Below are positions 1 through 64,000 of a stretch of 64,000 bases of DNA, in pieces. The number at the start of each line of letters is the position of its first letter. The first letter of the stretch is position 1. Origin of the DNA: Flavobacterium akiainvivens. Lineage in GTDB: Bacteria; Bacteroidota; Bacteroidia; Flavobacteriales; Flavobacteriaceae. The notes under the pieces are model-generated. The model made no database searches. It was not told where the DNA came from and was given only the letters and a program-made list of their open reading frames with translations. The stretch is taken from positions 2,678,781 to 2,742,780 of the forward strand of contig NZ_LIYD01000005.1 in the NCBI RefSeq assembly GCF_001278115.1, written 5' to 3'. A program made the translations under genes and the position numbers.

Positions 1-1
1 A

Positions 2-1078
2 TATAAATATTTTGTTGCCGCCGCCATCTTTACCGGCCTGGCATCATGCGAAGATGAGCAAGACCTTATGCTTGTAAACCCGGTTGGCTCGTTTGAAATT
101 ACATCGCCTGAAAGCGGCACCCCGGTAGTACTTACTGCCGAAACAGCCACTAACCCGGCGCTTACCGTTACCTGGCAGGATATGGACTACACCACCCCTA
201 CAGAGGTTACCTATGTAGTACAAATAGCCGGAGACGAAGCTTTTACAGCGCCTGTAAACGCTGCAACCACTACCGAAAACGCATCGAGCGTTTCAACCCT
301 TGCCCTTAATAACATTGCTATAAACGCAGGTATAGAGCCGGGCACACAGGGCACACTTTATGTAAGGGTAAAATCTACCGTAGGCACACAGGGCGCTATG
401 GAGGCTTTTTCTAACACCATTACATACATGGTTACACCATACCTTGCTTCTGTGCCGCTACAGGACCTGTTCCTTGTGGGCGATGCGCTTGAGTCTGGCT
501 GGAACAACAACAATAATAACGTACCTATGTTCCGCGATGTAGAAAACCAGGACCTTTACTACTTTACAGGCTACTTTAACGCAGGCGCGTTTAAAATACT
601 TACTGTAAAAGGCAGCTGGCACCCACAATACGGCATGACATCTGAAGGTGTTCTTGGCGTAAGCGGTGCAGATGGCAGCAACGAGGCACAAAATATTCCT
701 ATTACTACAGCCGGTTACTATACTATAGAGGTTAACACAGATGCCATGACATATTCTGTTACTGCATTTGATGCCAGCGCTGCGCCTACCTACACTACAA
801 TAGGTGTTATAGGTACTGCAACACCGGGCCAGTGGGATAGCGATACAGATATGACTGCTACTACTGTTAACCCTCACCTGTGGCATATAGCCGGTTTTGA
901 AGCTACAGACGGCGAACTTAAATTCCGTGAAGGAAATGGCTGGACTAACAGCTGGGGTAGCGATACCTTCCCATCTGGGCAGGGCGCAAATTCTAACGAC
1001 CCTAACGTGCCAATGTCTGCCGGTACGTATGATATATGGTTTAACGACCTTGACGGACGATACATTTTTATCTTCTAA
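2..1078 (+). CDS. SusE/SusF-like starch-binding outer membrane lipoprotein (5' truncated)
   Basis: The frame is open from base 2, so the gene begins upstream of the window. The first visible codons are a hydrophobic signal stretch ending in the lipobox LASC followed by acidic residues EDEQD, as in surface-exported Bacteroidota lipoproteins; the first internal ATG at 68 lies after the cysteine and is not the real start. Next come an Ig-like SusE N-terminal domain (FEITSPESGTPVVL) and two tandem carbohydrate-binding domains of SusF type, one starting near LFLVGDALESGWN and one near YTTIGVIGTATPGQWD, the latter ending in DLDGRYIFIF. Such proteins hold starch at the cell surface beside a SusC/SusD transporter, which should lie just upstream. 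The amylase downstream fits this role. SusE and SusF cannot be told apart here. Confidence 0.85.
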   Translation, partial: YKYFVAAAIFTGLASCEDEQDLMLVNPVGSFEITSPESGTPVVLTAETATNPALTVTWQDMDYTTPTEVTYVVQIAGDEAFTAPVNAATTTENASSVSTLALNNIAINAGIEPGTQGTLYVRVKSTVGTQGAMEAFSNTITYMVTPYLASVPLQDLFLVGDALESGWNNNNNNVPMFRDVENQDLYYFTGYFNAGAFKILTVKGSWHPQYGMTSEGVLGVSGADGSNEAQNIPITTAGYYTIEVNTDAMTYSVTAFDASAAPTYTTIGVIGTATPGQWDSDTDMTATTVNPHLWHIAGFEATDGELKFREGNGWTNSWGSDTFPSGQGANSNDPNVPMSAGTYDIWFNDLDGRYIFIF

Positions 1079-1091
1079 AAACATAAATACT

Positions 1092-1118
1092 AAAAGGGCT
1101 GCTTGTCAGCCCTTTTTT
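1092..1118 (+). terminator. Rho-independent terminator after SusE-like gene
   Basis: A GGGCTG / CAGCCC stem (1096-1101 with 1107-1112) has a 5-base loop and runs into six T. It would end the sus transcript before the amylase gene, or allow partial read-through into it, since the amylase ATG follows only 14 bases later. Confidence 0.8.
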
Positions 1119-1131
1119 ATCACGTATAGTT

Positions 1132-3960
1132 ATGAGAAAAATTACATTACTACTGCTGTTTATACTTACGGGCAGTGCGTTTGGGCAGGTTACCCTTTCG
1201 CCGGACCCGGCCGACCCTAACGGGCCCGTTACCCTGTTTTTTGATAAGGCAGGCACCGGCCTTGAAAGTTATACCGGTACTATTTATGCCCACATGGGCC
1301 TTACCGTAGATGGCCAGCAATGGCAAAGCGTTATAGGCAACTGGGGAGAAAACAACATTCAGCCGGCACTAACTTTTGTAAGCGGCACTACCTACAAGCT
1401 GGAAATGCCTACCAGCCTGTACAGCTACTTTAACGTGCCCACCACAAGCACCATTACCCAAATTTGCCTGGTGCTGCGCAGTGCGAGTTCTCCTTACCAG
1501 CAAACCGGCGATTTTTTTGAAACCGTAGGTGTTTTTCAGGTAAACCTTACTGCCCCGCTTGAAGGCAGCACTACCATAATAAACAACGGCGCAGGTGTTA
1601 CGGTATCGGCTACCAATACCGGCGGCAATGCTGCCTACACGCTAAAGGCAAACGGAACAGACATTAATACAAATGCCGCTACCGCCAGCTACAGCTATAC
1701 ACACGCAAACGTTACCGCTAACACACACTATGAACTTGTGGTAACGCAGGGCGATAACACCATTACAAAAGATTTTACAGTAATAGTAAACCCTAACGCC
1801 GCCAGCCAGGCCATGCCGGCCGGTGTGGTAGACGGTATAAACTACAATGATGCTGATAATACAAAAGCCACCCTTGTGCTAAATGCGCCGGGCAAAGATT
1901 TTGTATATGTGGCGGGCAGCTTTAACAACTGGACCCCCACAAGTGCCCACGCCATGAAAAAAGACCCTGCAACGGGCAAATTCTGGCTGGAGCTTACCGG
2001 CCTTAGCAACACAGGCATAGAAACCTTTCAATATTGGGTGGTAGACCAAACGCCTGTGGCTAACTCTCAGGCGCTGGTAAAAACGGCCGACCCTTTTAGC
2101 CACATGCTGCTTTCTCAGCTTGATGACCAGTATATTCCGGAAAGCGTTTATCCCGGTTTACCGGAATATCCGCAGGGGCAAAGCTTTGAGGTCTCGGTAA
2201 TCAATACCACTCAACAGGCCTATGACTGGCAGGTGACTGATTTTGTGCGCCCGGCCAAAGAAGACCTGGTTATTTATGAAGCGCTTATACGCGACTTTAA
2301 TTCGACCAAGACATGGGAATCGATGTCGGCTCAGATAGACTACTTTAAAAACCTTCATATAAATGCCATAGAGCTTATGCCGGTTATGGAGTTTGAAGGC
2401 AACATATCCTGGGGTTATAACACAGCCTACCACATGGCGCCCGACAAAGCGTATGGCACCCCGGAAAGTATGAAGGCCTTTATAGACCTGTGTCATGAAA
2501 ACGGCATTGCGGTAATTCTTGACGTGGCGCTTAACCACGTATATGGCCGCTCTCCGCTGGCCCGCATGTGGAGCAACGACCCTGATGGCGATGGCTTTGG
2601 CATACCGGCTACCGATAACCCGTATTGCAACGTTACGGCAAAACACTCTTACAGCGTGGGCAGCGACCTTAACCACAGTACCGATGTAACCCGCTATTAT
2701 GTAGAGCGCACTATTGAGTATTGGATGACCGAGTATAATATAGATGGTTTCCGTTGGGATTTAACCAAAGGCTTTACTCAAAACTGTACCGAAAACGGCG
2801 ATACCTGTACCAACTCTTACCAGGCAGACCGCGTGGCCGTGCTTAAGCAATATGCCGATATGCAGTGGGCCATAGACCCTGACTTCTACATTATTTTTGA
2901 GCACATGGGCGATGGCAGCGGGCCTAACAGCGCGCACCAGGAAGAAATTGAATGGGCAAACTACCGCCTTGACGAGGGCAAGGGCATTATGCTTTGGGAA
3001 AAACATACCGATGCCTTTAACCAAAACACCATGGGCTATGCCGAAAACAGCAACTTTAACAACATGGATTTTGAAAACCAGGGCTATCCTGCACCACGCG
3101 CGGTAAACTTTGCCGAAAGCCATGACGAGGAGCGCCTTATGTATAAAAACCTGCTGTATGGCAACCAAAATGGTAGCTACAGCGCCAAGAACCTTGCCAC
3201 AGCGCTGGACAGGACAAAAACACTGGGTGCAGTTTTCCTTACCATACCGGGGCCTAAAATGATGTGGCAGTTTGAAGAGCTGGGCTATGACTATGGTATT
3301 AACTACTGCGAAGATGGCACCTACAGCAACGATTGCCGCACTAACCCTAAGCCCATACCTATGGAAAACGGCTACAGCACAGACCCGGCACGTATGGCCG
3401 TATACAACACCTGGGCGCAAATACTTAACGTTAAAACAAATAACGCGGTGTTTAGCACCAGTACGTTTACGGTAGCTTCGGGTAACCTTACACCAAGGAT
3501 TGATATTTGGGACGAAAGCCTTCCGGCAGATGCACTGCGCAATGTTATTGTACTGGCTAACTTTGATGTTACGGCCAAAACGGTTAACACGAGCTTCCCA
3601 TATACCGGAACGTGGTACAACCTGATGGACAATACCACCATAAGCGGCGATACCCAAACCATTACCCTGCAACCGGGCGAATACAGGATTATGGGCAACC
3701 AGGCCGCCACTATGGGCAATGAAGATTTTACAGCCCTGAAACCAAGCCTGTACCCTAACCCGGCTAACGGCCAGTTTAGCCTTAGCATACCAGCACAAAG
3801 GGTAGAGGTATATGCCATTACCGGCCAGCTGGTTAAAACCTATGGCGCTAACGCCGCCGGTAATAACTATGACATAAGCGGGCTTAACGCCGGTATTTAC
3901 ATGATAAAAATTACGGGCGAAAACAATGCCCAAAGCACTATAAAACTCATAAAAGAATAG
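1132..3960 (+). CDS. Secreted GH13 alpha-amylase with T9SS sorting domain
   Basis: A 942-residue alpha-amylase-family glycoside hydrolase, predicted to cut alpha-1,4-glucans such as starch outside the cell. Order of parts: signal peptide (about 1-18, ending AFG-Q), two N-terminal beta domains, a CBM48/early-set-like module near residue 260 (AGSFNNWTP), and a TIM barrel from about 380. GH13 signature regions are visible: DVALNHVYG at 464, GFRWD with nucleophile Asp543, acid/base Glu590 in IIFEHMGDG, and the HD pair His664-Asp665 in AESHDEER. After a C-terminal beta domain, the last 75 or so residues (LYPNPANGQF... GIYMIKI) form a type A por-secretion tail, so export should use the type IX system. 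It lies 53 bp after the SusE-like gene, consistent with a starch utilisation locus. Confidence 0.92.
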   Translation: MRKITLLLLFILTGSAFGQVTLSPDPADPNGPVTLFFDKAGTGLESYTGTIYAHMGLTVDGQQWQSVIGNWGENNIQPALTFVSGTTYKLEMPTSLYSYFNVPTTSTITQICLVLRSASSPYQQTGDFFETVGVFQVNLTAPLEGSTTIINNGAGVTVSATNTGGNAAYTLKANGTDINTNAATASYSYTHANVTANTHYELVVTQGDNTITKDFTVIVNPNAASQAMPAGVVDGINYNDADNTKATLVLNAPGKDFVYVAGSFNNWTPTSAHAMKKDPATGKFWLELTGLSNTGIETFQYWVVDQTPVANSQALVKTADPFSHMLLSQLDDQYIPESVYPGLPEYPQGQSFEVSVINTTQQAYDWQVTDFVRPAKEDLVIYEALIRDFNSTKTWESMSAQIDYFKNLHINAIELMPVMEFEGNISWGYNTAYHMAPDKAYGTPESMKAFIDLCHENGIAVILDVALNHVYGRSPLARMWSNDPDGDGFGIPATDNPYCNVTAKHSYSVGSDLNHSTDVTRYYVERTIEYWMTEYNIDGFRWDLTKGFTQNCTENGDTCTNSYQADRVAVLKQYADMQWAIDPDFYIIFEHMGDGSGPNSAHQEEIEWANYRLDEGKGIMLWEKHTDAFNQNTMGYAENSNFNNMDFENQGYPAPRAVNFAESHDEERLMYKNLLYGNQNGSYSAKNLATALDRTKTLGAVFLTIPGPKMMWQFEELGYDYGINYCEDGTYSNDCRTNPKPIPMENGYSTDPARMAVYNTWAQILNVKTNNAVFSTSTFTVASGNLTPRIDIWDESLPADALRNVIVLANFDVTAKTVNTSFPYTGTWYNLMDNTTISGDTQTITLQPGEYRIMGNQAATMGNEDFTALKPSLYPNPANGQFSLSIPAQRVEVYAITGQLVKTYGANAAGNNYDISGLNAGIYMIKITGENNAQSTIKLIKE

Positions 3961-3994
3961 TTTTTTCGAGTTAGTTTTTAATTAAGTTATGTTT

Positions 3995-4022
3995 CAGGAG
4001 GCACCCGTTTGGGAGCCTCCTG
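3995..4022 (+). terminator. Terminator after amylase
   Basis: A CAGGAGGC / GCCTCCTG stem (3995-4002 with 4015-4022) is extended by an inner CCC/GGG pair around GTTT. The T-tract is weak (TTGTTTTA). It sits 35 bp after the amylase stop. Confidence 0.65.
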
Positions 4023-4040
4023 TTGTTTTACCTAAATTGA

Positions 4041-4208
4041 TTCCCTACGGGAAATAACCCCACCAATTGCGCGTTTGCTACCAAAATTAAATCGCTGCGC
4101 GATACCTCTTATGATGCATCAGGGAGTAGGACATCTCCGCGATTTCCCGTTAGGGAAAATATTTTGGCAGCATAAAATTAGGTAGCGGTGTTTATTTCCC
4201 GTAGGGAA
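4041..4208. repeat. Intergenic repeat cluster with three TTCCC-n-GGGAA hairpins
   Basis: The 342-bp spacer 3961-4302 holds no gene. It contains three small inverted repeats of one type: TTCCCTACGGGAA at 4041-4053, TTTCCCGTTAGGGAAA at 4143-4158 and TTCCCGTAGGGAA at 4196-4208. Between them is a CGCTGCGCG-type palindrome. The arrangement looks like a degenerate non-coding repeat element rather than a regulatory site of one gene. Confidence 0.55.
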
Positions 4209-4302
4209 TACATTTCGGTTATTACCTAACGCCTCCCAATGTTATTTATATGCTAAACTTTTGGCATCCGCCACAGCGAAATACTACTTTTAATCTGTAA
4301 AA

Positions 4303-4794
4303 ATGAAACTGAAATATATGAAAAAGACCGCTTTACTGCTGTTTTGCAGCGTGTTTATGGCCATGTGCACCACTACTAAAAAAACTACAAATACAACAGC
4401 CGCAGCCAAACCTAAAGTAACAAAGAGTGCCGACTTTAAAGCTGCCCCGGATACCGAGAAAACAGCCATGCTTAAGGAGCTGAAAGCGGCTGATGCAGCC
4501 TATTCGGTTGTGGTGCTGACTAAAAACTTTAAGGGCGAAAACATAAAGGTAAGCAACGGCAACAAAGACTTTTACTTTGGCTACCCCATTACCAACCTGG
4601 GCAATGGCCTGGCTGAGAAATTCAGGATTGAGAACGGCGCCGACATAAAAATATACGACAGCCGCACCAAAAAGGAAACGGTGCTGAAGAGCAGCGATAT
4701 TAAGAAAAACAAGTTTATATACATAGCGAAAGACCTTACGGCCAAGAACCCGTTTGTAATAACGTATAGCGATAAGTTGATGGCGTTTAAGTAG
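4303..4794 (+). CDS. Small Thr/Lys-rich lipoprotein, function unknown
   Basis: A protein of 163 residues from the ATG at 4303; a second ATG at 4318 (MKKTALLLFCSV) would give a more standard signal peptide and 158 residues. The lipobox MAMC places the lipidated Cys at residue 22 (17 from the second start). A Thr/Lys/Ala-rich linker follows, then about 110 residues of mixed alpha/beta with no motif I recognise. The conserved-looking core includes FYFGYPITNLGNGLAEKF and alternating charged strands. It is flanked on both sides by repeat DNA and is probably monocistronic. Confidence 0.7.
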   Translation: MKLKYMKKTALLLFCSVFMAMCTTTKKTTNTTAAAKPKVTKSADFKAAPDTEKTAMLKELKAADAAYSVVVLTKNFKGENIKVSNGNKDFYFGYPITNLGNGLAEKFRIENGADIKIYDSRTKKETVLKSSDIKKNKFIYIAKDLTAKNPFVITYSDKLMAFK

Positions 4795-4857
4795 GAAGTT
4801 GCTTAGCCGCTGAGCGTCTTAGCTGCTAAGCTTGGGGTGGGTGCTTTTTCAGGCTCT

Positions 4858-4947
4858 GTCATTGCGAGCGGAGCTTGCGGAGCGTGGCAATCTACAAGTT
4901 CAGGCTGACAAAAAGATTGCTTCGTCGTGCCTCCTCGCAATGACGGG
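4858..4947. repeat. Dispersed palindromic repeat, GTCATTGCGAG family, copy 1
   Basis: The arms GTCATTGCGAG (from 4858) and CTCGCAATGAC (to 4944) face each other around GGCAATCT...AGATTGC, so the whole can fold into a long hairpin. Related copies lie at 6925-7066, 12982-13065, 32216-32245 and 50105-50133. The spacer 4795-5078 also has CTTAGC/GCTAAG word repeats at 4801-4832 and 4998-5020 and no gene. Confidence 0.7.
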
Positions 4948-5029
4948 GCGTGAAGAAAGTATTGAAAACATGAGCAATTACAGATTTTGTTCTTTGCTTA
5001 GAAGCTAAGTGGCTCAGTAGCTCCCAAAT

Positions 5030-5053
5030 AAAAAAGCACCCCAACCGGAGTGC
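5030..5053 (-). terminator. Terminator of the heavy-metal-domain lipoprotein gene
   Basis: Read on the minus strand, the stem GCACTCC / GGGGTGC (with one G-T pair) is closed by a GGTT loop and followed by six T (positions 5035-5030). It lies 26 bp past the stop of the gene at 5079. Confidence 0.8.
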
Positions 5054-5078
5054 TTCCTGATATTGAATAGCGTAAAAA

Positions 5079-5618
5079 TTACATTTTGCCGCCTTTTGTA
5101 TCTTTTTTGTCTGAGCAGCAGCTGCCGCCTTTTTCGTGGCCTGAGCAGGTTGCAGGCTTAGACTCTTTTTTATTCTTTGACGTTGATGCGGTAGAAGTAG
5201 TTGTTTTTTTAGTATCTTTCTTTCTAGGCTCCTGCTGGTATACCATGGCCTTATCGCCGCTTGATTTAAGGTCGCTTACTTTGTACTCGCCCATTTTTTC
5301 AACGGTTTGTGCAAAGGTTTCAACAGTTTGTTTGGTAGCGTCAAACTCTATAGTAGCGGTTTTGCTGTCAAAGTCAACTTTGGCTTTTTCAACACCGTCC
5401 ATTTTGGCCAGTTTTTTCTCGATGGTAGCGGCACAGCCTTGCGGGCACATCATGCCGTCTATTTTAAACGATGCCGTTTCAAGGTTGGCAGCAGTGGTTT
5501 TAGTTTCTGTAGTATCGGCTTTAGTGCCTTCGCCGGCAGGCTCGGCATTTGTGTTTTTGCAGCTTGCAAAAGATAGGGCAGCAAGGGCTACAACCGAAAG
5601 TTTGGTAACAAAGTTCAT
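5079..5618 (-). CDS. Heavy-metal-associated (HMA) domain lipoprotein
   Basis: 179 residues. The signal peptide ends in the lipobox SFASC (Cys20). A low-complexity Thr/Ala linker leads to an HMA ferredoxin-like domain at about 48-112 with the metal loop GMMCPQGCAATI: cysteines 58 and 62 are three residues apart (CxxxC) rather than the usual CxxC of copper chaperones. A Lys/Thr/Ser-rich tail ends in a second Cys/His cluster (CSGHEKGGSCCS). This suggests periplasmic metal, perhaps copper, binding. The CxxxC loop is, from memory, common in exported flavobacterial HMA proteins. No efflux ATPase or regulator is adjacent. Confidence 0.82.
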   Translation of the reverse strand: MNFVTKLSVVALAALSFASCKNTNAEPAGEGTKADTTETKTTAANLETASFKIDGMMCPQGCAATIEKKLAKMDGVEKAKVDFDSKTATIEFDATKQTVETFAQTVEKMGEYKVSDLKSSGDKAMVYQQEPRKKDTKKTTTSTASTSKNKKESKPATCSGHEKGGSCCSDKKDTKGGKM

Positions 5619-5998
5619 ATATAAAATGTTTTACAGACTGTTATGTGCCACAAATGTAAGTAAAAACGCTTTTGGTAGCCATTTATGTACGTTAAAATAT
5701 TACAGTTAACGAAGATTCGCACAAAGCCCACCAGGGTTTCGGATAATTTTTAAACACCAAGACACAAAGGCCACAAAGAAAGAATACTAAAATTTGGTTT
5801 TTAATGAATTAGAGGCTTTGTGACCCGGTTTATCGGGATTGTGCCTTTGTTTCCCTTTGTGGTAAAAAATATTCGTACGCTAAAAAGTGTAGTTAACGTC
5901 TGTTTGCGGTTTTGTCCTGAACAGCCCCTGTGGTTGTCAGGTTTGCACAGCATACGCCGTGAAGGCGTAATGTACTTTTACAGTAAACCAATACCCTT
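5619..5998. other. 380-bp divergent spacer with CACAAAG-type repeat
   Basis: No gene was found. Between 5755 and 5868 are facing copies of a repeat word: GACACAAAGGCCACAAAGAAA at its left and GTGCCTTTGTTTCCCTTTGTGG at its right, so the region can fold on itself. The remaining sequence must hold promoters for the two divergent genes; none matches the TAnnTTTG consensus convincingly. Confidence 0.45.
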
Positions 5999-6844
5999 AT
6001 GAAAACACCCAACTTAATACTACCGCTTATGCTCTTAGCTTTGTTTACATTACCGGCACAATCGCAATCGGCCACGGGCTATGCCCCGGTTAACGGCCTG
6101 GAACTGTACTATGAAATTCACGGTGAGGGCAAGCCCCTGGTACTCATACACGGTTCTTATATGACTATTGACGGCTGGGAGGGCCTGTTGCCGGAACTTG
6201 CCAAAAACCACAAGGTTATTGCCCTCGAAATGCAGGGCCACGGCCATACGGCAGACAGCAACCGCCCTTTTAGCTATACGGCCATGGCCGATGATATTGC
6301 CAAAACACTGCAACACCTCAACATAGAAAAGGCCGATGTACTGGGCTACAGCTTTGGCGGCAGCATTGCCATAGAACTTGCCATTAAACACCCCGAAGTG
6401 GTAAACCGGCTTATTGTAGTGTCATCGGTCTACAAATACACAGGGTGGACAGCCCCTGTGCGCGAAGCCCTTAAAGGGTTTACCGAAACGGTTTTTGATG
6501 ATAGCCCCATGAAAGCGGCCTACGAAAAAGTAGCCCCCGACAAAAAACACTGGCACGCCTTTGTAAAAAAGATGATGCAGTTTGACACCCAAAACTTTGA
6601 CCTGGGTACTGATAATGTAAAGAAAATAACCGCCCCTACCCTGCTGCTTAACGGAGATAACGACGGGGTTGACCTGAACCATACCATTGAGATGTATCGC
6701 CTGCTGGGCGGTGGCATTTTTGCCGATATGGAGGGGTTGCCCAAGTCTCAGCTGGCCATTATGCCCGGCAAGGGCCACGTGGCGCTGGTGGAGGACTTTA
6801 AGGCTATAGCCCCGGTTATTGAGGGGTTTTTGGGGAAGGAGTAG
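5999..6844 (+). CDS. Exported alpha/beta hydrolase
   Basis: 281 residues: signal peptide (1 to about 22, LPAQSQS) then one alpha/beta-hydrolase fold. The oxyanion-hole strand LVLIHGSY is at 47-54, the nucleophile elbow GYSFGG gives Ser118, the acid is Asp220 or Asp222 in LLNGDNDG, and His260 in PGKGHVAL completes the triad. Substrate cannot be read from sequence; esterase, lipase or peptidase activity is possible. Being exported distinguishes it from the many cytosolic relatives. It is flanked by repeat DNA on both sides, so it is likely transcribed alone. Confidence 0.85.
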   Translation: MKTPNLILPLMLLALFTLPAQSQSATGYAPVNGLELYYEIHGEGKPLVLIHGSYMTIDGWEGLLPELAKNHKVIALEMQGHGHTADSNRPFSYTAMADDIAKTLQHLNIEKADVLGYSFGGSIAIELAIKHPEVVNRLIVVSSVYKYTGWTAPVREALKGFTETVFDDSPMKAAYEKVAPDKKHWHAFVKKMMQFDTQNFDLGTDNVKKITAPTLLLNGDNDGVDLNHTIEMYRLLGGGIFADMEGLPKSQLAIMPGKGHVALVEDFKAIAPVIEGFLGKE

Positions 6845-7150
6845 GTTTTATTTCGCGAAGACACGCAAAGAAGGTACAAAGGTGCGCCAAGGTTAGGCTC
6901 TTTTATAGTCCTTTTTTCAGATGCAGTCATTACTTCGTCAGTTCGGGCAAAGCCCTCGTGTGCGAGGAGGCACGACGAAGCAATCTTCAAATCAGCTTAA
7001 TTTTTAATCGTAAACTATTAATATAAAAAAGATTGCCACACTCCGCTGCGCTACGTTCGCAATGACGACACCTGAAGAAAGGTGCTAAGCCACTCATGTG
7101 TGAGACACATTCAATGTGTCTCTACAAAAAATCCGTAGCTTTGCAGCCCC
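6845..7150. repeat. 306-bp repeat-filled spacer, GTCATTGCGAG family copy 2
   Basis: There is no gene. At 6850-6893 a degenerate CGCAAAG word occurs. From 6925 to 7066 a long imperfect inverted repeat has a left arm TGCGAGGAGGCACGACGAAG running into CAATCTT and a right arm AAGATTGCCACACTCCGCTG ending in CGCAATGAC. It is the longest member of the family in this window. Confidence 0.65.
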
Positions 7151-8344
7151 ATGCAAACAGAAGAAAAACACCCTATATACAACCTGCAATTTGGCTTGTT
7201 GTGCCTTAGTTCATTACTATTCTCGGCCAGTTTTAATATGCTGATACCCGAGTTGCCTTCGTATCTTGAAGGGCTTGGCGGCAGCGAATACAAAGGCCTT
7301 ATTATAGCCCTGTTTACCTTAACGGCGGGCATATCGCGCCCGTTTAGCGGCAGGCTGACCGATACTGTGGGCCGTGTGCCCGTAATGGCCTTTGGCAGCA
7401 TTGTGTGCTTTGTGTGCGGGTTTTTATACCCTGTGCTGGCGTGGGTGGCGGGCTTTTTGTTCCTGCGGCTGGTACACGGTTTCTCTACCGGGTTTAAGCC
7501 CACGGCAACCGCCGCTTATGTGGCCGACATTGCCCCAAAGGAACGCTGGGGCGAGGCGCTGGGCATACACGGGCTGGCTTTTAGCACCGGTATGGCTATA
7601 GGCCCGGCCATTGGCAGTTACATTACCCTGCATTTTAGCATCAACGTGCTGTTTTACATATCATCGGCATTTGCGCTGCTGAGCATCATCATCCTGATGA
7701 ACATGAAGGAAACCCTGAAACCGGAGCTACGGCAGCGTTTCCACCCCCGCCTGCTTAAAATTAAACGTACCGATATTATTGCCCCGGAGGTTATATCTGC
7801 CGGGCTGGTAGTGTTCCTGTCTTACATAGGCTATGGCGCCATGCTAACCCTGATACCCGACAAGACCGATTACCTGGGCATTGCCAATAAGGGGCTGTTT
7901 TTTATGGTGTTTACGCTGTCATCTTTACTCGTGCGGTTTGTGGCAGGCAAGGCCAGCGACCGCTACGGGCGCATCAGGGTAATAAAAATTGGGCTGGTAA
8001 TGCTGGCGGTATCATTCACGCTGATAGGCTTTGCAAATAATTTTATAATGCTGATGGTGGGTGCTACGGTTTACGGATTATCGCAAGGGGTGCTGTCGCC
8101 CGCGCTAAATGCCTGGACGGTAGACCTGAGCCACCCCGAACACCGCGGCAAGGCCATGGCCACCATGTATATTGCCCTTGAAGCAGGCATAGGCCTGGGC
8201 GCGCTTTTTGCCGGATGGTACTACCACGATGTGATAGAAAACATTGCACCTGTACTGTATGGTTCGGCAATAGTAACGGTGCTTGCCCTTATCTATATGT
8301 TTTATTACAGCCTGAAGTCGAAAATTATGAACTCGAAAATTTAA
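7151..8344 (+). CDS. Major facilitator superfamily transporter
   Basis: 397 residues with 12 predicted membrane helices and the MFS motif A in the 2-3 loop (GRLTDTVGRVPV), repeated in degenerate form between helices 8 and 9 (GKASDRYGRIRV). The layout resembles drug:H+ antiporters of the 12-helix type or sugar-efflux relatives. The substrate is unknown. The start at 7151 follows an A-rich stretch without a Shine-Dalgarno site. The last codons (KSKIMNSKI) run into a simple word repeat (CTCGAAAATTATGA twice, about 8329-8358), so the natural C-terminus may have been extended by repeat DNA. Confidence 0.88.
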   Translation: MQTEEKHPIYNLQFGLLCLSSLLFSASFNMLIPELPSYLEGLGGSEYKGLIIALFTLTAGISRPFSGRLTDTVGRVPVMAFGSIVCFVCGFLYPVLAWVAGFLFLRLVHGFSTGFKPTATAAYVADIAPKERWGEALGIHGLAFSTGMAIGPAIGSYITLHFSINVLFYISSAFALLSIIILMNMKETLKPELRQRFHPRLLKIKRTDIIAPEVISAGLVVFLSYIGYGAMLTLIPDKTDYLGIANKGLFFMVFTLSSLLVRFVAGKASDRYGRIRVIKIGLVMLAVSFTLIGFANNFIMLMVGATVYGLSQGVLSPALNAWTVDLSHPEHRGKAMATMYIALEAGIGLGALFAGWYYHDVIENIAPVLYGSAIVTVLALIYMFYYSLKSKIMNSKI

Positions 8345-8430
8345 GCTCGAAAATTATGAGGCCTACCCCTACTTCTTTATTTTGGAAACTTACAGACTAC
8401 GGGTTAAACGTTAAATAACCTGCAGAAGTA

Positions 8431-8518
8431 AAATTCACGATATATCGTGAATTTGAAAAGTCGAAAGTCGAAGGTCGAAAGTTGTAAAGTCCGTTGCGCG
8501 ACCTTCGACTTTTGACAT
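8431..8518. repeat. 24-bp perfect palindrome and GTCGAAAG hairpin repeat
   Basis: 8431-8454 is a perfect 24-bp palindrome (half site AAATTCACGATA). Directly after it (8456-8515) are repeated AAAGTCG words, with arms AAGTCGAAGG and CCTTCGACTT around a loop that holds the module 8478-8502. That module recurs exactly at 24629-24653. The spacer 8345-8670 contains no gene. Confidence 0.6.
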
Positions 8519-8528
8519 TAGCTTTAAG

Positions 8529-8591
8529 ACTGAATATTGAACTCCAAAAGTGAAGAATTAGCGTTAAAATCATCTTAAAACGTAAGAATTT
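8529..8591 (-). repeat. Dispersed repeat E, copy 1
   Basis: About 63 bp match the reverse complement of 24549-24611 with roughly five mismatches. In both places the element lies just downstream of a gene's terminator and in the same orientation relative to that gene (here the DUF3127 gene on the minus strand, there tsf). Confidence 0.7.
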
Positions 8592-8609
8592 ACTTTAGTT
8601 GAAATCCGT

Positions 8610-8641
8610 AAAAAAATCCCGGCACTTTCGAACCGGGATTT
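8610..8641 (-). terminator. Terminator of DUF3127 gene
   Basis: The stem AAATCCCGG (8614-8622) pairs with CCGGGATTT (8633-8641) around a 10-base loop. Seven A at 8610-8616 give the T-tract on the minus strand. It may also work on the plus strand. Confidence 0.8.
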
Positions 8642-8670
8642 TTGTATTTTGCTATTTGATTTTTGCAATT

Positions 8671-9237
8671 TTAGAACGGCAGGTCGTCGTGCTCTTCCTG
8701 GGTAAAGTTTTGGGCAGGCTCAAAAGCATCACGCGGTTGTACCGGCTGCTGTGGTGCCTGGTTAAACTGTTGTGGTGCAGGCTGTCCGTAGCCTTGCTGC
8801 GGTTGGCCATACCCCTGCTGAGGCTGTCCGTAGCCTTGTTGTGGCTGACCGTAACCCTGCTGTGGTTGTCCGTACCCACCTTGTGGCTGGCCATACCCCT
8901 GTTGTGGGTAGCCCTGTGGAGCGCCATACCCCTGCTGGTAGCCCTGTTGTGGAGCGTTTTCGCCACCTTTTTCTATCCTCCAGCCCTGTATGCTGTTAAA
9001 GTAACGGGTTTCGCCCTGTGGCGTTACCCACTCGCGGCCCCTAAGGTTAATAGAAACCCTGACAGGCTCGCCCACCTGGTAGTTGTTCAGCAGGTCGCAT
9101 TTATCCTGTGTAAACTCAATCATAATATGCTGCGGGTACTGCTCATCGGTAGTAATTACTACCTCCCTTTTCCTGAAACCGTTGGCACCAAAGGCTTTGG
9201 TTTCGTCAATCATCTTGATCCTTCCTGTAACTTCCAT
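8671..9237 (-). CDS. DUF3127 OB-fold-like protein with QGYGQPQ repeat tail and SSB-like tip
   Basis: 188 residues. Positions 1 to about 90 match the Bacteroidota DUF3127 family ([10 protein letters not shown]... FRKREVVI... [11 protein letters not shown]-type ending), which resembles a single-strand-DNA-binding OB fold. About residues 95-160 are a low-complexity Gln/Gly/Tyr/Pro stretch made of tandem QGYGQPQ units. The chain ends in an acidic tip, EEHDDLPF, very like the DDIPF tip through which bacterial SSB recruits partners. The inferred role is nucleic-acid binding with a disordered linker and partner-docking tail; this is not proven. It is monocistronic, with its own terminator. Confidence 0.8.
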
Positions 9238-9306
9238 AGTGTAAATGTTTAATTTTCTGCCTCTTAGGACAGCTATCGTTATTATATAAAAAAATTTGGT
9301 CGTGGT

Positions 9307-10182
9307 TTACTGTTGTGCAAGCAGCAATTTCCATGCCGTTGCCACATCGTTATTGTCAAGGTATTCCTTGGCGCGCAGCAGCTTTTTCTCCTCATCATCA
9401 GCACTTAATAGCGCTTTAGCCTCAAAGCTGCCTTTTACAAATATATCAATTTCTTCATCGGTAGGCAAGGTTTCTGTGTTACCAAGCTTGCCTAAATCAT
9501 TACCGCTAAAAACGGGGCTTTCTTTAATAAATGCCGGTATGGCATCTACACCTATCCCCAAGGTAGTCAGCGGTTTCTCTACTTCAAACAGGCCATCGCG
9601 GCTGCGGCTGTACCAGTTTCCGCCAAGGCGCGATACCAGGTCTATCTTGTACTGGTCTATAGTGCCGTTTTCATCCAGGATGCTTTCATCAATGTGCATT
9701 TTAAGCACTTCGCACAGCACCAGGTTTCCGGCGCCGCCTTCTGTACCCAATGCAATAACCTGGTTTACACGGCATTCAAACTGAACCGGGGCCTCCTTAA
9801 CACGCAGCGGCTTTACAATATCTGAATGCAGCATGGTAAAACCGGCCTTTTCAAACTCATTAACCCCGGCAGCATACTCTGTACTGCTAAGCGATGTTTG
9901 CTCTACCATAGCGTGGTTTACCACGTTTATAACCACCTCGCGGTTGTCTTCCACATTAAGCAGGGTGTGCTTTACAGTGTTGTCCCTAACCCTTCGCGAC
10001 GGCGAAAAAATAAGTATGGGCGGGTTGGTACTGAATATATTAAAGAAACTAAAGGGCGACAGGTTGGGCCTGCCCTCTTTATCGAGCGTGCTTGCAAGGG
10101 CTATTGGCCTGGGGGCCACGGCACTTTGCAGGTAGCCGTGCAGCTTGGGCGTGGTAAGCTCTTTTGGGTCTATTGAAAGCAT
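9307..10182 (-). CDS. Flavin reductase family protein
   Basis: 291 residues. The N-terminal 200 form an FMN-binding split barrel of the flavin-reductase-like family: VAPRPIALASTLDKEGRPNL is the typical first strand pair, followed by SPFSFFNIFSTNPPILIFSP, the usual flavin-pocket segment. The C-terminal 90 residues are helical, acidic and less conserved. Proteins of this type reduce or bind FMN with NAD(P)H, and some act on unknown substrates. It lies 69 bp upstream, in minus-strand terms, of the DUF3127 gene. Confidence 0.85.
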   Translation of the reverse strand: MLSIDPKELTTPKLHGYLQSAVAPRPIALASTLDKEGRPNLSPFSFFNIFSTNPPILIFSPSRRVRDNTVKHTLLNVEDNREVVINVVNHAMVEQTSLSSTEYAAGVNEFEKAGFTMLHSDIVKPLRVKEAPVQFECRVNQVIALGTEGGAGNLVLCEVLKMHIDESILDENGTIDQYKIDLVSRLGGNWYSRSRDGLFEVEKPLTTLGIGVDAIPAFIKESPVFSGNDLGKLGNTETLPTDEEIDIFVKGSFEAKALLSADDEEKKLLRAKEYLDNNDVATAWKLLLAQQ

Positions 10183-10329
10183 TAATTTGCAGGGTTTGGT
10201 TCAGCAAAGATATTCTTTCTGCCAATGCCGTGGTGCGATGTTAATAAAATAAACCGGAGTTTGCTGCGTTATAACAGGTACACCTTACTTCACGCAGATT
10301 TACTATCTTTAAGGCACAAATAACCGTAT

Positions 10330-11490
10330 ATGCAAATTTCTGATAAAAGAACGGTAACCCGCTGGGTTATAATAGCTGTATCGTTCTTTCTGGTACTATT
10401 TATTGTTTGGAACACCTACTATTTGTTCCAGATTTTTAAGGATGAAGAGCACGCAAAGATGGACTTGTGGGCAAGTGCAACCGAAGCCATATCAAGCCCT
10501 GAAGAAGATAAGACACTTGAAACCCTTAATAACATTACTGAGAATAACAACACTATACCCATTATTCTTACTGACAGCAAGGGAAAAATAAAGAATTCAC
10601 GCAATATTGACGAAAGTATATTGGTTGATGATGTTGTAAAAGACTCTGTAGCTGCATATAGGCTAATTGAATCTTTTAAAGCCACCAATACACCCATAAC
10701 AATAAATGTTCCAGGCAACAAACAGTACTTGTATTACGGCAACTCCACACTACTTAACATACTGAAATACTACCCATTAGCACTTGGACTTATCATAATA
10801 TTATTTGGCGCGGTAGTATACAACTTTTACCGTGCTACTAAGGCCGGAGCGCAAAACCGCCTGTGGGCCGGTATGGCTAAGGAAACCGCCCACCAGATAG
10901 GCACACCGCTGTCATCGTTATTAGGATGGATAGAGATTATGCGGGTTGATAATGTAGACGAAACCACCGTTAGCGAGGTAGAAAAAGACGTGATGCGCCT
11001 ACAAACCATTGCCGAGCGCTTTAGCAAGATAGGCAGCGAACCTGTACTGGAAGAACGCGATATTGTGGCCGAGACCGAAAAGTCGTTCCAATACCTAAAA
11101 TCGCGCTTTAGCAGCCAGGTTAACTTTACATTTACCGCGCCAGACCACCCTGTTAATGTGCACCTTAACCCCGAGCTACACAGCTGGACCATTGAAAACC
11201 TGGTTAAGAATGCCATTGATGCCATGCGTGGAAAAGGCAGCCTTCAGGTGGCCATTGAAGAACGTGATAAGTTTGTGAAAATCAAGGTTACCGATACCGG
11301 CAAGGGCATACCCAAAACACAGTTTAAAAAGGTGTTTGAGCCCGGATTTACTACCAAGAAACGCGGCTGGGGACTGGGCCTTTCGCTTACACGCCGCATA
11401 GTGGAAGAATACCACAAGGGCCGCATTAAGGTGCTTTCATCTGAAATAGGAAAAGGCACTACCATGCAGGCGAGCTATAAAAGGGCATAA
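10330..11490 (+). CDS. Sensor histidine kinase, membrane bound
   Basis: 386 residues: N-terminal helix (about 11-35), an extracytoplasmic sensor region of about 110 residues, a second helix (147-166), then a HisKA-type dimerisation helix with phospho-acceptor His188 in AKETAHQIGTPLSSLLGW. The HATPase domain has an N box (ENLVKNAIDAM), G1 box (DTGKGI), F box (FEPGFTTKKRGWG) and G2 (GLGLSL). The short H-box without a HAMP domain is a pattern I associate with Bacteroidota. No response regulator lies next to it, so it is an orphan kinase and its signal is unknown. The gene ends in a palindromic terminator. Confidence 0.9.
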   Translation: MQISDKRTVTRWVIIAVSFFLVLFIVWNTYYLFQIFKDEEHAKMDLWASATEAISSPEEDKTLETLNNITENNNTIPIILTDSKGKIKNSRNIDESILVDDVVKDSVAAYRLIESFKATNTPITINVPGNKQYLYYGNSTLLNILKYYPLALGLIIILFGAVVYNFYRATKAGAQNRLWAGMAKETAHQIGTPLSSLLGWIEIMRVDNVDETTVSEVEKDVMRLQTIAERFSKIGSEPVLEERDIVAETEKSFQYLKSRFSSQVNFTFTAPDHPVNVHLNPELHSWTIENLVKNAIDAMRGKGSLQVAIEERDKFVKIKVTDTGKGIPKTQFKKVFEPGFTTKKRGWGLGLSLTRRIVEEYHKGRIKVLSSEIGKGTTMQASYKRA

Positions 11491-11520
11491 AAAAACGGGA
11501 AGCAGCTGCTTCCCGTTTTT
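11491..11520. terminator. Shared bidirectional terminator
   Basis: A 30-base perfect palindrome, half site AAAAACGGGAAGCAG, serves the kinase gene on the plus strand and the lipocalin-like gene on the minus strand. It occupies the entire space between their stop codons. Confidence 0.85.
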
Positions 11521-11961
11521 TTATTGTGGAGTACTTTTAAGAACTTCTATATAAGTAAACGACTCATCATCATGATGATCTACATAAGTAACTTTAAAGG
11601 TAGTTTCTGTCAGCTCTGTAATGGTTACTACATTATTTCCTTCACCATCGTCATAAAAATCAGAAGTAAGCTGATTACCATTAACACTATAAGTACCATA
11701 ATCTGTTGTGGCTACAGGAGTTGTACCATCACAGCTAAATACTTCATAGGCAACAGTAGTATTGTCTGATTTAAATTCAAGATAGCTGTCTGCACATTCC
11801 GGTTCGGTATACGGAATCTCATTGCCGTTAACAAAATACGAATGGAAATACCATTTTTTAGCAAGATGGCCCGCGTCAACGGTAGATGTTGCAGCAGCGT
11901 CATCATCAGAACATGATACAAAAGCAATTGCGAGGAGGCCTAAGCCTAAAAATTTCTTCAT
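11521..11961 (-). CDS. Lipocalin-like surface lipoprotein
   Basis: 146 residues with lipobox FVSC (Cys17) followed by SDDD, the acidic signal linked to surface export of lipoproteins in Bacteroidota. The mature part starts HLAKKWYFHSYFVNG and has a run of beta strands, as in the lipocalin-like family of small Bacteroidota lipoproteins: a W near the N-terminus, a central LEFKSDNT strand and a FKVTYV strand near the end. Ligand and role are unknown. The convergent kinase gene shares its terminator. Confidence 0.78.
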   Translation of the reverse strand: MKKFLGLGLLAIAFVSCSDDDAAATSTVDAGHLAKKWYFHSYFVNGNEIPYTEPECADSYLEFKSDNTTVAYEVFSCDGTTPVATTDYGTYSVNGNQLTSDFYDDGEGNNVVTITELTETTFKVTYVDHHDDESFTYIEVLKSTPQ

Positions 11962-12083
11962 AGAAAAGGTTTAATTGTTGATTTAGCGCAATAATAAACA
12001 CTTTTATTGAAGATAAAAAATTATTTTAACAAAAAATAATTGAATATTTCAGACGCTTTTTACTACATAATCTCTGCCAAAAA

Positions 12084-12114
12084 CAAAAAAGCCGAAACAC
12101 AATATTTCGGCTTT
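12084..12114 (-). terminator. Terminator after zinc peptidase gene
   Basis: The stem AAAGCCGAAA / TTTCGGCTTT (12088-12097 with 12105-12114) has a 7-base loop. An A-run at 12085-12090 forms the minus-strand T-tract. Confidence 0.8.
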
Positions 12115-12149
12115 AACTTCTTTATATTCAAATTTTTAAAATACACATT

Positions 12150-12854
12150 TTAATCCCTCGACCTACCGCCAAATACCAGTAGACCCCAGTAAACCAGCGT
12201 GGCAAGTGCACCTATTGCAGCCACCACGTAGGTACGCGCAGCCCATTTAAGCGAGTCTTCGGCACCTTCATACTCCTGCTGGGTTACCATATTTTTATTT
12301 TTAAGCCACGCCAGGGCACGGTTACTGGCATCATATTCTACCGGAAGGGTAATAAAGCTAAACAGCGTTACCACAGCCATAAGCGCCAAACCGGCAATAG
12401 CTACATAAAAGCCCACGCCCATTTTGGCCGCAGCCATCATTAGTATACCTATTATAATAACCCACGGGGCAAGGCCTGAACCAATATTTACCACAGGCAC
12501 CATAGCACTCCTAAACTGCAGCATACTGTAGGCCGTGGCGTGCTGCACGGCGTGGCCCACCTCGTGCGCTGCTACGGCAGCCGCAGCGGCATTGCGCTGG
12601 TTGTATACCGCCTCGCTAAGGTTAACGGTTTTATCCTGCGGGTTGTAATGGTCGGTCAAACGGCCGGGGGTGCTTATTACCTGCACATCATAAATGCCGT
12701 TGTCGTGCAGCATTTTAGTGGCAATTTCGGCACCGCTCATGCCATTACGCAGGTGAATTTTACTGTAATGTTCAAATTTGCTCTTCAGCCTGGCGCTTAC
12801 CGCAAAGCTTACAAGGGCAATAATACCCATGAGTATATAATATCCTAAATACAT
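12150..12854 (-). CDS. Membrane zinc metallopeptidase (YugP-like)
   Basis: 234 residues. A first membrane helix (about 2-22) is followed by a cytosol- or periplasm-facing segment carrying the zincin motif HEVGHAVQH (His97, Glu98, His101), with helices before and after it. Two further membrane segments lie at about 125-145 and 150-172, and one at the C-terminus. The family is the putative neutral zinc metallopeptidases typified by Bacillus YugP; no substrate is known to me. The start ATG at 12854 lies within an A/T-rich spacer. Translation is likely monocistronic. Confidence 0.88.
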   Translation of the reverse strand: MYLGYYILMGIIALVSFAVSARLKSKFEHYSKIHLRNGMSGAEIATKMLHDNGIYDVQVISTPGRLTDHYNPQDKTVNLSEAVYNQRNAAAAAVAAHEVGHAVQHATAYSMLQFRSAMVPVVNIGSGLAPWVIIIGILMMAAAKMGVGFYVAIAGLALMAVVTLFSFITLPVEYDASNRALAWLKNKNMVTQQEYEGAEDSLKWAARTYVVAAIGALATLVYWGLLVFGGRSRD

Positions 12855-12903
12855 AGTTTTAATTTTTAGTTACAAGTTATTAATTAGACGTAAAACATAC
12901 TGC

Positions 12904-12934
12904 AAAAGAAAAGCCAATCTTTGCAGACTGGCTT
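12904..12934 (-). terminator. Putative terminator of leuS
   Basis: AAGCCAATCT (12911-12920) pairs with AGACTGGCTT (12925-12934) with one mismatch and a TTGC loop. The minus-strand tail is TTCTTTT. It is about 145 bp past the leuS stop, with a repeat between. Confidence 0.6.
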
Positions 12935-12981
12935 GTTAAATGAAATTATGTCAGTGCGTTAACACCTTTTTAAGATTTCGG

Positions 12982-13065
12982 TTGTCATTGCCGGGAGGAA
13001 CGGGGAAGCAATCTTTTTTAGAGATTCTTCGACTACGCTGCGCTGCGCTCAGAATGACAAAACCG
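12982..13065. repeat. Dispersed palindromic repeat, GTCATTGCGAG family, degenerate copy
   Basis: The sequence runs from GTTGTCATTGCCGGGAGGAA through GAAGCAATC to CTGCGCTCAGAATGAC. It is in the short spacer after leuS, is clearly related to the copies at 4.9 and 6.9 kb, but has diverged. Confidence 0.55.
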
Positions 13066-13077
13066 TAGCAGACAGCA

Positions 13078-16000
13078 TTATGCTACTACGTTGATAATCC
13101 TTCCCGGCACCACGATAATCTTCTTAGGGGCGTTGCCGTTAAGGTATTCGGTGGTACGTGGGTCGGCCAGTACGGCTGCCTCTATGTCAGCCACCGGCAT
13201 ATCCAGCGGGAACTCCAGCTTAAAGCGGGTTTTGCCGTTAAACGACACCGGGTATTCCTTGCTGCTTTCTACCAGATATTCCGGCTTAAAGATTGGGAAC
13301 GGCACACGGCTTATGCTGCCCTGGTGGCCCAGTTGCTTCCACAGCTCTTCGGCTATGTGCGGCGCATAAGGCGATACCAGTATGGCAAGCGGTTCAAGTA
13401 TTACACGCTCTCGGCAGTTGATGGCCGTTAGCTCATTAACCGCAATCATAAACGAGCTTACCGAGGTGTTGAACGAGAAGTTCTCGATATCTTCCTGCAC
13501 TTTCTTGATGGTTTTGTGCAGTATTTTATAGGCCTCGGGGCTTGCCGGGTTGGCGTTTACAATCAGGCCATTATCGTCAAAATACAGTTTCCACAGCTTT
13601 TTAAGGAAGCCCGATACACCCGTAATACCGGCAGTGTTCCACGGTTTGGCCTGTTCTAATGGCCCAAGGAACATTTCATACAAACGCAGGGTATCGGCAC
13701 CGTACTGCTCGCAGATATCATCGGGCGTTACCACGTTGTACTTTGATTTGGACATTTTTTCGACCTCGCGGCCTACAATAAACTTTTCTCCATCCTCTGT
13801 CAAGAAAACGGCATCTTTATAATCAGAATACAATGGATGGTTCTTAAGACCTTCAATATCCAATTCATCTGAAGAATTTACAAAAGAAACATCTACATGG
13901 ATAGGTATCGCTACCGGTTCAGCATTAAACCAAGTTATACTATTAATACCTGCATTGCGAAACTTGTTTAGTATTTCTTCTTTAACGCTCTCAATTATTG
14001 GATTATATACACCCTTAATTAAATCATTGTAAGTATTCTTTGATAGAACATAGTTTTTCTTAGCTACATTGGAAGTCAAAGATTTAACAAGTTCATTTTC
14101 ATCTTGAACCATCGTATGTTGCTGCAGCAAATACATAAAAGCACTCGTACCCAATATCATCCCCTGATTGATAAGCTTCTTAAACGGTTCTTCCTGGTTG
14201 ATGTAGCCCAAATCTTTCAGGAATTTATTCCAGAAACGGCTGTACAGCAGGTGGCCTGTGGCGTGCTCGCTGCCGCCAATGTACAGGTCAACGTTTTGCC
14301 AGTAGGCTTCGGCTTTTTTGCTTATGAATTCGTCGTTGTTATGCGGGTCCATGTAGCGTAGCCAGTACCACGAGCTACCGGCCCAACCCGGCATGGTGTT
14401 CAGTTCCAGCGGGAAAACCGAAACTTCGTCAATCAGGCTGTTGGCTACCACCTTGTTTTGTTTGGTATCCCAAGCCCATTCGGCTGAGTTACCAAGCGGC
14501 GGCTGGCCGTCTTCGGTAGGCAGGTATTTTTCCACATCCGGCAGGCGTACCGGCAAATGCTCAGTCGCAATCATCTGCGGAAGCCCGTTTACATAATACA
14601 CCGGGAACGGCTCGCCCCAGTACCTCTGGCGGCTGAACACCGCATCGCGCAGGCGGTAGTTGGTTTTGCCTTTACCCTGGCCTATGCCTTCAAGCGCCTC
14701 GATTGCATTTTTAGTGGCTTCTTTATAATTGTCGCCATTCAAAAAGTCAGAGTTGATAAGGGTTACGCCGTCTTTGCTGCCGTAAGCCTGCTCTGTAATA
14801 TCTACATCATCAAAAATATTTTTGATTTCGATGCCAAAATGCCTTGCGAAGTCAAAATCGCGCTGGTCACCCGCAGGTACGGCCATAACGGCGCCTGTAC
14901 CATAACCGGCAAGCACGTAGTCGCCTATCCAAACCGGGATGGGTTCCTTTGTAAACGGGTGTTCGGCATATGCACCGGTAAATACTCCTGAAATGGTCTT
15001 TACATCGGCCATACGCTCGCGCTCACTACGCTTGGCAGTAGCCTCAACATAGGCATCTACAAGTGGTTTTTGCGTAGGTGTGGTAATCTTCGCCACAAGC
15101 TCATGCTCAGGCGCAAGTGTCATGAACGTAACACCAAAAATAGTATCGGGGCGGGTGGTAAACACCTCTATATAATCTTCGTTTTGAGGGGCATCGTCAA
15201 AGCCGCCGGTAACATCCTGAATGAAAGCACCAAAGCCCGAACCTTCGTTAAGGTCGTCCTGGGCTTCCTCACTACTCATCACACGGAATTTAACCGATGC
15301 ACCTACTGATTTACCTATCCAGTTACGCTGGCTTTCCTTAAGTGATTCGGTCCAGTCTATGGTTTCAAGCCCGGTAAGGAAACGCTCGGCATAGGCTGAA
15401 ATGCGCATGCTCCACTGGGTCATTTTTTTACGGATAACCGGGTGGCCGCCACGCTCGCTAACGCCGTTTACAATTTCGTCGTTAGCCAGTACCGTACCCA
15501 ATGCCGGGCACCAGTTTACCTCGGTTTCCGCAAGGTAAGTAAGGCGGTATTTTAGCAATATAAGCGCTTTGGCTTCGGGGCTGTAGCTGTTCCAGTCGGC
15601 TGCAGAGAACACTGCAATGTTATCATCGCTCACGGCGTTAATACCCATGTTTCCGTTGGCTTCAAACTTCGCAACAAGCGTGCTGATGTCCTCGGCCTTA
15701 TCGGTATCTTTATTGTACCATGAGTTGAACAATTGGATAAAAATCCACTGTGTCCACTTATAATATTCGGGGTTACTGGTGCGCACTTCCCTGTCCCAGT
15801 CAAACGAGAAGCCTATTTTATCCAGCTGTTCGCGGTAGCGGTTTATATTGGCTTCGGTAGTAATGGCGGGGTGCTGCCCGGTTTGTATGGCATACTGCTC
15901 TGCCGGAAGGCCAAAGCTGTCATACCCCTGCGGGTGCAGTACGTTAAAGCCCTGGTGGCGCTTGTAACGGGCATAAATATCGCTGGCTATATAGCCCAAC

Positions 16001-16155
16001 GGGTGGCCCACATGCAGCCCCGCACCGCTTGGGTAAGGAAACATATCCAGCACGTAGTACTTGGGTTTATCTGATATATCTTCTGCACGGAACGTGCCTT
16101 CTTCTGCCCAGTATTTTTGCCAGCGGGCTTCAATGTCGTTGTGGTTGTAGCGCAT
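13078..16155 (-). CDS. leuS: Leucyl-tRNA synthetase with an AT-rich insertion
   Basis: 1025 residues; charges tRNA-Leu with leucine. Visible: the HIGH motif as HVGH at 48-51 (PYPSGAGLHVGHPLGY), the CP1 editing domain with TTRPDTIFG and GYGTGAVMAVPAGDQRDFDF, the GSSWYWLRYMDP segment, and the KMSKS loop at 800-804 (EKMSKSKYNVV). An anticodon-binding helical domain and a C-terminal domain follow. The protein is longer than I expect for this family. Between the catalytic core and KMSKS, about residues 680-750 are an extra, Lys/Asn/Ile-rich stretch encoded by strikingly AT-rich DNA (about 13790-14145). The reading frame is intact and flanking motifs are preserved, so activity is probably kept. Confidence 0.96.
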   Translation of the reverse strand: MRYNHNDIEARWQKYWAEEGTFRAEDISDKPKYYVLDMFPYPSGAGLHVGHPLGYIASDIYARYKRHQGFNVLHPQGYDSFGLPAEQYAIQTGQHPAITTEANINRYREQLDKIGFSFDWDREVRTSNPEYYKWTQWIFIQLFNSWYNKDTDKAEDISTLVAKFEANGNMGINAVSDDNIAVFSAADWNSYSPEAKALILLKYRLTYLAETEVNWCPALGTVLANDEIVNGVSERGGHPVIRKKMTQWSMRISAYAERFLTGLETIDWTESLKESQRNWIGKSVGASVKFRVMSSEEAQDDLNEGSGFGAFIQDVTGGFDDAPQNEDYIEVFTTRPDTIFGVTFMTLAPEHELVAKITTPTQKPLVDAYVEATAKRSERERMADVKTISGVFTGAYAEHPFTKEPIPVWIGDYVLAGYGTGAVMAVPAGDQRDFDFARHFGIEIKNIFDDVDITEQAYGSKDGVTLINSDFLNGDNYKEATKNAIEALEGIGQGKGKTNYRLRDAVFSRQRYWGEPFPVYYVNGLPQMIATEHLPVRLPDVEKYLPTEDGQPPLGNSAEWAWDTKQNKVVANSLIDEVSVFPLELNTMPGWAGSSWYWLRYMDPHNNDEFISKKAEAYWQNVDLYIGGSEHATGHLLYSRFWNKFLKDLGYINQEEPFKKLINQGMILGTSAFMYLLQQHTMVQDENELVKSLTSNVAKKNYVLSKNTYNDLIKGVYNPIIESVKEEILNKFRNAGINSITWFNAEPVAIPIHVDVSFVNSSDELDIEGLKNHPLYSDYKDAVFLTEDGEKFIVGREVEKMSKSKYNVVTPDDICEQYGADTLRLYEMFLGPLEQAKPWNTAGITGVSGFLKKLWKLYFDDNGLIVNANPASPEAYKILHKTIKKVQEDIENFSFNTSVSSFMIAVNELTAINCRERVILEPLAILVSPYAPHIAEELWKQLGHQGSISRVPFPIFKPEYLVESSKEYPVSFNGKTRFKLEFPLDMPVADIEAAVLADPRTTEYLNGNAPKKIIVVPGRIINVVA

Positions 16156-16162
16156 ACTTAGT

Positions 16163-16236
16163 CTAAAAGTTGAAAGTCATAAAGTTGAAAGCCCGAAGGC
16201 TAAGCAGCTAAGTAGCTAAGTGGCTAAGTAGCTTAA
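16163..16236. repeat. Simple word repeat upstream of leuS
   Basis: AAAGTTGAAAGTCATAAAG words are followed by tandem GCTAAGTA-type 8-9-base units (16198-16236). Similar CTAAG words occur at 4801-4832 and 4998-5020. The array lies between divergent leuS and ftsX, where both promoters must be. Confidence 0.55.
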
Positions 16237-16341
16237 AAAGCACAAATTTACAGTTATTACACGAATGTAGAAAGTTTGCGCGTTATAAACTATGCCGATA
16301 GAAATAGTTTATTTATTTTTACGCCTAAATTCCAAAAACCT

Positions 16342-17214
16342 ATGGCATCATCTTTTGAAAAATTCCAGAGGCGCAGGGTAATATCATCATATTTCTCTGT
16401 GGTACTGTGTATTTTTATTGTACTTACGCTGCTGGGCGCACTGGGCCTTTTTGTTATCAATACCGATAAAATTTCGGGGTACGTAAAGGAGCAGATACCC
16501 ATGAGCGTGTATTTTAAAAGCGATGCTAACGACAGCATTACCACTGCCTTTGGCACCAGGCTTAAAAATTCTAAGTTTGTAAAAAGCTATGAGTTTGTAA
16601 GCAAAGAAGAAGGTGCTAAAAATAACCCCGACATTATGGAAGGGTATGACGGCGTGCTGGATGCCAACCCCCTGCCCGACTCGTACAGCATTTACCTGAA
16701 GAGCGATTATGTGCAGAAAGACAGCATTAAGGAAATTGAACTACAACTGCGCGAAGACCTTAGCGTGGGCGATGTGGTATATGAACGCGAGCTGGTAGAA
16801 CTGGCTAACGAAAACATTGCTAAAATAAGCTACTGGATACTTATAGTTAGCGGTGTGCTTGCCGTGGTAGCCATGCTGCTTATAAACAGCGCATTAAGGC
16901 TAAGCATATACTCACACCGTTTTACCATTAAAACCATGCAGATGGTGGGCGCCACAAAATCGTTCATTCGCCGCCCGTATGTATGGAAAGGCATTAAGCT
17001 GGGGCTTATAGGCGCTATACTTAGCATAGGTGTACTGATGTACCTGGTGTATTGGGTAGACGGCGAATTCCCGGTATTAAATATTTGGGAAGACTGGCAA
17101 AAAACCGCTATTGTATTGGGCGGTGTACTGGGTTTTGGCATACTGATAGCCGCCATAAGCACATTCTTCGCCACACAGCGTTTCCTTAATTTAAGGACAG
17201 ACGATTTATATTAG
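16342..17214 (+). CDS. ftsX: Cell division protein FtsX
   Basis: 290 residues from ATG 16342. The frame is open from 16276, but the upstream residues have no family character, while MASSFEKFQRRRVIS is a normal FtsX start. Topology is N-terminal helix (about 20-41), a periplasmic domain, and three C-terminal helices with the FtsX/MacB-like segment MQMVGATKSFIRRPYVWKG between them. FtsX pairs with the ATPase FtsE to activate cell-wall hydrolases at the septum; ftsE is not adjacent here. It is followed by DUF3098, uppP and truB, an order I recall from other flavobacteria. Confidence 0.9.
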   Translation: MASSFEKFQRRRVISSYFSVVLCIFIVLTLLGALGLFVINTDKISGYVKEQIPMSVYFKSDANDSITTAFGTRLKNSKFVKSYEFVSKEEGAKNNPDIMEGYDGVLDANPLPDSYSIYLKSDYVQKDSIKEIELQLREDLSVGDVVYERELVELANENIAKISYWILIVSGVLAVVAMLLINSALRLSIYSHRFTIKTMQMVGATKSFIRRPYVWKGIKLGLIGAILSIGVLMYLVYWVDGEFPVLNIWEDWQKTAIVLGGVLGFGILIAAISTFFATQRFLNLRTDDLY

Positions 17215-17333
17215 ATTATTCGATTGTTGGATTTTTAGATTATTCGACAGGAGATAACAGACGAAAGATAATAGACACCGTTTAGAGTTTGAGGAGCAAC
17301 CTGAAACTTTAAACCTGAAACCTGAAACAAAAA

Positions 17334-17639
17334 ATGTCAAACAATAATTTAAAAAGCGAGTTCCTTTTTGAAAAGGTAAACTACAAATTTTTACTTATAG
17401 GCATAGGCGTTATAGCACTGGGCTTTATACTTATGGCCGGCGGCGGCAGCGACGACCCTAACGTTTGGAACGATGCCATTTTCAACTTCCAGAGGATTCG
17501 CCTGGCACCGGCTCTTGTGCTGGCAGGCTTTGGCATTACCATTTATGCCATACTTAAAAACCCAAACAAAACTGAAACTGCCGGAGAGACATTTCCGGAA
17601 GACCAACCTATAAAAACTCAACCCACCAAAAAGAAATAA
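17334..17639 (+). CDS. DUF3098 small membrane protein
   Basis: 101 residues: two membrane helices (about 19-36, LLIGIGVIALGFILMAGG, and 55-73, APALVLAGFGITIYAIL) separated by a short loop GSDDPNVWNDAIFNFQRIR that is characteristic of DUF3098, and a charged Pro/Lys tail. The function is unknown. The stop codon abuts the ATG of uppP directly, so the two genes are almost certainly cotranscribed. Position between ftsX and uppP suggests an envelope role, by context only. Confidence 0.85.
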   Translation: MSNNNLKSEFLFEKVNYKFLLIGIGVIALGFILMAGGGSDDPNVWNDAIFNFQRIRLAPALVLAGFGITIYAILKNPNKTETAGETFPEDQPIKTQPTKKK

Positions 17640-18452
17640 ATGGATTTTATACAGGCCATTATCCTTGCCATTATTGAAGGGCTAACCGAATACCTGCCCA
17701 TTTCCTCTACCGCCCACATGATCTTTGCAAGCTCATACTACGGCATTGAAAACGACCCGTTTGTAAAACTGTTCCAGACCGCCATACAATTTGGCGCCAT
17801 ACTGGCTGTTGTAGCCCTGTACTGGAAGAAATTTTTTGACTTTAGCCGCATAGGCTTTTACGTTAAACTGGCGCTTGCGGTTATACCGGCGCTTGTTTTA
17901 GGAAAGCTTTTTGATGATTATATTGATGCCGCACTGGGCGACCCTATTCCTATTGCTATTGTGTTGATAGTAGGTGGTATAGTGCTTATTTTTATAGACG
18001 GCTTCTTTAAAAACCCTGAAGTTACCACCGAAGAAGACATTACCATTAAAAAAGCCATAACCATAGGCTTTTGGCAATGCCTTGCCATGATGCCGGGCAC
18101 CAGCCGTGCAGCAGCCTCTATTATAGGCGGTATGCAGCAAAAGCTTACACGCCAGGCCGCCGCTGAGTTTTCATTCTTCCTGGCAGTACCTACCATGCTT
18201 GCCGTAACGGTTTACTCTATACTATTAAAAAAATACGACTACAACGGCGGCGAAGTTAAAGGCTATGAACTGCTTACTATAGGCGACAACCTTAAAATGT
18301 TTATTGCCGGTAACGTGATTGCCTTTATAGTAGCCATTATTGCCATAAAAGGTTTTATAGGCGTTATCAAAAAATACGGCTTTAAGCCATGGGGCTACTA
18401 CCGCATTATTGCCGGTGCTGCACTACTGGTATATTTTATAAAATTTAAATAG
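17640..18452 (+). CDS. uppP: Undecaprenyl-diphosphatase
   Basis: 270 residues and multiple helices. It recycles undecaprenyl pyrophosphate to the monophosphate lipid carrier used for peptidoglycan and surface glycan export. Signature motifs: EGLTEYLPISSTAHM at 13-27, with the two glutamates of the (E/Q)XXXE motif, and PGTSR at 152-156, whose Arg156 is catalytic in relatives. Length is normal for the BacA/UppP family. The ATG follows the DUF3098 stop with no gap; truB begins 9 bases after its stop. Confidence 0.95.
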   Translation: MDFIQAIILAIIEGLTEYLPISSTAHMIFASSYYGIENDPFVKLFQTAIQFGAILAVVALYWKKFFDFSRIGFYVKLALAVIPALVLGKLFDDYIDAALGDPIPIAIVLIVGGIVLIFIDGFFKNPEVTTEEDITIKKAITIGFWQCLAMMPGTSRAAASIIGGMQQKLTRQAAAEFSFFLAVPTMLAVTVYSILLKKYDYNGGEVKGYELLTIGDNLKMFIAGNVIAFIVAIIAIKGFIGVIKKYGFKPWGYYRIIAGAALLVYFIKFK

Positions 18453-18461
18453 TACAGGGAT

Positions 18462-19157
18462 TTGTCATTAACCGCAGAAGATTTTACCGAAGGGCAGGTT
18501 ATCCTGCTGGATAAACCCCTAACCTGGAGCTCGTTTCAGGCTGTGAACAAGGTAAAATGGAGCCTCAAGAAACACCTGGGCCTCAAGAAAATAAAGGTAG
18601 GCCATGCCGGTACGCTCGACCCATTAGCAACCGGACTCCTGATTGTTTGCACCGGTAAGTTTACCAAGCGCATACCTGAGCTTCAGGGAATGGAGAAGGA
18701 ATACACCGGCACGTTTCACCTGGGAGCTACCACCCCTTCTTACGACCTTGAGACAGAGGTTAATGCTACCTTCCCAACAGAGCATATTACCGAGGAACTT
18801 ATACAGGAAACCACAAAACAGTTTTTGGGCGAAATTGACCAGAAACCGCCCGTGTTTTCAGCCATTAAAAAAGATGGAAAACGCCTGTATGAACACGCCC
18901 GTAAAGGCGAAGAAGTAGAAATTGCCGCACGCAAAACCACCATACACGAATTTGAAATTACCCGCATTGCCCTGCCTGAAGTAGATTTCAGGGTGGTATG
19001 CAGTAAGGGTACTTACATTCGCTCACTGGCCTATGATTTTGGCATTGCCCTTAACAGCGGTGCGCATTTATCCGCCCTGAGGCGTACTAAAATTGGGGAG
19101 TTTTCCGTTATAAACGGCATATCACCTACCGATTTTGAAGAAAACATTACTCCTTAG
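18462..19157 (+). CDS. truB: tRNA pseudouridine(55) synthase
   Basis: 231 residues; makes pseudouridine 55 in the T-loop of tRNAs. The catalytic motif GHAGTLDPLATGLL gives Asp53. Also visible are KEYTG, KPPVFSAIKKDGKRLYEHAR (the KxPxYSA-type substrate motif) and CSKGTYIRSLAYDFG. The best start is TTG at 18462, nine bases after uppP; no in-frame ATG precedes the conserved domain. The 3' end overlaps the next gene by 23 bases. Confidence 0.94.
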   Translation: MSLTAEDFTEGQVILLDKPLTWSSFQAVNKVKWSLKKHLGLKKIKVGHAGTLDPLATGLLIVCTGKFTKRIPELQGMEKEYTGTFHLGATTPSYDLETEVNATFPTEHITEELIQETTKQFLGEIDQKPPVFSAIKKDGKRLYEHARKGEEVEIAARKTTIHEFEITRIALPEVDFRVVCSKGTYIRSLAYDFGIALNSGAHLSALRRTKIGEFSVINGISPTDFEENITP

Positions 19158-19770
19158 CCTCCTCGCCATACTTTTATATGGCTTTAGCGCCAGCGCTCAA
19201 ATCAAAAAACCCGAAACGGTTTTTAAAACCACCAATGAAGACGCGGAACCCGAAGGCGAAAAGCACTATTTCGGGCAGTTTACCCTCTCGGTACCGCTAC
19301 GCTCCAACCCGTATCGTGATGAGTATTATTCATATACCGACGATAACGGCAACGGCACTATGGATGCCGGCGAGCGCAACTATTCGGCATTAGACTACGT
19401 TTGGCCCGATGGCGTTAGCGCGCACTTTGGCCTGGGCGTACATTACCATAAGTGGATAGGCATAAGCGCCAACGTGGGCATAGACTGGCTGGCAACGGGC
19501 AAGCTGGTAAGCACACCCGTGTACGGTGCGCTTTTCTTAAGCCCTAAAATATGGGAAAGCACCAATGTTTATTTACAGGCAGGCGTAGGGCATACCTTTG
19601 CCCTGGGCCGCGGCGATTTAAGCGGCACTTACCAAAAATACCGTGTGGGGCTTGACTTTAACAGCGAAACCGGCTTTTACCTTGAAGTAAACCGATATGG
19701 CTTTAACCTGTATGACATGAACCCCGCAGGTAGCATAAGTATAGGAGTATCGTTAACCGATATGTTTTAG
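19135..19770 (+). CDS. Outer membrane beta-barrel protein, tandem paralogue 1
   Basis: 211 residues from a TTG start inside the end of truB (MKKTLLLSLLAILLYGFSAS gives a clean signal peptide). Amphipathic strands fill the rest. The core shared with the two next genes is DGxSAHxGxGxH, WIGISANxGIDW, KLVxxPVYxxxxL, and AGVGHTFALGRGDLSGTYQK followed by YRVGLDF. A short insertion DDNGNGTMDAGE looks like a calcium-binding loop and is absent from the other two. The likely role is a small outer-membrane barrel with unknown ligand. Confidence 0.78.
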   Translation: MKKTLLLSLLAILLYGFSASAQIKKPETVFKTTNEDAEPEGEKHYFGQFTLSVPLRSNPYRDEYYSYTDDNGNGTMDAGERNYSALDYVWPDGVSAHFGLGVHYHKWIGISANVGIDWLATGKLVSTPVYGALFLSPKIWESTNVYLQAGVGHTFALGRGDLSGTYQKYRVGLDFNSETGFYLEVNRYGFNLYDMNPAGSISIGVSLTDMF

Positions 19771-19773
19771 GCC

Positions 19774-20349
19774 ATGCGCAGCTTCACCCTGCTCATAGTA
19801 TTGTTTTTCGGACTTAAAGCATCTTCCCAAAACGACAGCATTATGTACCTTCCGGCAGATGCATCACCTCAAAAGGCCGAAAAAAGCGGACCCGGATTTT
19901 ACCAGCTGGCACTGGGCGTATCATTCAACCTGAACTCCAGGCGGGGCGAAACCGATGTTAGCGGAGACGACGAAGACTTTTTTATCCCAGATGGATTAAG
20001 CCTGCACGCCGGTTATGGACTTCACTTAAAAAAATGGATAGGCATTAGTGCCAACACAGGCATTGACTGGAGGGTAAACCCAAAGCTGGTTAATGTGCCG
20101 GTATATGCCCTGCTTACACTCAACCCGCACTTTAATAAAGGAACAAGTTTTTTAGCCCAGGCGGGTATTGGCCACGCGTTTGCATTGGGGCGCGGCAATC
20201 TTAACGGCACTTATCAAAAATACCGTATTGGCATACATTTTAATGATAATTGGCTGATATTTGCCGATGCAAGCCTGTTTGGCTATGAGCTAAAAGACAT
20301 CCGGCAAACAGGCGCATTTACTGTTGGCCTTTCCATACTGGCATTTTAA
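19774..20349 (+). CDS. Outer membrane beta-barrel protein, tandem paralogue 2
   Basis: 191 residues, ATG three bases after the previous stop. Signal peptide ends KASSQ. Motifs parallel paralogue 1: DGLSLHAGYGLHLKKWIGIS, NTGIDWRVNPKLVNVPVYAL, and QAGIGHAFALGRGNLNGTYQ followed by KYRIGIHF. The C-terminal strand ends in Phe (SILAF), as expected for an outer-membrane barrel. It is translationally close to both neighbours and so part of one transcript. Confidence 0.78.
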   Translation: MRSFTLLIVLFFGLKASSQNDSIMYLPADASPQKAEKSGPGFYQLALGVSFNLNSRRGETDVSGDDEDFFIPDGLSLHAGYGLHLKKWIGISANTGIDWRVNPKLVNVPVYALLTLNPHFNKGTSFLAQAGIGHAFALGRGNLNGTYQKYRIGIHFNDNWLIFADASLFGYELKDIRQTGAFTVGLSILAF

Positions 20350-20351
20350 AC

Positions 20352-20948
20352 ATGAAACATACCGCCCTGTTATTGTTATTTATAAGCTTTGGCACTTTTG
20401 CCCAGAACAGGACGGCATATATTATAAAGAACGACAATATCAACAAACCCGTTAACTTTAAAAAGAGCAGTTTTTGGGATGATTTTGAAGGCTTTAACCA
20501 GTTTACACTATCCACTCCACTACGGCTAAACCCACAGTATGGCGACACCAATAACTCATCACGCAACAGCATTACCCGCTACCTGCCTGATGGCCTCAGC
20601 GCACACGGCGGTATGGGCTGGCACATTAACCAAAACTTTACACTTACAGCCAATACCGGTTTTGACTGGCATATAGATGCAGGGCTTTTTTCCGTACCCG
20701 TTTATGCCAGTGCACTACTCAATATTAATATTAACAACGAAAACAGCATACTGCTGCAATATGGCTACGGACACGCATTTACCATAGGCCACGGCGATTT
20801 AAGCGGCACGTACCAAAAATTCCGCTTAGGCTATTGCATGGATATATTGGGTATCTTTGCCGAACTAAACAACTACGGCTACCCGTGGAAAGATGCCCCC
20901 ACAATGGCAAGCATCAATTTGGGGGTGTCAGTTTTTGTATTCCGCTAA
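20352..20948 (+). CDS. Outer membrane beta-barrel protein, tandem paralogue 3
   Basis: 198 residues; ATG two bases after the preceding stop. Signal peptide ends SFGTFAQ. It keeps the family core: LPDGLSAHGGMGWH, TANTGFDWHIDAGLFSVPVY, YGYGHAFTIGHGDLSGTYQK followed by FRLGY. It is the most diverged of the three (IGHG instead of LGRG). The C-terminus VSVFVFR ends in Arg after Phe. The next gene begins immediately after its stop. Confidence 0.77.
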   Translation: MKHTALLLLFISFGTFAQNRTAYIIKNDNINKPVNFKKSSFWDDFEGFNQFTLSTPLRLNPQYGDTNNSSRNSITRYLPDGLSAHGGMGWHINQNFTLTANTGFDWHIDAGLFSVPVYASALLNININNENSILLQYGYGHAFTIGHGDLSGTYQKFRLGYCMDILGIFAELNNYGYPWKDAPTMASINLGVSVFVFR

Positions 20949-20949
20949 G

Positions 20950-21567
20950 ATGAAAGTTATAATTATATTTTTACTGGGCTTAACCACCGCTTTTGCCCAA
21001 AACATTGAGTTAAAAGACGGCGACCTCATATTTCAGGATATGGACTGCGGCCCGCTGTGCGATGCCATTGAAGCCGTTACCGAAGGCTATAATGGCACCG
21101 ATTACAGCCATATGGGCATGGTGTACCACCGTAACGACACCTTATATATAATAGAAGCCGCCGGTAGTGCCGTGCGCCTTACCACTTTCGAAAAATTTAA
21201 AAAGAACACCACTAAACCTATGCTGGTTGCCCGGTTGCAAGCAGAATACAACAGCCTTATTCCGCAGGCCATATCGTTTAGCATGATGCAAATGGGTGTT
21301 CCGTATGATGATGAATATGTGTATAATAACGGCAAATACTACTGTTCCGAGTTGATTTATGACGCTTTTATGTTTGCCAATGGCGGCAGGCCGTTCTTTA
21401 CCCTCGAACCCATGACCTACAAGCAGCCCGGCACAAATGCGTTTTTCCCGGCATGGGTAGATTACTATAAAAAGATTGGCAAAACCATACCCGAAGGGCT
21501 GCCCGGCTGCAACCCCGGCGGGATTTCTAAAAGCGATAAAATAGAGATTTTGGGGAGTGTTGAATAG
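20950..21567 (+). CDS. Exported YiiX-like permuted NlpC/P60 cysteine hydrolase
   Basis: 205 residues from ATG 20950. An earlier in-frame ATG at 20893 overlaps the previous gene and lacks a signal peptide, whereas MKVIIIFLLGLTTAFAQ is one. The YaeF/YiiX (circularly permuted papain-like) order is visible: LKDGDLIFQD at the start, His54 in DYSHMGMV, Glu69 in YIIEAAG, and the catalytic Cys132 late in YYCSELIYDAF. Such enzymes cut amide or thioester bonds in cell-wall or lipid substrates. Cotranscription with three barrel paralogues suggests envelope work; the substrate is unknown. Confidence 0.85.
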   Translation: MKVIIIFLLGLTTAFAQNIELKDGDLIFQDMDCGPLCDAIEAVTEGYNGTDYSHMGMVYHRNDTLYIIEAAGSAVRLTTFEKFKKNTTKPMLVARLQAEYNSLIPQAISFSMMQMGVPYDDEYVYNNGKYYCSELIYDAFMFANGGRPFFTLEPMTYKQPGTNAFFPAWVDYYKKIGKTIPEGLPGCNPGGISKSDKIEILGSVE

Positions 21568-21671
21568 TTCATGGTTCATGGTTTATTGTTCATTGTTACG
21601 TATTCAAAACCAAATCACCGCATTAACAAATCACCAAAGAAACCCTATTCAAAGAATATTTTTACTACACG

Positions 21672-21702
21672 TTTGTATTTCACATAAATAATTGTAATTT
21701 TG
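21672..21702 (+). promoter_or_regulatory. Bacteroidota-type promoter of rplM-rpsI
   Basis: TTTG at 21672-21675 and TAATTTTG at 21695-21702 (consensus TAnnTTTG) are 19 bases apart, the usual Bacteroidota -33/-7 arrangement. The GTG start lies 45 bases downstream, and the short leader contains a weak TCCC/GGGGA hairpin. Confidence 0.65.
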
Positions 21703-21747
21703 CGCTCCCTTTATTGGGGATGGAATGTTTAATTAAAATAATTTATT

Positions 21748-22203
21748 GTGAACACATTAAGCTACAAAACAGTTTCAGCTAACAAGGCCACTGCTCAGAA
21801 AGAGTGGATCGTAGTTGATGCTGAAGGGCATAATCTGGGCCGTTTTGCTTCAAAAGTTGCGATGCTTTTAAGGGGCAAATACAAAACTAATTATACCCCG
21901 CACGTTGACTGTGGCGATAACGTAATTGTTATCAACGCAGAAAAGATCAACCTTACAGGTAACAAGCTGGACGACAAGACGTACATCCGTCACACTGGCT
22001 ACCCTGGAGGACAAAGGACGCTTACTGCAAGGAACGTACAGGCTAAGAACCCTGCTATCCTTGTTGAGAAAGCTGTAAAAGGAATGCTGCCTAAGAACAA
22101 ACTTGGCGCTCAGCTATTCCGTAACCTGAATGTATATGTAGGTGCTGACCACAAACACGCGGCTCAGACTCCTAAAACCGTTAACTTAAACGACCTAAAG
22201 TAA
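21748..22203 (+). CDS. rplM: 50S ribosomal protein L13
   Basis: 151 residues from a GTG start. Typical uL13 features: [20 protein letters not shown] near the N-terminus, [48 protein letters not shown] and [11 protein letters not shown]. The first residues [15 protein letters not shown] are standard for flavobacteria, supporting GTG rather than a later start. rpsI follows after one base, the normal L13-S9 operon. Confidence 0.97.
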
Positions 22204-22204
22204 G

Positions 22205-22591
22205 ATGGCGACAATCCACAAAATTGGCAGGAGAAAAACTGCTGTTGCCCGTATTTACCTAACCGAAGGTTCTGGTAAAATCACGGTTAACAAAAAAGAC
22301 CTTGAGGTATACTTTCCAACCGCTACACTACAGTACAAAGTACGTCAGCCACTTAGCATGACTAACACAGTTGAAAACTTTGACGTAAAAGTAAACGTAT
22401 ACGGTGGTGGTATTACAGGTCAGGCTGAAGCTGTAAGGATGGCAATTGCACGCGCTATGTGTGAAGTTGATGCTGAAAACAGACTAATACTTAAGCCTGA
22501 AGGACTATTAACAAGGGACCCTCGTATGGTTGAGCGTAAGAAATTTGGCCAGAAGAAAGCCCGTAAGAGATTCCAGTTCTCTAAACGTTAA
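22205..22591 (+). CDS. rpsI: 30S ribosomal protein S9
   Basis: 128 residues. Hallmarks: [13 protein letters not shown] at the start, [11 protein letters not shown], the glycine stretch [21 protein letters not shown], and the basic C-terminus [20 protein letters not shown] ending in SKR, whose last arginine reaches the P-site tRNA in ribosomes. It is separated from rplM by a single base. Confidence 0.97.
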
Positions 22592-22758
22592 TATTCAGCA
22601 TGCCCTTTGTTTTATAAGGGATTTGATTAAAAATTTAAAAAACCAAAAGTTGTTGTTGCCCCACTGAGGTGAGGGGTTAGTTTAGCATCTAAATGGGCAG
22701 GGCCTTGCAAAAGCCACCTGAACATTGCTTACTCAACAGAACGTAAACTATTACAAAA
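22592..22758 (+). promoter_or_regulatory. Leader/spacer before rpsB with two hairpins
   Basis: These 167 non-coding bases are between rpsI and rpsB. A first hairpin CCCTT...AAGGG (22603-22620) is followed by ATTTGATT and could be a weak terminator for rplM-rpsI. A second, CCCC ACTGAGGTGA GGGG near 22660-22677, lies in the likely rpsB 5' leader. A long structured leader before S2 would fit feedback control by S2, but no known leader family is matched here with certainty. Confidence 0.4.
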
Positions 22759-23541
22759 ATGGCAAATAAAGTAGATGTAAAAGAATTACTGGAAGCCGGT
22801 GTTCACTTTGGACACATGACCAGGAAATGGGACCCTAACATGGCCCCTTATATATACATGGAGCGTAATGGTATACACATTATCAACCTGTATAAAACTG
22901 CAGCTAAGATTGAAGAGGCTAACGAAGCCCTTAAGAAAATCGCTGCATCAGGCCGCAAAATCCTTTTTGTAGCCACTAAAAAACAAGCTAAGGATATCGT
23001 TGCTGAAAAAGCAGCGGCAGCCAATATGCCATACATCACCGAAAGGTGGCCTGGTGGTATGCTTACAAACTTTGTTACTATCCGTAAAGCCGTTAAGAAA
23101 ATGGCTTCTATTGATAAAATGAAGAAAGACGGTACATTTGACACCCTTTCTAAAAAAGAGCGTCTACAGGTAGATCGTCTACGTGCCAAGCTTGAGAAAA
23201 ACCTTGGTTCTATTGCCGATATGACAAGGCTTCCTGCCGCTCTGTTCGTAGTAGATATTAAGGCTGAACACATCGCAGTAAAAGAAGCGCAAAAATTAAA
23301 CATTCCGGTTTTCGCAATGGTAGATACAAACTCTGACCCACGTGAGGTTGATTTTGTAATACCTGCAAATGATGACGCTTCTAAATCAATAGAAAAAATC
23401 TTATCTCTTGTAACTGGTGCTGTTGTTGAGGGCCTTGCTGACAGGAAATCTGATAAAGAAGACCTTGCAGACCTTCCGGCTGCTGATACCGATACAGAAG
23501 CTGTAGCTGTTGAAGCAACTGAAACTTCATCTGAAGAATAA
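22759..23541 (+). CDS. rpsB: 30S ribosomal protein S2
   Basis: 260 residues. Family signatures: LLEAGVHFGHMTRKWDPNMA at the N-terminus, IYMERNGIHIINLYKT, FVATKKQAKDIV, ERWPGGMLTNFVTIRKA, and VFAMVDTNSDPREVDFVIPA near the C-terminal half. The last 25 residues are an acidic Ala/Glu/Asp/Thr tail, usual in Bacteroidota. It is paired with tsf downstream as in most bacteria. Confidence 0.97.
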   Translation: MANKVDVKELLEAGVHFGHMTRKWDPNMAPYIYMERNGIHIINLYKTAAKIEEANEALKKIAASGRKILFVATKKQAKDIVAEKAAAANMPYITERWPGGMLTNFVTIRKAVKKMASIDKMKKDGTFDTLSKKERLQVDRLRAKLEKNLGSIADMTRLPAALFVVDIKAEHIAVKEAQKLNIPVFAMVDTNSDPREVDFVIPANDDASKSIEKILSLVTGAVVEGLADRKSDKEDLADLPAADTDTEAVAVEATETSSEE

Positions 23542-23651
23542 GATAACATTACAGTAAAGCCGTTTTGCGGGGTGATGTTTACTTTTGTGGCATTATCTTA
23601 AAGCTAAACGGCTTTATTTATTTAAAAAACAACAAATTAAAAATAACTGAA

Positions 23652-24476
23652 ATGGCAAATATTACTGCTGCAGACGTAAATAAACTACGCCAGATTACCG
23701 GTGCAGGTATGATGGACTGCAAAAAGGCACTTGTTGAGGCTGAAGGCGATTTTGACAAGGCTATCGAAATACTACGTAAAAAAGGACAAAAAGTTGCTGC
23801 TAACCGCGCTGACCGCGAATCTACCGAAGGTGCTGTTATTGCAGTAGTTAACGCTGATAAAACTGCCGGTGTGGTTATATCGCTTAACTGCGAAACTGAC
23901 TTTGTTGCTAAAAACGAAACTTTCGTTAAGCTTGCTAATGATTTTGCTGCCCTTGCCCTTGAAAGCGCTTCTCTTGAAGAGCTTCTTGCAAAACCTTACG
24001 GCGAAATCACTGTAGGTGAGAAACTTACAGAACAAACCGGTGTTATTGGTGAGAAAATTGAAATCGGTGCTTTCGAGAAACTTGAAGGTGCATTTGTTGG
24101 TTCATACATCCACGCAGGTAACCGTATCGCTACACTTGTAAGCCTTTCTGCTAATGTAGAAGGCGGCGAGGAAGCTGCACGCAACGTTGCTATGCAGGCT
24201 GCTGCTATGGCTCCACTTGCCCTTAACGAGGAAGGTGTTGATGCTGAGACTATTGCAAAAGAAATCGAGATTGCTAAAGACGTACTACGTCAGGAAGGCA
24301 AGCCTGAAGCTATGCTTGAAAACATTGCTAAAGGTAAACTTGGCCGTTTCTTTAAAGACAATACCCTTGTAAACCAGGACTATATCAAAGACAACAAACT
24401 TAGCGTTAGCGAGTATGTTAAGTCGGTTGATGGTGGCCTTGTAGTAACAGGCTTTAAAAGGGTTGCGCTTGCTTAA
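23652..24476 (+). CDS. tsf: Elongation factor Ts
   Basis: 274 residues from ATG 23652 (MANITAADVNKLRQITGAGM). An upstream in-frame ATG at 23565 would add 29 residues with no family character and is rejected. The UBA-like N-terminal domain with TGAGMMDCKKAL and GDFDKAIEILRKKG is followed by the core with NCETDFVAKN (the TDFVA residues contact EF-Tu) and a second dimerisation subdomain. It exchanges GDP on EF-Tu. A strong terminator follows 24 bases after the stop. Confidence 0.97.
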   Translation: MANITAADVNKLRQITGAGMMDCKKALVEAEGDFDKAIEILRKKGQKVAANRADRESTEGAVIAVVNADKTAGVVISLNCETDFVAKNETFVKLANDFAALALESASLEELLAKPYGEITVGEKLTEQTGVIGEKIEIGAFEKLEGAFVGSYIHAGNRIATLVSLSANVEGGEEAARNVAMQAAAMAPLALNEEGVDAETIAKEIEIAKDVLRQEGKPEAMLENIAKGKLGRFFKDNTLVNQDYIKDNKLSVSEYVKSVDGGLVVTGFKRVALA

Positions 24477-24500
24477 TTAGCACAAACCATTTTTATATAC

Positions 24501-24530
24501 AAAACCCGGGCTGAAAAGTCCGGGTTTTTT
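24501..24530 (+). terminator. Terminator of rpsB-tsf
   Basis: ACCCGGGCT pairs with AGTCCGGGT (one G-T) around GAAA, followed by six T. A strong intrinsic terminator. Confidence 0.85.
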
Positions 24531-24974
24531 GTTGGTTTCAAATTGCGTAATTTCTTACGTTTTAAGATAATTTTAACGCAAATTCTTCACTTTCGGAGTT
24601 CGATATTCAGTTTGAAAGTCAAAAGTCAAAAGTTGTAAAGTCCGTTGCGCGACTTCATGACTTTTGACCTTCGACTTTTGACTTTTATCTATTCAATTTT
24701 CGAATAATCAAATTCAATACGACGTCGGTTGTCGAACCATCCAAAAATCGAACAATCGAAAAATCCCCCCATCTTCTTCGTCTCAAAAATAGTCCAAACA
24801 TTTCGCTTTTACGAAAACGTTGTAATTCTGAAACGAAACGCATACATTTTGACATAAATCGGCAACCGGGCAGTACCCCCTGCCCCATAACTTAGTTGTT
24901 AAATCAAACCGGTGGCGGGCCACTATACCCCGCCACAAACCACTAACTATTTAATAACTAAAACCTTAAATTTC
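24531..24974. repeat. Spacer with dispersed repeat E copy 2 and GTC-word repeats
   Basis: 24549-24611 is repeat E (reverse complement of 8529-8591). 24615-24680 is AAAGTC/GACTTTTGAC word DNA whose central module 24629-24653 is identical to 8478-8502 in direct orientation. 24681-24760 has CGAATAATC/CGAACAATC words. The rest, up to the GH43 start, must hold the promoter; no gene is seen. Confidence 0.6.
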
Positions 24975-26444
24975 ATGAAAAACAGATTTACAAAGGCATC
25001 AAAATGGCTTGCCTGTCTGGCTGTGCTGGCTTTTGGCCTAACCGCCTGCGATGAAGAAGCCGCCGTTATGGGCGAACAGGAGTCGGCAACAGAACTATCC
25101 GCCGAAATCCCCCTCAAGTACCCCGCTTTAGACCTCATGAGCGGCAACCCCATCCTCCCGCTGTTTACGGCCGACCCCGACATTCTCTACGCCAACGGCA
25201 AGTACTACATTTACCCCACCGCCACAGGGCCCAATGCCAGCCAGTTTCACGCCTATTCGTCTACCGATCTTTCCAACTGGGTAGATGAGGGTATTATACT
25301 CGACCTGGCTAACGTAAGCTGGGCCAGCAAAGACGGCTGGGCACCCTCTGTAATAGCCCGGAACGGCAATTACTACTTCTACTATACCGCCGAGAAGAAA
25401 GTGGGCGTAGCGGTAGGCTCAAGCCCCATAGGGCCGTTTGTTGATAAAGGCAGCGCACTGGCAGCAGGCGTAGGCCCCGACCCTATAGACCCCATGGTGT
25501 TTATGGATACCGACGGCCAGGCATGGCTCTACTGGGGCAACACCACCCTTAACATACAGCGCCTTAATGCCGATATGATTTCGTTTACCGGCGCGCTGGG
25601 GCACAACAAGCCCTCTAACTACTTTGAGGCGCCCTATGTTATTAAGCGCAACAGCACCTACTACCTTATGTATTCGGTTAACGACTTTAGCAGCGATGAT
25701 TACCATGTAGAATACGCCATCTCGTCTAACCCTATGGGCCCGTGGACAAACAAGGGCCGCATTACATCGCCCATAGGCAGCATAAAAGGGCCGGGGCACA
25801 ATGCGGTTATCCGCAAGCCGGGGTGTACAGATGAGTATTACTTTATTTACCACAGGCGCACCAGCACTAACATACACGAGCGCCAGGTGGCCATAGACCG
25901 TATGTTTTTTGACGGTTCGGGCAACATAATGCCGGTAAACATTACCACATCGGGCACGGTGCTCTCGCCGGGCGGCACGGCGTGCATTACGCCAAACCCC
26001 ATACCTAACGGAAACTACGCCATACGTTCGCGCGTAAACACCACAAGCGGCCAGGGGCTGTACCTTGATATTGCGGGCTGTGCCACGGGCAATGCCGATG
26101 TGCGCACCTGGACCCGCACCACCTGCCCCGGGCAGGTATGGAACGTTACCTATCAGGGCAATGGCTTTTACAAAATTATAAGCGAGCAGCCCACCCACAA
26201 GTCGCTCGACCTAGATGCCTGCACCATAGAGCGCGGCGGCAACATACAGGTGTGGGACCAGTTTACTAACGACTGCCAGCAGTTTAAGATTGAAGCCGTG
26301 GGCAGCGGCTACTACCGCATTATGACCAAGGCGGGCAACAACGTGCTGGATATAGAAAACGGCAGCCAAACCCCGGGCGCAGATGTGCGTGCCTGGAGCT
26401 GGAACGGCGCCAACCCGCAACAATGGCGTTTTGAAGCACCATAA
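24975..26444 (+). CDS. GH43 glycoside hydrolase lipoprotein with ricin-type lectin domain
   Basis: 489 residues from ATG 24975; the open frame reaches 24912 but MKNRFTKASKWLACLAVLAF is the signal peptide. The lipobox LTAC has Cys25, then DEE, a surface-export signal. The five-bladed GH43 catalytic domain spans about 60-350: base Asp67 in FTADPDI, pKa-modulating Asp172 in PIDPMVF, and acid Glu218 in YFEAPYV. From about 370 to 489 is a ricin-type beta-trefoil (CBM13-like) with repeated QVWNV, IQVWDQF and QQWRFE strands. It is probably an arabinan- or xylan-degrading enzyme on the cell surface; the exact sugar cannot be read. It is alone, not in a Sus locus. Confidence 0.9.
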   Translation: MKNRFTKASKWLACLAVLAFGLTACDEEAAVMGEQESATELSAEIPLKYPALDLMSGNPILPLFTADPDILYANGKYYIYPTATGPNASQFHAYSSTDLSNWVDEGIILDLANVSWASKDGWAPSVIARNGNYYFYYTAEKKVGVAVGSSPIGPFVDKGSALAAGVGPDPIDPMVFMDTDGQAWLYWGNTTLNIQRLNADMISFTGALGHNKPSNYFEAPYVIKRNSTYYLMYSVNDFSSDDYHVEYAISSNPMGPWTNKGRITSPIGSIKGPGHNAVIRKPGCTDEYYFIYHRRTSTNIHERQVAIDRMFFDGSGNIMPVNITTSGTVLSPGGTACITPNPIPNGNYAIRSRVNTTSGQGLYLDIAGCATGNADVRTWTRTTCPGQVWNVTYQGNGFYKIISEQPTHKSLDLDACTIERGGNIQVWDQFTNDCQQFKIEAVGSGYYRIMTKAGNNVLDIENGSQTPGADVRAWSWNGANPQQWRFEAP

Positions 26445-26469
26445 TTTGTTTTATTTTTGGAGTGAAAAG

Positions 26470-26499
26470 AACAGCCGCATCAGGAATGGTGCGGCTGTT
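26470..26499 (+). terminator. Terminator after GH43 gene
   Basis: The 10-bp perfect stem AACAGCCGCA / TGCGGCTGTT has a 10-base loop and a short TTT tail. Confidence 0.6.
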
Positions 26500-26562
26500 T
26501 GGGGTTTGATAATCTATAATATGTTTGTTCCTGCTTTTCAGCTATTAAAACCATTGTCCTTT

Positions 26563-27015
26563 TCAAATAGCTGTTGAAATTACAAAGAACAACAATATTA
26601 AAAGAATCCAGCTACTTACTGAGATCCATTGAATTTTAAGTGATACACTATCCTCAAGTTTATATTTCTTAACAATAGACATCACAATAATATTGAGCAA
26701 AGCAGCCAAAACAAAATAAATTGCTATAGCACCAGCCCATGAATCAAAAAAGAAATAATATATAAAATAGACTACAGACAGCACAATTAGTATATAGTGA
26801 AGTATACTACTAAGAAGTAAATTTCTATTTGCGATGTCGTATGAAAAAATTGTTAAGTAGAATGTTGGGAATAACAGTACAAAAGCAAATAAATTTATAC
26901 TACTAAAAATATCTCTAATTTTAAACTGAGTAGATACATCATAAATTATACTGGTAACTATGAACAAAAATAAAACAGTTATAAAACTTAGTAAACAAAC
27001 TTTCTTGTAATTCAT
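26563..27015 (-). CDS. AT-rich four- to five-helix membrane protein, possible partner of the upstream lipoprotein
   Basis: 150 residues, nearly all hydrophobic: helices at about 7-25, 38-58, 67-87, 93-113 and 130-148, with a single basic loop KKYKLEDSVSLKIQ. No family is recognised. It starts two bases after the stop of the 636-residue lipoprotein gene, so the two are cotranscribed and probably translationally coupled. Codons are AT-rich, like its partner's and unlike neighbouring housekeeping genes. It could be an immunity-type or accessory membrane protein, but this rests on arrangement only. Confidence 0.7.
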   Translation of the reverse strand: MNYKKVCLLSFITVLFLFIVTSIIYDVSTQFKIRDIFSSINLFAFVLLFPTFYLTIFSYDIANRNLLLSSILHYILIVLSVVYFIYYFFFDSWAGAIAIYFVLAALLNIIVMSIVKKYKLEDSVSLKIQWISVSSWILLILLFFVISTAI

Positions 27016-27017
27016 AA

Positions 27018-28928
27018 TTAATCGTTTAAAAGACTTGATGCCGGTATCTCTCCAATCAAAACTCGCTTTACTTCATTCCATGCAGGTCTGTGAATTATAC
27101 TAGGAGTAGTAGAAATAGGATCTGCGGATCCATTGTTATTCTCAACATAATAATATATATTACTTCTTAAACTATTCCAAAGCAAGTCAGGTTTTTCAAA
27201 TACATCTTGTACAATATTATTTTCTGCCATAAGAGATTCAAGAGAGTCTGTCATCCTATCGGCGCCACGTGTATAAAAAGTATAGGTTCCATCACTATTT
27301 GCCATTAATCCAAATTCCCTGTTACCACTTACCGGATGTATCCCGTCAAATTCATCAGTAGATTTCCATGGTACTTCTATTGTTGTAAACATCCATGTTG
27401 TACCTGTTGATTTGGAACAAATAACTGAGCCATCACCTGCAGCACCCGAAATATTAATATGGATAATAGCATTGACGGGGTTAGACGAATTCCATATTTG
27501 AGCCTCATTATAACCTGTTATAGTTGAGGGAAAAAAACTTGATATAGTGGTATCTACAAAATTATTAAGATTAGTCCTTACATAATTTAAAAATTGAAAA
27601 GGCGTAAAAGGTTGACCAGTTTGTGGATTGGTCGGAAAAACACTTATTTTGACCGGAAAATAGTCCATATTACAAATCGCTCCACGTGCACCTTGAATGT
27701 ATTGAATATTATAATCTCCAAAATTTTGTTGATCTAGACTGTTAATTTTATTCACAACGCTTTGCGGAGGCGCAAATTGAATCAGATTAAGCCATTCTTG
27801 AATATCATCATTTGATAATCTGAGTAAAGTACCTGGATTATCTTTAAGTAAAATAGCTAAATCAATCCAATTTTTTGCTATTAATCTGCTATAACGTGAA
27901 TATAAATTATCTTGCAGATAATCTGTAATTTGCTTAATTGTTGTTTGGTTAGTACTATCTCCCCAAAATGCAGCCTGTTCAGCATTCAAATTGTCTTTAA
28001 AAGAAGTTAACGCGTTATAAGTTGGCGCCACCACACCTATTATTGGGTTACCATTATAAAAACCTAGCGTACTGGGGTGTGTTACAATATTTCCATTTGG
28101 GTCAACACTTGCGGGCGGATTAAAAGGGTTATACCCTCCGTTACCGCCGCCGCCGCCGCCGCCCCAGCTCCCGCCGGTATTAACACCACCGCCACCGCCA
28201 CCGCCAATGTCCCAAATGGCAAGATATTGTGACATTGAAAAGCCTGGTGTAGAAGTAGAGTTATTACTACCATTTTCACAGGGGCATCCAGGACATAATA
28301 AAACTCCATACATAATTTCTCCAGTTTCAGGATCATTGTAAACACCGTTTGTCCAACATTCCCCGTCTTCATACCAATAAGATGGTGTATACCCTCCCCC
28401 ATCAACAGTAATATCAATACCTATATCGCTATCAAAGCCAGGATCATCAAGCGGCATAACATCAAATTTCGAAAACATTTGTGCTGTAGAAGTACCATTT
28501 TCAAGCGCCGTCAGTTTACCCGGTGTTAACTCATGCCTGATGATGAAAGCTAAAAAACGGCCGTTGTGCGGGTGCAAAAACAGGTTCTCAAGATAGCCAT
28601 TGGCACTATCTCTTACTATAGGAAATGTAAAAGATTGATAATCGTCTTTTTCAATCATTAATACCCGTTCTGTATCAATAGTAAATTTATAAGTACTACT
28701 CGCAATAATACGCATGTTAGCATTAGCGGGAGCTAAAGTATTTAGCTTCTCAACAACTCCGGGAATTTGTTTAATTTCATCAAGATTTACAAACCTTGAT
28801 TTTAACAGTTTAGAATTTTCTGTAGCGTCGAGCGTAGATGATTCTTCAGTGGCACAATTAGTAAAAATTAAAGAAACTGCAAAAAGCAGTACAAACGGAA
28901 CAATCCGTTTAATAAAGGAGAATTTCAT
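27018..28928 (-). CDS. Large multidomain lipoprotein with Cys-rich knot and Gly-rich linker
   Basis: 636 residues. Signal peptide with lipobox IFTNC (Cys near 25). An N-terminal domain to about 190 starts LDEIKQIPGVVEKLNTLAP. A Cys-rich patch (EDGECWTNG... CPGCPCENG) at about 190-220 is followed by a glycine-rich linker with two runs of seven glycines (about 242-265). The C-terminal about 350 residues include FYNGNPIIGVVAPTYNALTS, NAEQAAFWGDSTNQ and, near the end, NREFGLMANSDGTYTFYTRG. The layout (lipidated anchor, flexible linker, large distal domain, downstream small membrane protein) resembles surface-displayed effector proteins, but I cannot name a toxin motif. AT-rich coding suggests transfer. 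Confidence 0.8.
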   Translation of the reverse strand: MKFSFIKRIVPFVLLFAVSLIFTNCATEESSTLDATENSKLLKSRFVNLDEIKQIPGVVEKLNTLAPANANMRIIASSTYKFTIDTERVLMIEKDDYQSFTFPIVRDSANGYLENLFLHPHNGRFLAFIIRHELTPGKLTALENGTSTAQMFSKFDVMPLDDPGFDSDIGIDITVDGGGYTPSYWYEDGECWTNGVYNDPETGEIMYGVLLCPGCPCENGSNNSTSTPGFSMSQYLAIWDIGGGGGGGVNTGGSWGGGGGGGNGGYNPFNPPASVDPNGNIVTHPSTLGFYNGNPIIGVVAPTYNALTSFKDNLNAEQAAFWGDSTNQTTIKQITDYLQDNLYSRYSRLIAKNWIDLAILLKDNPGTLLRLSNDDIQEWLNLIQFAPPQSVVNKINSLDQQNFGDYNIQYIQGARGAICNMDYFPVKISVFPTNPQTGQPFTPFQFLNYVRTNLNNFVDTTISSFFPSTITGYNEAQIWNSSNPVNAIIHINISGAAGDGSVICSKSTGTTWMFTTIEVPWKSTDEFDGIHPVSGNREFGLMANSDGTYTFYTRGADRMTDSLESLMAENNIVQDVFEKPDLLWNSLRSNIYYYVENNNGSADPISTTPSIIHRPAWNEVKRVLIGEIPASSLLND

Positions 28929-29129
28929 AAAAAGGAGATTAATTAGTTATTAACGCTAAGCTACTTAATACAACTAACTGATGTATATAGGGTTTCCCCT
29001 AATTAACAAACTTTTAGCAATTTAATTAAGAAATGAGTAGGATAACCAAATCATCAATCTTAAATCTTAAATCACCCCAAAAAAACTTGGCACAGATTGT
29101 GCTATGCCTACAGCACCAATCAATATTAC

Positions 29130-30317
29130 ATGAAATTACTTTATTTTCTCTCAACACTACTGTGCTTTAACGTGGCCGTTGCCCAAAAAATTAAAACCCT
29201 TAACAAGGGAAAAGTGGTACAAAAAAACTACAACACCACCGTACCCTATACCGATATTAACGGGCTCATAATAACCCAGGCCACCATTGGGGGCAAAGCC
29301 TACAACTTTATTGTAGATACCGGGGCCATGAGTGTTATAAGCCGGGAACTGTATGAGGCATTAGGCCTGCAAACCCCGGACTCGATTAGAATTAGCGACT
29401 CCAGCAACCTTAAGCAACACATGAAGCTTGTAACACTACCCCCTGTACAGGTAGGCGATATTACGTTTACCGGCGTGCCGGCCGCAGTGGCCCAACCCGG
29501 TTTTTTCTTTGAGTGCCTGGGCATAGACGGTTTTATTGGCAGTAACATGCTGCGCAACACCATTGTAAAGTTTTCTTATCAGGATAAAACCGTAACCTTT
29601 ACCGATAAGCTTAAAAATTTGAGCGTAGACAAAAAAAATAGCGTCGCCCTGGCAAAAGACAAGTTTCAGAGCAACCCCGGAATCAAAATTATACTTCAGA
29701 GCGACAGCTATACAATAAACGAACTCGTTTTGTTTGATACCGGCATGGTAGGGCTGTATGACCTCTCATTAAGCGCCCATCAATCCACATTAAAAGAAGC
29801 AGGCCTTTTAACCGTACTCCACCGGTCTGAGGGTGCTTTTTCGGTAGGCATTAACGGTGTTGAGGCACCCACAGAGCATTTAATGCTGTCAATACCTGAA
29901 ATTGTTTTTGCAGGCACAACCCTTAAAAGTGTTACCACCAAAACCACCAGCGACAACAGGTCGAGGATAGGCAATGAAATACTTAAGTATGGCGATGTGA
30001 TAGTCGACTATCCGCACAGGCAGCTGTACTTTAACGCTTATGCCAATGGCCCTGTTGATGTTTCCGAAAAACACTTCCCCGTACAGCCCGTTGTAAATGG
30101 AGATAAAATTGTAGTAGGCATTGTATGGGATGATGCCTATAGCGACAGGGTTAACCTGGGTGACGAAATCCTGAAATTTGGCGAATTCGACTATACATCC
30201 GTAAGCTATTGCGACACCTTTAAGCACAATATGAAACCCACTACCGATACCGCCATTATGGTACTAAAAGACATCAATACTGGCGAAATCAAGGAAGTAG
30301 AACTCACCCAGCAGTAA
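29130..30317 (+). CDS. Exported retropepsin-like aspartic protease
   Basis: 395 residues from ATG 29130 (MKLLYFLSTLLCFNVAVAQ is a signal peptide; an in-frame ATG at 29097 adds an unlikely prefix). Two aspartyl-protease half-domains are visible: FIVDTGAMSVIS in the first and LVLFDTGMVGLYDLS in the second, the DTG triads being the catalytic signature. The last 80 residues (VVGIVWDDAYSDRVNLGDEI) look like a PDZ-type domain with the usual GD-x-I turn. Related proteins are widespread Bacteroidota retropepsin-like proteases of unknown target. Confidence 0.86.
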   Translation: MKLLYFLSTLLCFNVAVAQKIKTLNKGKVVQKNYNTTVPYTDINGLIITQATIGGKAYNFIVDTGAMSVISRELYEALGLQTPDSIRISDSSNLKQHMKLVTLPPVQVGDITFTGVPAAVAQPGFFFECLGIDGFIGSNMLRNTIVKFSYQDKTVTFTDKLKNLSVDKKNSVALAKDKFQSNPGIKIILQSDSYTINELVLFDTGMVGLYDLSLSAHQSTLKEAGLLTVLHRSEGAFSVGINGVEAPTEHLMLSIPEIVFAGTTLKSVTTKTTSDNRSRIGNEILKYGDVIVDYPHRQLYFNAYANGPVDVSEKHFPVQPVVNGDKIVVGIVWDDAYSDRVNLGDEILKFGEFDYTSVSYCDTFKHNMKPTTDTAIMVLKDINTGEIKEVELTQQ

Positions 30318-30365
30318 GCAGGTACACCCAATCATTCAATTTTTAAATCTTTAAATTTTTCAATC

Positions 30366-31454
30366 TTACATCCCCTCAAACGCCTCAGTTATCTCCGGCT
30401 GCATAATTTTACCCTGCACAATACTCAGGCCACGGCCCAGGTCTGGGTACTCCTTACAGGCCGTTTGCCAGCCCAGGTTAGCCAGTTTCAGGATGTAAAA
30501 CAGCGTAACGTTAGTCAGCGCCAGGGTGCTGGTATAGGGCACCGCACCGGGCATGTTCGCCACGCAGTAGTGCACAATATCGTTAATAATGTAGGTAGGG
30601 TTTTCGTGGGTTGTGGGGCGTGTGGTTTCAAAGCAGCCGCCCTGGTCTACCGCCACGTCTACCAGTACGGTACCGGGGCGCATATCCTTTAGCATGGCAC
30701 GGGTAATAAGCCGCGGCGCCTTAGCCCCCGGTATCAGCACTGCGCCTATAATCAGGTCGTGGTTTTTAATGTGGCGTTTAATGTTATACACACTGCTAAA
30801 CTCCGTTACCACATGGGGCGGCATAACGTCGTTTACATAACGCAGGCGTTTCATGTTAATATCCAGCATAGTAACGTGTGCGCCCAGTCCCGCCGCCATC
30901 TTTGCCGCCTGAACGCCCACCACGCCGGCGCCTAAAATAAGCACCTTTCCGGGGGGAACGCCGGGCACACCGCCAAGCAGCACACCACGGCCCTTAATAG
31001 GTTTTTCCAGGTATTTGGCACCCTGTTGTATGGCCATACGCCCCGCAACTTCACTCATGGGGGTAAGGAGCGGCAACGTACCGTCGTCATCGCGCACGGT
31101 TTCATAAGCAATACACACCGCCTTGCTGGCCACCATGGCACGGGTAAGGTCAAGGCTCGATGCAAAATGGAAATACGTAAAAACCACCTGGTTTTTCTTT
31201 ATAAGCGGATATTCATACGGCGTGGGTTCTTTGACTTTTACAATCATTTCGCTCATGGCATATACCGCCTCAATGGTAGGCAGCATAATGGCGCCGGCCT
31301 CGCGGTAATCGGCATCGGCAAACCCGCTGCCCTCGCCTGCGGTTTCCTGCACAAAAACCTCATGGCCGTAGTTTGTAAGCTCAAACACCCCTCCGGGAGT
31401 AAGGGCCACCCGGTTTTCATTGTTCTTGATTTCCTTTGGCACCCCTATTTTCAT
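30366..31454 (-). CDS. ald: Alanine dehydrogenase
   Basis: 362 residues from ATG at 31454 (MKIGVPKEIKNNENRVALTP). The frame is open further upstream to 32036, but that extension is antisense to the lipoprotein gene and is rejected. Key residues: Arg15, Lys75 in VKVKEP and His96 in TYFHFAS (pyruvate binding and catalysis), the NAD-binding GAGVVGVQAAKMAAGLGA fold with Asp in MLDINMKRL, and DVAVDQGGCFETTRPT late. It reversibly converts L-alanine to pyruvate and ammonia. In place of the usual GGVPGV loop it has LLGGVPGVPPGKV, normal for the family. Divergent from the lipoprotein gene. Confidence 0.95.
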   Translation of the reverse strand: MKIGVPKEIKNNENRVALTPGGVFELTNYGHEVFVQETAGEGSGFADADYREAGAIMLPTIEAVYAMSEMIVKVKEPTPYEYPLIKKNQVVFTYFHFASSLDLTRAMVASKAVCIAYETVRDDDGTLPLLTPMSEVAGRMAIQQGAKYLEKPIKGRGVLLGGVPGVPPGKVLILGAGVVGVQAAKMAAGLGAHVTMLDINMKRLRYVNDVMPPHVVTEFSSVYNIKRHIKNHDLIIGAVLIPGAKAPRLITRAMLKDMRPGTVLVDVAVDQGGCFETTRPTTHENPTYIINDIVHYCVANMPGAVPYTSTLALTNVTLFYILKLANLGWQTACKEYPDLGRGLSIVQGKIMQPEITEAFEGM

Positions 31455-31567
31455 AATGGTAGTAGTTATGTTGTAGTGCAAATATAAAGCACCTGCCCCT
31501 ATCTTAAAAACCACCACGCCCGATTTAAATATTTGCACGATTTTATGCACCAAAATTGAAAATACGG

Positions 31568-31575
31568 TATCTTTG
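31568..31575 (+). promoter_or_regulatory. Candidate -7 element
   Basis: TATCTTTG matches TAnnTTTG and lies 25 bases before the lipoprotein ATG. No clear -33 TTG is seen at standard spacing, so the call is weak. Confidence 0.35.
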
Positions 31576-31599
31576 GGTTTATGCCAATTGTAAATTTTA

Positions 31600-32172
31600 A
31601 TGAAAGCCCTGTACCTACTCCCCCTGCTATTGCTTTCCTGCAAAAAAGAGCCTGCACAAAAATCTGAAACTGTAAAAGACACCATACAACAGGAAGCCCC
31701 ACAACCTAAACCGGCAACCGTAAGCCTGTGGGATTTTAACGGCGACGGCGTAGCAGATGACGCGATTATTGTGCACAACAACCTGGATGATGCACATTCT
31801 GACGATGGAATAACCCCCGGAAGCTGGACCATAAAATTTGAGAACAAAACCTTACCAGACCTGCCCTTAGCCGGCGGAATGCCCACACCCGTAGGCGAAG
31901 GCGACCTTAACAGAGACGGCGCTGCCGAACTAACCATAATACAGGAGCCCAACCATGGCTGCGTGTATGACCTGACCACCTGGAGCTTCCAAAAAGGCAA
32001 ATGGAAACAGGTTTTCGGGCCGGAACTTATACCCACCGCCTGCGAACCTGTAAACTATGATGCTTTAAAGCAACTGATTGTTGAAGAAAACGGCAAAGTA
32101 TATTCTTATAAAGCTGATTTAAATGATGAGGGCTTTAAGCGTATAAAAACGGAGGTTAAACTCAGAAATTAG
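31600..32172 (+). CDS. Lipoprotein with EF-hand-like D-x-N-x-D-G repeats
   Basis: 190 residues: short signal peptide with lipobox LLLSC (Cys14). A Pro/Thr/Gln linker leads to a domain with two calcium-binding-like loops, DFNGDGVADD and DLNRDGAAEL, as in FG-GAP/VCBS or dockerin-like repeats. The rest is beta-rich (GSWTIKFENKTLPDL) and includes a CVYDLTTWSF strand. Function unknown; lipidated envelope protein. It is divergently transcribed from ald with a 145-bp shared spacer. Confidence 0.78.
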   Translation: MKALYLLPLLLLSCKKEPAQKSETVKDTIQQEAPQPKPATVSLWDFNGDGVADDAIIVHNNLDDAHSDDGITPGSWTIKFENKTLPDLPLAGGMPTPVGEGDLNRDGAAELTIIQEPNHGCVYDLTTWSFQKGKWKQVFGPELIPTACEPVNYDALKQLIVEENGKVYSYKADLNDEGFKRIKTEVKLRN

Positions 32173-32215
32173 ATTTCAGAATTTAGAATGAGCTTCACTC
32201 TGAATTTTCACGTTG

Positions 32216-32245
32216 TGTCATTCCGACGAAGGAGGAATCTCAAAA
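32216..32245. repeat. Short GTCATTC-type repeat fragment
   Basis: GTGTCATTCCGACGAAGGAG leading to GAATCTC resembles one arm of the GTCATTGCGAG family. Directly upstream are CAGAATTTAGAAT words. Confidence 0.4.
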
Positions 32246-32300
32246 ACCAAACTTGCCCTGAAATTTCTTTCATTGTATCTTTACCCTTCCCCATTGTTTA

Positions 32301-32357
32301 CTGAACACTGAACACTGAACACTGAACACTGAACACTGAACACTGAACACTGAACAC
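32301..32357. repeat. 8-bp tandem repeat (CTGAACAC, about 7 copies) before a start codon
   Basis: Seven perfect or near-perfect copies of CTGAACAC end 7 bases before the ATG of the transporter gene at 32365. The array therefore occupies the place of the 5' leader and ribosome-landing region. Perfect short units suggest slippage. Confidence 0.85.
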
Positions 32358-32364
32358 AAAATAA

Positions 32365-33012
32365 ATGTTTGAAACCCGCAAAAGCACCCTTTATGTAATC
32401 CTGGCCGGGATATTTATAACCAATGCCGTAGTGGCCGAGCTTATTGGCGGCAAGCTCATCTCCGTTTTCGGGGTGCCTATGAGTGTGGGCATATTGCCGT
32501 GGCCGGTGGTATTTATTACAACCGACCTCATTAACGAATACTTTGGGCAAAAGGGCGTGCGCAGGCTCTCGCTTATTACCGCCGGGCTTATTGCCTACTG
32601 CTTCGGGCTGCTGTACCTGGCCATGAGCATACCCGCCATACAAGGCGAAGGCCTGGTTACCGATACCCAGTTCAGCGGCGTTTTCGGGCAAAGCATGTGG
32701 ATTATTGTGGGCAGTATTACAGCATTCCTCGTGTCTCAGGTTATAGACGTTACCATCTTCCATTTCGTAAAAAACAAAACCGGTAACCGCATGATATGGC
32801 TGCGCAGTACGGGCTCTACCGTAATCTCGCAGTTTTTTGACAGCTTTATTGTTTTGGGCATTGCCTTTTACCTTACCGGCAAGATGGATACCCAAACCTA
32901 CCTGCTAAGCGGCATTACGGGTTATAGCGTTAAGCTGGCCATTGCCATACTGCTTACCCCCGTTATTTACCTTGCCCACGCCCTGATAGAAAAATACATC
33001 CACAATAAATAA
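32365..33012 (+). CDS. yhhQ: Queuosine precursor transporter (YhhQ/VUT family)
   Basis: 215 residues with six predicted helices. Family features: AELIGGKLISVFGVPMSVGI near the N-terminus, FITTDLINEYFGQKGVRR (the conserved TDxxxEYxG signature), and SQFFDSFIVLGIAFYL toward the end. Members import pre-queuosine bases (preQ0/preQ1) for tRNA modification. No que genes lie nearby. The tandem repeat directly before its start may affect translation or transcription. Confidence 0.88.
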   Translation: MFETRKSTLYVILAGIFITNAVVAELIGGKLISVFGVPMSVGILPWPVVFITTDLINEYFGQKGVRRLSLITAGLIAYCFGLLYLAMSIPAIQGEGLVTDTQFSGVFGQSMWIIVGSITAFLVSQVIDVTIFHFVKNKTGNRMIWLRSTGSTVISQFFDSFIVLGIAFYLTGKMDTQTYLLSGITGYSVKLAIAILLTPVIYLAHALIEKYIHNK

Positions 33013-33091
33013 TTCCCGCAGGGCGTAAGCTTAAAATAAACCTTTGTTTTTTTTCTTTGTGCCCTTTGTGTCTTTGTGTTTTAAAACACTG

Positions 33092-33113
33092 AATCCACTT
33101 TGCAAACTAAAGG
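33092..33113. repeat. Direct repeat flanking IS110, left copy
   Basis: Identical 22 bp to 34366-34387. It is followed by ACACAAAGA here and by GGCACAAAGA at the right copy. IS110 elements normally make no or very short target duplications, so this length is unusual. Confidence 0.85.
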
Positions 33114-33125
33114 ACACAAAGATTT

Positions 33126-34160
33126 CTATGTTATCAAACAAGTAAAGTCCAATGTTTTTTGAGAGCGGTATTCATTTTTTGACAGGTAGGCTTGTTTTCT
33201 GTTTACTACCGACATTATTCTGTGAACAAGTTTATTTCGAACGGCGTTTAATACACTCATTTTATTTTTTCCTTCTGATACTTTACGTTGATAGTATTCT
33301 TTGATTTCTTCATCGAACCTTATTGATGCCATTGCAGCCAAGTGCAGTAGTTTTTTAATATTCTTATTGGCCATTTTTGATACTCGTTCCTTTTTTACTA
33401 TAGTACCGGATTGATTTTTAAAAGGCACCACTCCCGCGTAACAGGCAAGATGCCTGGCGCTCTGGAAGGATGTGAAGTTATTTGTTGCAATTATTAAATT
33501 CACAGCGCATTGTGGGTCTATACCCGGTATGGTGGTTATGAGTGCCTTGGTCTGGCTTATTTCAGGATCATTTGCAATTAACTGTTCTATCTTTTCCTCT
33601 GTTTGTTTTATAGATTTAACCAAAGCATTTAATACCTGTTTAAAGAATTTGGAGAGTATTTGATATTCAAAAGCATCATGCGTCTTAGCTTCTTTCAGGC
33701 GGTTCTCTAAAGCTGTTTTTTGTCCCAGCATAGCTTCACGTACTTTGTTTAAGACACCAAGTTGTTTAATAACTTCTGTGGCCTCACGGTAAGGAATAAG
33801 CTTATCATTATATCGGATGGCATATTGGGCAATCCGCAACGCATCTTTACGATCGTCTTTCCCTCTCATATCCGTTGTGGCCCATTTGATTTTAAGGGCA
33901 TGTTCAACCCATAAGGGCACATCCAATTCGGAACAAACAACTTCTAAAGGCCTGTTGTAAATCCCTGTGTTTTCACAACATACTAACACTTCTCCCCTGG
34001 TTATCCTGTAAGTATTTAATACTGCTTTTATAAAAGCTCTAATACTTTTCCTGTTGTTTAGAATTACCCTCTCCTGGAGTAATTCCAGCTGATTGTTTAA
34101 AATGGCAATGTCCAGTTTAGATTTGGAAACATCAATTCCAATTACGTACTTTTGTTTCAT
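33126..34160 (-). CDS. IS110-family transposase (DEDD RuvC-like recombinase)
   Basis: 344 residues from ATG 34160 (MKQKYVIGIDVSKSKLDIAI); an ATG at 34181 would add seven residues and intrude into the structured leader. The N-terminal DEDD domain shows Asp in GIDVSKSKLD, Glu in VCCENTGIY and the paired acidic DDRKDALRIA. A coiled-coil middle (LENRLKEAKTHD... IEQLIANDPE) leads to the C-terminal Tnp_20 domain TIPGIDPQCAVNLI, FQSARHLACYAGVVPFKNQS and KKERVSKMANKNIKKLLHLA, which carries the catalytic Ser region. The protein seems complete, so the copy may be active. Confidence 0.95.
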   Translation of the reverse strand: MKQKYVIGIDVSKSKLDIAILNNQLELLQERVILNNRKSIRAFIKAVLNTYRITRGEVLVCCENTGIYNRPLEVVCSELDVPLWVEHALKIKWATTDMRGKDDRKDALRIAQYAIRYNDKLIPYREATEVIKQLGVLNKVREAMLGQKTALENRLKEAKTHDAFEYQILSKFFKQVLNALVKSIKQTEEKIEQLIANDPEISQTKALITTIPGIDPQCAVNLIIATNNFTSFQSARHLACYAGVVPFKNQSGTIVKKERVSKMANKNIKKLLHLAAMASIRFDEEIKEYYQRKVSEGKNKMSVLNAVRNKLVHRIMSVVNRKQAYLSKNEYRSQKTLDFTCLIT

Positions 34161-34174
34161 ATTGAATATTTTAT

Positions 34175-34330
34175 TCCACAAAGAGAGTGTTATCTAAGTC
34201 CTTGATAATAGGTCGTTAACCTAAATTTCTATTATGATCTTGCTCTCTAAGAAACAGGGTACGTAATCTTCGTATAGGCCTCGGAATCCTTTGACACAAA
34301 TTGATTCACCCTGTTTCTTGTGGAATGATT
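34175..34330 (-). ncRNA. Candidate bridge RNA in the IS110 non-coding end
   Basis: On the transposase strand, a 12-bp perfect inverted repeat (AAGAAACAGGGT / ACCCTGTTTCTT; 34308-34319 with 34249-34260) encloses 47 bases. Inside is a smaller hairpin with GAATC/GATTC arms and loop text containing TTTGTGTC. Closer to the transposase a second hairpin forms from GAGAG (34246-34242) with CTCTC and inner ATAAT/ATTAT and AGGT/ACCT pairs. Two structured internal loops upstream of the recombinase is the known layout of IS110 bridge RNAs. The boundaries are estimates. Confidence 0.5.
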
Positions 34331-34365
34331 AATAACAATAAATATACTTCGGAATACTATTAATC

Positions 34366-34387
34366 AATCCACTTTGCAAACTAAAGG
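34366..34387. repeat. Direct repeat flanking IS110, right copy
   Basis: Identical 22 bp to 33092-33113. The spacer 34388-34677 beyond it has no gene; it holds a GCCT(N10)AGGC-type hairpin at 34582-34604 and the promoter of the next gene. Confidence 0.85.
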
Positions 34388-34606
34388 GGCACAAAGAAGA
34401 GGTACATCATATGAATATACAAGACATTTAATTTGTTTTAAAATCTTGGTATTCCTTGTATCATTGCGTTTAAAAATCTCTCCACACCAAACATACCAAC
34501 TTACCTCCTCTAAACGTTATACTGTAAGTATACGCCTGCAAACATTATGCACCCTTAAACCACCTCCTCAAATTGTTGTAAAAGCCTCAATATTTTCAGG
34601 CTTTAA

Positions 34607-34639
34607 TTGAATATTTTCTAAAAGAAACACCTATATTTG
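34607..34639 (+). promoter_or_regulatory. Promoter of the TraB/GumN-like gene
   Basis: TTG at 34607-34609 and TATATTTG at 34632-34639 match the Bacteroidota pattern with 22-base spacing. The TTG start codon is 39 bases downstream. Confidence 0.5.
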
Positions 34640-34677
34640 GGTTACTTAGTTTACCAACTCCTAAATCTTATTTTCAA

Positions 34678-37600
34678 TTGAAAAGATTAGTCCTTCTGCT
34701 GTTATTATCTGCTACCTCACTATTTGCACAGGAAAAAAAATACCAGGGCCTGCTGTGGGAAGTTTCCGGAAACGGGCTTAACAAAAACTCCTACCTGTAT
34801 GGCTCCATGCACGTTAGTGACAAGGTGTCCTACCACCTTAGCGACGCCTTTTTTACCCACCTGCTCAATGCCGATATGGTAGCTAACGAAAGCGAACCCA
34901 GCACCTGGATGGACCTCATGGGCCTTATGGGGCGCGGGCCTTTCCGTGGCAAGCTGTATGCATCGTTCTACATGCAGCCTACAGCAAAAACTGATTTGTA
35001 CCCGCTGTTCCGCAGTAAGGATTACACCATAAACCACCTGCTTTTCCGCACCAATTCCTACCAGGAAGAATACCAGGAAGATACCTACCTGGATATGTTT
35101 ATATACCGCACCGGCCGCAAGTATGGCAAAAAAACCGTGGGGCTTGAAGACACCAAAACGTCGATGCTCAACATAATGAACATACCCTTTAAAGATGCCC
35201 GCCCCAGCGAAGAAAACATGGTAGCCATACAAAAGCTTCTTAAAGACACTGATTATGAAGAAGCCATGATGAACTACTACCGCGATAAAGACCTGGATAT
35301 GCTCGACTCGCTTACCAACCTTTCAAGCGGCGAAAAATACCTTAAGGTAATGCTGTGGGACCGCAATACGGTTATGGTTAAAAGCATCGACTCGCTTATG
35401 CGCACCGGCAGCCTTTTTGCAGCCGTGGGCGCGGCGCACCTGCCCGGCAAACATGGCATTATAGAAATGCTGCGCACCAAAGGCTATACCGTAAAGGCCG
35501 TACCGGCTACGTATACTGATAAGGGTAAGGCCGACAAGGAAAAGATAGACAACTACTTTACCAAGCCTAAATTCAAGACCTACACCAGCCCAGATGGCGT
35601 AGTAAGCCTGCCCGTGATAGACGGCCCCGTGATTGAAATTGAAACCGACGTGCAAAGCCCTGACCTGGCTAACGGCGGCTACATAAACGTAAAGCGCCTC
35701 CTGCTTAACGATTACCTCAAGAAAGACTACAAGGCGTTCAACCCGCTTTCGCTGGATAGCTTGTTTTACGAAAACATTCCCGGCAAAATACTCGAAAAGA
35801 AATTCAGCACCGCCGATGGCTACAAGCTGTATGACATAAAAAGTGTTACCAAAACCGGGAACGCCCAGCGCTACAGGTACTACATTACCCCCATGGAAAT
35901 TATTATGGTTAGCATGGCGGGCGAAAAAAACTATGTGCGCCAGTTTGAGAACGATGTTTTTAACAACCTTAAAATTAAGGTAAACGGTACCGCATGGGTA
36001 AAAACAGGCCCGCAGCGCGGCGGCTTTACCATAAACATGCCGGGCTATTATGTAGCCACCGGCGAAAAAACCAACGCCAAAGTAACTGAAGACGTTAGCT
36101 TTTATGGCTATGATGCAGCCACCAGGGCCAACTTTTTTGTGGAAGAACGCACCATAGGCGATAACGAAGCCCTGGAAGATACCGCCTTTGAGCTAAGGCG
36201 CATGCATACTGAATTCTACACCCAACTGGGCATAGACAGCACCCATGTACAGGTAGATGCTACCAAAACAACGTATACATCAAGCGCCTCTTTAACCGAA
36301 CGCGGGCTAAGGCTTAAGTCGGTTATAAACGGGCCTAAGTACTTCCTTATAGGCAGCATAGGCGCCACCGAGGCCGCGGCTGACAGCTTTATAAACTCGT
36401 TTGCGCTAACCCCGGTTAAAGATGCTACAGATTACAAAGTATTTAAAGACACCATTGGCCTGTACAGTGTACAAATTGCACGCGCACAAAACGAAAGGCT
36501 TGATTTTGAACCCGCAAACCGCAGCCGTTATGGTTATGATGACGAAGAGAAAAACGTGTTTAAAGAGCTGTATGGCAACAGGCAGTTCAGTATGCCAAAT
36601 GGCCAGGTAGTAGATGTGTATTACCACAAATACCACAGGCACACCAGCATTAAGAGCATAGACAGTATTTGGGGCAAGCTTAAAAAATACATGCTTGAAG
36701 AAGACAACCTTGCAAATATTGATAATGATGCCATGGCAGTAGCTACAGATAGTATTGCGGCAATACCGGGCTTTTCAATGGGCGATTATACCGTTAAGCT
36801 GGGTTCAATCTGGGATAAGTACATCAAGCCTAAAAAAGCCAAACTACAGCTTATAGACGAAAAACAGGAGTTTGTAGAAAGCGGCAAATACTACCAGTAT
36901 ACCGCCACCCTAATTAGCGACCGCAGCCAGCAGGCCATAAAGGTTAAGGCCCTGCACCGCAACGGCACCACCTATGTTATTAATACCCTTGTAGAAAAAG
37001 GCTACAAAAGCGGCGACCCGGCCATCGAAAAGTTGTTTAACAGCTTTACCCTGCTAAACGACCCCAAGGCCGAAGACCTGCCTGCCGACCGCTTTAAGCT
37101 CTGGATGGAAGACGCACAAAGCGAGCACGACAGCATACGCAGCAGTGCCCTGGCTTCTATCAGCAGCCTGGAACTTACCAAAGAAGACAGCAAAGCCCTG
37201 GAAAACTTCATAGATAATTTTGAGTTTGAAGCCGAAGAAACCGAAGCCCTTGTAGAGCTGTATGCAAAACTGGGCAGGCTGAAAGACGAATCTTCTATTC
37301 CGTTTTTTGAAAGGCAATACAAGCAGGAAGACGTTAACGCCACGGTACAGTTTGCCGTGCTCGATGCCCTTACAAACTACGAAAGCAAGGCCGCCTACAA
37401 AAAAATAGGCGAACTTATGGAGTTTGACCTGCCCATTAGCGATAACAGCTATGAGGTGCAAAGCCTGTTCAGCAGCTTTGAGAACGACGCCAAAAACAGC
37501 GCTGTACTGTTTCCTGATGTGCTGCAATACTACAGCATTCCGGAATACCAGGGGCCGGTGGTAAGCTTTGCCTCTACCCTTATTGAAGAAAAAGAGGTAA

Positions 37601-38166
37601 AGGCCAAAAAGCTTAAAGCCTACAAAAAAATGCTGCTTACCAGCACCCGCCTCGAAATAAAAAGGGCCAAAAGCCGCAAGGCACTACAGCAAATGAGTGG
37701 TGATGACTATGAGTATGCTTATGCCTATAATGATGATGAGCCTGCATCGTTAACCGGCTATATGCAGCTGCTGTATGCCTTCCGTAACGATAAGGATGTT
37801 AAGAAGGTATTTGATGCCATTGCCACGCTTGATATGGACGAAACCAACCTAGAGCTGGCCCGCCTTGAAATTAAAAACGGCGATGCTAACGAAGAGAAGC
37901 TGAAAGGTTTGCTGGCTGATAACAAAACCCGCTTTGAGATACTAAAGCTGCTTACCGAGAAAAAAGAAACCGGGCTGCTTAAGGAGTTTAGCGATGAAGA
38001 GATTGCAGAATCGGCCATTATATCGCTGGAAGGGGTAGACACCAAAAAAGACTCGCTTATTTTTATTGAAAGCCGCAGCGTAAACTATGACGAAAAAAAC
38101 ATCATTACCTTCTACTTCTACAAAACCAAAAATATTGAGAAGAAAGACAAGAACGACTATGATTAA
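34678..38166 (+). CDS. Giant exported TraB/GumN-like protein, ended by an in-frame TAA
   Basis: 1162 residues from a TTG start (MKRLVLLLLLSATSLFAQ, signal peptide). Residues 20 to about 290 are a TraB/GumN-type domain: LWEVSGNGLNKNSYLYGSMH gives the GxxHxx-like GSMHVSD, later VANESEPS and VGAAHLPGKHGIIEMLRTKG with the typical GxxHLxG motif. These are putative metal-dependent proteases. The remaining about 870 residues are a long acidic extension with repeated alpha/beta units and an Asp/Glu/Lys-rich helical end. The frame continues after the TAA at 38164-38166 for 84 more codons, so this may be a prematurely stopped product. Confidence 0.82.
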   Translation: MKRLVLLLLLSATSLFAQEKKYQGLLWEVSGNGLNKNSYLYGSMHVSDKVSYHLSDAFFTHLLNADMVANESEPSTWMDLMGLMGRGPFRGKLYASFYMQPTAKTDLYPLFRSKDYTINHLLFRTNSYQEEYQEDTYLDMFIYRTGRKYGKKTVGLEDTKTSMLNIMNIPFKDARPSEENMVAIQKLLKDTDYEEAMMNYYRDKDLDMLDSLTNLSSGEKYLKVMLWDRNTVMVKSIDSLMRTGSLFAAVGAAHLPGKHGIIEMLRTKGYTVKAVPATYTDKGKADKEKIDNYFTKPKFKTYTSPDGVVSLPVIDGPVIEIETDVQSPDLANGGYINVKRLLLNDYLKKDYKAFNPLSLDSLFYENIPGKILEKKFSTADGYKLYDIKSVTKTGNAQRYRYYITPMEIIMVSMAGEKNYVRQFENDVFNNLKIKVNGTAWVKTGPQRGGFTINMPGYYVATGEKTNAKVTEDVSFYGYDAATRANFFVEERTIGDNEALEDTAFELRRMHTEFYTQLGIDSTHVQVDATKTTYTSSASLTERGLRLKSVINGPKYFLIGSIGATEAAADSFINSFALTPVKDATDYKVFKDTIGLYSVQIARAQNERLDFEPANRSRYGYDDEEKNVFKELYGNRQFSMPNGQVVDVYYHKYHRHTSIKSIDSIWGKLKKYMLEEDNLANIDNDAMAVATDSIAAIPGFSMGDYTVKLGSIWDKYIKPKKAKLQLIDEKQEFVESGKYYQYTATLISDRSQQAIKVKALHRNGTTYVINTLVEKGYKSGDPAIEKLFNSFTLLNDPKAEDLPADRFKLWMEDAQSEHDSIRSSALASISSLELTKEDSKALENFIDNFEFEAEETEALVELYAKLGRLKDESSIPFFERQYKQEDVNATVQFAVLDALTNYESKAAYKKIGELMEFDLPISDNSYEVQSLFSSFENDAKNSAVLFPDVLQYYSIPEYQGPVVSFASTLIEEKEVKAKKLKAYKKMLLTSTRLEIKRAKSRKALQQMSGDDYEYAYAYNDDEPASLTGYMQLLYAFRNDKDVKKVFDAIATLDMDETNLELARLEIKNGDANEEKLKGLLADNKTRFEILKLLTEKKETGLLKEFSDEEIAESAIISLEGVDTKKDSLIFIESRSVNYDEKNIITFYFYKTKNIEKKDKNDYD

Positions 38167-38418
38167 TACGGTGGCTATGGCGGCAATATGGATAAGCTGC
38201 TGTGCGTGGCCTTTGTAAACGAGGGCGGAAAAATAAATGCACTGGCCTACAACGCCGTGGGCGACAAACGCCTTACCGATGACAACGAAATTAAAGACTA
38301 CATAAGTGCCATGATAGACCAAACCCTAAACAGCCAGCACGAAAGGGCAAGCTTTGGAAAACGCAAAAACTACGGCTATGGCGATTTTGGCACTATGTAT
38401 GACGAATACGAAGAATAA
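38167..38418 (+). pseudogene. C-terminal remainder of the TraB/GumN-like gene beyond an in-frame stop
   Basis: Same frame as the preceding gene, without frameshift: after TAA at 38164 the codons read YGGYGGN and then MDKLLCVAFVNEGGKINALA to the TAA at 38416. It contains coherent protein-like sequence (FVNEGGKINALAYNAVGDKR) with codon use like the upstream part. An ATG at 38188 could restart translation to give 76 residues. Reading through would give about 1246 residues. A nonsense mutation or a base error is the simplest view. Confidence 0.65.
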
Positions 38419-38421
38419 ATA

Positions 38422-38985
38422 ATGGAAGACAACAAAATACGCTGCGGCTGGTGCCGTGGCAACGAGCTATATGAAGCCTACCACGATAATGAGTGGGGCA
38501 AACCCGTGCATGACGATGCCACCCTGTTTGAATTTATACTGCTGGAAGGCTTCCAGGCGGGGCTGAGCTGGATTACCATACTGCGCCGCCGCGAAAGCTT
38601 TGCAAAGGCATTTGATAATTTCGACTATAAAAAGATTGCGGAATACAGCCAAGAAAAGCTGGACGCCCTAATGCAGGATGAAGGCATTATACGCAACAAA
38701 TTAAAAGTCAATGCATCGGTTATTAATGCCAAAGCGTTTATAAAAGTACAGGAAGAATTTGGCAGCTTTGCCAACTATTTCTGGAAATTTAGCGATGGCA
38801 AAGTGGTAGACAACCACCCGCAAACCCTTAAGGATATCCCGGCCACATCGGCCCTTAGCGATGCCATAAGCAAAGATCTTAAAAAGCGAGGCTTTAAGTT
38901 TGTGGGCAGCACCATAATTTATGCCCATATGCAGGCCACCGGCATGGTAAACGACCACGTAGCTGACTGCTGGACGCGGCATTAA
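38422..38985 (+). CDS. tag: DNA-3-methyladenine glycosylase I
   Basis: 187 residues. Repairs 3-methyladenine in DNA by base excision. Family marks: CGWCRGNELYEAYHDNEWGK at the N-terminus (Cys plus later His and Cys bind structural zinc), FEFILLEGFQAGLSWITILRR, and the C-terminal zinc ligands in MQATGMVNDHVADCW. Length and motif order are normal. It starts three bases after the previous open frame ends, so it may depend on that transcript. Confidence 0.95.
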   Translation: MEDNKIRCGWCRGNELYEAYHDNEWGKPVHDDATLFEFILLEGFQAGLSWITILRRRESFAKAFDNFDYKKIAEYSQEKLDALMQDEGIIRNKLKVNASVINAKAFIKVQEEFGSFANYFWKFSDGKVVDNHPQTLKDIPATSALSDAISKDLKKRGFKFVGSTIIYAHMQATGMVNDHVADCWTRH

Positions 38986-39054
38986 GGTTGTTTCAGGTCG
39001 TGGGTTGGGAGTTGTTTTTAAAGTTTAGACTCCAAATTACACACTCATAAAAAG

Positions 39055-39093
39055 AAAAGCGCTACAAAATATATAATGTTTTGCAGCGCTTTT
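39055..39093. terminator. Bidirectional terminator between tag and dgt
   Basis: AAAAGCGCT(A)CAAAA pairs with TTTTG(C)AGCGCTTTT, one mismatch, loop 9 bases. A and T runs on both sides suit the convergent genes. The flanks 38994-39018 and 39129-39160 carry a further inverted match (GGTTGGGAGTTG / CAACTCCCAACC). Confidence 0.75.
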
Positions 39094-39170
39094 ATATTGT
39101 AAATAAGGGTTATTTGTTACATGAATAACTTTAAAAACAACCCCCAACTCCCAACCTGACAACTCTTTAA

Positions 39171-40517
39171 CTACTTCCCCGCTATCCTGTTATACAGCAG
39201 CACAGCGTTACCGTCAGTCAGGGTAGAAACAAAATGGCAAATGTGTAGCAGGCGGTCGTATACCGTCATTTTATCGGTAATGAATTTTTCGGGAAGGAGT
39301 TTTAGTATCAGCTTGTCGTAATTGCTTTCGTTGCCGTCAAACTTATTGTTATAAGCCGTACAGAACGCATCTAAGAGCGTATTGATAATGCGGTAGCCCA
39401 TTACCTCCTTTTCCACCACTTCGCGGCTCTGGTAAATGTTTTTAATGCTCAGGTTAATAATGTCCTTCATCTGGGCGGTATAGTTGCCGCGGTCGGTTAG
39501 CGCATAAGGGTATTTACCCGCTAAAATCAGTTGCTCGTTTTCAAGGAACGTGTTTACCGCATCGTTAATCAGCGTACCAATTGCTAAGGCACGCAGGTAG
39601 CTCACGCGGTCTTCCTTGGTGGTAAGGCTCTTGTATTTCTCAACCTGAACGTTGTCCTTAACCAGCTTTATAAGGTATTCCAATGCATAGTCCTCGCTTA
39701 TAAGCCCCAGGTTAATACCGTCTTCAAAATCGATTATGGTGTAGCAAATATCATCGGCAGCTTCAACCAGGTAGGCCAGCGGATGGCGCTCAAAGCCGGT
39801 ATCATCTCCGGTTTTATTCGGAATCATGCCCATATCGGCCGCGACATCTTTAAAAAAGGCCTTATCGCACTGAAAGAAGCCATATTTTTTATCGGCAATA
39901 TTGCTTGTGGGCTTTTTTGGCAGCGACTCCTTAGGATATTTCATAAAGGCACCCAGCGTGGCATAGCTAATACGCAGGCCACCCTCAATACCGGGGCGAC
40001 TGGAAGTTAGCAGGTTAAAGCCGTTGGCATTGCCCTCAAAGTCAACCAGGTCCTGCCATTCTTTATCCGTAAGCTTATCGCGATACTGCTGTCCTTTCCC
40101 AATCTTAAAATACTCGCCAATGGCTTTTTCGCCGCTGTGGCCAAAGGGTGGGTTGCCTATATCGTGTGCCAGTGCAGCTGCGGCTACAATGGCGCCAAAA
40201 TCGTTCATGTGGTAGCCGTGCACCTCAGCCAGGTAGGGGTGTTTTTCTATAATTTTTTTACCTACAAGCCGGCCTAAACTCCTGCCCACCACGCTTACCT
40301 CAAGGCTGTGCGTAAGGCGGGTGTGCACAAAATCAGTCTTGCTAAGGGGTATTACCTGCGTTTTATCCTGCAGGCTGCGAAACGCCGACGAAAATATTAT
40401 ACGGTCATAATCTACCTCAAAACCCAGGCGGGTATCATCCTGCTCACGGCGCAGGCGCTTGCTTGTATCGCCCTGCCTTTTTAACGACAGGAGCTGTTCC
40501 CATTGCATCATTTCCAT
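39171..40517 (-). CDS. dgt: dGTP triphosphohydrolase
   Basis: 448 residues, HD-domain enzyme that removes triphosphate from dGTP and controls the dNTP pool. Visible: RRIFSSAFRSLQDKTQ-type start (YDRIIFSSAFRSLQDKTQV), His70 in HTRLTHSLEV, and the metal-binding His118-Asp119 in ALAHDIGNPPFGHSGE; the conserved LVEAADDICYTIID gives the third metal ligand. The start is chosen as the first ATG at 40517; ATGs at 40511 and 40508 are equally possible. Convergent with tag. Confidence 0.94.
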   Translation of the reverse strand: MEMMQWEQLLSLKRQGDTSKRLRREQDDTRLGFEVDYDRIIFSSAFRSLQDKTQVIPLSKTDFVHTRLTHSLEVSVVGRSLGRLVGKKIIEKHPYLAEVHGYHMNDFGAIVAAAALAHDIGNPPFGHSGEKAIGEYFKIGKGQQYRDKLTDKEWQDLVDFEGNANGFNLLTSSRPGIEGGLRISYATLGAFMKYPKESLPKKPTSNIADKKYGFFQCDKAFFKDVAADMGMIPNKTGDDTGFERHPLAYLVEAADDICYTIIDFEDGINLGLISEDYALEYLIKLVKDNVQVEKYKSLTTKEDRVSYLRALAIGTLINDAVNTFLENEQLILAGKYPYALTDRGNYTAQMKDIINLSIKNIYQSREVVEKEVMGYRIINTLLDAFCTAYNNKFDGNESNYDKLILKLLPEKFITDKMTVYDRLLHICHFVSTLTDGNAVLLYNRIAGK

Positions 40518-40562
40518 TTCAGATTTAAGAATTCAGATTTAAGAATTAGCTTCACTCGTAGC

Positions 40563-40817
40563 TTACTCCCCCTTCGGGGGTTGGGGGGCTACAAACTTCT
40601 TCTTATCAGCAGCTACAAAATCCTTTGATTTTTTATTGTAGGTATCATAGCTTTTGTCGCTTGGGTTTTCAATAACCGAGCGTATGGTTATCCTGTCGCC
40701 TTCCTTAAATTTTTCGGCTACCATACGATAGTCCAGCAGGTAGGGGCCGCTAAAGTAGTTGCCGTTTTCGTCTTTTTCTATTATACCGGTGTAAATAGCG
40801 TCTTTATCTTTTGCCAT
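40563..40817 (-). CDS. Small protein of unknown function ending in repeat-derived residues
   Basis: 84 residues from ATG 40817 (MAKDKDAIYTGIIEKDENGN). The frame is open to an ATG at 40874, but that leader lacks family character. It is a compact beta-rich sequence (YFSGPYLLDYRMVAEKFKEG, DRITIRSVIENPSDKS) with a Lys-rich end. The last residues PQPPKGE and the stop are encoded by a CCCCAACCCCC/GGGGG hairpin that belongs to a dispersed repeat, so the native end may have been replaced. Its own promoter or terminator is unclear. I do not recognise the family. Confidence 0.6.
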   Translation of the reverse strand: MAKDKDAIYTGIIEKDENGNYFSGPYLLDYRMVAEKFKEGDRITIRSVIENPSDKSYDTYNKKSKDFVAADKKKFVAPQPPKGE

Positions 40818-40899
40818 AATGATGTAGTTATCAGGACTGTTAAAACTGATTTTAACAGCAGATTTATTCTTCAAAAGTACGCCAATACTTTTAATAACA

Positions 40900-40921
40900 A
40901 AAGCCTGCTTTCGCAGGCTTT
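40900..40921. terminator. Terminator of the Cys-rich lipoprotein pair
   Basis: The stem AAAGCCTGC / GCAGGCTTT with a TTTC loop lies just after (minus strand) the stop at 40925. The A-run before it is short, so the minus-strand T-tract is weak. Confidence 0.7.
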
Positions 40922-40924
40922 AAA

Positions 40925-41467
40925 TTATAACTGTAATAGTCCAATAGTTTGTTTACAAGGGGAATCCGGATTACAATAACTGTAAGCGGATGAAGTCCAG
41001 TATTCCGCCCCTTTATCAATATAAAGTTGAGGATAACAATCTTCATTAGTCCCATAACAAGTAAGAAAACATTTATTCATATCTAACTCATGGTGAGACA
41101 GGGTAGGAGAATCATAAAACATGATGAAGTCTTTACCTTCTTTCTTTAACAAAATTGCAATTTTAAGTTTCAACTTAAAATTTCTGCACATCACATAATA
41201 ATAATCCTTCAATATCTTACCATTATCATCCTGCAACAGTGCGCTTTCAATCGAAATTTTATCAAATGTATTTGGAATAGAATCTTCTGCAACTGATATC
41301 TCCTTAGGAATAAGCTCTTTAAAAAACTCCTTAATTAAAACTGTATCCTCTACAAAAAGAACTTTTTTCTGATCTTCTTTAGCTATTTTCCAATTTAAAC
41401 TTTGCGCCGAACAGAAGAAAGGCAAGAAGATAATTAAATAAAGATATTTCTTAAACTTCATAATCAT
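40925..41467 (-). CDS. Exported protein of unknown function, partner of Cys-rich lipoprotein
   Basis: 180 residues (178 from the second ATG at 41461). Signal peptide MKFKKYLYLIIFLPFFCSAQ. The mature part is alpha/beta with five or more cysteines: MCRNFK, NKCFLTCYGTNEDCYP and YCNPDSPCKQ, likely disulphide-bonded. No family is recognised. Its ATG overlaps the stop of the upstream lipoprotein gene (ATGA), which indicates translational coupling. AT-rich. Confidence 0.7.
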   Translation of the reverse strand: MIMKFKKYLYLIIFLPFFCSAQSLNWKIAKEDQKKVLFVEDTVLIKEFFKELIPKEISVAEDSIPNTFDKISIESALLQDDNGKILKDYYYVMCRNFKLKLKIAILLKKEGKDFIMFYDSPTLSHHELDMNKCFLTCYGTNEDCYPQLYIDKGAEYWTSSAYSYCNPDSPCKQTIGLLQL

Positions 41468-42012
41468 TGCGAGGTGGTAGGTTTAGTAATAGTTGTCTCT
41501 GTTTTTGTACAACTTTGGCCATGTAAAAATTCGCAAGGAGTACATTCATTTTGAGTCTGCCCATTTGAATCTGTGTAAGTTCCAGGACTGCACCCTCTTG
41601 TGCAACCCGTGCATGTAACTTGATTAGCAACTAAGCTGTTAGATGAGGAATACCTGAAATTAATATAAAAAACGTTATTAGCTAAAGTTAAAGGAATACC
41701 TGACTTTACTGTATCATCGCTACTTGCGCCAACCAACATATAAGAGCCTGGTCTTGTAGATGACTCTTTTATTTCAAAACTGTGCACATTAGCCAAACCA
41801 TTTGCAGTAAGATTGGCATTCATATCTGTATATAATGCAGATAGATTTTCGGTAATAACAAAATTACCATTGATTACTTCGCCCGCTTTGTCCTGTGGGT
41901 GAATCCTTAATGATGAAGGTGATGAATCTAATGAAGTTTCAGAAATTTCATTTGTACATGCAAAAAAGAAGATTGTTGAAAGTGTGGCAAATGCCAAGAT
42001 AATTTTTTTCAT
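41464..42012 (-). CDS. Cys-rich lipoprotein
   Basis: 182 residues with lipobox FFFAC (Cys19) and following TNEISE. An N-terminal part of about 110 residues (NGNFVITENLSALYTDMNAN, FEIKESSTRPGSYMLVGAS) is beta-rich. Then comes a dense cysteine segment, VTCTGCTRGCSPGTYTD then NECTPCEFLHGQSCTK, with seven cysteines in about 35 residues, and a Thr-rich tail. Cysteine spacing CxxCxxxC...CxxC could bind metal or form disulphides. It is coupled to the next gene. AT-rich, unlike the RDD genes beside it. Confidence 0.72.
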   Translation of the reverse strand: MKKIILAFATLSTIFFFACTNEISETSLDSSPSSLRIHPQDKAGEVINGNFVITENLSALYTDMNANLTANGLANVHSFEIKESSTRPGSYMLVGASSDDTVKSGIPLTLANNVFYINFRYSSSNSLVANQVTCTGCTRGCSPGTYTDSNGQTQNECTPCEFLHGQSCTKTETTITKPTTSQ

Positions 42013-42096
42013 TTCGAGAAGAATTTAATGTTAATAAAATCTAAATTAACAAAAAAAAAAAATCGCAAAATGTTAAAAATAAGTTAATTGCAAATT

Positions 42097-42618
42097 TTAT
42101 TTGTCTGAAAGAAAAGGGTTTTGGGTTATGCCCATTTCAGTATAGGCGGCTTTCATGCGGTGGGCCAGGTTAAGCTTGTGCAGGCTTACCACATAGGTTT
42201 TACTGGCGCTGTCGTGCAGGCCTACAGCGCTTTCACCCACAAAAGTAAACACCTCAAAAGGCATAAGGCGTATGAGGGTGCGTATTAATACCGCTTTTAC
42301 CGATGGTTTTTGCCCATAAGCATCTACCACACGCGTGCCGGTGGCATACTTGCCTATGGTGCTGCCTGTTAGTGTTTCAAACACCAGGTAATAAAAAAAC
42401 GTAACCCCGGCGGCTATAGCCAGTTTGGTAAAGCTGCCCATATCTATATACCACAGCATAAGGTCTTCCATGCCGGCAAACTTATACAGCAGCAGTATGG
42501 CCAGGTACACCAGCATGAGCAATATGGTGCACACAATAGTATCTATAACCATATTGGCTATACGGGTGCTTTTGCCGGCAAATACTTCGTGGTCTATTTC
42601 AAACTCCGTATTATTCAT
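42097..42618 (-). CDS. RDD family membrane protein, tandem copy 3
   Basis: 173 residues from the ATG at about 42618 (MNNTEFEIDHEVFAGKSTRI). An earlier ATG at 42642 lies deeper in the preceding gene. RDD features: an Arg near the start of helix 1 (STRIANMVIDTIV), Asp in the same helix, and the loop GSTIGKYATGTRVVDAYGQK; then LIRLMPFEVFTFVGES and VGLHDSASKTYVV. Three helices. It overlaps the upstream RDD gene by a few bases. Ion or small-molecule transport is proposed for some RDD proteins but is not established here. Confidence 0.82.
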   Translation of the reverse strand: MNNTEFEIDHEVFAGKSTRIANMVIDTIVCTILLMLVYLAILLLYKFAGMEDLMLWYIDMGSFTKLAIAAGVTFFYYLVFETLTGSTIGKYATGTRVVDAYGQKPSVKAVLIRTLIRLMPFEVFTFVGESAVGLHDSASKTYVVSLHKLNLAHRMKAAYTEMGITQNPFLSDK

Positions 42619-43105
42619 TATCTGTGCTTTGTGGGGTTTCATCGGCAGGTGGCGTCATAGCGGCGCGGCGGCTATCTACCACAAGGGTTTTAGAAAACAT
42701 ATCGTGCCAGCCTATACCATAAGGCCCCAGGAACGACAGTGCTTCAAACGGAATTTGCCTGCAAAGCGTGCGCAGCAGTATAGTGCCCTCATCAGGCTTT
42801 TCGCCCAGGCGGTTTACCACTTTTGTGCGGGTTATAAACTTGCCGGGGGTGCGCTGCAACAACGATTCAAACAGGCCGTAATACACTACCGAAACCAGCA
42901 GGTTTACAACCTGGAATTTATAATTGTCCATCTCCGGCTTGCCTATAACAAAAACATCAAAGGCAAAATTGTCGTTTAATACTATGCCCAGTTCGCCCAG
43001 GCTAAGGGTTAGCAAGTAGCAAATAAGCGTATCGGCTATAAAGTTAGAAACGCGCTTGTGGTGCGGCGCCAGCATGTGTACCGCTACCGGTTGTTGTTTA
43101 TTCAT
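42611..43105 (-). CDS. RDD family membrane protein, tandem copy 2
   Basis: 164 residues. RDD pattern: HHKRVSNFIADTLICYLLTL, then ESLLQRTPGKFITRTKVVNR, LCRQIPFEALSFLGPYGIGW and HDMFSKTLVVDSR. The C-terminus is a charged, helix-free tail (MTPPADETPQSTDNE). It starts 13 bp after (minus strand) the first RDD gene ends and overlaps the third. Confidence 0.82.
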   Translation of the reverse strand: MNKQQPVAVHMLAPHHKRVSNFIADTLICYLLTLSLGELGIVLNDNFAFDVFVIGKPEMDNYKFQVVNLLVSVVYYGLFESLLQRTPGKFITRTKVVNRLGEKPDEGTILLRTLCRQIPFEALSFLGPYGIGWHDMFSKTLVVDSRRAAMTPPADETPQSTDNE

Positions 43106-43118
43106 AATCTATGTTGGC

Positions 43119-43613
43119 CTACTCGGCAGGCATCCCAATTTCCTGGAAACCCTGGCGCAGGCTGAGTTCTTCATTATATTTATTAATGTCTACCACCACA
43201 GTGCCAGACAGGCTGTCGTGCCACCCTAATGGATTTTCTGCCAAAAACGAAAACGCGTTAAACGGTATAATACGGCACAGGCTGCGTTTGGCTATTTGCC
43301 CGGCCGTGGGCCTCTCGCCATACCAGGTTAACACTTTTGTATTGGTTATATACTTACCTAATGTACGGCCACCTGTTAAGGTTTCAAATACAAAATAGTA
43401 CAAATACGCAATAATATAAGTTAATACAAGGTTCTCAAAGCCACTCATTTTCTGCACATAATCAAAAGGCCCATAAATATCTAAATAGGTAAGCGCCCCT
43501 ATAATCATACCCAAAATCCAGGTAAGGCTTAAACGCACCGCAACATCTATTATATAATTGGCTAACCTGCGCCATGAATTGGCCCTTAATTCATATTCTA
43601 TTTCAAATTGCAT
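43119..43613 (-). CDS. RDD family membrane protein, tandem copy 1
   Basis: 164 residues. NSWRRLANYIIDVAVRLSL carries the Arg/Asp signature in helix 1; then TLTGGRTLGKYITNTKVLTW, LCRIIPFNAFSFLAENPLGW and HDSLSGTVVVDINKYN. It is the first gene of a three-gene operon of paralogues; all three keep the GK(Y/F)xTxTxVV loop and a GW/GLHD motif. It lies downstream of nrdA, separated by a terminator. Confidence 0.84.
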   Translation of the reverse strand: MQFEIEYELRANSWRRLANYIIDVAVRLSLTWILGMIIGALTYLDIYGPFDYVQKMSGFENLVLTYIIAYLYYFVFETLTGGRTLGKYITNTKVLTWYGERPTAGQIAKRSLCRIIPFNAFSFLAENPLGWHDSLSGTVVVDINKYNEELSLRQGFQEIGMPAE

Positions 43614-43726
43614 AAAGGAGAATTTTTAGGTCATAAAGATATGAAAAAGAAAGCACGGCCTCAGCAGTTTGCTTCCATATTACAACCTCCTGCCGGCTAT
43701 GCCAGAAAAATCTAAACTCCCCGGCC

Positions 43727-43759
43727 AAAAAAAGGGAGCCTTTTTAAAAAGCTCCCTTT
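43727..43759 (-). terminator. Terminator of nrdB-nrdA
   Basis: The stem AAAGGGAGC / GCTCCCTTT (43731-43739 with 43751-43759) surrounds an 11-base A/T loop. Seven A at 43727-43733 form the minus-strand T-tract. Confidence 0.85.
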
Positions 43760-43787
43760 CTTCATTCTACCTAAATATAATCTGTAA

Positions 43788-46205
43788 TTAAGATCCGCAC
43801 ATTTCGCAGTCTTCAGGGTCGGCATTACGGCTGCGCTCCAGCATAGCCTGGAACTCCGTAAGCTCAACAGCAGGTGCAGCAGCGGTGGCAACACCACCGG
43901 CAACAGCAGCTTCGGCAGCAACCGGCTCAGCCTGCTTGTCGTTATTAAGCGTAAACTTAATAGCGTCAACCGCACTCTTGGTGCGCAGGTAGTACATACC
44001 GGTTTTCAGGCCGCTTTTCCATGCATAAAAGTGCATAGAGGTAAGCTTAGAGAACGTAGCGCCTTCCATAAACAGGTTAAGCGACTGGCTCTGGTCTATA
44101 AAGTAACCGCGGTGGCGGCTCATGTCTATAATGTCTTTCATACTCATTTCCCACACGGTTTTGTAAAGCTCTTTTATGTGGGTAGGTATAACAGGTATGT
44201 TTTGTATAGAACCGTTGTTGCGCATAATTTCCTGTTTCAGGTTTTCGTTCCACAGGCCAAGCTCTACAAGGTCGTGCAGCAGGTGCTTGTTTACCACAAT
44301 AAACTCGCCCGAAAGCACGCGGCGGGTATAGATGTTTGAAGTATAAGGTTCAAACGCCTCGTTGTTACCCAATATTTGCGATGTAGAAGCGGTAGGCATT
44401 GGGGCAAGCAGCAGCGAGTTGCGCACGCCGTGCTCCATAACCTCCGTGCGAAGCGAAGCCCAGTCCCAACGGCCGCTAAGGTCGCCATCATTAAGGCCCC
44501 ACAGGTTGTACTGGAACTCACCCTGAGATATAGGCGACCCCTGGAAGGTTGAGTACGGCCCTTCTTCTTTAGCCAGCTCCATAGAAGCGGTTACGGCTGC
44601 AAAGTATATGGTTTCAAAAATTTCCTGGTTAAGTGCCTTGGCCTCATCGCTGGTAAATGGCATGCGCAGCATGATAAAAGCATCTGCAAGGCCCTGTACG
44701 CCAAGGCCTACCGGACGGTGGCGCATGTTGCTGTTTTCTGCCTCCTGAACCGGGTAATAGTTGCGGTCTATAACCTTGTTAAGATTACGTGTTATGCGCT
44801 TGGTAACATTAAACAGGTACTCGTGGTTAAATTTGCCGTCTTCCACAAACATAGGCAGCGATATAGACGCAAGGTTACACACAGCAATCTCGTCTTCGCT
44901 GGTGTACTCCATAATTTCGGTACACAGGTTAGAAGAACGGATAGTACCCAGGTTTTTCTGGTTGCTCTTACGGTTAGCCGCATCTTTGTACAGCATGTAC
45001 GGAAGGCCGGTTTCAATCTGGCTTTCCAATATTTTTTCCCAAAGCTCGCGGGCTTTTACCGTTTTGCGGCCACGGTTTTCTGATTCATACTTAAGGTATA
45101 AAGCATCAAACTCCTCACTGTGCACGTTATAAAGGTCAGGACACTCGTTAGGGCACATAAGCGTCCAGGTGCTGTCTTCCTCTACACGTTTCATAAACAT
45201 ATCCGGAATCCACATGGCTAGGAACAGGTCGCGCGTGCGCATTTCTTCCTTACCGTGGTTTTTGCGCAGGTCAAGGAAATCAAAAATATCGGCATGCCAA
45301 GGCTCTATGTAAACAGCAAAGCTGCCTTTGCGCTTACCACCGCCCTGGTCTACATAACGGGCCGTATCATTATACACCCTTAGCATAGGCACAATACCGT
45401 TACTGGTACCGTTTGTACCACGAATGTAAGAACCCGTAGCCCTTACGTTATGTATAGAAAGGCCAATACCGCCGGCACTTTGCGATATTTTAGCCGTGCT
45501 TTTCAGCGTATCATAAATACCGTCTATACTATCATCTTTCATAGAAAGCAGGAAGCAAGAAGACATTTGCGGCTTAGGCGTACCCGAATTAAACAGCGTA
45601 GGTGTGGCATGGGTAAAGTATTTTTTACTCATAAGCTCATAGGTTTCAATTGCCGAAGCAATATCAGTACCATGAATACCTACCGATACACGCATAAGCA
45701 TGTGCTGCGGACGCTCTACAATTTTGCCGTTTATGCGCAGCAGGTAAGAGCGCTCAAGGGTTTTAAAGCCAAAGTAATCGTAGTTAAAGTCGCGGTTATA
45801 TATAATTTTAGAGTCAAGCTCTTCGGCGTTAGCCATAATAGCCTCATATACGTCGTCGCTAAGCAGCGGCGATTCTTTACCGGTGCGCGGGTTAACGTAA
45901 TGATACATATCGCTCATGGTTTCGCTAAACGACTTCTTGGTGTTTTTATGCAGGTTGCTTACAGCAATACGGGCGGCAAGCAGGGCATAATCAGGGTGGG
46001 TAACTGTCATAGAAGCAGCGGTTTCGGCTGCAAGGTTATCAAGTTCTGATGTGGTTACACCATCATATAATCCTTCAATAACGCGCATGGCCACCTTTAC
46101 AGGGTCTACCAGGTCGTTAAGGCTGTAACATAAAATCCTTACCCTGTCGGTAATCTTATCAAACATTACCGGCTCTCTTCTTCCGTCTCTTTTTACTACA
46201 AACAT
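43788..46205 (-). CDS. nrdA: Ribonucleotide reductase class I, alpha subunit
   Basis: 805 residues. Reduces ribonucleoside diphosphates for DNA synthesis. An N-terminal ATP-cone ([20 protein letters not shown]) is followed by [20 protein letters not shown] (substrate-site Cys), [20 protein letters not shown], the active-site motif [10 protein letters not shown] with radical Cys, [10 protein letters not shown] with the second redox Cys, and [20 protein letters not shown]. The C-terminal CEMCGS holds the shuttle cysteines. After about 760, an Ala/Glu linker precedes the tip. It is cotranscribed with nrdB, 85 bases upstream. Confidence 0.96.
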
Positions 46206-46290
46206 ATAAGCTTTAATTTAGGGGTTAGTAATCCTGGGGGCATCTTTTTAGGACACCCCTGTATATAATAATTCAGTTGGTATCTATTAA

Positions 46291-47268
46291 TTAAAAATCG
46301 GCGTCGAAACTAATTTTTTGCGAGTCGGTATCTTTATTGATAACCCCTGCCTTTTGGTACTCAGACACCCTTTTTTCAAAGAAGTTGGTCTTGCCCTGCA
46401 GCGATATCATATCCATAAAGTCAAATGGGTTGCCCACGTTGTATTGTCTTTCGCAGCCCAGCTCTACAAGAAGCCTGTCAGTTACAAACTCAAGGTACTG
46501 CGTCATAAGCACCGAGTTCATTCCTATAAGGCTCACCGGAAGCGACTCGGTAATAAACTCGCGCTCTATGGTAAGCGCATCTACAATAATTTCCTTAATA
46601 CGGTCTTTAGGCACTTTATTTACCAGGTGGTGGTTGTGCAGGTGCACGGCAAAGTCGCAGTGTACACCTTCGTCACGGCTAATAAGCTCGTTAGAGAAGG
46701 TTAGGCCCGGCATAAGGCCGCGCTTTTTAAGCCAGAAGATAGAACAGAATGCACCGCTAAAGAAAATACCCTCAACCGCTGCAAAGGCTATAAGGCGCTC
46801 TGCAAACGAGTCGCTCTCAATCCATTTAAGGGCCCAGTCTGCCTTCTTTTTAATAGCAGGGAATACCTCAAGCGCGTGGAAAAGCTGGTCTTTCTCTGTC
46901 TCGTCTTTAACATAGGTATCAATAAGCAGCGAGTAGGTTTCGCTGTGTATGTTTTCCATCATAATCTGGAAACCGTAGAAAAACTTAGCCTCCGGGTACT
47001 GCACCTCGTTAACAAAGTTTTCGGCCAGGTTTTCGTTCACAATACCGTCTGATGCTGCAAAAAACGCAAGTATGTGCTTAATAAAGTATTTTTCGTCTTC
47101 GCTAAGCTTGTTGTTCCAGTCGTTAAGGTCCTGGTGCAGGTCTATTTCTTCAGCCGTCCAAAAGCTCGCTTCCATTTTTTTATACCAATCCCAAATATCA
47201 TGGTGTTTGATTGGAAAAATCACAAAGCGGTTTTTGTTCTCCTGAAGTATAGGCTCTATTGCAGACAT
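46291..47268 (-). CDS. nrdB: Ribonucleotide reductase class I, beta subunit
   Basis: 325 residues, the di-iron tyrosyl-radical subunit. Iron ligands are visible as Glu in [11 protein letters not shown], Glu in NENLAENF, Glu/His in [10 protein letters not shown], and Glu/His in [17 protein letters not shown]. The residues LIDTYVKDE and the C-terminal tail (ISFDADF), which docks on NrdA, are typical. It is the first gene of the nrdB-nrdA operon, with a 300-bp upstream spacer for control. Confidence 0.96.
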
Positions 47269-47568
47269 AGTATTTTGACGTTTATTGAGTTATGAATTGG
47301 CACCCTTGTCTCAAAGGGCGAATACAAAGTTTGGCATTTACATTAGAAATTCAAAGGCATAGTTATTCACAATCGAGTTGAGTTTTTAACAACGTTTAAA
47401 GCTAACGTTAAAGCAGTGTTAAAAACACACATTGTTGATTTACAAATGGTTATAATTAAAGGAATGGATTAGTAATTTACCACTAACCACCTGAAAACAC
47501 AGGTACTTTAGGATGATTTTTAGTTAAAATCACCTTAGCAAACACACTATAATCAATAGAAAATCCTG
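47269..47568. other. 300-bp spacer upstream of nrdB
   Basis: No gene. AT-rich with GTTAA/TTAAC words (47397-47430). A 9-mer TTATTCACA at 47363-47371 matches the DnaA-box consensus TTATNCACA, but such a match is expected about once or twice by chance in the window. GGTGATTTTAACTAAAAATC / GATTTTTAGTTAAAATCACC-like arms near 47512-47532 (reading ATGATTTTTAGTTAAAATCA) form a small palindrome. Confidence 0.35.
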
Positions 47569-48159
47569 TTACCCCCTCCTGCGTGGCGAAGTATCGTTTT
47601 TAAGATCTTCAGCCACTTTTTCAAGCTCGGTATACCAGTCAATGCCAAATCGGCGAACCAACGCCTCTTTAACAAATTTGTATACCGGCACTTCAAGCTC
47701 CTTACCCAAAGAACACGCATCATCACAAATTTCCCAACGGTCATAATTTACCGCCGAAAATTCGCTGAAGTCTTTTATACGTATAGGATACAAGTGGCAT
47801 GACACCGGTTTTTTCCAGTCTACAATACCCTGGTTATAGGCCTGCTCTATGCCGCAAAGCGCGGTTTTGCCGTCAAAAATAACGTAGGCGCAGTCTTTAT
47901 TGTCTATAAGCGGGGTTTCAAGGTCGCCATCGGTACCGTTTACCCATGTGCCCTGCGCCTCTATGGCTTCTATACCCTCCTTGCGCAAAAAAGGCTTTAC
48001 CAGCGGGTAAATCTTCTCAAGGATTTTGGTTTCCTCCTCATTAAGCGGTGCACCCGCATCTCCATCTACACAGCAAGCCCCTTTGCACGCCGAAAGGTTG
48101 CAAACAAACTCTTTTTCCAAAATGTCTTCAGACACTATTGTTTTACCCAGTTGAAACAT
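47569..48159 (-). CDS. DUF3109 Cys-rich (YkgJ-like) protein
   Basis: 196 residues. Cysteine motifs [20 protein letters not shown] at 19-38, [28 protein letters not shown] and [10 protein letters not shown] suggest an iron-sulphur or zinc centre, as in YkgJ-type proteins. DUF3109 is common in Bacteroidota and its function is unknown. The last residues TSPRRRG coincide with a CCCCCTCCTGCGTGGCGAAG stretch that looks like intergenic repeat DNA, so the natural end may have been altered. Confidence 0.86.
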
Positions 48160-48246
48160 TTTGCAAAGATAGTCTTTTTTGGATTTTTAGATTATTGGAT
48201 GGTTCGATTATTCGAATATTAGAATTTTAGTACGCTGGTATTTTCG

Positions 48247-48517
48247 ACTTTGCGACTTTGTAACTCTGTCACTTTGTAACTCTGTCACTTTGTAACTCTG
48301 TCACTTTGTAACTCTGTCACTTTGCAACTCTGTCACTTTGCAACTCAGCCACTTTGTAACTCTGTCACTTTGTAACTCTGTCACTTTGTAACTCTGTCAC
48401 TTTGTAACTCTGTCACTTTGTAACTCTGTCACTTTGTAACTCTGTCACTTTGTAACTCTGTCACTTTGTAACTCTGTCACTTTGCAACTCTGTCACTTTG
48501 CAACTCAGCCACTTTGT
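48247..48517. repeat. 16-bp tandem repeat array, about 16 copies
   Basis: The unit CACTTTGTAACTCTGT is repeated without spacers across a 429-bp divergent spacer (48160-48588). Variants with CTTTGCAACTCAGCC occur twice, at about 48331-48355 and 48482-48510, showing that a block of units was duplicated. Flanks carry the same kind of words (TTCGACTTTGCGACTTTG, GACTTTATGACTTTTGACC). The array separates the DUF3109 and marC genes. Confidence 0.9.
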
Positions 48518-48537
48518 TTCTTTCGACTTTATGACTT

Positions 48538-48564
48538 TTGACCTTAGACTTTTTACTACCTTTG
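48538..48564 (+). promoter_or_regulatory. Promoter of marC-like gene
   Basis: TACCTTTG at 48557-48564 fits TAnnTTTG exactly, with TTG at 48538-48540 upstream (16-base spacing, slightly short). It lies at the edge of the tandem array, whose GACTTTTGACC word supplies the TTG. Confidence 0.45.
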
Positions 48565-48588
48565 ACCCACTTTTTAAAACAAAATAGT

Positions 48589-49164
48589 ATGGGCTTCGAC
48601 TGGAAGGAAATGTTTACCGTTACCATGGTGCTTTTTGCGGTTATAGATATCGTGGGAAGCATACCCATTATTGTAGGCCTGCGCAACCGCCTGGGCCACA
48701 TACAAAGCGAAAAAGCCTCTATAGTAGCCATGGTTATTATGATTGCGTTTTTGTTTGTGGGCGAAGAAATACTGAAGCTTATAGGCATAGATGCCAACTC
48801 GTTTGCCGTGGCGGGTTCGTTTGTACTGTTTTTCCTGGCGCTTGAAATGATTTTAGGCATACACCTGTATAAAGACGACAACCCCAGCACTGCCAGCATT
48901 GTGCCCATTGCATTTCCGCTTATAGCCGGGGCGGGCACCATGACCACCATACTATCGTTACGCTCAGCTTATGACAAGATAAACATCATCCTGGCCATTG
49001 TTATAAACATAGCGTTGGTGTATGTTGTACTCAAGTCTTCTGCCAAAATAGAAAAGATATTGGGTAACAACGGCCTTGGGGTAATCCGCAAAGTTTTTGG
49101 GGTAATACTTTTGGCAATAGCTGTTAAATTATTTGCCAGTAATGTTAAAGGTTTATTTGCATAA
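48589..49164 (+). CDS. MarC family integral membrane protein
   Basis: 191 residues from ATG 48589; the upstream ATG at 48538 lies in repeat DNA and overlaps the promoter. Six helices. MarC features: LFAVIDIVGSIPIIVGL near the N-terminus (the DPxGxxP-like element), FLALEMILGIHLYKDD, IVPIAFPLIAGAGTMTTILS (the PLxxGPGxM-like motif) and FGVILLAIAVKLFASNVKGL. Function is not established; links to drug resistance have been withdrawn for E. coli MarC. Confidence 0.9.
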   Translation: MGFDWKEMFTVTMVLFAVIDIVGSIPIIVGLRNRLGHIQSEKASIVAMVIMIAFLFVGEEILKLIGIDANSFAVAGSFVLFFLALEMILGIHLYKDDNPSTASIVPIAFPLIAGAGTMTTILSLRSAYDKINIILAIVINIALVYVVLKSSAKIEKILGNNGLGVIRKVFGVILLAIAVKLFASNVKGLFA

Positions 49165-49214
49165 CGTTAAACTTCAGTACATTTACCGCATACACACATA
49201 AGTTCTGTTTTTGT

Positions 49215-49412
49215 ATGAAAACCTTTATCTATATATTGATGGCGCTGGCTCTTGGCCTTGTTATCTTTAACATTACCCAGCTTGATTTTTCACACATTAC
49301 CGAAGGCAACAGCCTTGTAGCCCTTATAGGCATAGTAGCCTCTCTATGTGCCATTTGCGTATTGCAAATACTGCGCAACTCTATGAGCATAGCAGAAAAA
49401 GCCGGCAAATAA
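49215..49412 (+). CDS. Small two-helix membrane protein
   Basis: 65 residues with helices at about 3-22 (IYILMALALGLVIFNIT) and 33-53 (LVALIGIVASLCAICVLQIL), ending in a short basic tail. It lies 50 bp after marC and 22 bp before the next gene in the same direction, and flavobacterial genomes often carry such a gene here as I recall. Function unknown. Confidence 0.7.
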   Translation: MKTFIYILMALALGLVIFNITQLDFSHITEGNSLVALIGIVASLCAICVLQILRNSMSIAEKAGK

Positions 49413-49434
49413 TTTACACACCATACACAAATTC

Positions 49435-50046
49435 ATGTTTGACGTTTTAATCATTGGCGGGGGCGTTTCGGGCGTTTCCTGCGCACTTATTATTGGCTCT
49501 GCCCTTAAAAGGCCGTATGCCGAAGGCAAAAAAGTAGGTATTTTTACACACCAAAAGGCCTCTTCTTTACAAAACGGACTGTACAACAACGCTTATGGCA
49601 TTCCTGCCGGCACTACAGGCCAGCAGCTTTTAGAAGGCAGCCTTGAGCACCTTGAAACACTTTACCCTGCGGTTGAGCAGTTTGCTAACGAAAAAGTACT
49701 TAATGTAGAAGGCACCGCCGGAAACTTTACCGTTACTACCAATAAAGATACTTATCAGGCTAAAATTGTGGTAGTAGCCATAGGCTCTGCCGGTAATTTT
49801 GATTTTGAAGGCCTGATGCAGTATGTTATACCCAACAAGAAAGCACTTCCTGAAAAAAACCGCATACAGCTTACTAACGACGACCACCTGGTAGCCGAAG
49901 GCCTTTATGCCGCCGGAACCCTTGCCGGGCAGCGCAGCCAGCTTGCCATAGCCGCAGGCAGCGGCGCAAGCGTGGGTACCGACATACTTACCCTTTGGAA
50001 CGAAGGCAAGCCTACACAATACCACGACAGCGTACCTAAAGAGTAG
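49435..50046 (+). CDS. Short FAD-dependent oxidoreductase
   Basis: 203 residues. The N-terminal FAD-binding fold is clear (MFDVLIIGGGVSGVSCALII), followed by a central strand VVVAIGSAGNFDF and a C-terminal second FAD motif LYAAGTLAGQRSQLAIAAGS (the GD/GTL-like motif of pyridine nucleotide-disulphide oxidoreductases). It is shorter than thioredoxin reductases (about 310) because the NAD(P) domain is missing, and no CxxC is seen. A flavin-only oxidoreductase or remnant; function unknown. Confidence 0.78.
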   Translation: MFDVLIIGGGVSGVSCALIIGSALKRPYAEGKKVGIFTHQKASSLQNGLYNNAYGIPAGTTGQQLLEGSLEHLETLYPAVEQFANEKVLNVEGTAGNFTVTTNKDTYQAKIVVVAIGSAGNFDFEGLMQYVIPNKKALPEKNRIQLTNDDHLVAEGLYAAGTLAGQRSQLAIAAGSGASVGTDILTLWNEGKPTQYHDSVPKE

Positions 50047-50104
50047 GCAGTATTCAGTGTTCAGTAGGCAGTTAGCTACACTCTAACGTAGCACTCCGGC
50101 GCGT

Positions 50105-50133
50105 CATTGCGAGGAGGAACGACGAAGTAATCT
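50105..50133. repeat. GTCATTGCGAG family, single-arm copy
   Basis: GTCATTGCGAGGAGGAACGA continues CGAAGTAATCT. Only one arm is present here, right next to the shared terminator. CAGTATTCAGTGTTCAGTAG words precede it. Confidence 0.6.
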
Positions 50134-50140
50134 ATAAACC

Positions 50141-50170
50141 AAGCCCCGAGAAGCAATATCCTCGGGGCTT
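50141..50170. terminator. Bidirectional terminator
   Basis: AAGCCCCGAG / CTCGGGGCTT with a 10-base loop lies between the convergent oxidoreductase and S41 protease genes. Confidence 0.75.
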
Positions 50171-50229
50171 TATATTTGGTTATGAGTGAAGCTAACTGAT
50201 CACTGAATACTGATCACTGATTACTGAAA

Positions 50230-51807
50230 CTACTTACTCTCAACAGCAGCCTTCATCATACTGTCCTGTTTCAGCAGCAGTTCATAATATTCCTTATCGC
50301 TATACAGCTGGCGCACAAACTCGGCTGCTATGTAGTGCTTTACAATATCTTTTTGCTTAATAAGGCTTAGTTCAAAGCCGTTGCCTTTCATGTATTTTAT
50401 AAATGCGTTAAAATACTTCTCTGAGTCATCAACCTTACTCACCACCTCATCGGGCGTAAGGCCCGCAAAGCCGGCACGTTCCTTATCCAGCTGCTCAAAC
50501 ACAAAGTGGCCGGTTATGGCAAGCTTCATCATTTCGGCTACAGCCTCATCGCCATGCTTGCCTTCAAGAGCTACAAACTTATCGGGTATTATACCGCCAC
50601 CGCCATATACTGTGCGGCCTTTTACGGTTTTATACTTAAGCGTATCGGCAATTTTAATACTGTCAGCCGCATAGAGCTCGCCATTTTCATAACGCTTCTG
50701 GAAATCGTTAAAATAAGCCTCACCCCCACCGGCATAGCTGCGCTGTATGCTGCGGCCCGATGGCGTGTAGTAACGCGCCACGGTAAGCCTTACAGCACTG
50801 TTGTCGCCCAGCTTCATTTCGCGCTGCACAAGCCCTTTACCAAACGAGCGGCGGCCCACAATAGTACCCCTGTCGTTATCCTGAATGGCACCGGCAAGAA
50901 TTTCGCTGGCGCTGGCGCTGTTTTCATTAATAAGGATAAACAGGCGGCCTTTTTCAAAAATACCCTCTTCGGTAGCGCGCGTTTCGTCTACCTGCTTGCG
51001 TTTGTTCTTGGTTTTTACAATAAGCTGCCCGTCTGACAGAAACTCATCGGCAATTTGTATGGCCGGCTCCATAAAACCACCGCCGTTATCGCGCAGGTCT
51101 ACTACAAGGCGTGTGGCACCCTGCTTTTTAAGGCTTGCAAGCGCTTTATGAAACTCATCATACGTAGTTTCGGCAAAGCGGTTTATTTTTATATAGCCCG
51201 TGTTTTTATCGGCCATAAGGCCCACATCTACACTTTTAACCGGCACCTGGCCGCGGGTAAGGTTAATTTTAAAGGTTTTATGCCCTTCGGGGCGGAAAAT
51301 GGTAAGCTGTACCTTAGAGCCATCTGTACCTTTTAGCCTGCTAAAAAGCGTATCGGTAGGCAGCTTGCGGTTAAAGAGCTTGTAGTTATTGGCAAACAAA
51401 ATACGGTCGCCCGCCCTGAGCCCTGCCTTTTCGCTTGGCCCGCCTGGAATGGTTTTTATAATGGCAAGCGAGTCTTTATACATATAAAAGCTTATGCCTA
51501 TGCCCACAAACTTACCGGCCATATTTTGCTCTACGGCCTCCATATTTTCTTTACTGATGTATACTGAGTGCGGGTCGAGCTTTTCGAGGATGCTGTTTAC
51601 CGTAAGGTCTACAATACTATCGGTATTTACATCGTCTACATACTCGCGCTCTATAAGTTCAACCAGCTTGTTGAGCTTGTTTTTGTTAGAGCTGGCCACC
51701 AGTGTGCCCCCACCCTGAGACGGGTAGTTGAGAAAACCGCCCACTATAATACCAAAAGCCATGGCTATGGCCAGCAGTATGGGCAGGTATAATTTTTTTA
51801 TCTTCAT
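50230..51807 (-). CDS. C-terminal processing peptidase, S41 family, PDZ domain
   Basis: 525 residues from ATG 51807 (MKIKKLYLPILLAIAMAFGI); an ATG at 51834 would overlap the upstream gene. N-terminal anchor helix (about 5-25), leader domain with KLDPHSVYISKENMEAVEQN, a PDZ domain at about 95-180 (KFVGIGISF, AGLRAGDRILFANN), and the S41 core with the catalytic Ser in ENSASASE (295-302) and Lys324 in RRSFGKG. It cleaves C-termini of envelope proteins. It is followed by a C-terminal helical domain. Clustered after a dCMP deaminase gene, possibly one transcript. Confidence 0.94.
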   Translation of the reverse strand: MKIKKLYLPILLAIAMAFGIIVGGFLNYPSQGGGTLVASSNKNKLNKLVELIEREYVDDVNTDSIVDLTVNSILEKLDPHSVYISKENMEAVEQNMAGKFVGIGISFYMYKDSLAIIKTIPGGPSEKAGLRAGDRILFANNYKLFNRKLPTDTLFSRLKGTDGSKVQLTIFRPEGHKTFKINLTRGQVPVKSVDVGLMADKNTGYIKINRFAETTYDEFHKALASLKKQGATRLVVDLRDNGGGFMEPAIQIADEFLSDGQLIVKTKNKRKQVDETRATEEGIFEKGRLFILINENSASASEILAGAIQDNDRGTIVGRRSFGKGLVQREMKLGDNSAVRLTVARYYTPSGRSIQRSYAGGGEAYFNDFQKRYENGELYAADSIKIADTLKYKTVKGRTVYGGGGIIPDKFVALEGKHGDEAVAEMMKLAITGHFVFEQLDKERAGFAGLTPDEVVSKVDDSEKYFNAFIKYMKGNGFELSLIKQKDIVKHYIAAEFVRQLYSDKEYYELLLKQDSMMKAAVESK

Positions 51808-51811
51808 AAAT

Positions 51812-52243
51812 TTATATCTCCGTTTCCGGAACATACACTACATCTACACCCGCCTTGGTTAAAAAATCTATGCCGCTGCTGTCTTTGTAGGTCCGGGCAT
51901 ATACAACGCGTTTTATGCCGCTTTGGTGTATAAGCTTGCTGCAGTCTTTGCAGGGCGACATGGTTATGTACAGCGTGGCGCCTTCGCAACTTTGTGTAGA
52001 GCGTGCCACCTTGAGTATTGCATTGGCTTCAGCATGCAGCACATACCACTTGGTAAGCCCCTCATCATCTTCGCAGCAATTCTCAAAGCCCGACGGGGTT
52101 CCGTTATACCCGTCAGATATTATCATCCTGTCTTTTACAATAATTGCGCCAACTTTTCTGCGCTGGCAGTAGCTCAGGTTTCCCCATTCGCGGGCTATGC
52201 GCAGGTAAGCGCGGTCATACTTGCTCAGTTTTTCTTCTTTCAT
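51812..52243 (-). CDS. Deoxycytidylate deaminase
   Basis: 143 residues from ATG 52243 (MKEEKLSKYDRAYLRIAREW); an ATG at 52276 is less likely. Converts dCMP to dUMP for dTMP synthesis. Zinc motif: His-Ala-Glu in LHAEANAILKVAR with Glu as proton shuttle, and PCKDCSKL giving two Cys ligands. SDGYNGTPSGFENC is the usual dCMP-deaminase substrate segment. It sits directly before the S41 protease gene (4 bases). Confidence 0.92.
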   Translation of the reverse strand: MKEEKLSKYDRAYLRIAREWGNLSYCQRRKVGAIIVKDRMIISDGYNGTPSGFENCCEDDEGLTKWYVLHAEANAILKVARSTQSCEGATLYITMSPCKDCSKLIHQSGIKRVVYARTYKDSSGIDFLTKAGVDVVYVPETEI

Positions 52244-52294
52244 ACATACAGCCCAACCATATAAGCGTTTAGGCAATGGCGCAAAGTTAATAAA

Positions 52295-52882
52295 TTACCA
52301 TATTGGGCTTTCAATAATCATAGGTATTACAACACCGGCCACAAAAGCCGAGAGCACCAGTATCCAGTCGCGTTTTTGCACCCTTAAAAACTCCTGGCAA
52401 ATAAAGGCCAGTATAAGGGTAAACATAACTACTATTATTTGTGCCGCCTCTATGCCCAGGGCAAACTCCAGCAGGGGCGCAAATTTAGAATCGCCTCCCG
52501 CCACCAGTACCTTAAAATAGTTAGAAAAGCCCAGCCCGTGAATTATGCCAAAAAAAAGCGTTGTTATGGCAAGGAAATTGATATTACCACTTTTAGCTGC
52601 CTTTTTAGACGCTGCAAAAATGTTATACAACGCCGTTGTAAGTATGGTTATGGGTATTAAAAACTCTACAAACTCTGCCTTTATGGTTAAGACTCCGTAT
52701 ACCGACAGCATGAGCGCCGCGGTATGGCCCACGGTAAAAACCGTTACCAGCACCAGCACATTGCGCCAGTCTTTAAACAGGTAGGGTACGGTTAAGGCCA
52801 GCAGGAACAGCACATGGTCATAAGCATGAATGTCGAGCACGTGTTGCAGGCCCAGGGTAAAATACAGCCAGAAATCGGTCAT
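52295..52882 (-). CDS. HupE/UreJ-like membrane protein
   Basis: 195 residues with six helices. The family signature is HxxxGxDHxxFxxxL-like: LQHVLDIHAYDHVLFLLALT at 12-31, then VTVFTVGHTAALMLSVYG and FFGIIHGLGFSNYF, all His-rich and typical of putative nickel permeases in this family. Here no urease or hydrogenase genes lie nearby. Metal specificity is unproven; many Bacteroidota carry this protein as a single gene. Confidence 0.86.
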   Translation of the reverse strand: MTDFWLYFTLGLQHVLDIHAYDHVLFLLALTVPYLFKDWRNVLVLVTVFTVGHTAALMLSVYGVLTIKAEFVEFLIPITILTTALYNIFAASKKAAKSGNINFLAITTLFFGIIHGLGFSNYFKVLVAGGDSKFAPLLEFALGIEAAQIIVVMFTLILAFICQEFLRVQKRDWILVLSAFVAGVVIPMIIESPIW

Positions 52883-53016
52883 AAGGCGTATAATTTTGGT
52901 TAAAACTGTAAAAATACGGCTTTTTGTAATAGGTAAAACGCAGCTAAACGGGGTTATATTCCCCTAACGAGTGTTAAAATGTTCTGCAAAAATTATTCAG
53001 AACCTAAATATAAAAT

Positions 53017-53024
53017 TATATTTG
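53017..53024 (+). promoter_or_regulatory. Candidate -7 element upstream of TerB-like gene
   Basis: TATATTTG fits TAnnTTTG and is 23 bases before the start codon. A -33 TTG at correct spacing is not obvious. Confidence 0.4.
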
Positions 53025-53047
53025 TCCCATAAATAGAACACACAATT

Positions 53048-53479
53048 ATGTCTATATCAGATTTATTTGACAGCGGATTTAAGGCCAGGAACCAGGGCCA
53101 CTTTGCCTCTATAGTGCGCGTGGCGCTTGAAAACAACCACATTAGCCCGGAAGAAAAGAACTTTTTAGACGTGCTTGCCAAAAGGCTTGAAATAAGCCCG
53201 GAGGAGTATGCCGCAATACTAAAAAACCCTTATAAATATCCGGTTAACCCGCCGCACCTGTACACGCAAAGGCTGGAAAGGCTGTATGACCTGAGCCGTA
53301 TGGTATATGTAGACCACGTGCTGGGGCCAAAACAAAAAGAAATACTTACGCGCTTTGCCATTGCCCTTGGCTTTACACCGGGCAACGTGCAGTATATTGT
53401 AGACAAGGCACTATCATTACTGGTGCTGAATGTAGACAGCGAAACGTTTGTATATGAAATGCAACACATGAACAAATAA
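53048..53479 (+). CDS. TerB-like helical protein
   Basis: 143 residues, all helical. NNHISPEEKNFLDVLAKRLE and KQKEILTRFAIALGFTPGNV are the paired acidic helices of the TerB/DjlA fold (a calcium-binding-like tellurite-resistance module), and the protein has no signal peptide. The role is unknown in Bacteroidota; annotation as tellurite resistance would overstate it. It lies two genes upstream of fbp. Confidence 0.78.
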   Translation: MSISDLFDSGFKARNQGHFASIVRVALENNHISPEEKNFLDVLAKRLEISPEEYAAILKNPYKYPVNPPHLYTQRLERLYDLSRMVYVDHVLGPKQKEILTRFAIALGFTPGNVQYIVDKALSLLVLNVDSETFVYEMQHMNK

Positions 53480-53483
53480 TACT

Positions 53484-53512
53484 AAAGCCCTCTGGAAACA
53501 GGGGGCTTTTTT
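53484..53512 (+). terminator. Terminator of TerB-like gene
   Basis: AAAGCCCTCTG pairs with CAGGGGGCTTT (one T-G) around GAAA, followed by six T. Confidence 0.85.
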
Positions 53513-53516
53513 ATAG

Positions 53517-53550
53517 CCTCTCCCCAACCCTCTCCAAAGGAGAGGGAGCA
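53517..53550. repeat. CCCAACCC-hairpin repeat
   Basis: TCTCCCCAACCC precedes the hairpin CCCTCTCC AAA GGAGAGGG (53528-53546), ending in AGCA. The same plan, with CCCCC/GGGGG, lies at 40565-40588 on the other strand, where it is part of a gene. Confidence 0.55.
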
Positions 53551-53630
53551 GCTTCATTCTTACTGTTTTAGTATTATAAAATACATTACGGCAATTTAGC
53601 GTTATAGCTATAACCAAAACCTCACTCCTC

Positions 53631-54701
53631 ATGAAAACAATACCTGCATTACTATTGCTGTTGCTTTGTGTGTCGTGCGAATGGCATTCAAAAGATACTA
53701 TTATACCGCATAGCATAACAAGAAAGATTGACGGGCTAACTATAATATCCGATACAATACATTTGAGCATAAATGGCACCGCGTTTAACGGAATCATAAA
53801 AAACGACAAATATTATATACAGTTTGATACCAGCCAACTTTTAGAAAAAGATGAGACGGTTCTTATAGAGATAGGCCATTCTTTTGAAAATGAATTTTAT
53901 GTTATTGACAGAGACGGTGAAATTCTTGAGAAAATCGAATCACCAAAAGACATTGGTAATTTTGACAACAACCTCCATTTACGCAATAATAAAATTACAG
54001 CTAAATCCTCTGACAACTCAGACCCTGCTTATTATTTTGAAGAAACAAAAAAGGAATGGGTAAAAACCAAGCCCCTTGACAATGTTATTTATGAGGATGA
54101 AGACTACTATGTTACTTCGCTTTATTTTGGCGAATGGGGTAGCTCTACATGGTTCAGGGATAAAAAAACCGGCATTGAATATGTAGCCGAAATTGCCATA
54201 CCAGAAGTACGCAAAACAGGTAACGCATACACTATAATATCGCAGGCCAGTATTGATGTTATACAAGACCCCAAACTACTCTTAAACACAGGGCATACTT
54301 ATAGTGATATAGCAAAAAGCAAAGATATGTTTAGCGCATTTTTACAGCGCAAAAAGAAAAATTATGAACGCGCCGGGATAAAAAACATATACGAAAATTA
54401 TAAATGGGCCTGGGAGAGCGTTTCCGGCATAAAGGCATCATTTGTATGCAATAACACTATTTATGTTTTTGTGTTTGATGACAGGCAAACGTATCTTGCC
54501 AAAGCAATCGGCAACAAGCTTGTACGGGTAGTTGATTTTGGCGATAAAATGTACTTAATGCATCGTGGAGACAGATATAATAACTTCCAAAAAAACAGCT
54601 ACTTCTTTTCGCGGGGAACACCAAACAACTTTGGCCTCATTGAGATAAAAAACGATACTGTTTACCTGCACTACATTAAAAACACCCCAGCAAAAAAATA
54701 G
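53631..54701 (+). CDS. AT-rich lipoprotein of unknown function
   Basis: 356 residues. Signal peptide with lipobox CVSC (Cys16), then EWHSKD. Mature part is acidic, Asn/Lys/Ile-rich and beta-rich, with no motif I recognise; visible pieces are YYFEETKKEWVKTKPLDNVI, FGEWGSSTWFRDKKTGIEY and KNYERAGIKNIYENYKWAWE. It looks like a WD- or propeller-type secreted protein but that is a guess. Codons are AT-rich against the flanks, suggesting acquisition. It converges with fbp. Confidence 0.75.
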   Translation: MKTIPALLLLLLCVSCEWHSKDTIIPHSITRKIDGLTIISDTIHLSINGTAFNGIIKNDKYYIQFDTSQLLEKDETVLIEIGHSFENEFYVIDRDGEILEKIESPKDIGNFDNNLHLRNNKITAKSSDNSDPAYYFEETKKEWVKTKPLDNVIYEDEDYYVTSLYFGEWGSSTWFRDKKTGIEYVAEIAIPEVRKTGNAYTIISQASIDVIQDPKLLLNTGHTYSDIAKSKDMFSAFLQRKKKNYERAGIKNIYENYKWAWESVSGIKASFVCNNTIYVFVFDDRQTYLAKAIGNKLVRVVDFGDKMYLMHRGDRYNNFQKNSYFFSRGTPNNFGLIEIKNDTVYLHYIKNTPAKK

Positions 54702-54728
54702 CCGCGAATTGTACAAGCAACCCGCGGC
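54701..54728 (-). terminator. Possible terminator of fbp
   Basis: On the minus strand GCCGCG and CGCGGC pair over a 16-base loop, followed by TATTTTTTTG (from the A-run at 54692-54698). The long loop lowers confidence. Confidence 0.45.
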
Positions 54729-54765
54729 CAAAACTTTTAACTTTATAACTTTCAACATTAAAACA

Positions 54766-55773
54766 TTATAACGCAGCACTCATAAACTCCTCTGCCTTTG
54801 CTACCATGTTGTAGCTTCCGCAAAAGAACGGCACACGCTGGTGCAGCTCAGTAGGTACTATCTCCATAATACGGCCAAAACCGTCGCTGGCCTTGCCCCC
54901 TGCCTGCTCTGCAATAAAGGCCATTGGGTTGCATTCGTACAACAACCTTAGCTTGCCCTTGGGCGCTTTGCTGCTTGTGGGGTATAGGTATATGCCACCT
55001 TTAATCATATTACGGTGTATATCGGCCACCAGGCTGCCTATGTAACGGCTGGTATAAGGGCGGTCTTCTTCTTCGCGCTGGCAGTATTTCAGGTAATCTT
55101 TAACCCCTTGCGGAAAGTGCACGTAGTTGCCTTCGTTTATCGAATAAATGTTCCCGTCTTTAGGGAACATCATATTGGGGTGGCTCAGGTAAAATGTACC
55201 AATAGATGGGTTTAGCGTAAAGCCGTGCACGCCGTTGCCGGTAGTATAAACCAGCATGGTGCTGGTGCCATAAATAACGTAACCCGCCGCTACCTGTGCA
55301 TCGCCGGGCTGCAAAAAATCTTCAATAGTAACGGGGCTGCCCACAGGCGTAACCCTCCTGTAAATACTAAAGATGGTACCCACAGGTACGTTAACATCAA
55401 TGTTGCTCGAGCCATCCAGCGGGTCCATAAGCACCACATACTTGTTGTTGTGGCACTCGTCGCGGCCTTTAATAATAATAAAATCATCGTTTTCCTCGCT
55501 GGCAATACCGCACACAATTTCGCGGTTAATAAGGGTTTCCATAAAGGTTTCATTGGCAAACACATCGAGCTTTTGCTGGTCTTCACCCTGAATGTTCTGC
55601 TCGCCTGCCGCGCCGGTAATATCTACCAGCCCGGCCTGGTTTACTTTGTAGTTAACCACTTTTGCCGCCAGGCGGATGGAATTGATAAGGCGCGAGAGCT
55701 CGCCGGTTGAATACTTAAAATCTTCCTGCTTGTCGATGATAAATTCACCGAGGGTTTTGTTTCTTTCTTCCAT
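54766..55773 (-). CDS. fbp: Fructose-1,6-bisphosphatase class 1
   Basis: 335 residues from ATG 55773 ([20 protein letters not shown]); the frame opens 10 codons earlier at 55803, but that prefix overlaps the divergent gene's region. Catalyses the gluconeogenic step to fructose 6-phosphate. Metal and substrate motifs: [42 protein letters not shown] and [20 protein letters not shown] (here [10 protein letters not shown]). Length is normal. It is divergent from the GNAT gene. Confidence 0.96.
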
Positions 55774-55849
55774 TTCGAAATCGTTGTAGTTGAGTTGGTG
55801 CACAAATATCGAATTTTTTGTGATATGATAACAATTAAATATTTAGCAA

Positions 55850-55857
55850 TATATTTG
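55850..55857 (+). promoter_or_regulatory. Candidate -7 element for the GNAT-lysC operon
   Basis: TATATTTG fits TAnnTTTG, 27 bases before the ATG. The nearest good TTG (55818-55820) is 29 bases upstream, longer than usual. Confidence 0.4.
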
Positions 55858-55884
55858 GCCGTATTTTTGCCCAAATTTTGCCGT

Positions 55885-56373
55885 ATGAACATCCGCAAAG
55901 GAAATGAGAGCGATATGCCCGCAATACTGGGCCTGATTAATGAGCTTGCCGTTTTTGAAAAAGAACCCGAAGCCGTAGTAGTAACCGTAGACGACCTGCT
56001 TAGGGATGGCTTTGGCGCCAACCCGCTTTTCAGCACATTTGTGGCCGAAAAAGACGGCGTTATAATAGGCATGGCACTGTTTTACTACCGCTACAGCACC
56101 TGGAAGGGCAAGACCATTCACCTGGAAGACCTTATTGTGACTGAAAGCGCCCGTGGCATCGGTGCCGGCAGCGCGTTGTACAGGGCCGTTATTGAACAGG
56201 CTAAAGCCGAAGGCCTGCGCCGTGTAGAATGGGCTGTATTGGACTGGAATACCCCCGCTGTGGAGTTTTACCAGCGCAGCGGCGCCCGCATTTTAGAAAC
56301 CTGGCGCACGGTACAGATGGACGAACAGGGCATGGCAGATTTTTGTGTTGACTTAAAGATTGGACAGATATAA
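55885..56373 (+). CDS. GNAT family N-acetyltransferase
   Basis: 162 residues from ATG 55885 (MNIRKGNESDMPAILGLINE). An upstream in-frame ATG at 55795 overlaps fbp's start region and adds no domain. GNAT elements: LEDLIVTESARGIGAGSALY contains the acetyl-CoA pyrophosphate loop (RGIGAGSAL), and WAVLDWNTPAVEFYQRSGAR is the classical motif B. It resembles spermidine/diamine or thialysine acetyltransferases. Its stop is immediately followed by the lysC ATG, so they are cotranscribed. Confidence 0.9.
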   Translation: MNIRKGNESDMPAILGLINELAVFEKEPEAVVVTVDDLLRDGFGANPLFSTFVAEKDGVIIGMALFYYRYSTWKGKTIHLEDLIVTESARGIGAGSALYRAVIEQAKAEGLRRVEWAVLDWNTPAVEFYQRSGARILETWRTVQMDEQGMADFCVDLKIGQI

Positions 56374-57633
56374 ATGAAAGTTTTCAAATTTGGAGGGGCA
56401 TCGGTTAAAGATGCCGAGGGAATTAAGAACGTATACAGCGTGCTGCAACAGGTAGGGCACGAAGATGTGCTGCTTGTAATTAGCGCCATGGGCAAAACCA
56501 CTAACGCCCTTGAGGTGGTTATTAAAAACTACTTTGATAAGTCGGCCGAACTACTGGCCAGCATACAGGAAGTGCGCAAGTACCACAACCAGATTTTGCT
56601 GGAGCTTTTTGAAGACGAAAACCACGCGGTGTTTGCTGCCGTGGGCAAAATATTTTCTGACCTTGAGGTGTTCCTTAAAGGCACCAAGTCGCCCAACTAC
56701 AACTATGTGTATGACCAGGTGGTAAGCCTTGGCGAGGTGGTTTCTACCACAATCGTAAGCCATTACTTTAACCACGTGGGCCTTAAAAACACCTGGGTAG
56801 ACGTGCGCGAGCTTATAAAGACTGACAATACCTACCGCGATGCTATTGTAGACTGGGATGCTACGCAAAAGAATATTTCTAAAGGTATTAAGAAAAAGAA
56901 CCTGAACATTACACAGGGCTTTTTGGGTAGCGATGAGAACAATTTTACCACCACTCTTGGTCGTGAAGGGTCTGACTATACTGCCGCGATTTTTGCCTAC
57001 TGCCTTAACGCCGAAAGCGTAACCATATGGAAAGACGTGCCGGGCGTGCTTAATGCCGACCCGCGTTATTTTGATAATGCCGTACTGCTTAACCAGATAA
57101 GCTACCGCGAGGCCATTGAGCTTGCCTTTTACGGCGCAACGGTAATTCACCCTAAAACGCTGCAGCCGCTGCAACGCAAGGAGATTCCGCTGTATGTAAA
57201 ATCGTTTGTAAACCCATTATTGCCAGGCACAAGCGTGAGCAAGGGCGCCGACCTTGAGCCGCAAACCAGCTGCTTTATCGTAAAGAAAAACCAGTTGCTT
57301 ATATCGCTTTCGTCGCTTGATTTCTCGTTTATTATGGAAGAGAACATCAGCGAGATATTCCTGCTGCTGCACAAGTACAGGATGAAGGTAAGCCTTATCC
57401 AGAATTCGGCCATTAGCTTCTCTGTTTGTGTAGACGATAAATTTGGTAACTTTGCCGAGCTTAAGGCCGTACTGAGCAAGAAGTTTAAGGTAACGTATAA
57501 CGATGATGTATCGCTGTACACCATACGCCACTTTAGCGATAAGTCAGAAGCCACAGTAACCACCGGTAAGGAGGTTTTAGTAAAACAAACCAGCCGCGAA
57601 ACCCTTCAGATTGTTACGAAGGAAATCGCATAG
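56374..57633 (+). CDS. lysC: Aspartate kinase
   Basis: 419 residues. First step of lysine, threonine and methionine synthesis. Nucleotide/substrate motifs: MKVFKFGGASVKDAEGIKN, LGREGSDYTAAIFAYCLNAE, TIWKDVPGVLNADPRY, and FYGATVIHPKTLQPLQRKEI. A pair of ACT-like regulatory regions follows from about 300 (LISLSSLDFSFIMEENISEI), so feedback control is likely. It has one catalytic chain and no fused homoserine dehydrogenase. The ATG directly abuts the previous stop. Confidence 0.94.
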   Translation: MKVFKFGGASVKDAEGIKNVYSVLQQVGHEDVLLVISAMGKTTNALEVVIKNYFDKSAELLASIQEVRKYHNQILLELFEDENHAVFAAVGKIFSDLEVFLKGTKSPNYNYVYDQVVSLGEVVSTTIVSHYFNHVGLKNTWVDVRELIKTDNTYRDAIVDWDATQKNISKGIKKKNLNITQGFLGSDENNFTTTLGREGSDYTAAIFAYCLNAESVTIWKDVPGVLNADPRYFDNAVLLNQISYREAIELAFYGATVIHPKTLQPLQRKEIPLYVKSFVNPLLPGTSVSKGADLEPQTSCFIVKKNQLLISLSSLDFSFIMEENISEIFLLLHKYRMKVSLIQNSAISFSVCVDDKFGNFAELKAVLSKKFKVTYNDDVSLYTIRHFSDKSEATVTTGKEVLVKQTSRETLQIVTKEIA

Positions 57634-57663
57634 CTTTTCACATAAACTAACACAACAAGCTAA

Positions 57664-57698
57664 AAATCCGTGGTATACTTTACCACGGATTTTTTTAT
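57664..57698 (+). terminator. Terminator of the GNAT-lysC operon
   Basis: AAATCCGTGGTA / TACCACGGATTT with a 5-base loop, followed by seven T. Confidence 0.85.
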
Positions 57699-57734
57699 GA
57701 GCTTACTATAGTAACATTAGTATCTATATTTTTG

Positions 57735-57860
57735 ACACAAAGGCCACCAAGAAATTCACAAAATTCACAAAGTTTTTCCTTGAAGGCCACAAAGCCTTGT
57801 GTTCTTTAAAGGCTGTCTATCTTGTGATCTTTGTGTAAACCTTTGTGTTCATTGTGTTTA
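57735..57860. repeat. CACAAAG-type repeat cluster
   Basis: GACACAAAGGCCACCAAGAA and several ATTCACAAA words are followed by facing CTTTGTG words (ATCTTTGTGTAAACCTTTGT), able to fold. This is the fullest copy of the family also seen at 5755-5868, 6850-6893, 33040-33122 and 34366-34397. Confidence 0.6.
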
Positions 57861-57886
57861 AAAAATCAGCAACCCAGCAACCAACC

Positions 57887-58609
57887 TCAATACCGGTTAC
57901 TAAACTCGCTATCCCAAATAGCGTTGTTGAAATTTTTACCTTTCCAAAAGCAGTAGTACAGCGCAATACCGCACACCCCCTTAAACGTAAACAAAAACGC
58001 CAACAGCATAAATTGCGATGTACGTTCGCCGGTAAAGAATAATTCGGTTATGGCATACGTAAACAGCGCACTGAACACCACTAAAAACACCAGCAGGCTA
58101 CCAAAATCACGCACGGGGCGCACAAGGGCACGGCGCAGCGGGTTAATGTCGTTTCCCCATTTATGAACGAGGTAGTAATAACCGTTGCCCATGGGTGCAA
58201 ACAGCAACGGGTCGTCATAATTTTTAAGGCTAAAGGCTTTAGAAGGCGCTATAATCTTAAAACCATCTAAAACCGTATCGTGAGTATTTTCGAGCTGCCT
58301 GATTTGGCTTACCGCTTCTTCGGGTATGCCCTGCTTAAAGTAAGAAGCATTTAAAAATCGCAACCGGTAATCAATGCACAGCTTTTGTATGTGGCTGATA
58401 TGGAAAATACGGTGGGTTTCCAGCAGGTCAAAAACAAAAGTATTAGCATCGGTACCATTGCCGTTTTCAATACGGCTTTTGATGGCGGTGCGCCGGGTTT
58501 CGTTTTCAGCTAAAAGCGCTTTTACCTGGGCCATCAGTTTGTCTTCCGGCAGGGTTTTGTTGCGGTTTTTCAGCAGTACGGCAGCCAGGTTTTGGGGTTC
58601 CCACAGCAT
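57887..58609 (-). CDS. Membrane protein of unknown function
   Basis: 240 residues: a soluble, helical N-terminal part of about 165 residues with many charged residues (LLETHRIFHISHIQKLCIDY), and two C-terminal membrane helices (about 172-192, LLVFLVVFSALFTYAITELF, and 200-222). No family is recognised. It is followed on the same strand by three more small unknown genes with short gaps, so an operon of unknown role is likely. Confidence 0.72.
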   Translation of the reverse strand: MLWEPQNLAAVLLKNRNKTLPEDKLMAQVKALLAENETRRTAIKSRIENGNGTDANTFVFDLLETHRIFHISHIQKLCIDYRLRFLNASYFKQGIPEEAVSQIRQLENTHDTVLDGFKIIAPSKAFSLKNYDDPLLFAPMGNGYYYLVHKWGNDINPLRRALVRPVRDFGSLLVFLVVFSALFTYAITELFFTGERTSQFMLLAFLFTFKGVCGIALYYCFWKGKNFNNAIWDSEFSNRY

Positions 58610-58697
58610 AATCTTCTCCTTTAAGCATTAAGTGTCATAAAATTAGGGAATAAATACGTGGGTTGTGTGTTAAAAAGTTACTGAGTTTTACAGTCTG

Positions 58698-59144
58698 TTA
58701 ATGCCTGTAGATTTGTTCTTTACGCGGATGCAGCATCCTGTACTGCAAACCCGGCGAACATATAACCAGCACCTGGTAAAAAAACAACAGTACCGGAAAT
58801 ACACGGGTAAGCACATTCCTCGCAGCTTTTAACGAATCTGCACCTACAGACCCGTTAAGTCGTTTATTACCTGCAACAGCAGCATTGGTGCTTTTTGCTA
58901 CTTTTTTAGCCATAAAATGCAGTATTACAATAGCTATACTAAACATAAGCAATATATAAAACAGCTTTACAGGTAAAAGGAAATCATTATCAGGAACCAC
59001 CAGGTGCAGTACAAAAAACAATAGCGCAAAGGCATACACACCTATTTTTACACGAAGTGGTATTGCAAACCAATTGTATAATGATGATGTAATACAGGCA
59101 TTAAGGGCTGCAAAAAACAGTATATATAGAATAGCGCTAAGCAT
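58698..59144 (-). CDS. Small four-helix membrane protein
   Basis: 148 residues with helices at about 2-22, 31-48, 58-78 and 115-133. A Lys-rich loop (MAKKVAKSTNAAVAGNKRLN) lies between the third and fourth. The family is unknown. Same-strand neighbour of the 240- and 111-residue membrane proteins. Confidence 0.7.
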   Translation of the reverse strand: MLSAILYILFFAALNACITSSLYNWFAIPLRVKIGVYAFALLFFVLHLVVPDNDFLLPVKLFYILLMFSIAIVILHFMAKKVAKSTNAAVAGNKRLNGSVGADSLKAARNVLTRVFPVLLFFYQVLVICSPGLQYRMLHPRKEQIYRH

Positions 59145-59195
59145 GGCGTTTGTTTTGATGTAAATATAATATGTTTATACCTGCAAACGCAACCA

Positions 59196-59531
59196 CTACC
59201 CTACTGCCTTACGGATTACTGCTGAAACCATCATTAAAATAAATACTGCCAGCGAAACTGTTTGATAAAGGCGTATGTTTTTGGCACGCCTTTGCAATAC
59301 CTCATCATCAGGATATGTACGCAATAGCTCTCTTAGTTTAATATCTTTATAAATCCAGCCACCATTATACCTGCTACAATATTCATGGAAACTTATATTT
59401 TTTGTAGTATCGGTATATCTGTAATGCACTTTCTTTTTCTCCACTATTAAAAGCGTGATAAACAGTATCAATGCAGCACCAAGCAGCATAAAAAATATCG
59501 CAAAAACAGCCTCGATTGTTTCGCTATCCAT
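59196..59531 (-). CDS. Small two-helix membrane protein
   Basis: 111 residues: helix 9-30 (AIFFMLLGAALILFITLLIV), a basic middle region with FHEYCSRYNGGWIYKDIKLR, and helix 90-106. Unknown family. Its start is close to the end of the next upstream gene (22 bp). Confidence 0.68.
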   Translation of the reverse strand: MDSETIEAVFAIFFMLLGAALILFITLLIVEKKKVHYRYTDTTKNISFHEYCSRYNGGWIYKDIKLRELLRTYPDDEVLQRRAKNIRLYQTVSLAVFILMMVSAVIRKAVG

Positions 59532-59552
59532 AACACGTTAATTCTAAAGAAA

Positions 59553-59933
59553 TTATTCAACTTTTTTGTAATACGCAATAGCTTCACCGTCCAAACCATT
59601 ATAAAGCATTAAAAAACCATCGGCATCAAAACGGATAACCTTGTACGTTTTACTTCCAAATCTTAAGGTACAATACCCCTCATGCAACGCCTTTTTATCG
59701 TTTACTATTTTATACCGGCCTGACTTAATAATTTTGTCGTCTTTAGTACGGGAAAAGTTTTCAGCAGTAAATGTTACAAACTCAGTACTGTTGGCATATT
59801 CAATACCCTTGTCATCAAACCCGCGCGAAATGGCTACCAACTGCCATTTGCCTTCAACATCCTGTGGTGTAATTTTACATTCCTGTGCTTGCGCGGTGCA
59901 GTAAAAACACAGTAAAAGGAGGAGGTATTTCAT
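59553..59933 (-). CDS. Exported lipocalin-like protein
   Basis: 126 residues. Signal peptide MKYLLLLLCFYCTAQAQ, then ECKITPQDVEGKWQLVAISR, where the GKWQL motif matches lipocalin-like small Bacteroidota proteins. It continues with regular strands (FVTFTAENFSRTKDD, YKVIRFDADGFLMLYNGLDG) and two cysteines that could pair. Function unknown; ligand-binding is possible. Confidence 0.74.
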   Translation of the reverse strand: MKYLLLLLCFYCTAQAQECKITPQDVEGKWQLVAISRGFDDKGIEYANSTEFVTFTAENFSRTKDDKIIKSGRYKIVNDKKALHEGYCTLRFGSKTYKVIRFDADGFLMLYNGLDGEAIAYYKKVE

Positions 59934-60067
59934 AATCAGTAGGGTTGGTTATTAAACATATCAAATATAGCCAACTTTAAACTGCGGTACAATCGAACCA
60001 TCCAATAATCCAACAATCTAATAATCAAATACACTACTTTTGCCCTTTTAGAGTTTATAGTGTTATA

Positions 60068-63000
60068 ATGCTTAAAAACGGTATTTTATGGGTGCTTTTA
60101 TGCTGCGTTTCCGCCCTTTACGGGCAGGAGGTGGGCACGCCCTATAAAACCCTTAAGGCGCTGCCCGTTCAGGACACCATAACCATAGACACCGTGGGCA
60201 TTAACCCTGCCTATTTTAAGTTAACGGACAAACAGGGCATTGCCATAGACAGCACACTTTACACCGTAAACTACACCACTGGCCGCATTGCCTTTAAAAA
60301 CGGCTTTACGCAAACCGACAGCCTTACCGTAAACTACCTGCCCTACCCTGATTTCCTTACCAAAAAATACAGCATTTACGACCCCAACCGTGTTTTGGCT
60401 AACGATGCCGGGGGTACCCGCTTTGAAGTAACCCGCGATGCGCTGAGCACCTACAAACCGTTTGACGGCCTCAATACATCGGGCAGTATTACACGTGGCG
60501 TAACAATTGGCAACAACCAGAACGCCGTGGTAAACTCTAACCTCGACCTTCAAATAACGGGCAAGCTGAGCGATAAGGTCAGCCTGCGGGCATCAATACA
60601 GGACAGTAACATTCCACTACAGGACGGCGGGTATTCGCAAAAGCTGGATGAGTTTGACCAGATTTTTATCGAAATGTTCAGCGACAAGTGGAGCGTTCGC
60701 GCAGGCGATTTGTTCCTTGAAAACCGGCAGTCGCGCTTTTTGAATTTCAGCAAGAAGGTACAGGGACTCAGCACGGCGTTTACCTTTGGCAATGAAGACT
60801 CCAAGACCAGCGTGTTTGCAGCAGCGGCATTGGTTCGTGGGCAGTATGCACGCAGCACCTTTACCGGGCAGGAAGGCAACCAGGGTCCGTACAAGCTAAC
60901 CGGTAACAACGGCGAGCTGTATGTACTGGTTATATCAGGTTCAGAACGTGTGTATGTAAACGGCATACTTTTAGAGCGTGGAGAGAGCAACGATTATACC
61001 ATAGATTACAACGCGGGCGAAATTACCTTTACATCGCTGTTCCCCATTACCAGCGAGATGCGTATTAATGTAGAATACCAGTACACGCAGCAAAACTACA
61101 CCCGCTTTGTTACCTACGGCGGCGTTACCCATGAAGAGGAAAAATGGAGCATAGGCACCTACCTGTACAGCGAGGCCGACATGAAAAACCAGCCGCTGCA
61201 ACAAAACCTGAGCGAGGCACAGGTGGCCGCACTGCAACAGGCCGGAGACGACATTAACCAAATGGTGGCGCCATCGGCCTACCAGGATACCTACAGCGAA
61301 AATAAAATCCTGTACCGGCAAACGGTAATTGAGGGGGTTACGGTATATGAATATTCCAACAACCCTGATGATGTGCTGTATAACGTGCGCTTTACACAGG
61401 TGGGGCCTAACCTGGGCAATTATATTTTGAGCAATGCCGCAGCCATAGGCCGCATTTACCAGTATGTTGCCCCCATTAACGGCGTGCCACAGGGTAATTA
61501 TGAGCCGGTTATAAGGCTTACCCCTCCCACCAAAATACAGATTGCCACCGTTATGGGTAAGTACAACCCAAGCGAAAAGACCGTGGTTGATTTTGAGGTT
61601 GGTGTTAGCAATAACGACCTCAACCTGTACTCGCCCATTGACGATGACAACAACAACGGCGTGGCCGGTAAAATAGATGCCCGCCAGCGCATTGTTACTC
61701 GCGAAAAATGGCAAATGGATGCCTTTGCCAATTACCAGTTTGTACAAAAGGATTTCCGTACCATAGAGCGCCTTTTTAATATTGAATTTAACCGCGACTG
61801 GAACCTTACCAACATCATAACTACCGATAACAGCCAGAGCTACCTTGTGGCAGGCACGGTGTTTAAGCTACCACAAAACGGCACTGTAAATTACCAGATT
61901 GAAAAACTTGATTTTTCTGAAGCGTTTAGCGGCACGCGCCATGTGCTGAATGCGCAGGTTAAGGCCGGTAAGTTTACCCTGCAAAACCAGGGCAGCGCAC
62001 TAAACAGCGATGGTACGTATGCCAAATCGCAGTTTATCCGCAATGAGGCGCTGGGCAAGTACCATTTTGGCAAAAACTGGGTGGGCACATCTTTAAGGCT
62101 TGAAGACAACAGCGAGCGCCTTAAAGAAACCAACGCCCTTACCCTGCAAAGCCAGCGTTTTATAGAATATGGCGCGTTTATAGGCCGTGGGGACAGTACA
62201 AAAGTATATGTAGAAGTGGGCTACCTGCAACGCGCTAACGACAGCCTTGTGGCGGGTTACCTTAAAAAAGTAAACACATCGCGCTCGTACTACCTTAAAT
62301 CGCGCCTGCTGAAGACGGATAAAAGCGACCTTACCGTGTTTGCCAATTACCGCCGCCTTGATTTTGACGACCCGTCTATCGCCGATGAGCCCTCATTAAA
62401 CTCGCGTGTGCTGTATAACGACCGTTATTGGGACCAGCTGGTGCAGGTTACCACAGCTTATGAAACCGCCAGCGGTACCATAGCCCAGCAGGAATTTACC
62501 TACCTTGAGGTAGAGCCCGGTCAGGGCGTGTATATGTGGAACGACTACAACGGCAACGGTATACAGGAGTTGCAGGAGTTTGAGGTAGCCCCCTTCCCCG
62601 ATCAGGCTATTTATGTGCGGGTGTATTTGCCCAACCAGGTGTATATAGGCACGCACCAAAACAAGTTCTCGCAGTCGGTTACGCTAAACCCTATGCAATG
62701 GCAAAATGCAGGCGGGTTTAAGCAGCTGCTGTCGCATTTTTACAATACCACGTCTTACCTTATTGACCGTAAAATTTTGCGCAGCGGCAGCAATTTCGAC
62801 CTCAACCCTTTTTCGTCAGACGATGAAGATTTGCTGGGCATAAACGCGGCATTCCGCAACAGTATATTTTACAACCGGGGCAAGCAAAACCATTCGGTTA
62901 CCTATACTTACCTGAGCAACCGCACCAAGAGCCTGCTTACCGTGGGCAGCCAGGACAGCAAAATACTAAGCCACCAGCTGCAATATGCCTACCTTGTGGC

Positions 63001-63484
63001 CAAAACATGGCTGTTTAGCCTTAACAGCCAGACTACCGAAACCACCACCGTAAGCGATACTTACGCCAGTAAAAACTATGAGGTGGAAGCCTACCTGGTG
63101 GGGCCAAAAATCTCATATATCTTTTCGCGCAATGCCAGCTGGGATGTGTTTTATGAATACCAGGATAAGCAAAACCGCATAGGCGAAATGGAAACCCTGC
63201 TGCAACAACGTGTGGGTACTTCCTTTAGCTATGCCAGCGAAAAAGGATTTACTGCCAGCGGCGAATTTTCGCTTTACAAAAACGACTTTACCGGCAACCA
63301 GAATACCGCAGCGGCCTACCAGATGCTACAGGGACTGCAACCCGGCCAAAACACCACCTGGCGCCTGCTGTTGCAAAAAAACCTTACACAGTTCCTGGAT
63401 ATCAACATTAACTACCAGGGGCGTAAAAGCGAAACCAGTGGGGCCATACACACCGGCAGCGTGCAGTTAAGGGCGTATTTTTAG
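60068..63484 (+). CDS. Giant outer membrane beta-barrel protein
   Basis: 1138 residues, signal peptide MLKNGILWVLLCCVSALYGQ. The N-terminal 120 residues form a beta sandwich-like domain (DTITIDTVGINPAYFKLTDK). Then come very many amphipathic strands of an outer-membrane barrel: LDLQITGKLSDKVSLRASIQ, IQDSNIPLQD, DEFDQIFIEMFSDKWSVRAG and so on. A motif YVNGILLERGESNDYTIDYN leading to AGEITFTS resembles repeats in large Bacteroidota surface or gliding-secretion proteins. The last strand GSVQLRAYF ends in Phe, as an outer-membrane barrel should. Function unknown; it is a conserved-looking single gene. A further lipoprotein gene starts 40 bp downstream. Confidence 0.83.
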   Translation: MLKNGILWVLLCCVSALYGQEVGTPYKTLKALPVQDTITIDTVGINPAYFKLTDKQGIAIDSTLYTVNYTTGRIAFKNGFTQTDSLTVNYLPYPDFLTKKYSIYDPNRVLANDAGGTRFEVTRDALSTYKPFDGLNTSGSITRGVTIGNNQNAVVNSNLDLQITGKLSDKVSLRASIQDSNIPLQDGGYSQKLDEFDQIFIEMFSDKWSVRAGDLFLENRQSRFLNFSKKVQGLSTAFTFGNEDSKTSVFAAAALVRGQYARSTFTGQEGNQGPYKLTGNNGELYVLVISGSERVYVNGILLERGESNDYTIDYNAGEITFTSLFPITSEMRINVEYQYTQQNYTRFVTYGGVTHEEEKWSIGTYLYSEADMKNQPLQQNLSEAQVAALQQAGDDINQMVAPSAYQDTYSENKILYRQTVIEGVTVYEYSNNPDDVLYNVRFTQVGPNLGNYILSNAAAIGRIYQYVAPINGVPQGNYEPVIRLTPPTKIQIATVMGKYNPSEKTVVDFEVGVSNNDLNLYSPIDDDNNNGVAGKIDARQRIVTREKWQMDAFANYQFVQKDFRTIERLFNIEFNRDWNLTNIITTDNSQSYLVAGTVFKLPQNGTVNYQIEKLDFSEAFSGTRHVLNAQVKAGKFTLQNQGSALNSDGTYAKSQFIRNEALGKYHFGKNWVGTSLRLEDNSERLKETNALTLQSQRFIEYGAFIGRGDSTKVYVEVGYLQRANDSLVAGYLKKVNTSRSYYLKSRLLKTDKSDLTVFANYRRLDFDDPSIADEPSLNSRVLYNDRYWDQLVQVTTAYETASGTIAQQEFTYLEVEPGQGVYMWNDYNGNGIQELQEFEVAPFPDQAIYVRVYLPNQVYIGTHQNKFSQSVTLNPMQWQNAGGFKQLLSHFYNTTSYLIDRKILRSGSNFDLNPFSSDDEDLLGINAAFRNSIFYNRGKQNHSVTYTYLSNRTKSLLTVGSQDSKILSHQLQYAYLVAKTWLFSLNSQTTETTTVSDTYASKNYEVEAYLVGPKISYIFSRNASWDVFYEYQDKQNRIGEMETLLQQRVGTSFSYASEKGFTASGEFSLYKNDFTGNQNTAAAYQMLQGLQPGQNTTWRLLLQKNLTQFLDININYQGRKSETSGAIHTGSVQLRAYF

Positions 63485-63524
63485 GAGGAAGGTGCTTGAA
63501 ATCCTATTTCTAAATACCAAAAAA

Positions 63525-64000
63525 ATGAAAAAAATAATAGTTACATCGCTTTTTATCCTGATTATATCTGCCTGCATTAAATGCTCTGATAAACCCGTTG
63601 ATTTTGAAAAAGTTACAGAAACAATCATAACCCGTAGATTATTATCTTCTGCAACAGATTCTTTCGAACCCAATTTAGGCAATCATGATAAAATTGGAAT
63701 TACAGATACTGTAACTATGAAAAAGATAGTGAAACCTAATGTTTCGGTTTATATTTATTCTAACCAAAAAAGGATAGATTCTCTAATACGCTATAAAGAT
63801 TCATTATATATATTTAATAACTCTAAGCTTCATTTTTTTAAGAAGAAAACATATCATGAAAAAGGTACTATAATTGAAATTTCAAAGTTTCAATATGTGC
63901 CTATTGACCCTATGGCACAAATCGCTGATTTATATATAAATGACAGCTTAGGAATCATAATTTATCAGGCTAAGTCACAGTGGGGGGCATTTAGAGAATA
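63525..64000 (+). CDS. Lipoprotein of unknown function (3' end outside window)
   Basis: An ATG at 63525 opens a frame to the window edge (158 complete codons). It starts MKKIIVTSLFILIISACIKC, with lipobox ISAC (Cys17), then CSDKPVDFEKVTETII. The rest is Lys/Asp/Ile-rich with no motif I recognise (IRYKDSLYIFNNSKLHFFKK). The DNA is AT-rich compared with the barrel gene. No stop is reached, so length is unknown. Confidence 0.75.
   Translation, partial: MKKIIVTSLFILIISACIKCSDKPVDFEKVTETIITRRLLSSATDSFEPNLGNHDKIGITDTVTMKKIVKPNVSVYIYSNQKRIDSLIRYKDSLYIFNNSKLHFFKKKTYHEKGTIIEISKFQYVPIDPMAQIADLYINDSLGIIIYQAKSQWGAFRE

Follow-up and report, generated by a model that had tools for sequence, protein, structure and literature searches.

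An IS110-family element and its copies

The window, a stretch of 64,000 nucleotides from Flavobacterium akiainvivens, carries on its minus strand an IS110-family element, whose features are collected in Table 1. Four assembled copies were found in the host genome (A, the window copy, and B, C and D), and their alignment fixes both element ends. The transposase matches the Pfam domains DEDD_Tnp_IS110 (1.4e-19) and Transposase_20 (1e-24), as well as NCBIfam NF033542 ('IS110 family RNA-guided transposase'; 172.5 bits, cutoff 140); its best solved-structure match is the ISCro4 recombinase (PDB 9t56, E 2e-18), with IS621 at 2.4e-16. Residues D9, E62, D102, D105 and S250 (numbered without the initial Met) are invariant in five aligned transposase sequences and align to identical residues of IS621, for which the catalytic list given in PMC11208158 was used. 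The protein thus combines a DEDD RuvC-like domain with a Transposase_20 domain carrying the catalytic Ser, and the element combines a long left end (LE) with a non-coding RNA region (226 nt) and a short right end (RE; 5 nt past the stop codon), as in the IS110 group. In the IS1111 group the bridge RNA lies in the RE; here the predicted RNA lies in the LE, and the non-coding RE is 5 nt long.

Where sister copies B, C and D, IS621 and solved IS110 proteins have PGIG, the window copy reads PGID; a substitution in this conserved motif may leave the copy impaired or weak. At loci L005 (about 1527) and L024 (about 1535) a single N separates the element end from the genomic flank, and these are probably two further unassembled, collapsed copies. 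All six insertion sites seen in the host genome lie inside TTTGTG-type repeats, the sequence spelled by the loop segment TTTGTGTC. Such repeats (CTTTGTGGCCTTTGTGTCTTTGTGTTTTAAA-like; e.g., window 33049-33092) occur at many sites of this genome. A 21-nt second-LE remnant, CTTTAGTTTGCAAAGTGGATT, abuts the right flank at 33092-33112 and is followed by repeat sequence; it is read as an older insertion into the same repeat, mostly deleted. In viral contigs, 10 stretches matched a pattern and none encodes a relative, and in 2884 plasmid records every match was below 60% identity.

Table 1. Features of the element and of its predicted bridge RNA (window positions)
Feature	Position	Strand	Basis or remark
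IS110-family element	33121..34386	-	recombination points are the breaks in the four-copy alignment; LE first base 34386; RE last base 33121 is the shared C
DEDD transposase/recombinase, 344 aa	33126..34160	-	Pfam, NCBIfam and PDB matches
LE terminus CTTTAGTTTG	34377..34386	-	four-copy alignment; includes TTAGTTTG, an imperfect -7 box of Bacteroidota type
RE terminus CATAGAAATC, comprising the left donor and the TC of the donor core	33121..33130	-	four-copy alignment
Right target flank TTTGTGTC	33113..33120	-	
Left target flank TTTGTGCCC	34387..34395	-	one-base slide needed to fit LTG
Possible -33 element TTG, once the circle joins RE to LE	33139..33141	-	cluster spacing
Predicted bridge RNA, ends approximate	34173..34372	-	fold z -3.65; covariation
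5' stem-loop	34320..34372	-	arms 34320-34334 / 34358-34372, 93% complementary
Closing helix, 5' arm ATTCCAC	34320..34326	-	covariation
Closing helix, 3' arm GTGGAAT	34173..34179	-	covariation
Target-binding loop (TBL) stem, 5' arm	34308..34319	-	perfect repeat; covariation
TBL stem, 3' arm	34249..34260	-	perfect repeat; covariation
Left target guide (LTG) TTTGTGTC	34293..34300	-	last 8 nt of left flanks, copies B and D; cluster test
Right target guide (RTG) UACGAAGA	34267..34274	-	complementary to TC-TTTGTG with G-U allowed
Triplet AUU, putative handshake guide	34265..34267	-	complementary to donor positions 8, 7, 6
Donor-binding loop (DBL) stem, 5' arm GAGAG	34243..34247	-	covariation
DBL stem, 3' arm CTCTC	34183..34187	-	covariation
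Left donor guide (LDG) ATAGAAATT	34224..34232	-	matches RE ATAGAAATC
Right donor guide (RDG) UAUCAAGGA	34199..34207	-	by inspection, pairing possible with TCCTT and TA if two nt loop out, the IS621 arrangement

Predicted fold of the left end

Bridge RNAs were predicted in 85.7% of IS110s (Durrant et al., PMC11208160), and one is therefore expected in an IS110 left end. An earlier note on this DNA had described a 12-bp perfect inverted repeat and a second nested hairpin in the non-coding end, and had proposed that this end folds and encodes an RNA. Both structures are present as described: the arms of the first (34249-34260 / 34308-34319) are 100% complementary, with 47 nt between them, and the second pairs 34182-34187 with 34243-34248 around an inner ATAATAG/CTATTAT (34205-34211 / 34229-34235). 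The interval noted was slightly short upstream, where the 5' stem-loop and the element end at 34386 extend past 34365. The predicted minimum free energy of RNA from 34161-34386 (minus strand) was -56.2 kcal/mol, compared with -40.35 +/- 4.34 in 200 dinucleotide shuffles, none of which was as low (z -3.65). A search of 32900-34700 against Rfam returned no family at E <= 1. What was noted as an 'inner hairpin' in the first loop is for the most part complementarity between LTG and RTG, which we read as a by-product of the direct-repeat target TTTGTG-TC-TTTGTG. The 5' arm of the predicted closing helix uses nucleotides that also form the base of the 5' stem-loop, and so the two structures would compete.

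The 3' arm of the LE structure ends 12 nt before the ATG, and the closing helix adjoins the start codon, as would suit a structure that mainly controls transposase translation. We consider this quite unlikely as the main function, since it leaves the guide-flank matching described below unexplained; it could be an extra role of a bridge RNA.

Conservation and covariation of the structure

Relatives whose transposases are 49-63% identical have the same LE layout. RNAalifold, applied to nine sequences (the window copy, copy D and seven sequences of relatives), predicted a closing helix that encloses two stem-loops, with 39 pairs, 9 of them with compensatory change. A covariance model, R1, was built from ten sequences (eight from relatives, plus the window copy and copy D); its scores in the own genome (179.5-179.8 bits) are high by construction, since two of the copies there went into the model. 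At E <= 0.001, R1 had matches in 14 of the 397 genomes searched from the family and in 14 of the 395 from the order; the two counts overlap in the own genome, G274, G292 and G405, and they include a source of model rows, G431. At E <= 0.01 the structure was found at 79 of 99 loci, beside distant IS110 transposases; nine of these 79 loci hold model rows and L079 is a near copy of one. The 99 loci are L004 and 98 of the 138 in L046-L183, from which L046-L074, L086, L107-L109, L111, L135, L136 and L138-L141 were omitted. An ORF of at least 300 aa adjoins the match in 32 of 41 loci examined from two RNA-model searches, many of these loci being copies of one element.

Fifty-six rows from 55 sources (one row is a second, minus-strand match in L087) were aligned. 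In this model-fitted alignment 92.3% of cells are paired, compared with 54.5% after shuffling, and covariation is 0.935 versus 0.228 in shuffles; when partner columns are slid by 1-3, covariation falls to at most 0.162. All 34 pairs have changes on both sides, a count that is weak on its own because shuffles reach 31.3. In the closing helix, 7 of 7 pairs are changed on both sides over the 56 sequences and 88.3% of cells are paired. Because the alignment had been fitted to the model, an alignment-free comparison of arms was added, using 62 clusters: the own 3' arm exceeded the mean of borrowed arms in 59 clusters for the TBL, 54 for the closing helix and 52 for the DBL. For this and the following tests, sequences were clustered at a similarity above 0.88 (0.85 in the arm comparison), and each cluster contributed one row. 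A conserved structure with two internal loops, as in bridge RNAs, was thus observed.

Target guides and insertion-site flanks

Within the host genome, LTG TTTGTGTC equals the left flank of copies B and D and has two differences, both allowing U-G, in copy C. The left flank of copy A, TTTGTGCCC, has to be slid by one base to fit LTG because the TTTGTG units of its site are 3 nt apart. RTG UACGAAGA has one mismatch at the right flanks of copies C and D (TTGGTG). Among relatives, right guide UACGGAGA accompanies right flank TCTCTGTG in L075, UGCAGAGA accompanies TCTCTGCG in L077 and L078, and UGCGAAGA accompanies TCTTTGCG in L080; the predicted right guide is changing in step with its flank across relatives.

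Permutation tests were carried out with ends located by motifs (CTTTA[GC] for LE; ATAG-type ending in C for RE). Both junctions could be read in 56 of 123 bRNA records (120 matches and own copies A-C), and these 56 formed 28 clusters (25 for the right flank). In this smaller set, z was 14.7 for LTG against the left flank and 11.4 for RTG against the right flank, each with 0 of 20,000 shuffles reaching the observed value. In the larger sets, LTG matched the left flank at 7.80 positions versus 4.64 permuted (55 clusters; z 20.6), and RTG matched the right flank at 4.50 of 6 versus 2.13 (43 clusters; z 14.9), again with 0 of 20,000 shuffles in both cases. A preliminary right-flank permutation, done in a loose register and without ACATAG right ends, gave z 3.7 and is superseded. 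Control loop regions compared with the left flank gave z 0.3, 2.2 and 2.3, two of the three being slightly above null. The own guide was uniquely best for the left flank in only 26 of the 55 clusters of the larger test, where many clusters share guides; it was not uniquely best in 9 of the 28 clusters (L075, L077, L213, L144, L172, L114, L131, L093 and L215), near relatives L075, L077 and L213 among them, and the guide of L079 matches its left flank poorly.

The first loop would therefore pair with both strands of the target, and it covaries with the insertion sites. The earlier note had proposed to look for the structure with a covariance model and to compare the loops with insertion sites across copies, and both comparisons bore it out; neither a lack of covariation nor loops unrelated to their flanks, which it would have counted against an RNA, was found. 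DNA palindromes, too, are kept by compensatory changes, and the RNA is a prediction from sequence, so that the inverted repeats might instead serve the element end at the level of DNA, in binding or regulation (as transposase sites or cruciforms), with no RNA made. Under that explanation one would not expect two loop segments, fixed in position and opposite in sense, to reproduce the left and right flanks of diverged elements, and we regard it as extremely improbable. The match of guide and flank across diverged elements argues decisively for a bridge RNA.

Other Bacteroidota IS110s, at loci L214, L215 and L117, lie at sites reading CTCGTTCCTCGAAATGACA, CTATCGTCGAAATGACA and CCTTCGACAAGCTCAGGATGACA. 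Judging from the multi-copy cases, elements of the Bacteroidota IS110 branch may commonly home to intergenic repeats.

Donor guides and putative handshake nucleotides

LDG equals donor positions 1-7 exactly in 51 of 54 clusters (mean 6.96 versus 6.19 permuted; 0 of 5000 permutations). The second loop thus matches the donor, i.e., the RE-LE junction, across clusters for LDG and by inspection of the window copy only for RDG. Natural covariation accordingly extends to the predicted LTG, RTG and LDG; for RDG, a pairing potential is seen in the window copy. These data bear on whether the working product could be a short seekRNA with a target loop only, like the 74-nt seekRNA of ISEc21, the second hairpin being a processing scaffold. 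A 58-nt RNA from the ISEc21 NCR is sufficient for transposition (Siddiquee et al., PMC11187229). Here, the donor-loop stems covary as well and LDG tracks RE variants, which makes a seekRNA-only product unlikely, if less so than the other alternatives considered.

The triplet at and just after the RTG end matches donor position d8 in 50 of 50 clusters and d7 in 49 of 50 (nulls 30.9 and 31.0), and d6 is near-constant across clusters. The TBL motif follows the donor class (n=50): GATT occurs with AATC in 33 clusters, GTAT with ATAC in 10 and GCAT with ATGC in 2, with five exceptions. Both the RE classes (AATC, ATGC, ATAC, TATC) and the TBL motifs (GATT, GCAT, GTAT, GATA, GACT) were preset lists, the pairing between them not being imposed. 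The lists were widened after the GTAT class suggested ATAC, and the expectation of a GTAT-ATAC pairing was recorded before ATAC ends were seen. Four of the 54 clusters with a readable RE have no TBL motif and lie outside the d6-d8 and RTG tests. Mapped on a transposase tree, the distribution of donor classes takes 4 changes to explain, one of them a switch to ATAC within the ATGC group (L098); independent donor-class events are therefore few.

In the reciprocal test, on 54 clusters, target t8 matched the nucleotide after RDG in 37 (null 24.9; 1 of 5000 permutations) and t7 matched in 33 (null 24.1; 22 of 5000), and no signal was observed at t6 and t5 (772 and 2564 of 5000).

Core of recombination

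At left junctions t9 is C in all 55 clusters, the preceding base being T in 23, G in 13, A in 12 and C in 7. The C at d9 was imposed by the RE motif; the C at t9 was not. Position 8 is the same in target and donor in 18 of the 45 clusters with both junctions, and differs in 27. LTG follows target t8 in 38 of the 45 clusters (of 55) in which the register is fixed, i.e., 5.5 or more of 7 positions match at t1-t7. Right flanks start with G, A, C or T, and so the base after the shared C is not conserved. Instead of the CT dinucleotide common to target and donor in IS621-type cores, only the C is shared.

We first read the core as CT, each target having carried an additional C. The left junctions (...CCTTTAG) do contain CT, and an ordinary IS621-like core, with targets of the form GTGTC-CT-TTGTG, would call for no core variant. 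All 15 unoccupied repeats of the own genome read TTTGTGTC-TTKGTGTTT, with the extra base in none of them, and three G827 repeats shaped like the target of that genome's copies read CGTC-GAAATGACA, with one base in a gap where 0-2 were allowed. From these repeats it follows that target and donor share the C, and the first reading was rejected on their account. Since the base after the C is, in addition, not conserved, an ordinary CT core seems very unlikely. The pattern used for the G827 repeats was unable to detect sites of the kind that the G736 copies occupy, and its three matches in G736 are another repeat form; a pattern search for an unoccupied site in G843 found none. With a single-C core the circle junction would read ...CATAGAAATC-CTTTAGTTTG..., and with a CT core it would read ...GAAATCTTTAG....

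Comparison with known systems and proposed mechanism

The IS621 RNA is described as 177 nt long, with a 5' stem-loop, a TBL at 34-98 and a DBL at 110-177. The present element resembles IS621 in its homologous DEDD and Ser recombinase, in the placement of the predicted RNA in the LE, in the order of 5' stem-loop, target loop and donor loop, in having LTG, RTG, LDG and RDG, in its putative handshake nucleotides and in its REP-like targets. In the IS621 RDG nine RNA nucleotides face seven donor bases, two being flipped out (PMC11208160, PMC11208158); the window RDG, UA(UC)AAGGA, fits this pattern by inspection, with two looped-out nucleotides possible. The differences are as follows. A covarying closing helix joins both loops here, whereas none appears in the text passages on IS621 that were consulted, and the published figures may show some variants. 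In IS621, which prefers a CT core common to both DNAs, T9 is almost invariant and C8 less so, and the handshake guides lie opposite positions 7 and 6; here, it is a C that is invariant at core position 9, and position 8 is not common to target and donor. Finally, RTG is longer here than the 4 nt of IS621, as it is in some orthologues (PMC11208160). Because the closing helix and the one-C core differ from the IS621 descriptions, we class the predicted RNA as a variant of known bridge RNAs. With the ISEc21 seekRNA (Siddiquee et al. 2024, PMC11187229) it shares a position in an upstream NCR, both target halves in one RNA with the bottom-strand match first, and a promoter at the circle junction (a candidate here); in contrast to the short target RNA described there, donor-loop pairing is also supported here. 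The closest solved structure is that of the ISCro4 recombinase. The defining features of IS110-group bridge RNAs that were tested are, as far as sequence comparison goes, present except for the CT core. The remark of the earlier note that flavobacterial bridge RNAs are little studied fits our literature search, among whose texts no paper on such RNAs, or describing the present IS110 branch, was found.

Taken as a whole, the data are best explained if the LE encodes a bridge RNA working by an IS621-like pairing logic, which we hold to be very probable. Excision would give a circle joining RE to LE, and the RE-LE junction would probably form a Bacteroidota-type promoter driving LE transcription. 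The bridge RNA would be bound by the DEDD recombinase, its LTG TTTGTGTC and RTG UACGAAGA pairing with the two strands of the TTTGTG-repeat target and its LDG and RDG with the RE-LE junction. Recombination would take place at a core with one C common to target and donor at position 9, as the junctions and unoccupied repeats support. Target position 8 would be read by LTG. Donor positions 8 and 7 are complementary to the nucleotides at the RTG end and just after it, and covary with them; by analogy with the IS621 handshake guides, these pairs would form only after strand exchange.

For the Bacteroidota IS110 branch as a whole, we think it somewhat better than an even chance that the core is split and one nucleotide long, position 8 being set separately by LTG for the target and by the handshake nucleotide at the RTG end for the donor, and that the closing helix brings both loops together at a single three-way junction, where IS621 is described with an open layout. 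If so, a one-C core with the neighbouring position encoded for each DNA would allow a wider choice of sites, and the covariation would be evolutionary evidence for a handshake step in which RNA pairs with the partner DNA after strand exchange. The branch offers many natural guide-target pairs.

Candidate promoter at the circle junction

Promoters of Bacteroidetes have the form TTTG/TAnnTTTG (PMC6847099). In 44 of 46 clusters the RE-LE junction has a TTG followed, 17-23 nt further on, by the TA of a TAnnTTTG-like box, an arrangement that resembles these promoters; for 36 of the TTGs the distance is exactly 20 nt. The circle junction probably forms a Bacteroidota-type promoter that would transcribe the LE. 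Many LE -7 boxes carry a G at a position where promoters of F. johnsoniae, as reported in PMC6847099, almost never do, and the -7 box of the window copy is imperfect; for these reasons the junction promoter is a lead, not proof.

Tandem and isolated structures at other loci

At L195, L203 and L207 (all G156), R1 matches were found with no transposase by tblastn at E 1e-5 in the surrounding DNA examined; these are possible orphan bridge RNAs. Two bridge-RNA-like structures in tandem lie upstream of one IS110 transposase in L096 (2499-2653 and 2781-2939; 40.5 and 56.0 bits) and in L103 (2509-2660 and 2783-2940), and weaker cases were seen in L104, L110, L129, L157 and L192. At the tandem loci the second LTG resembles, by eye, the left flank TTGCTATTC, and the right flanks do not match. 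Such loci are possibly dual-RNA elements.
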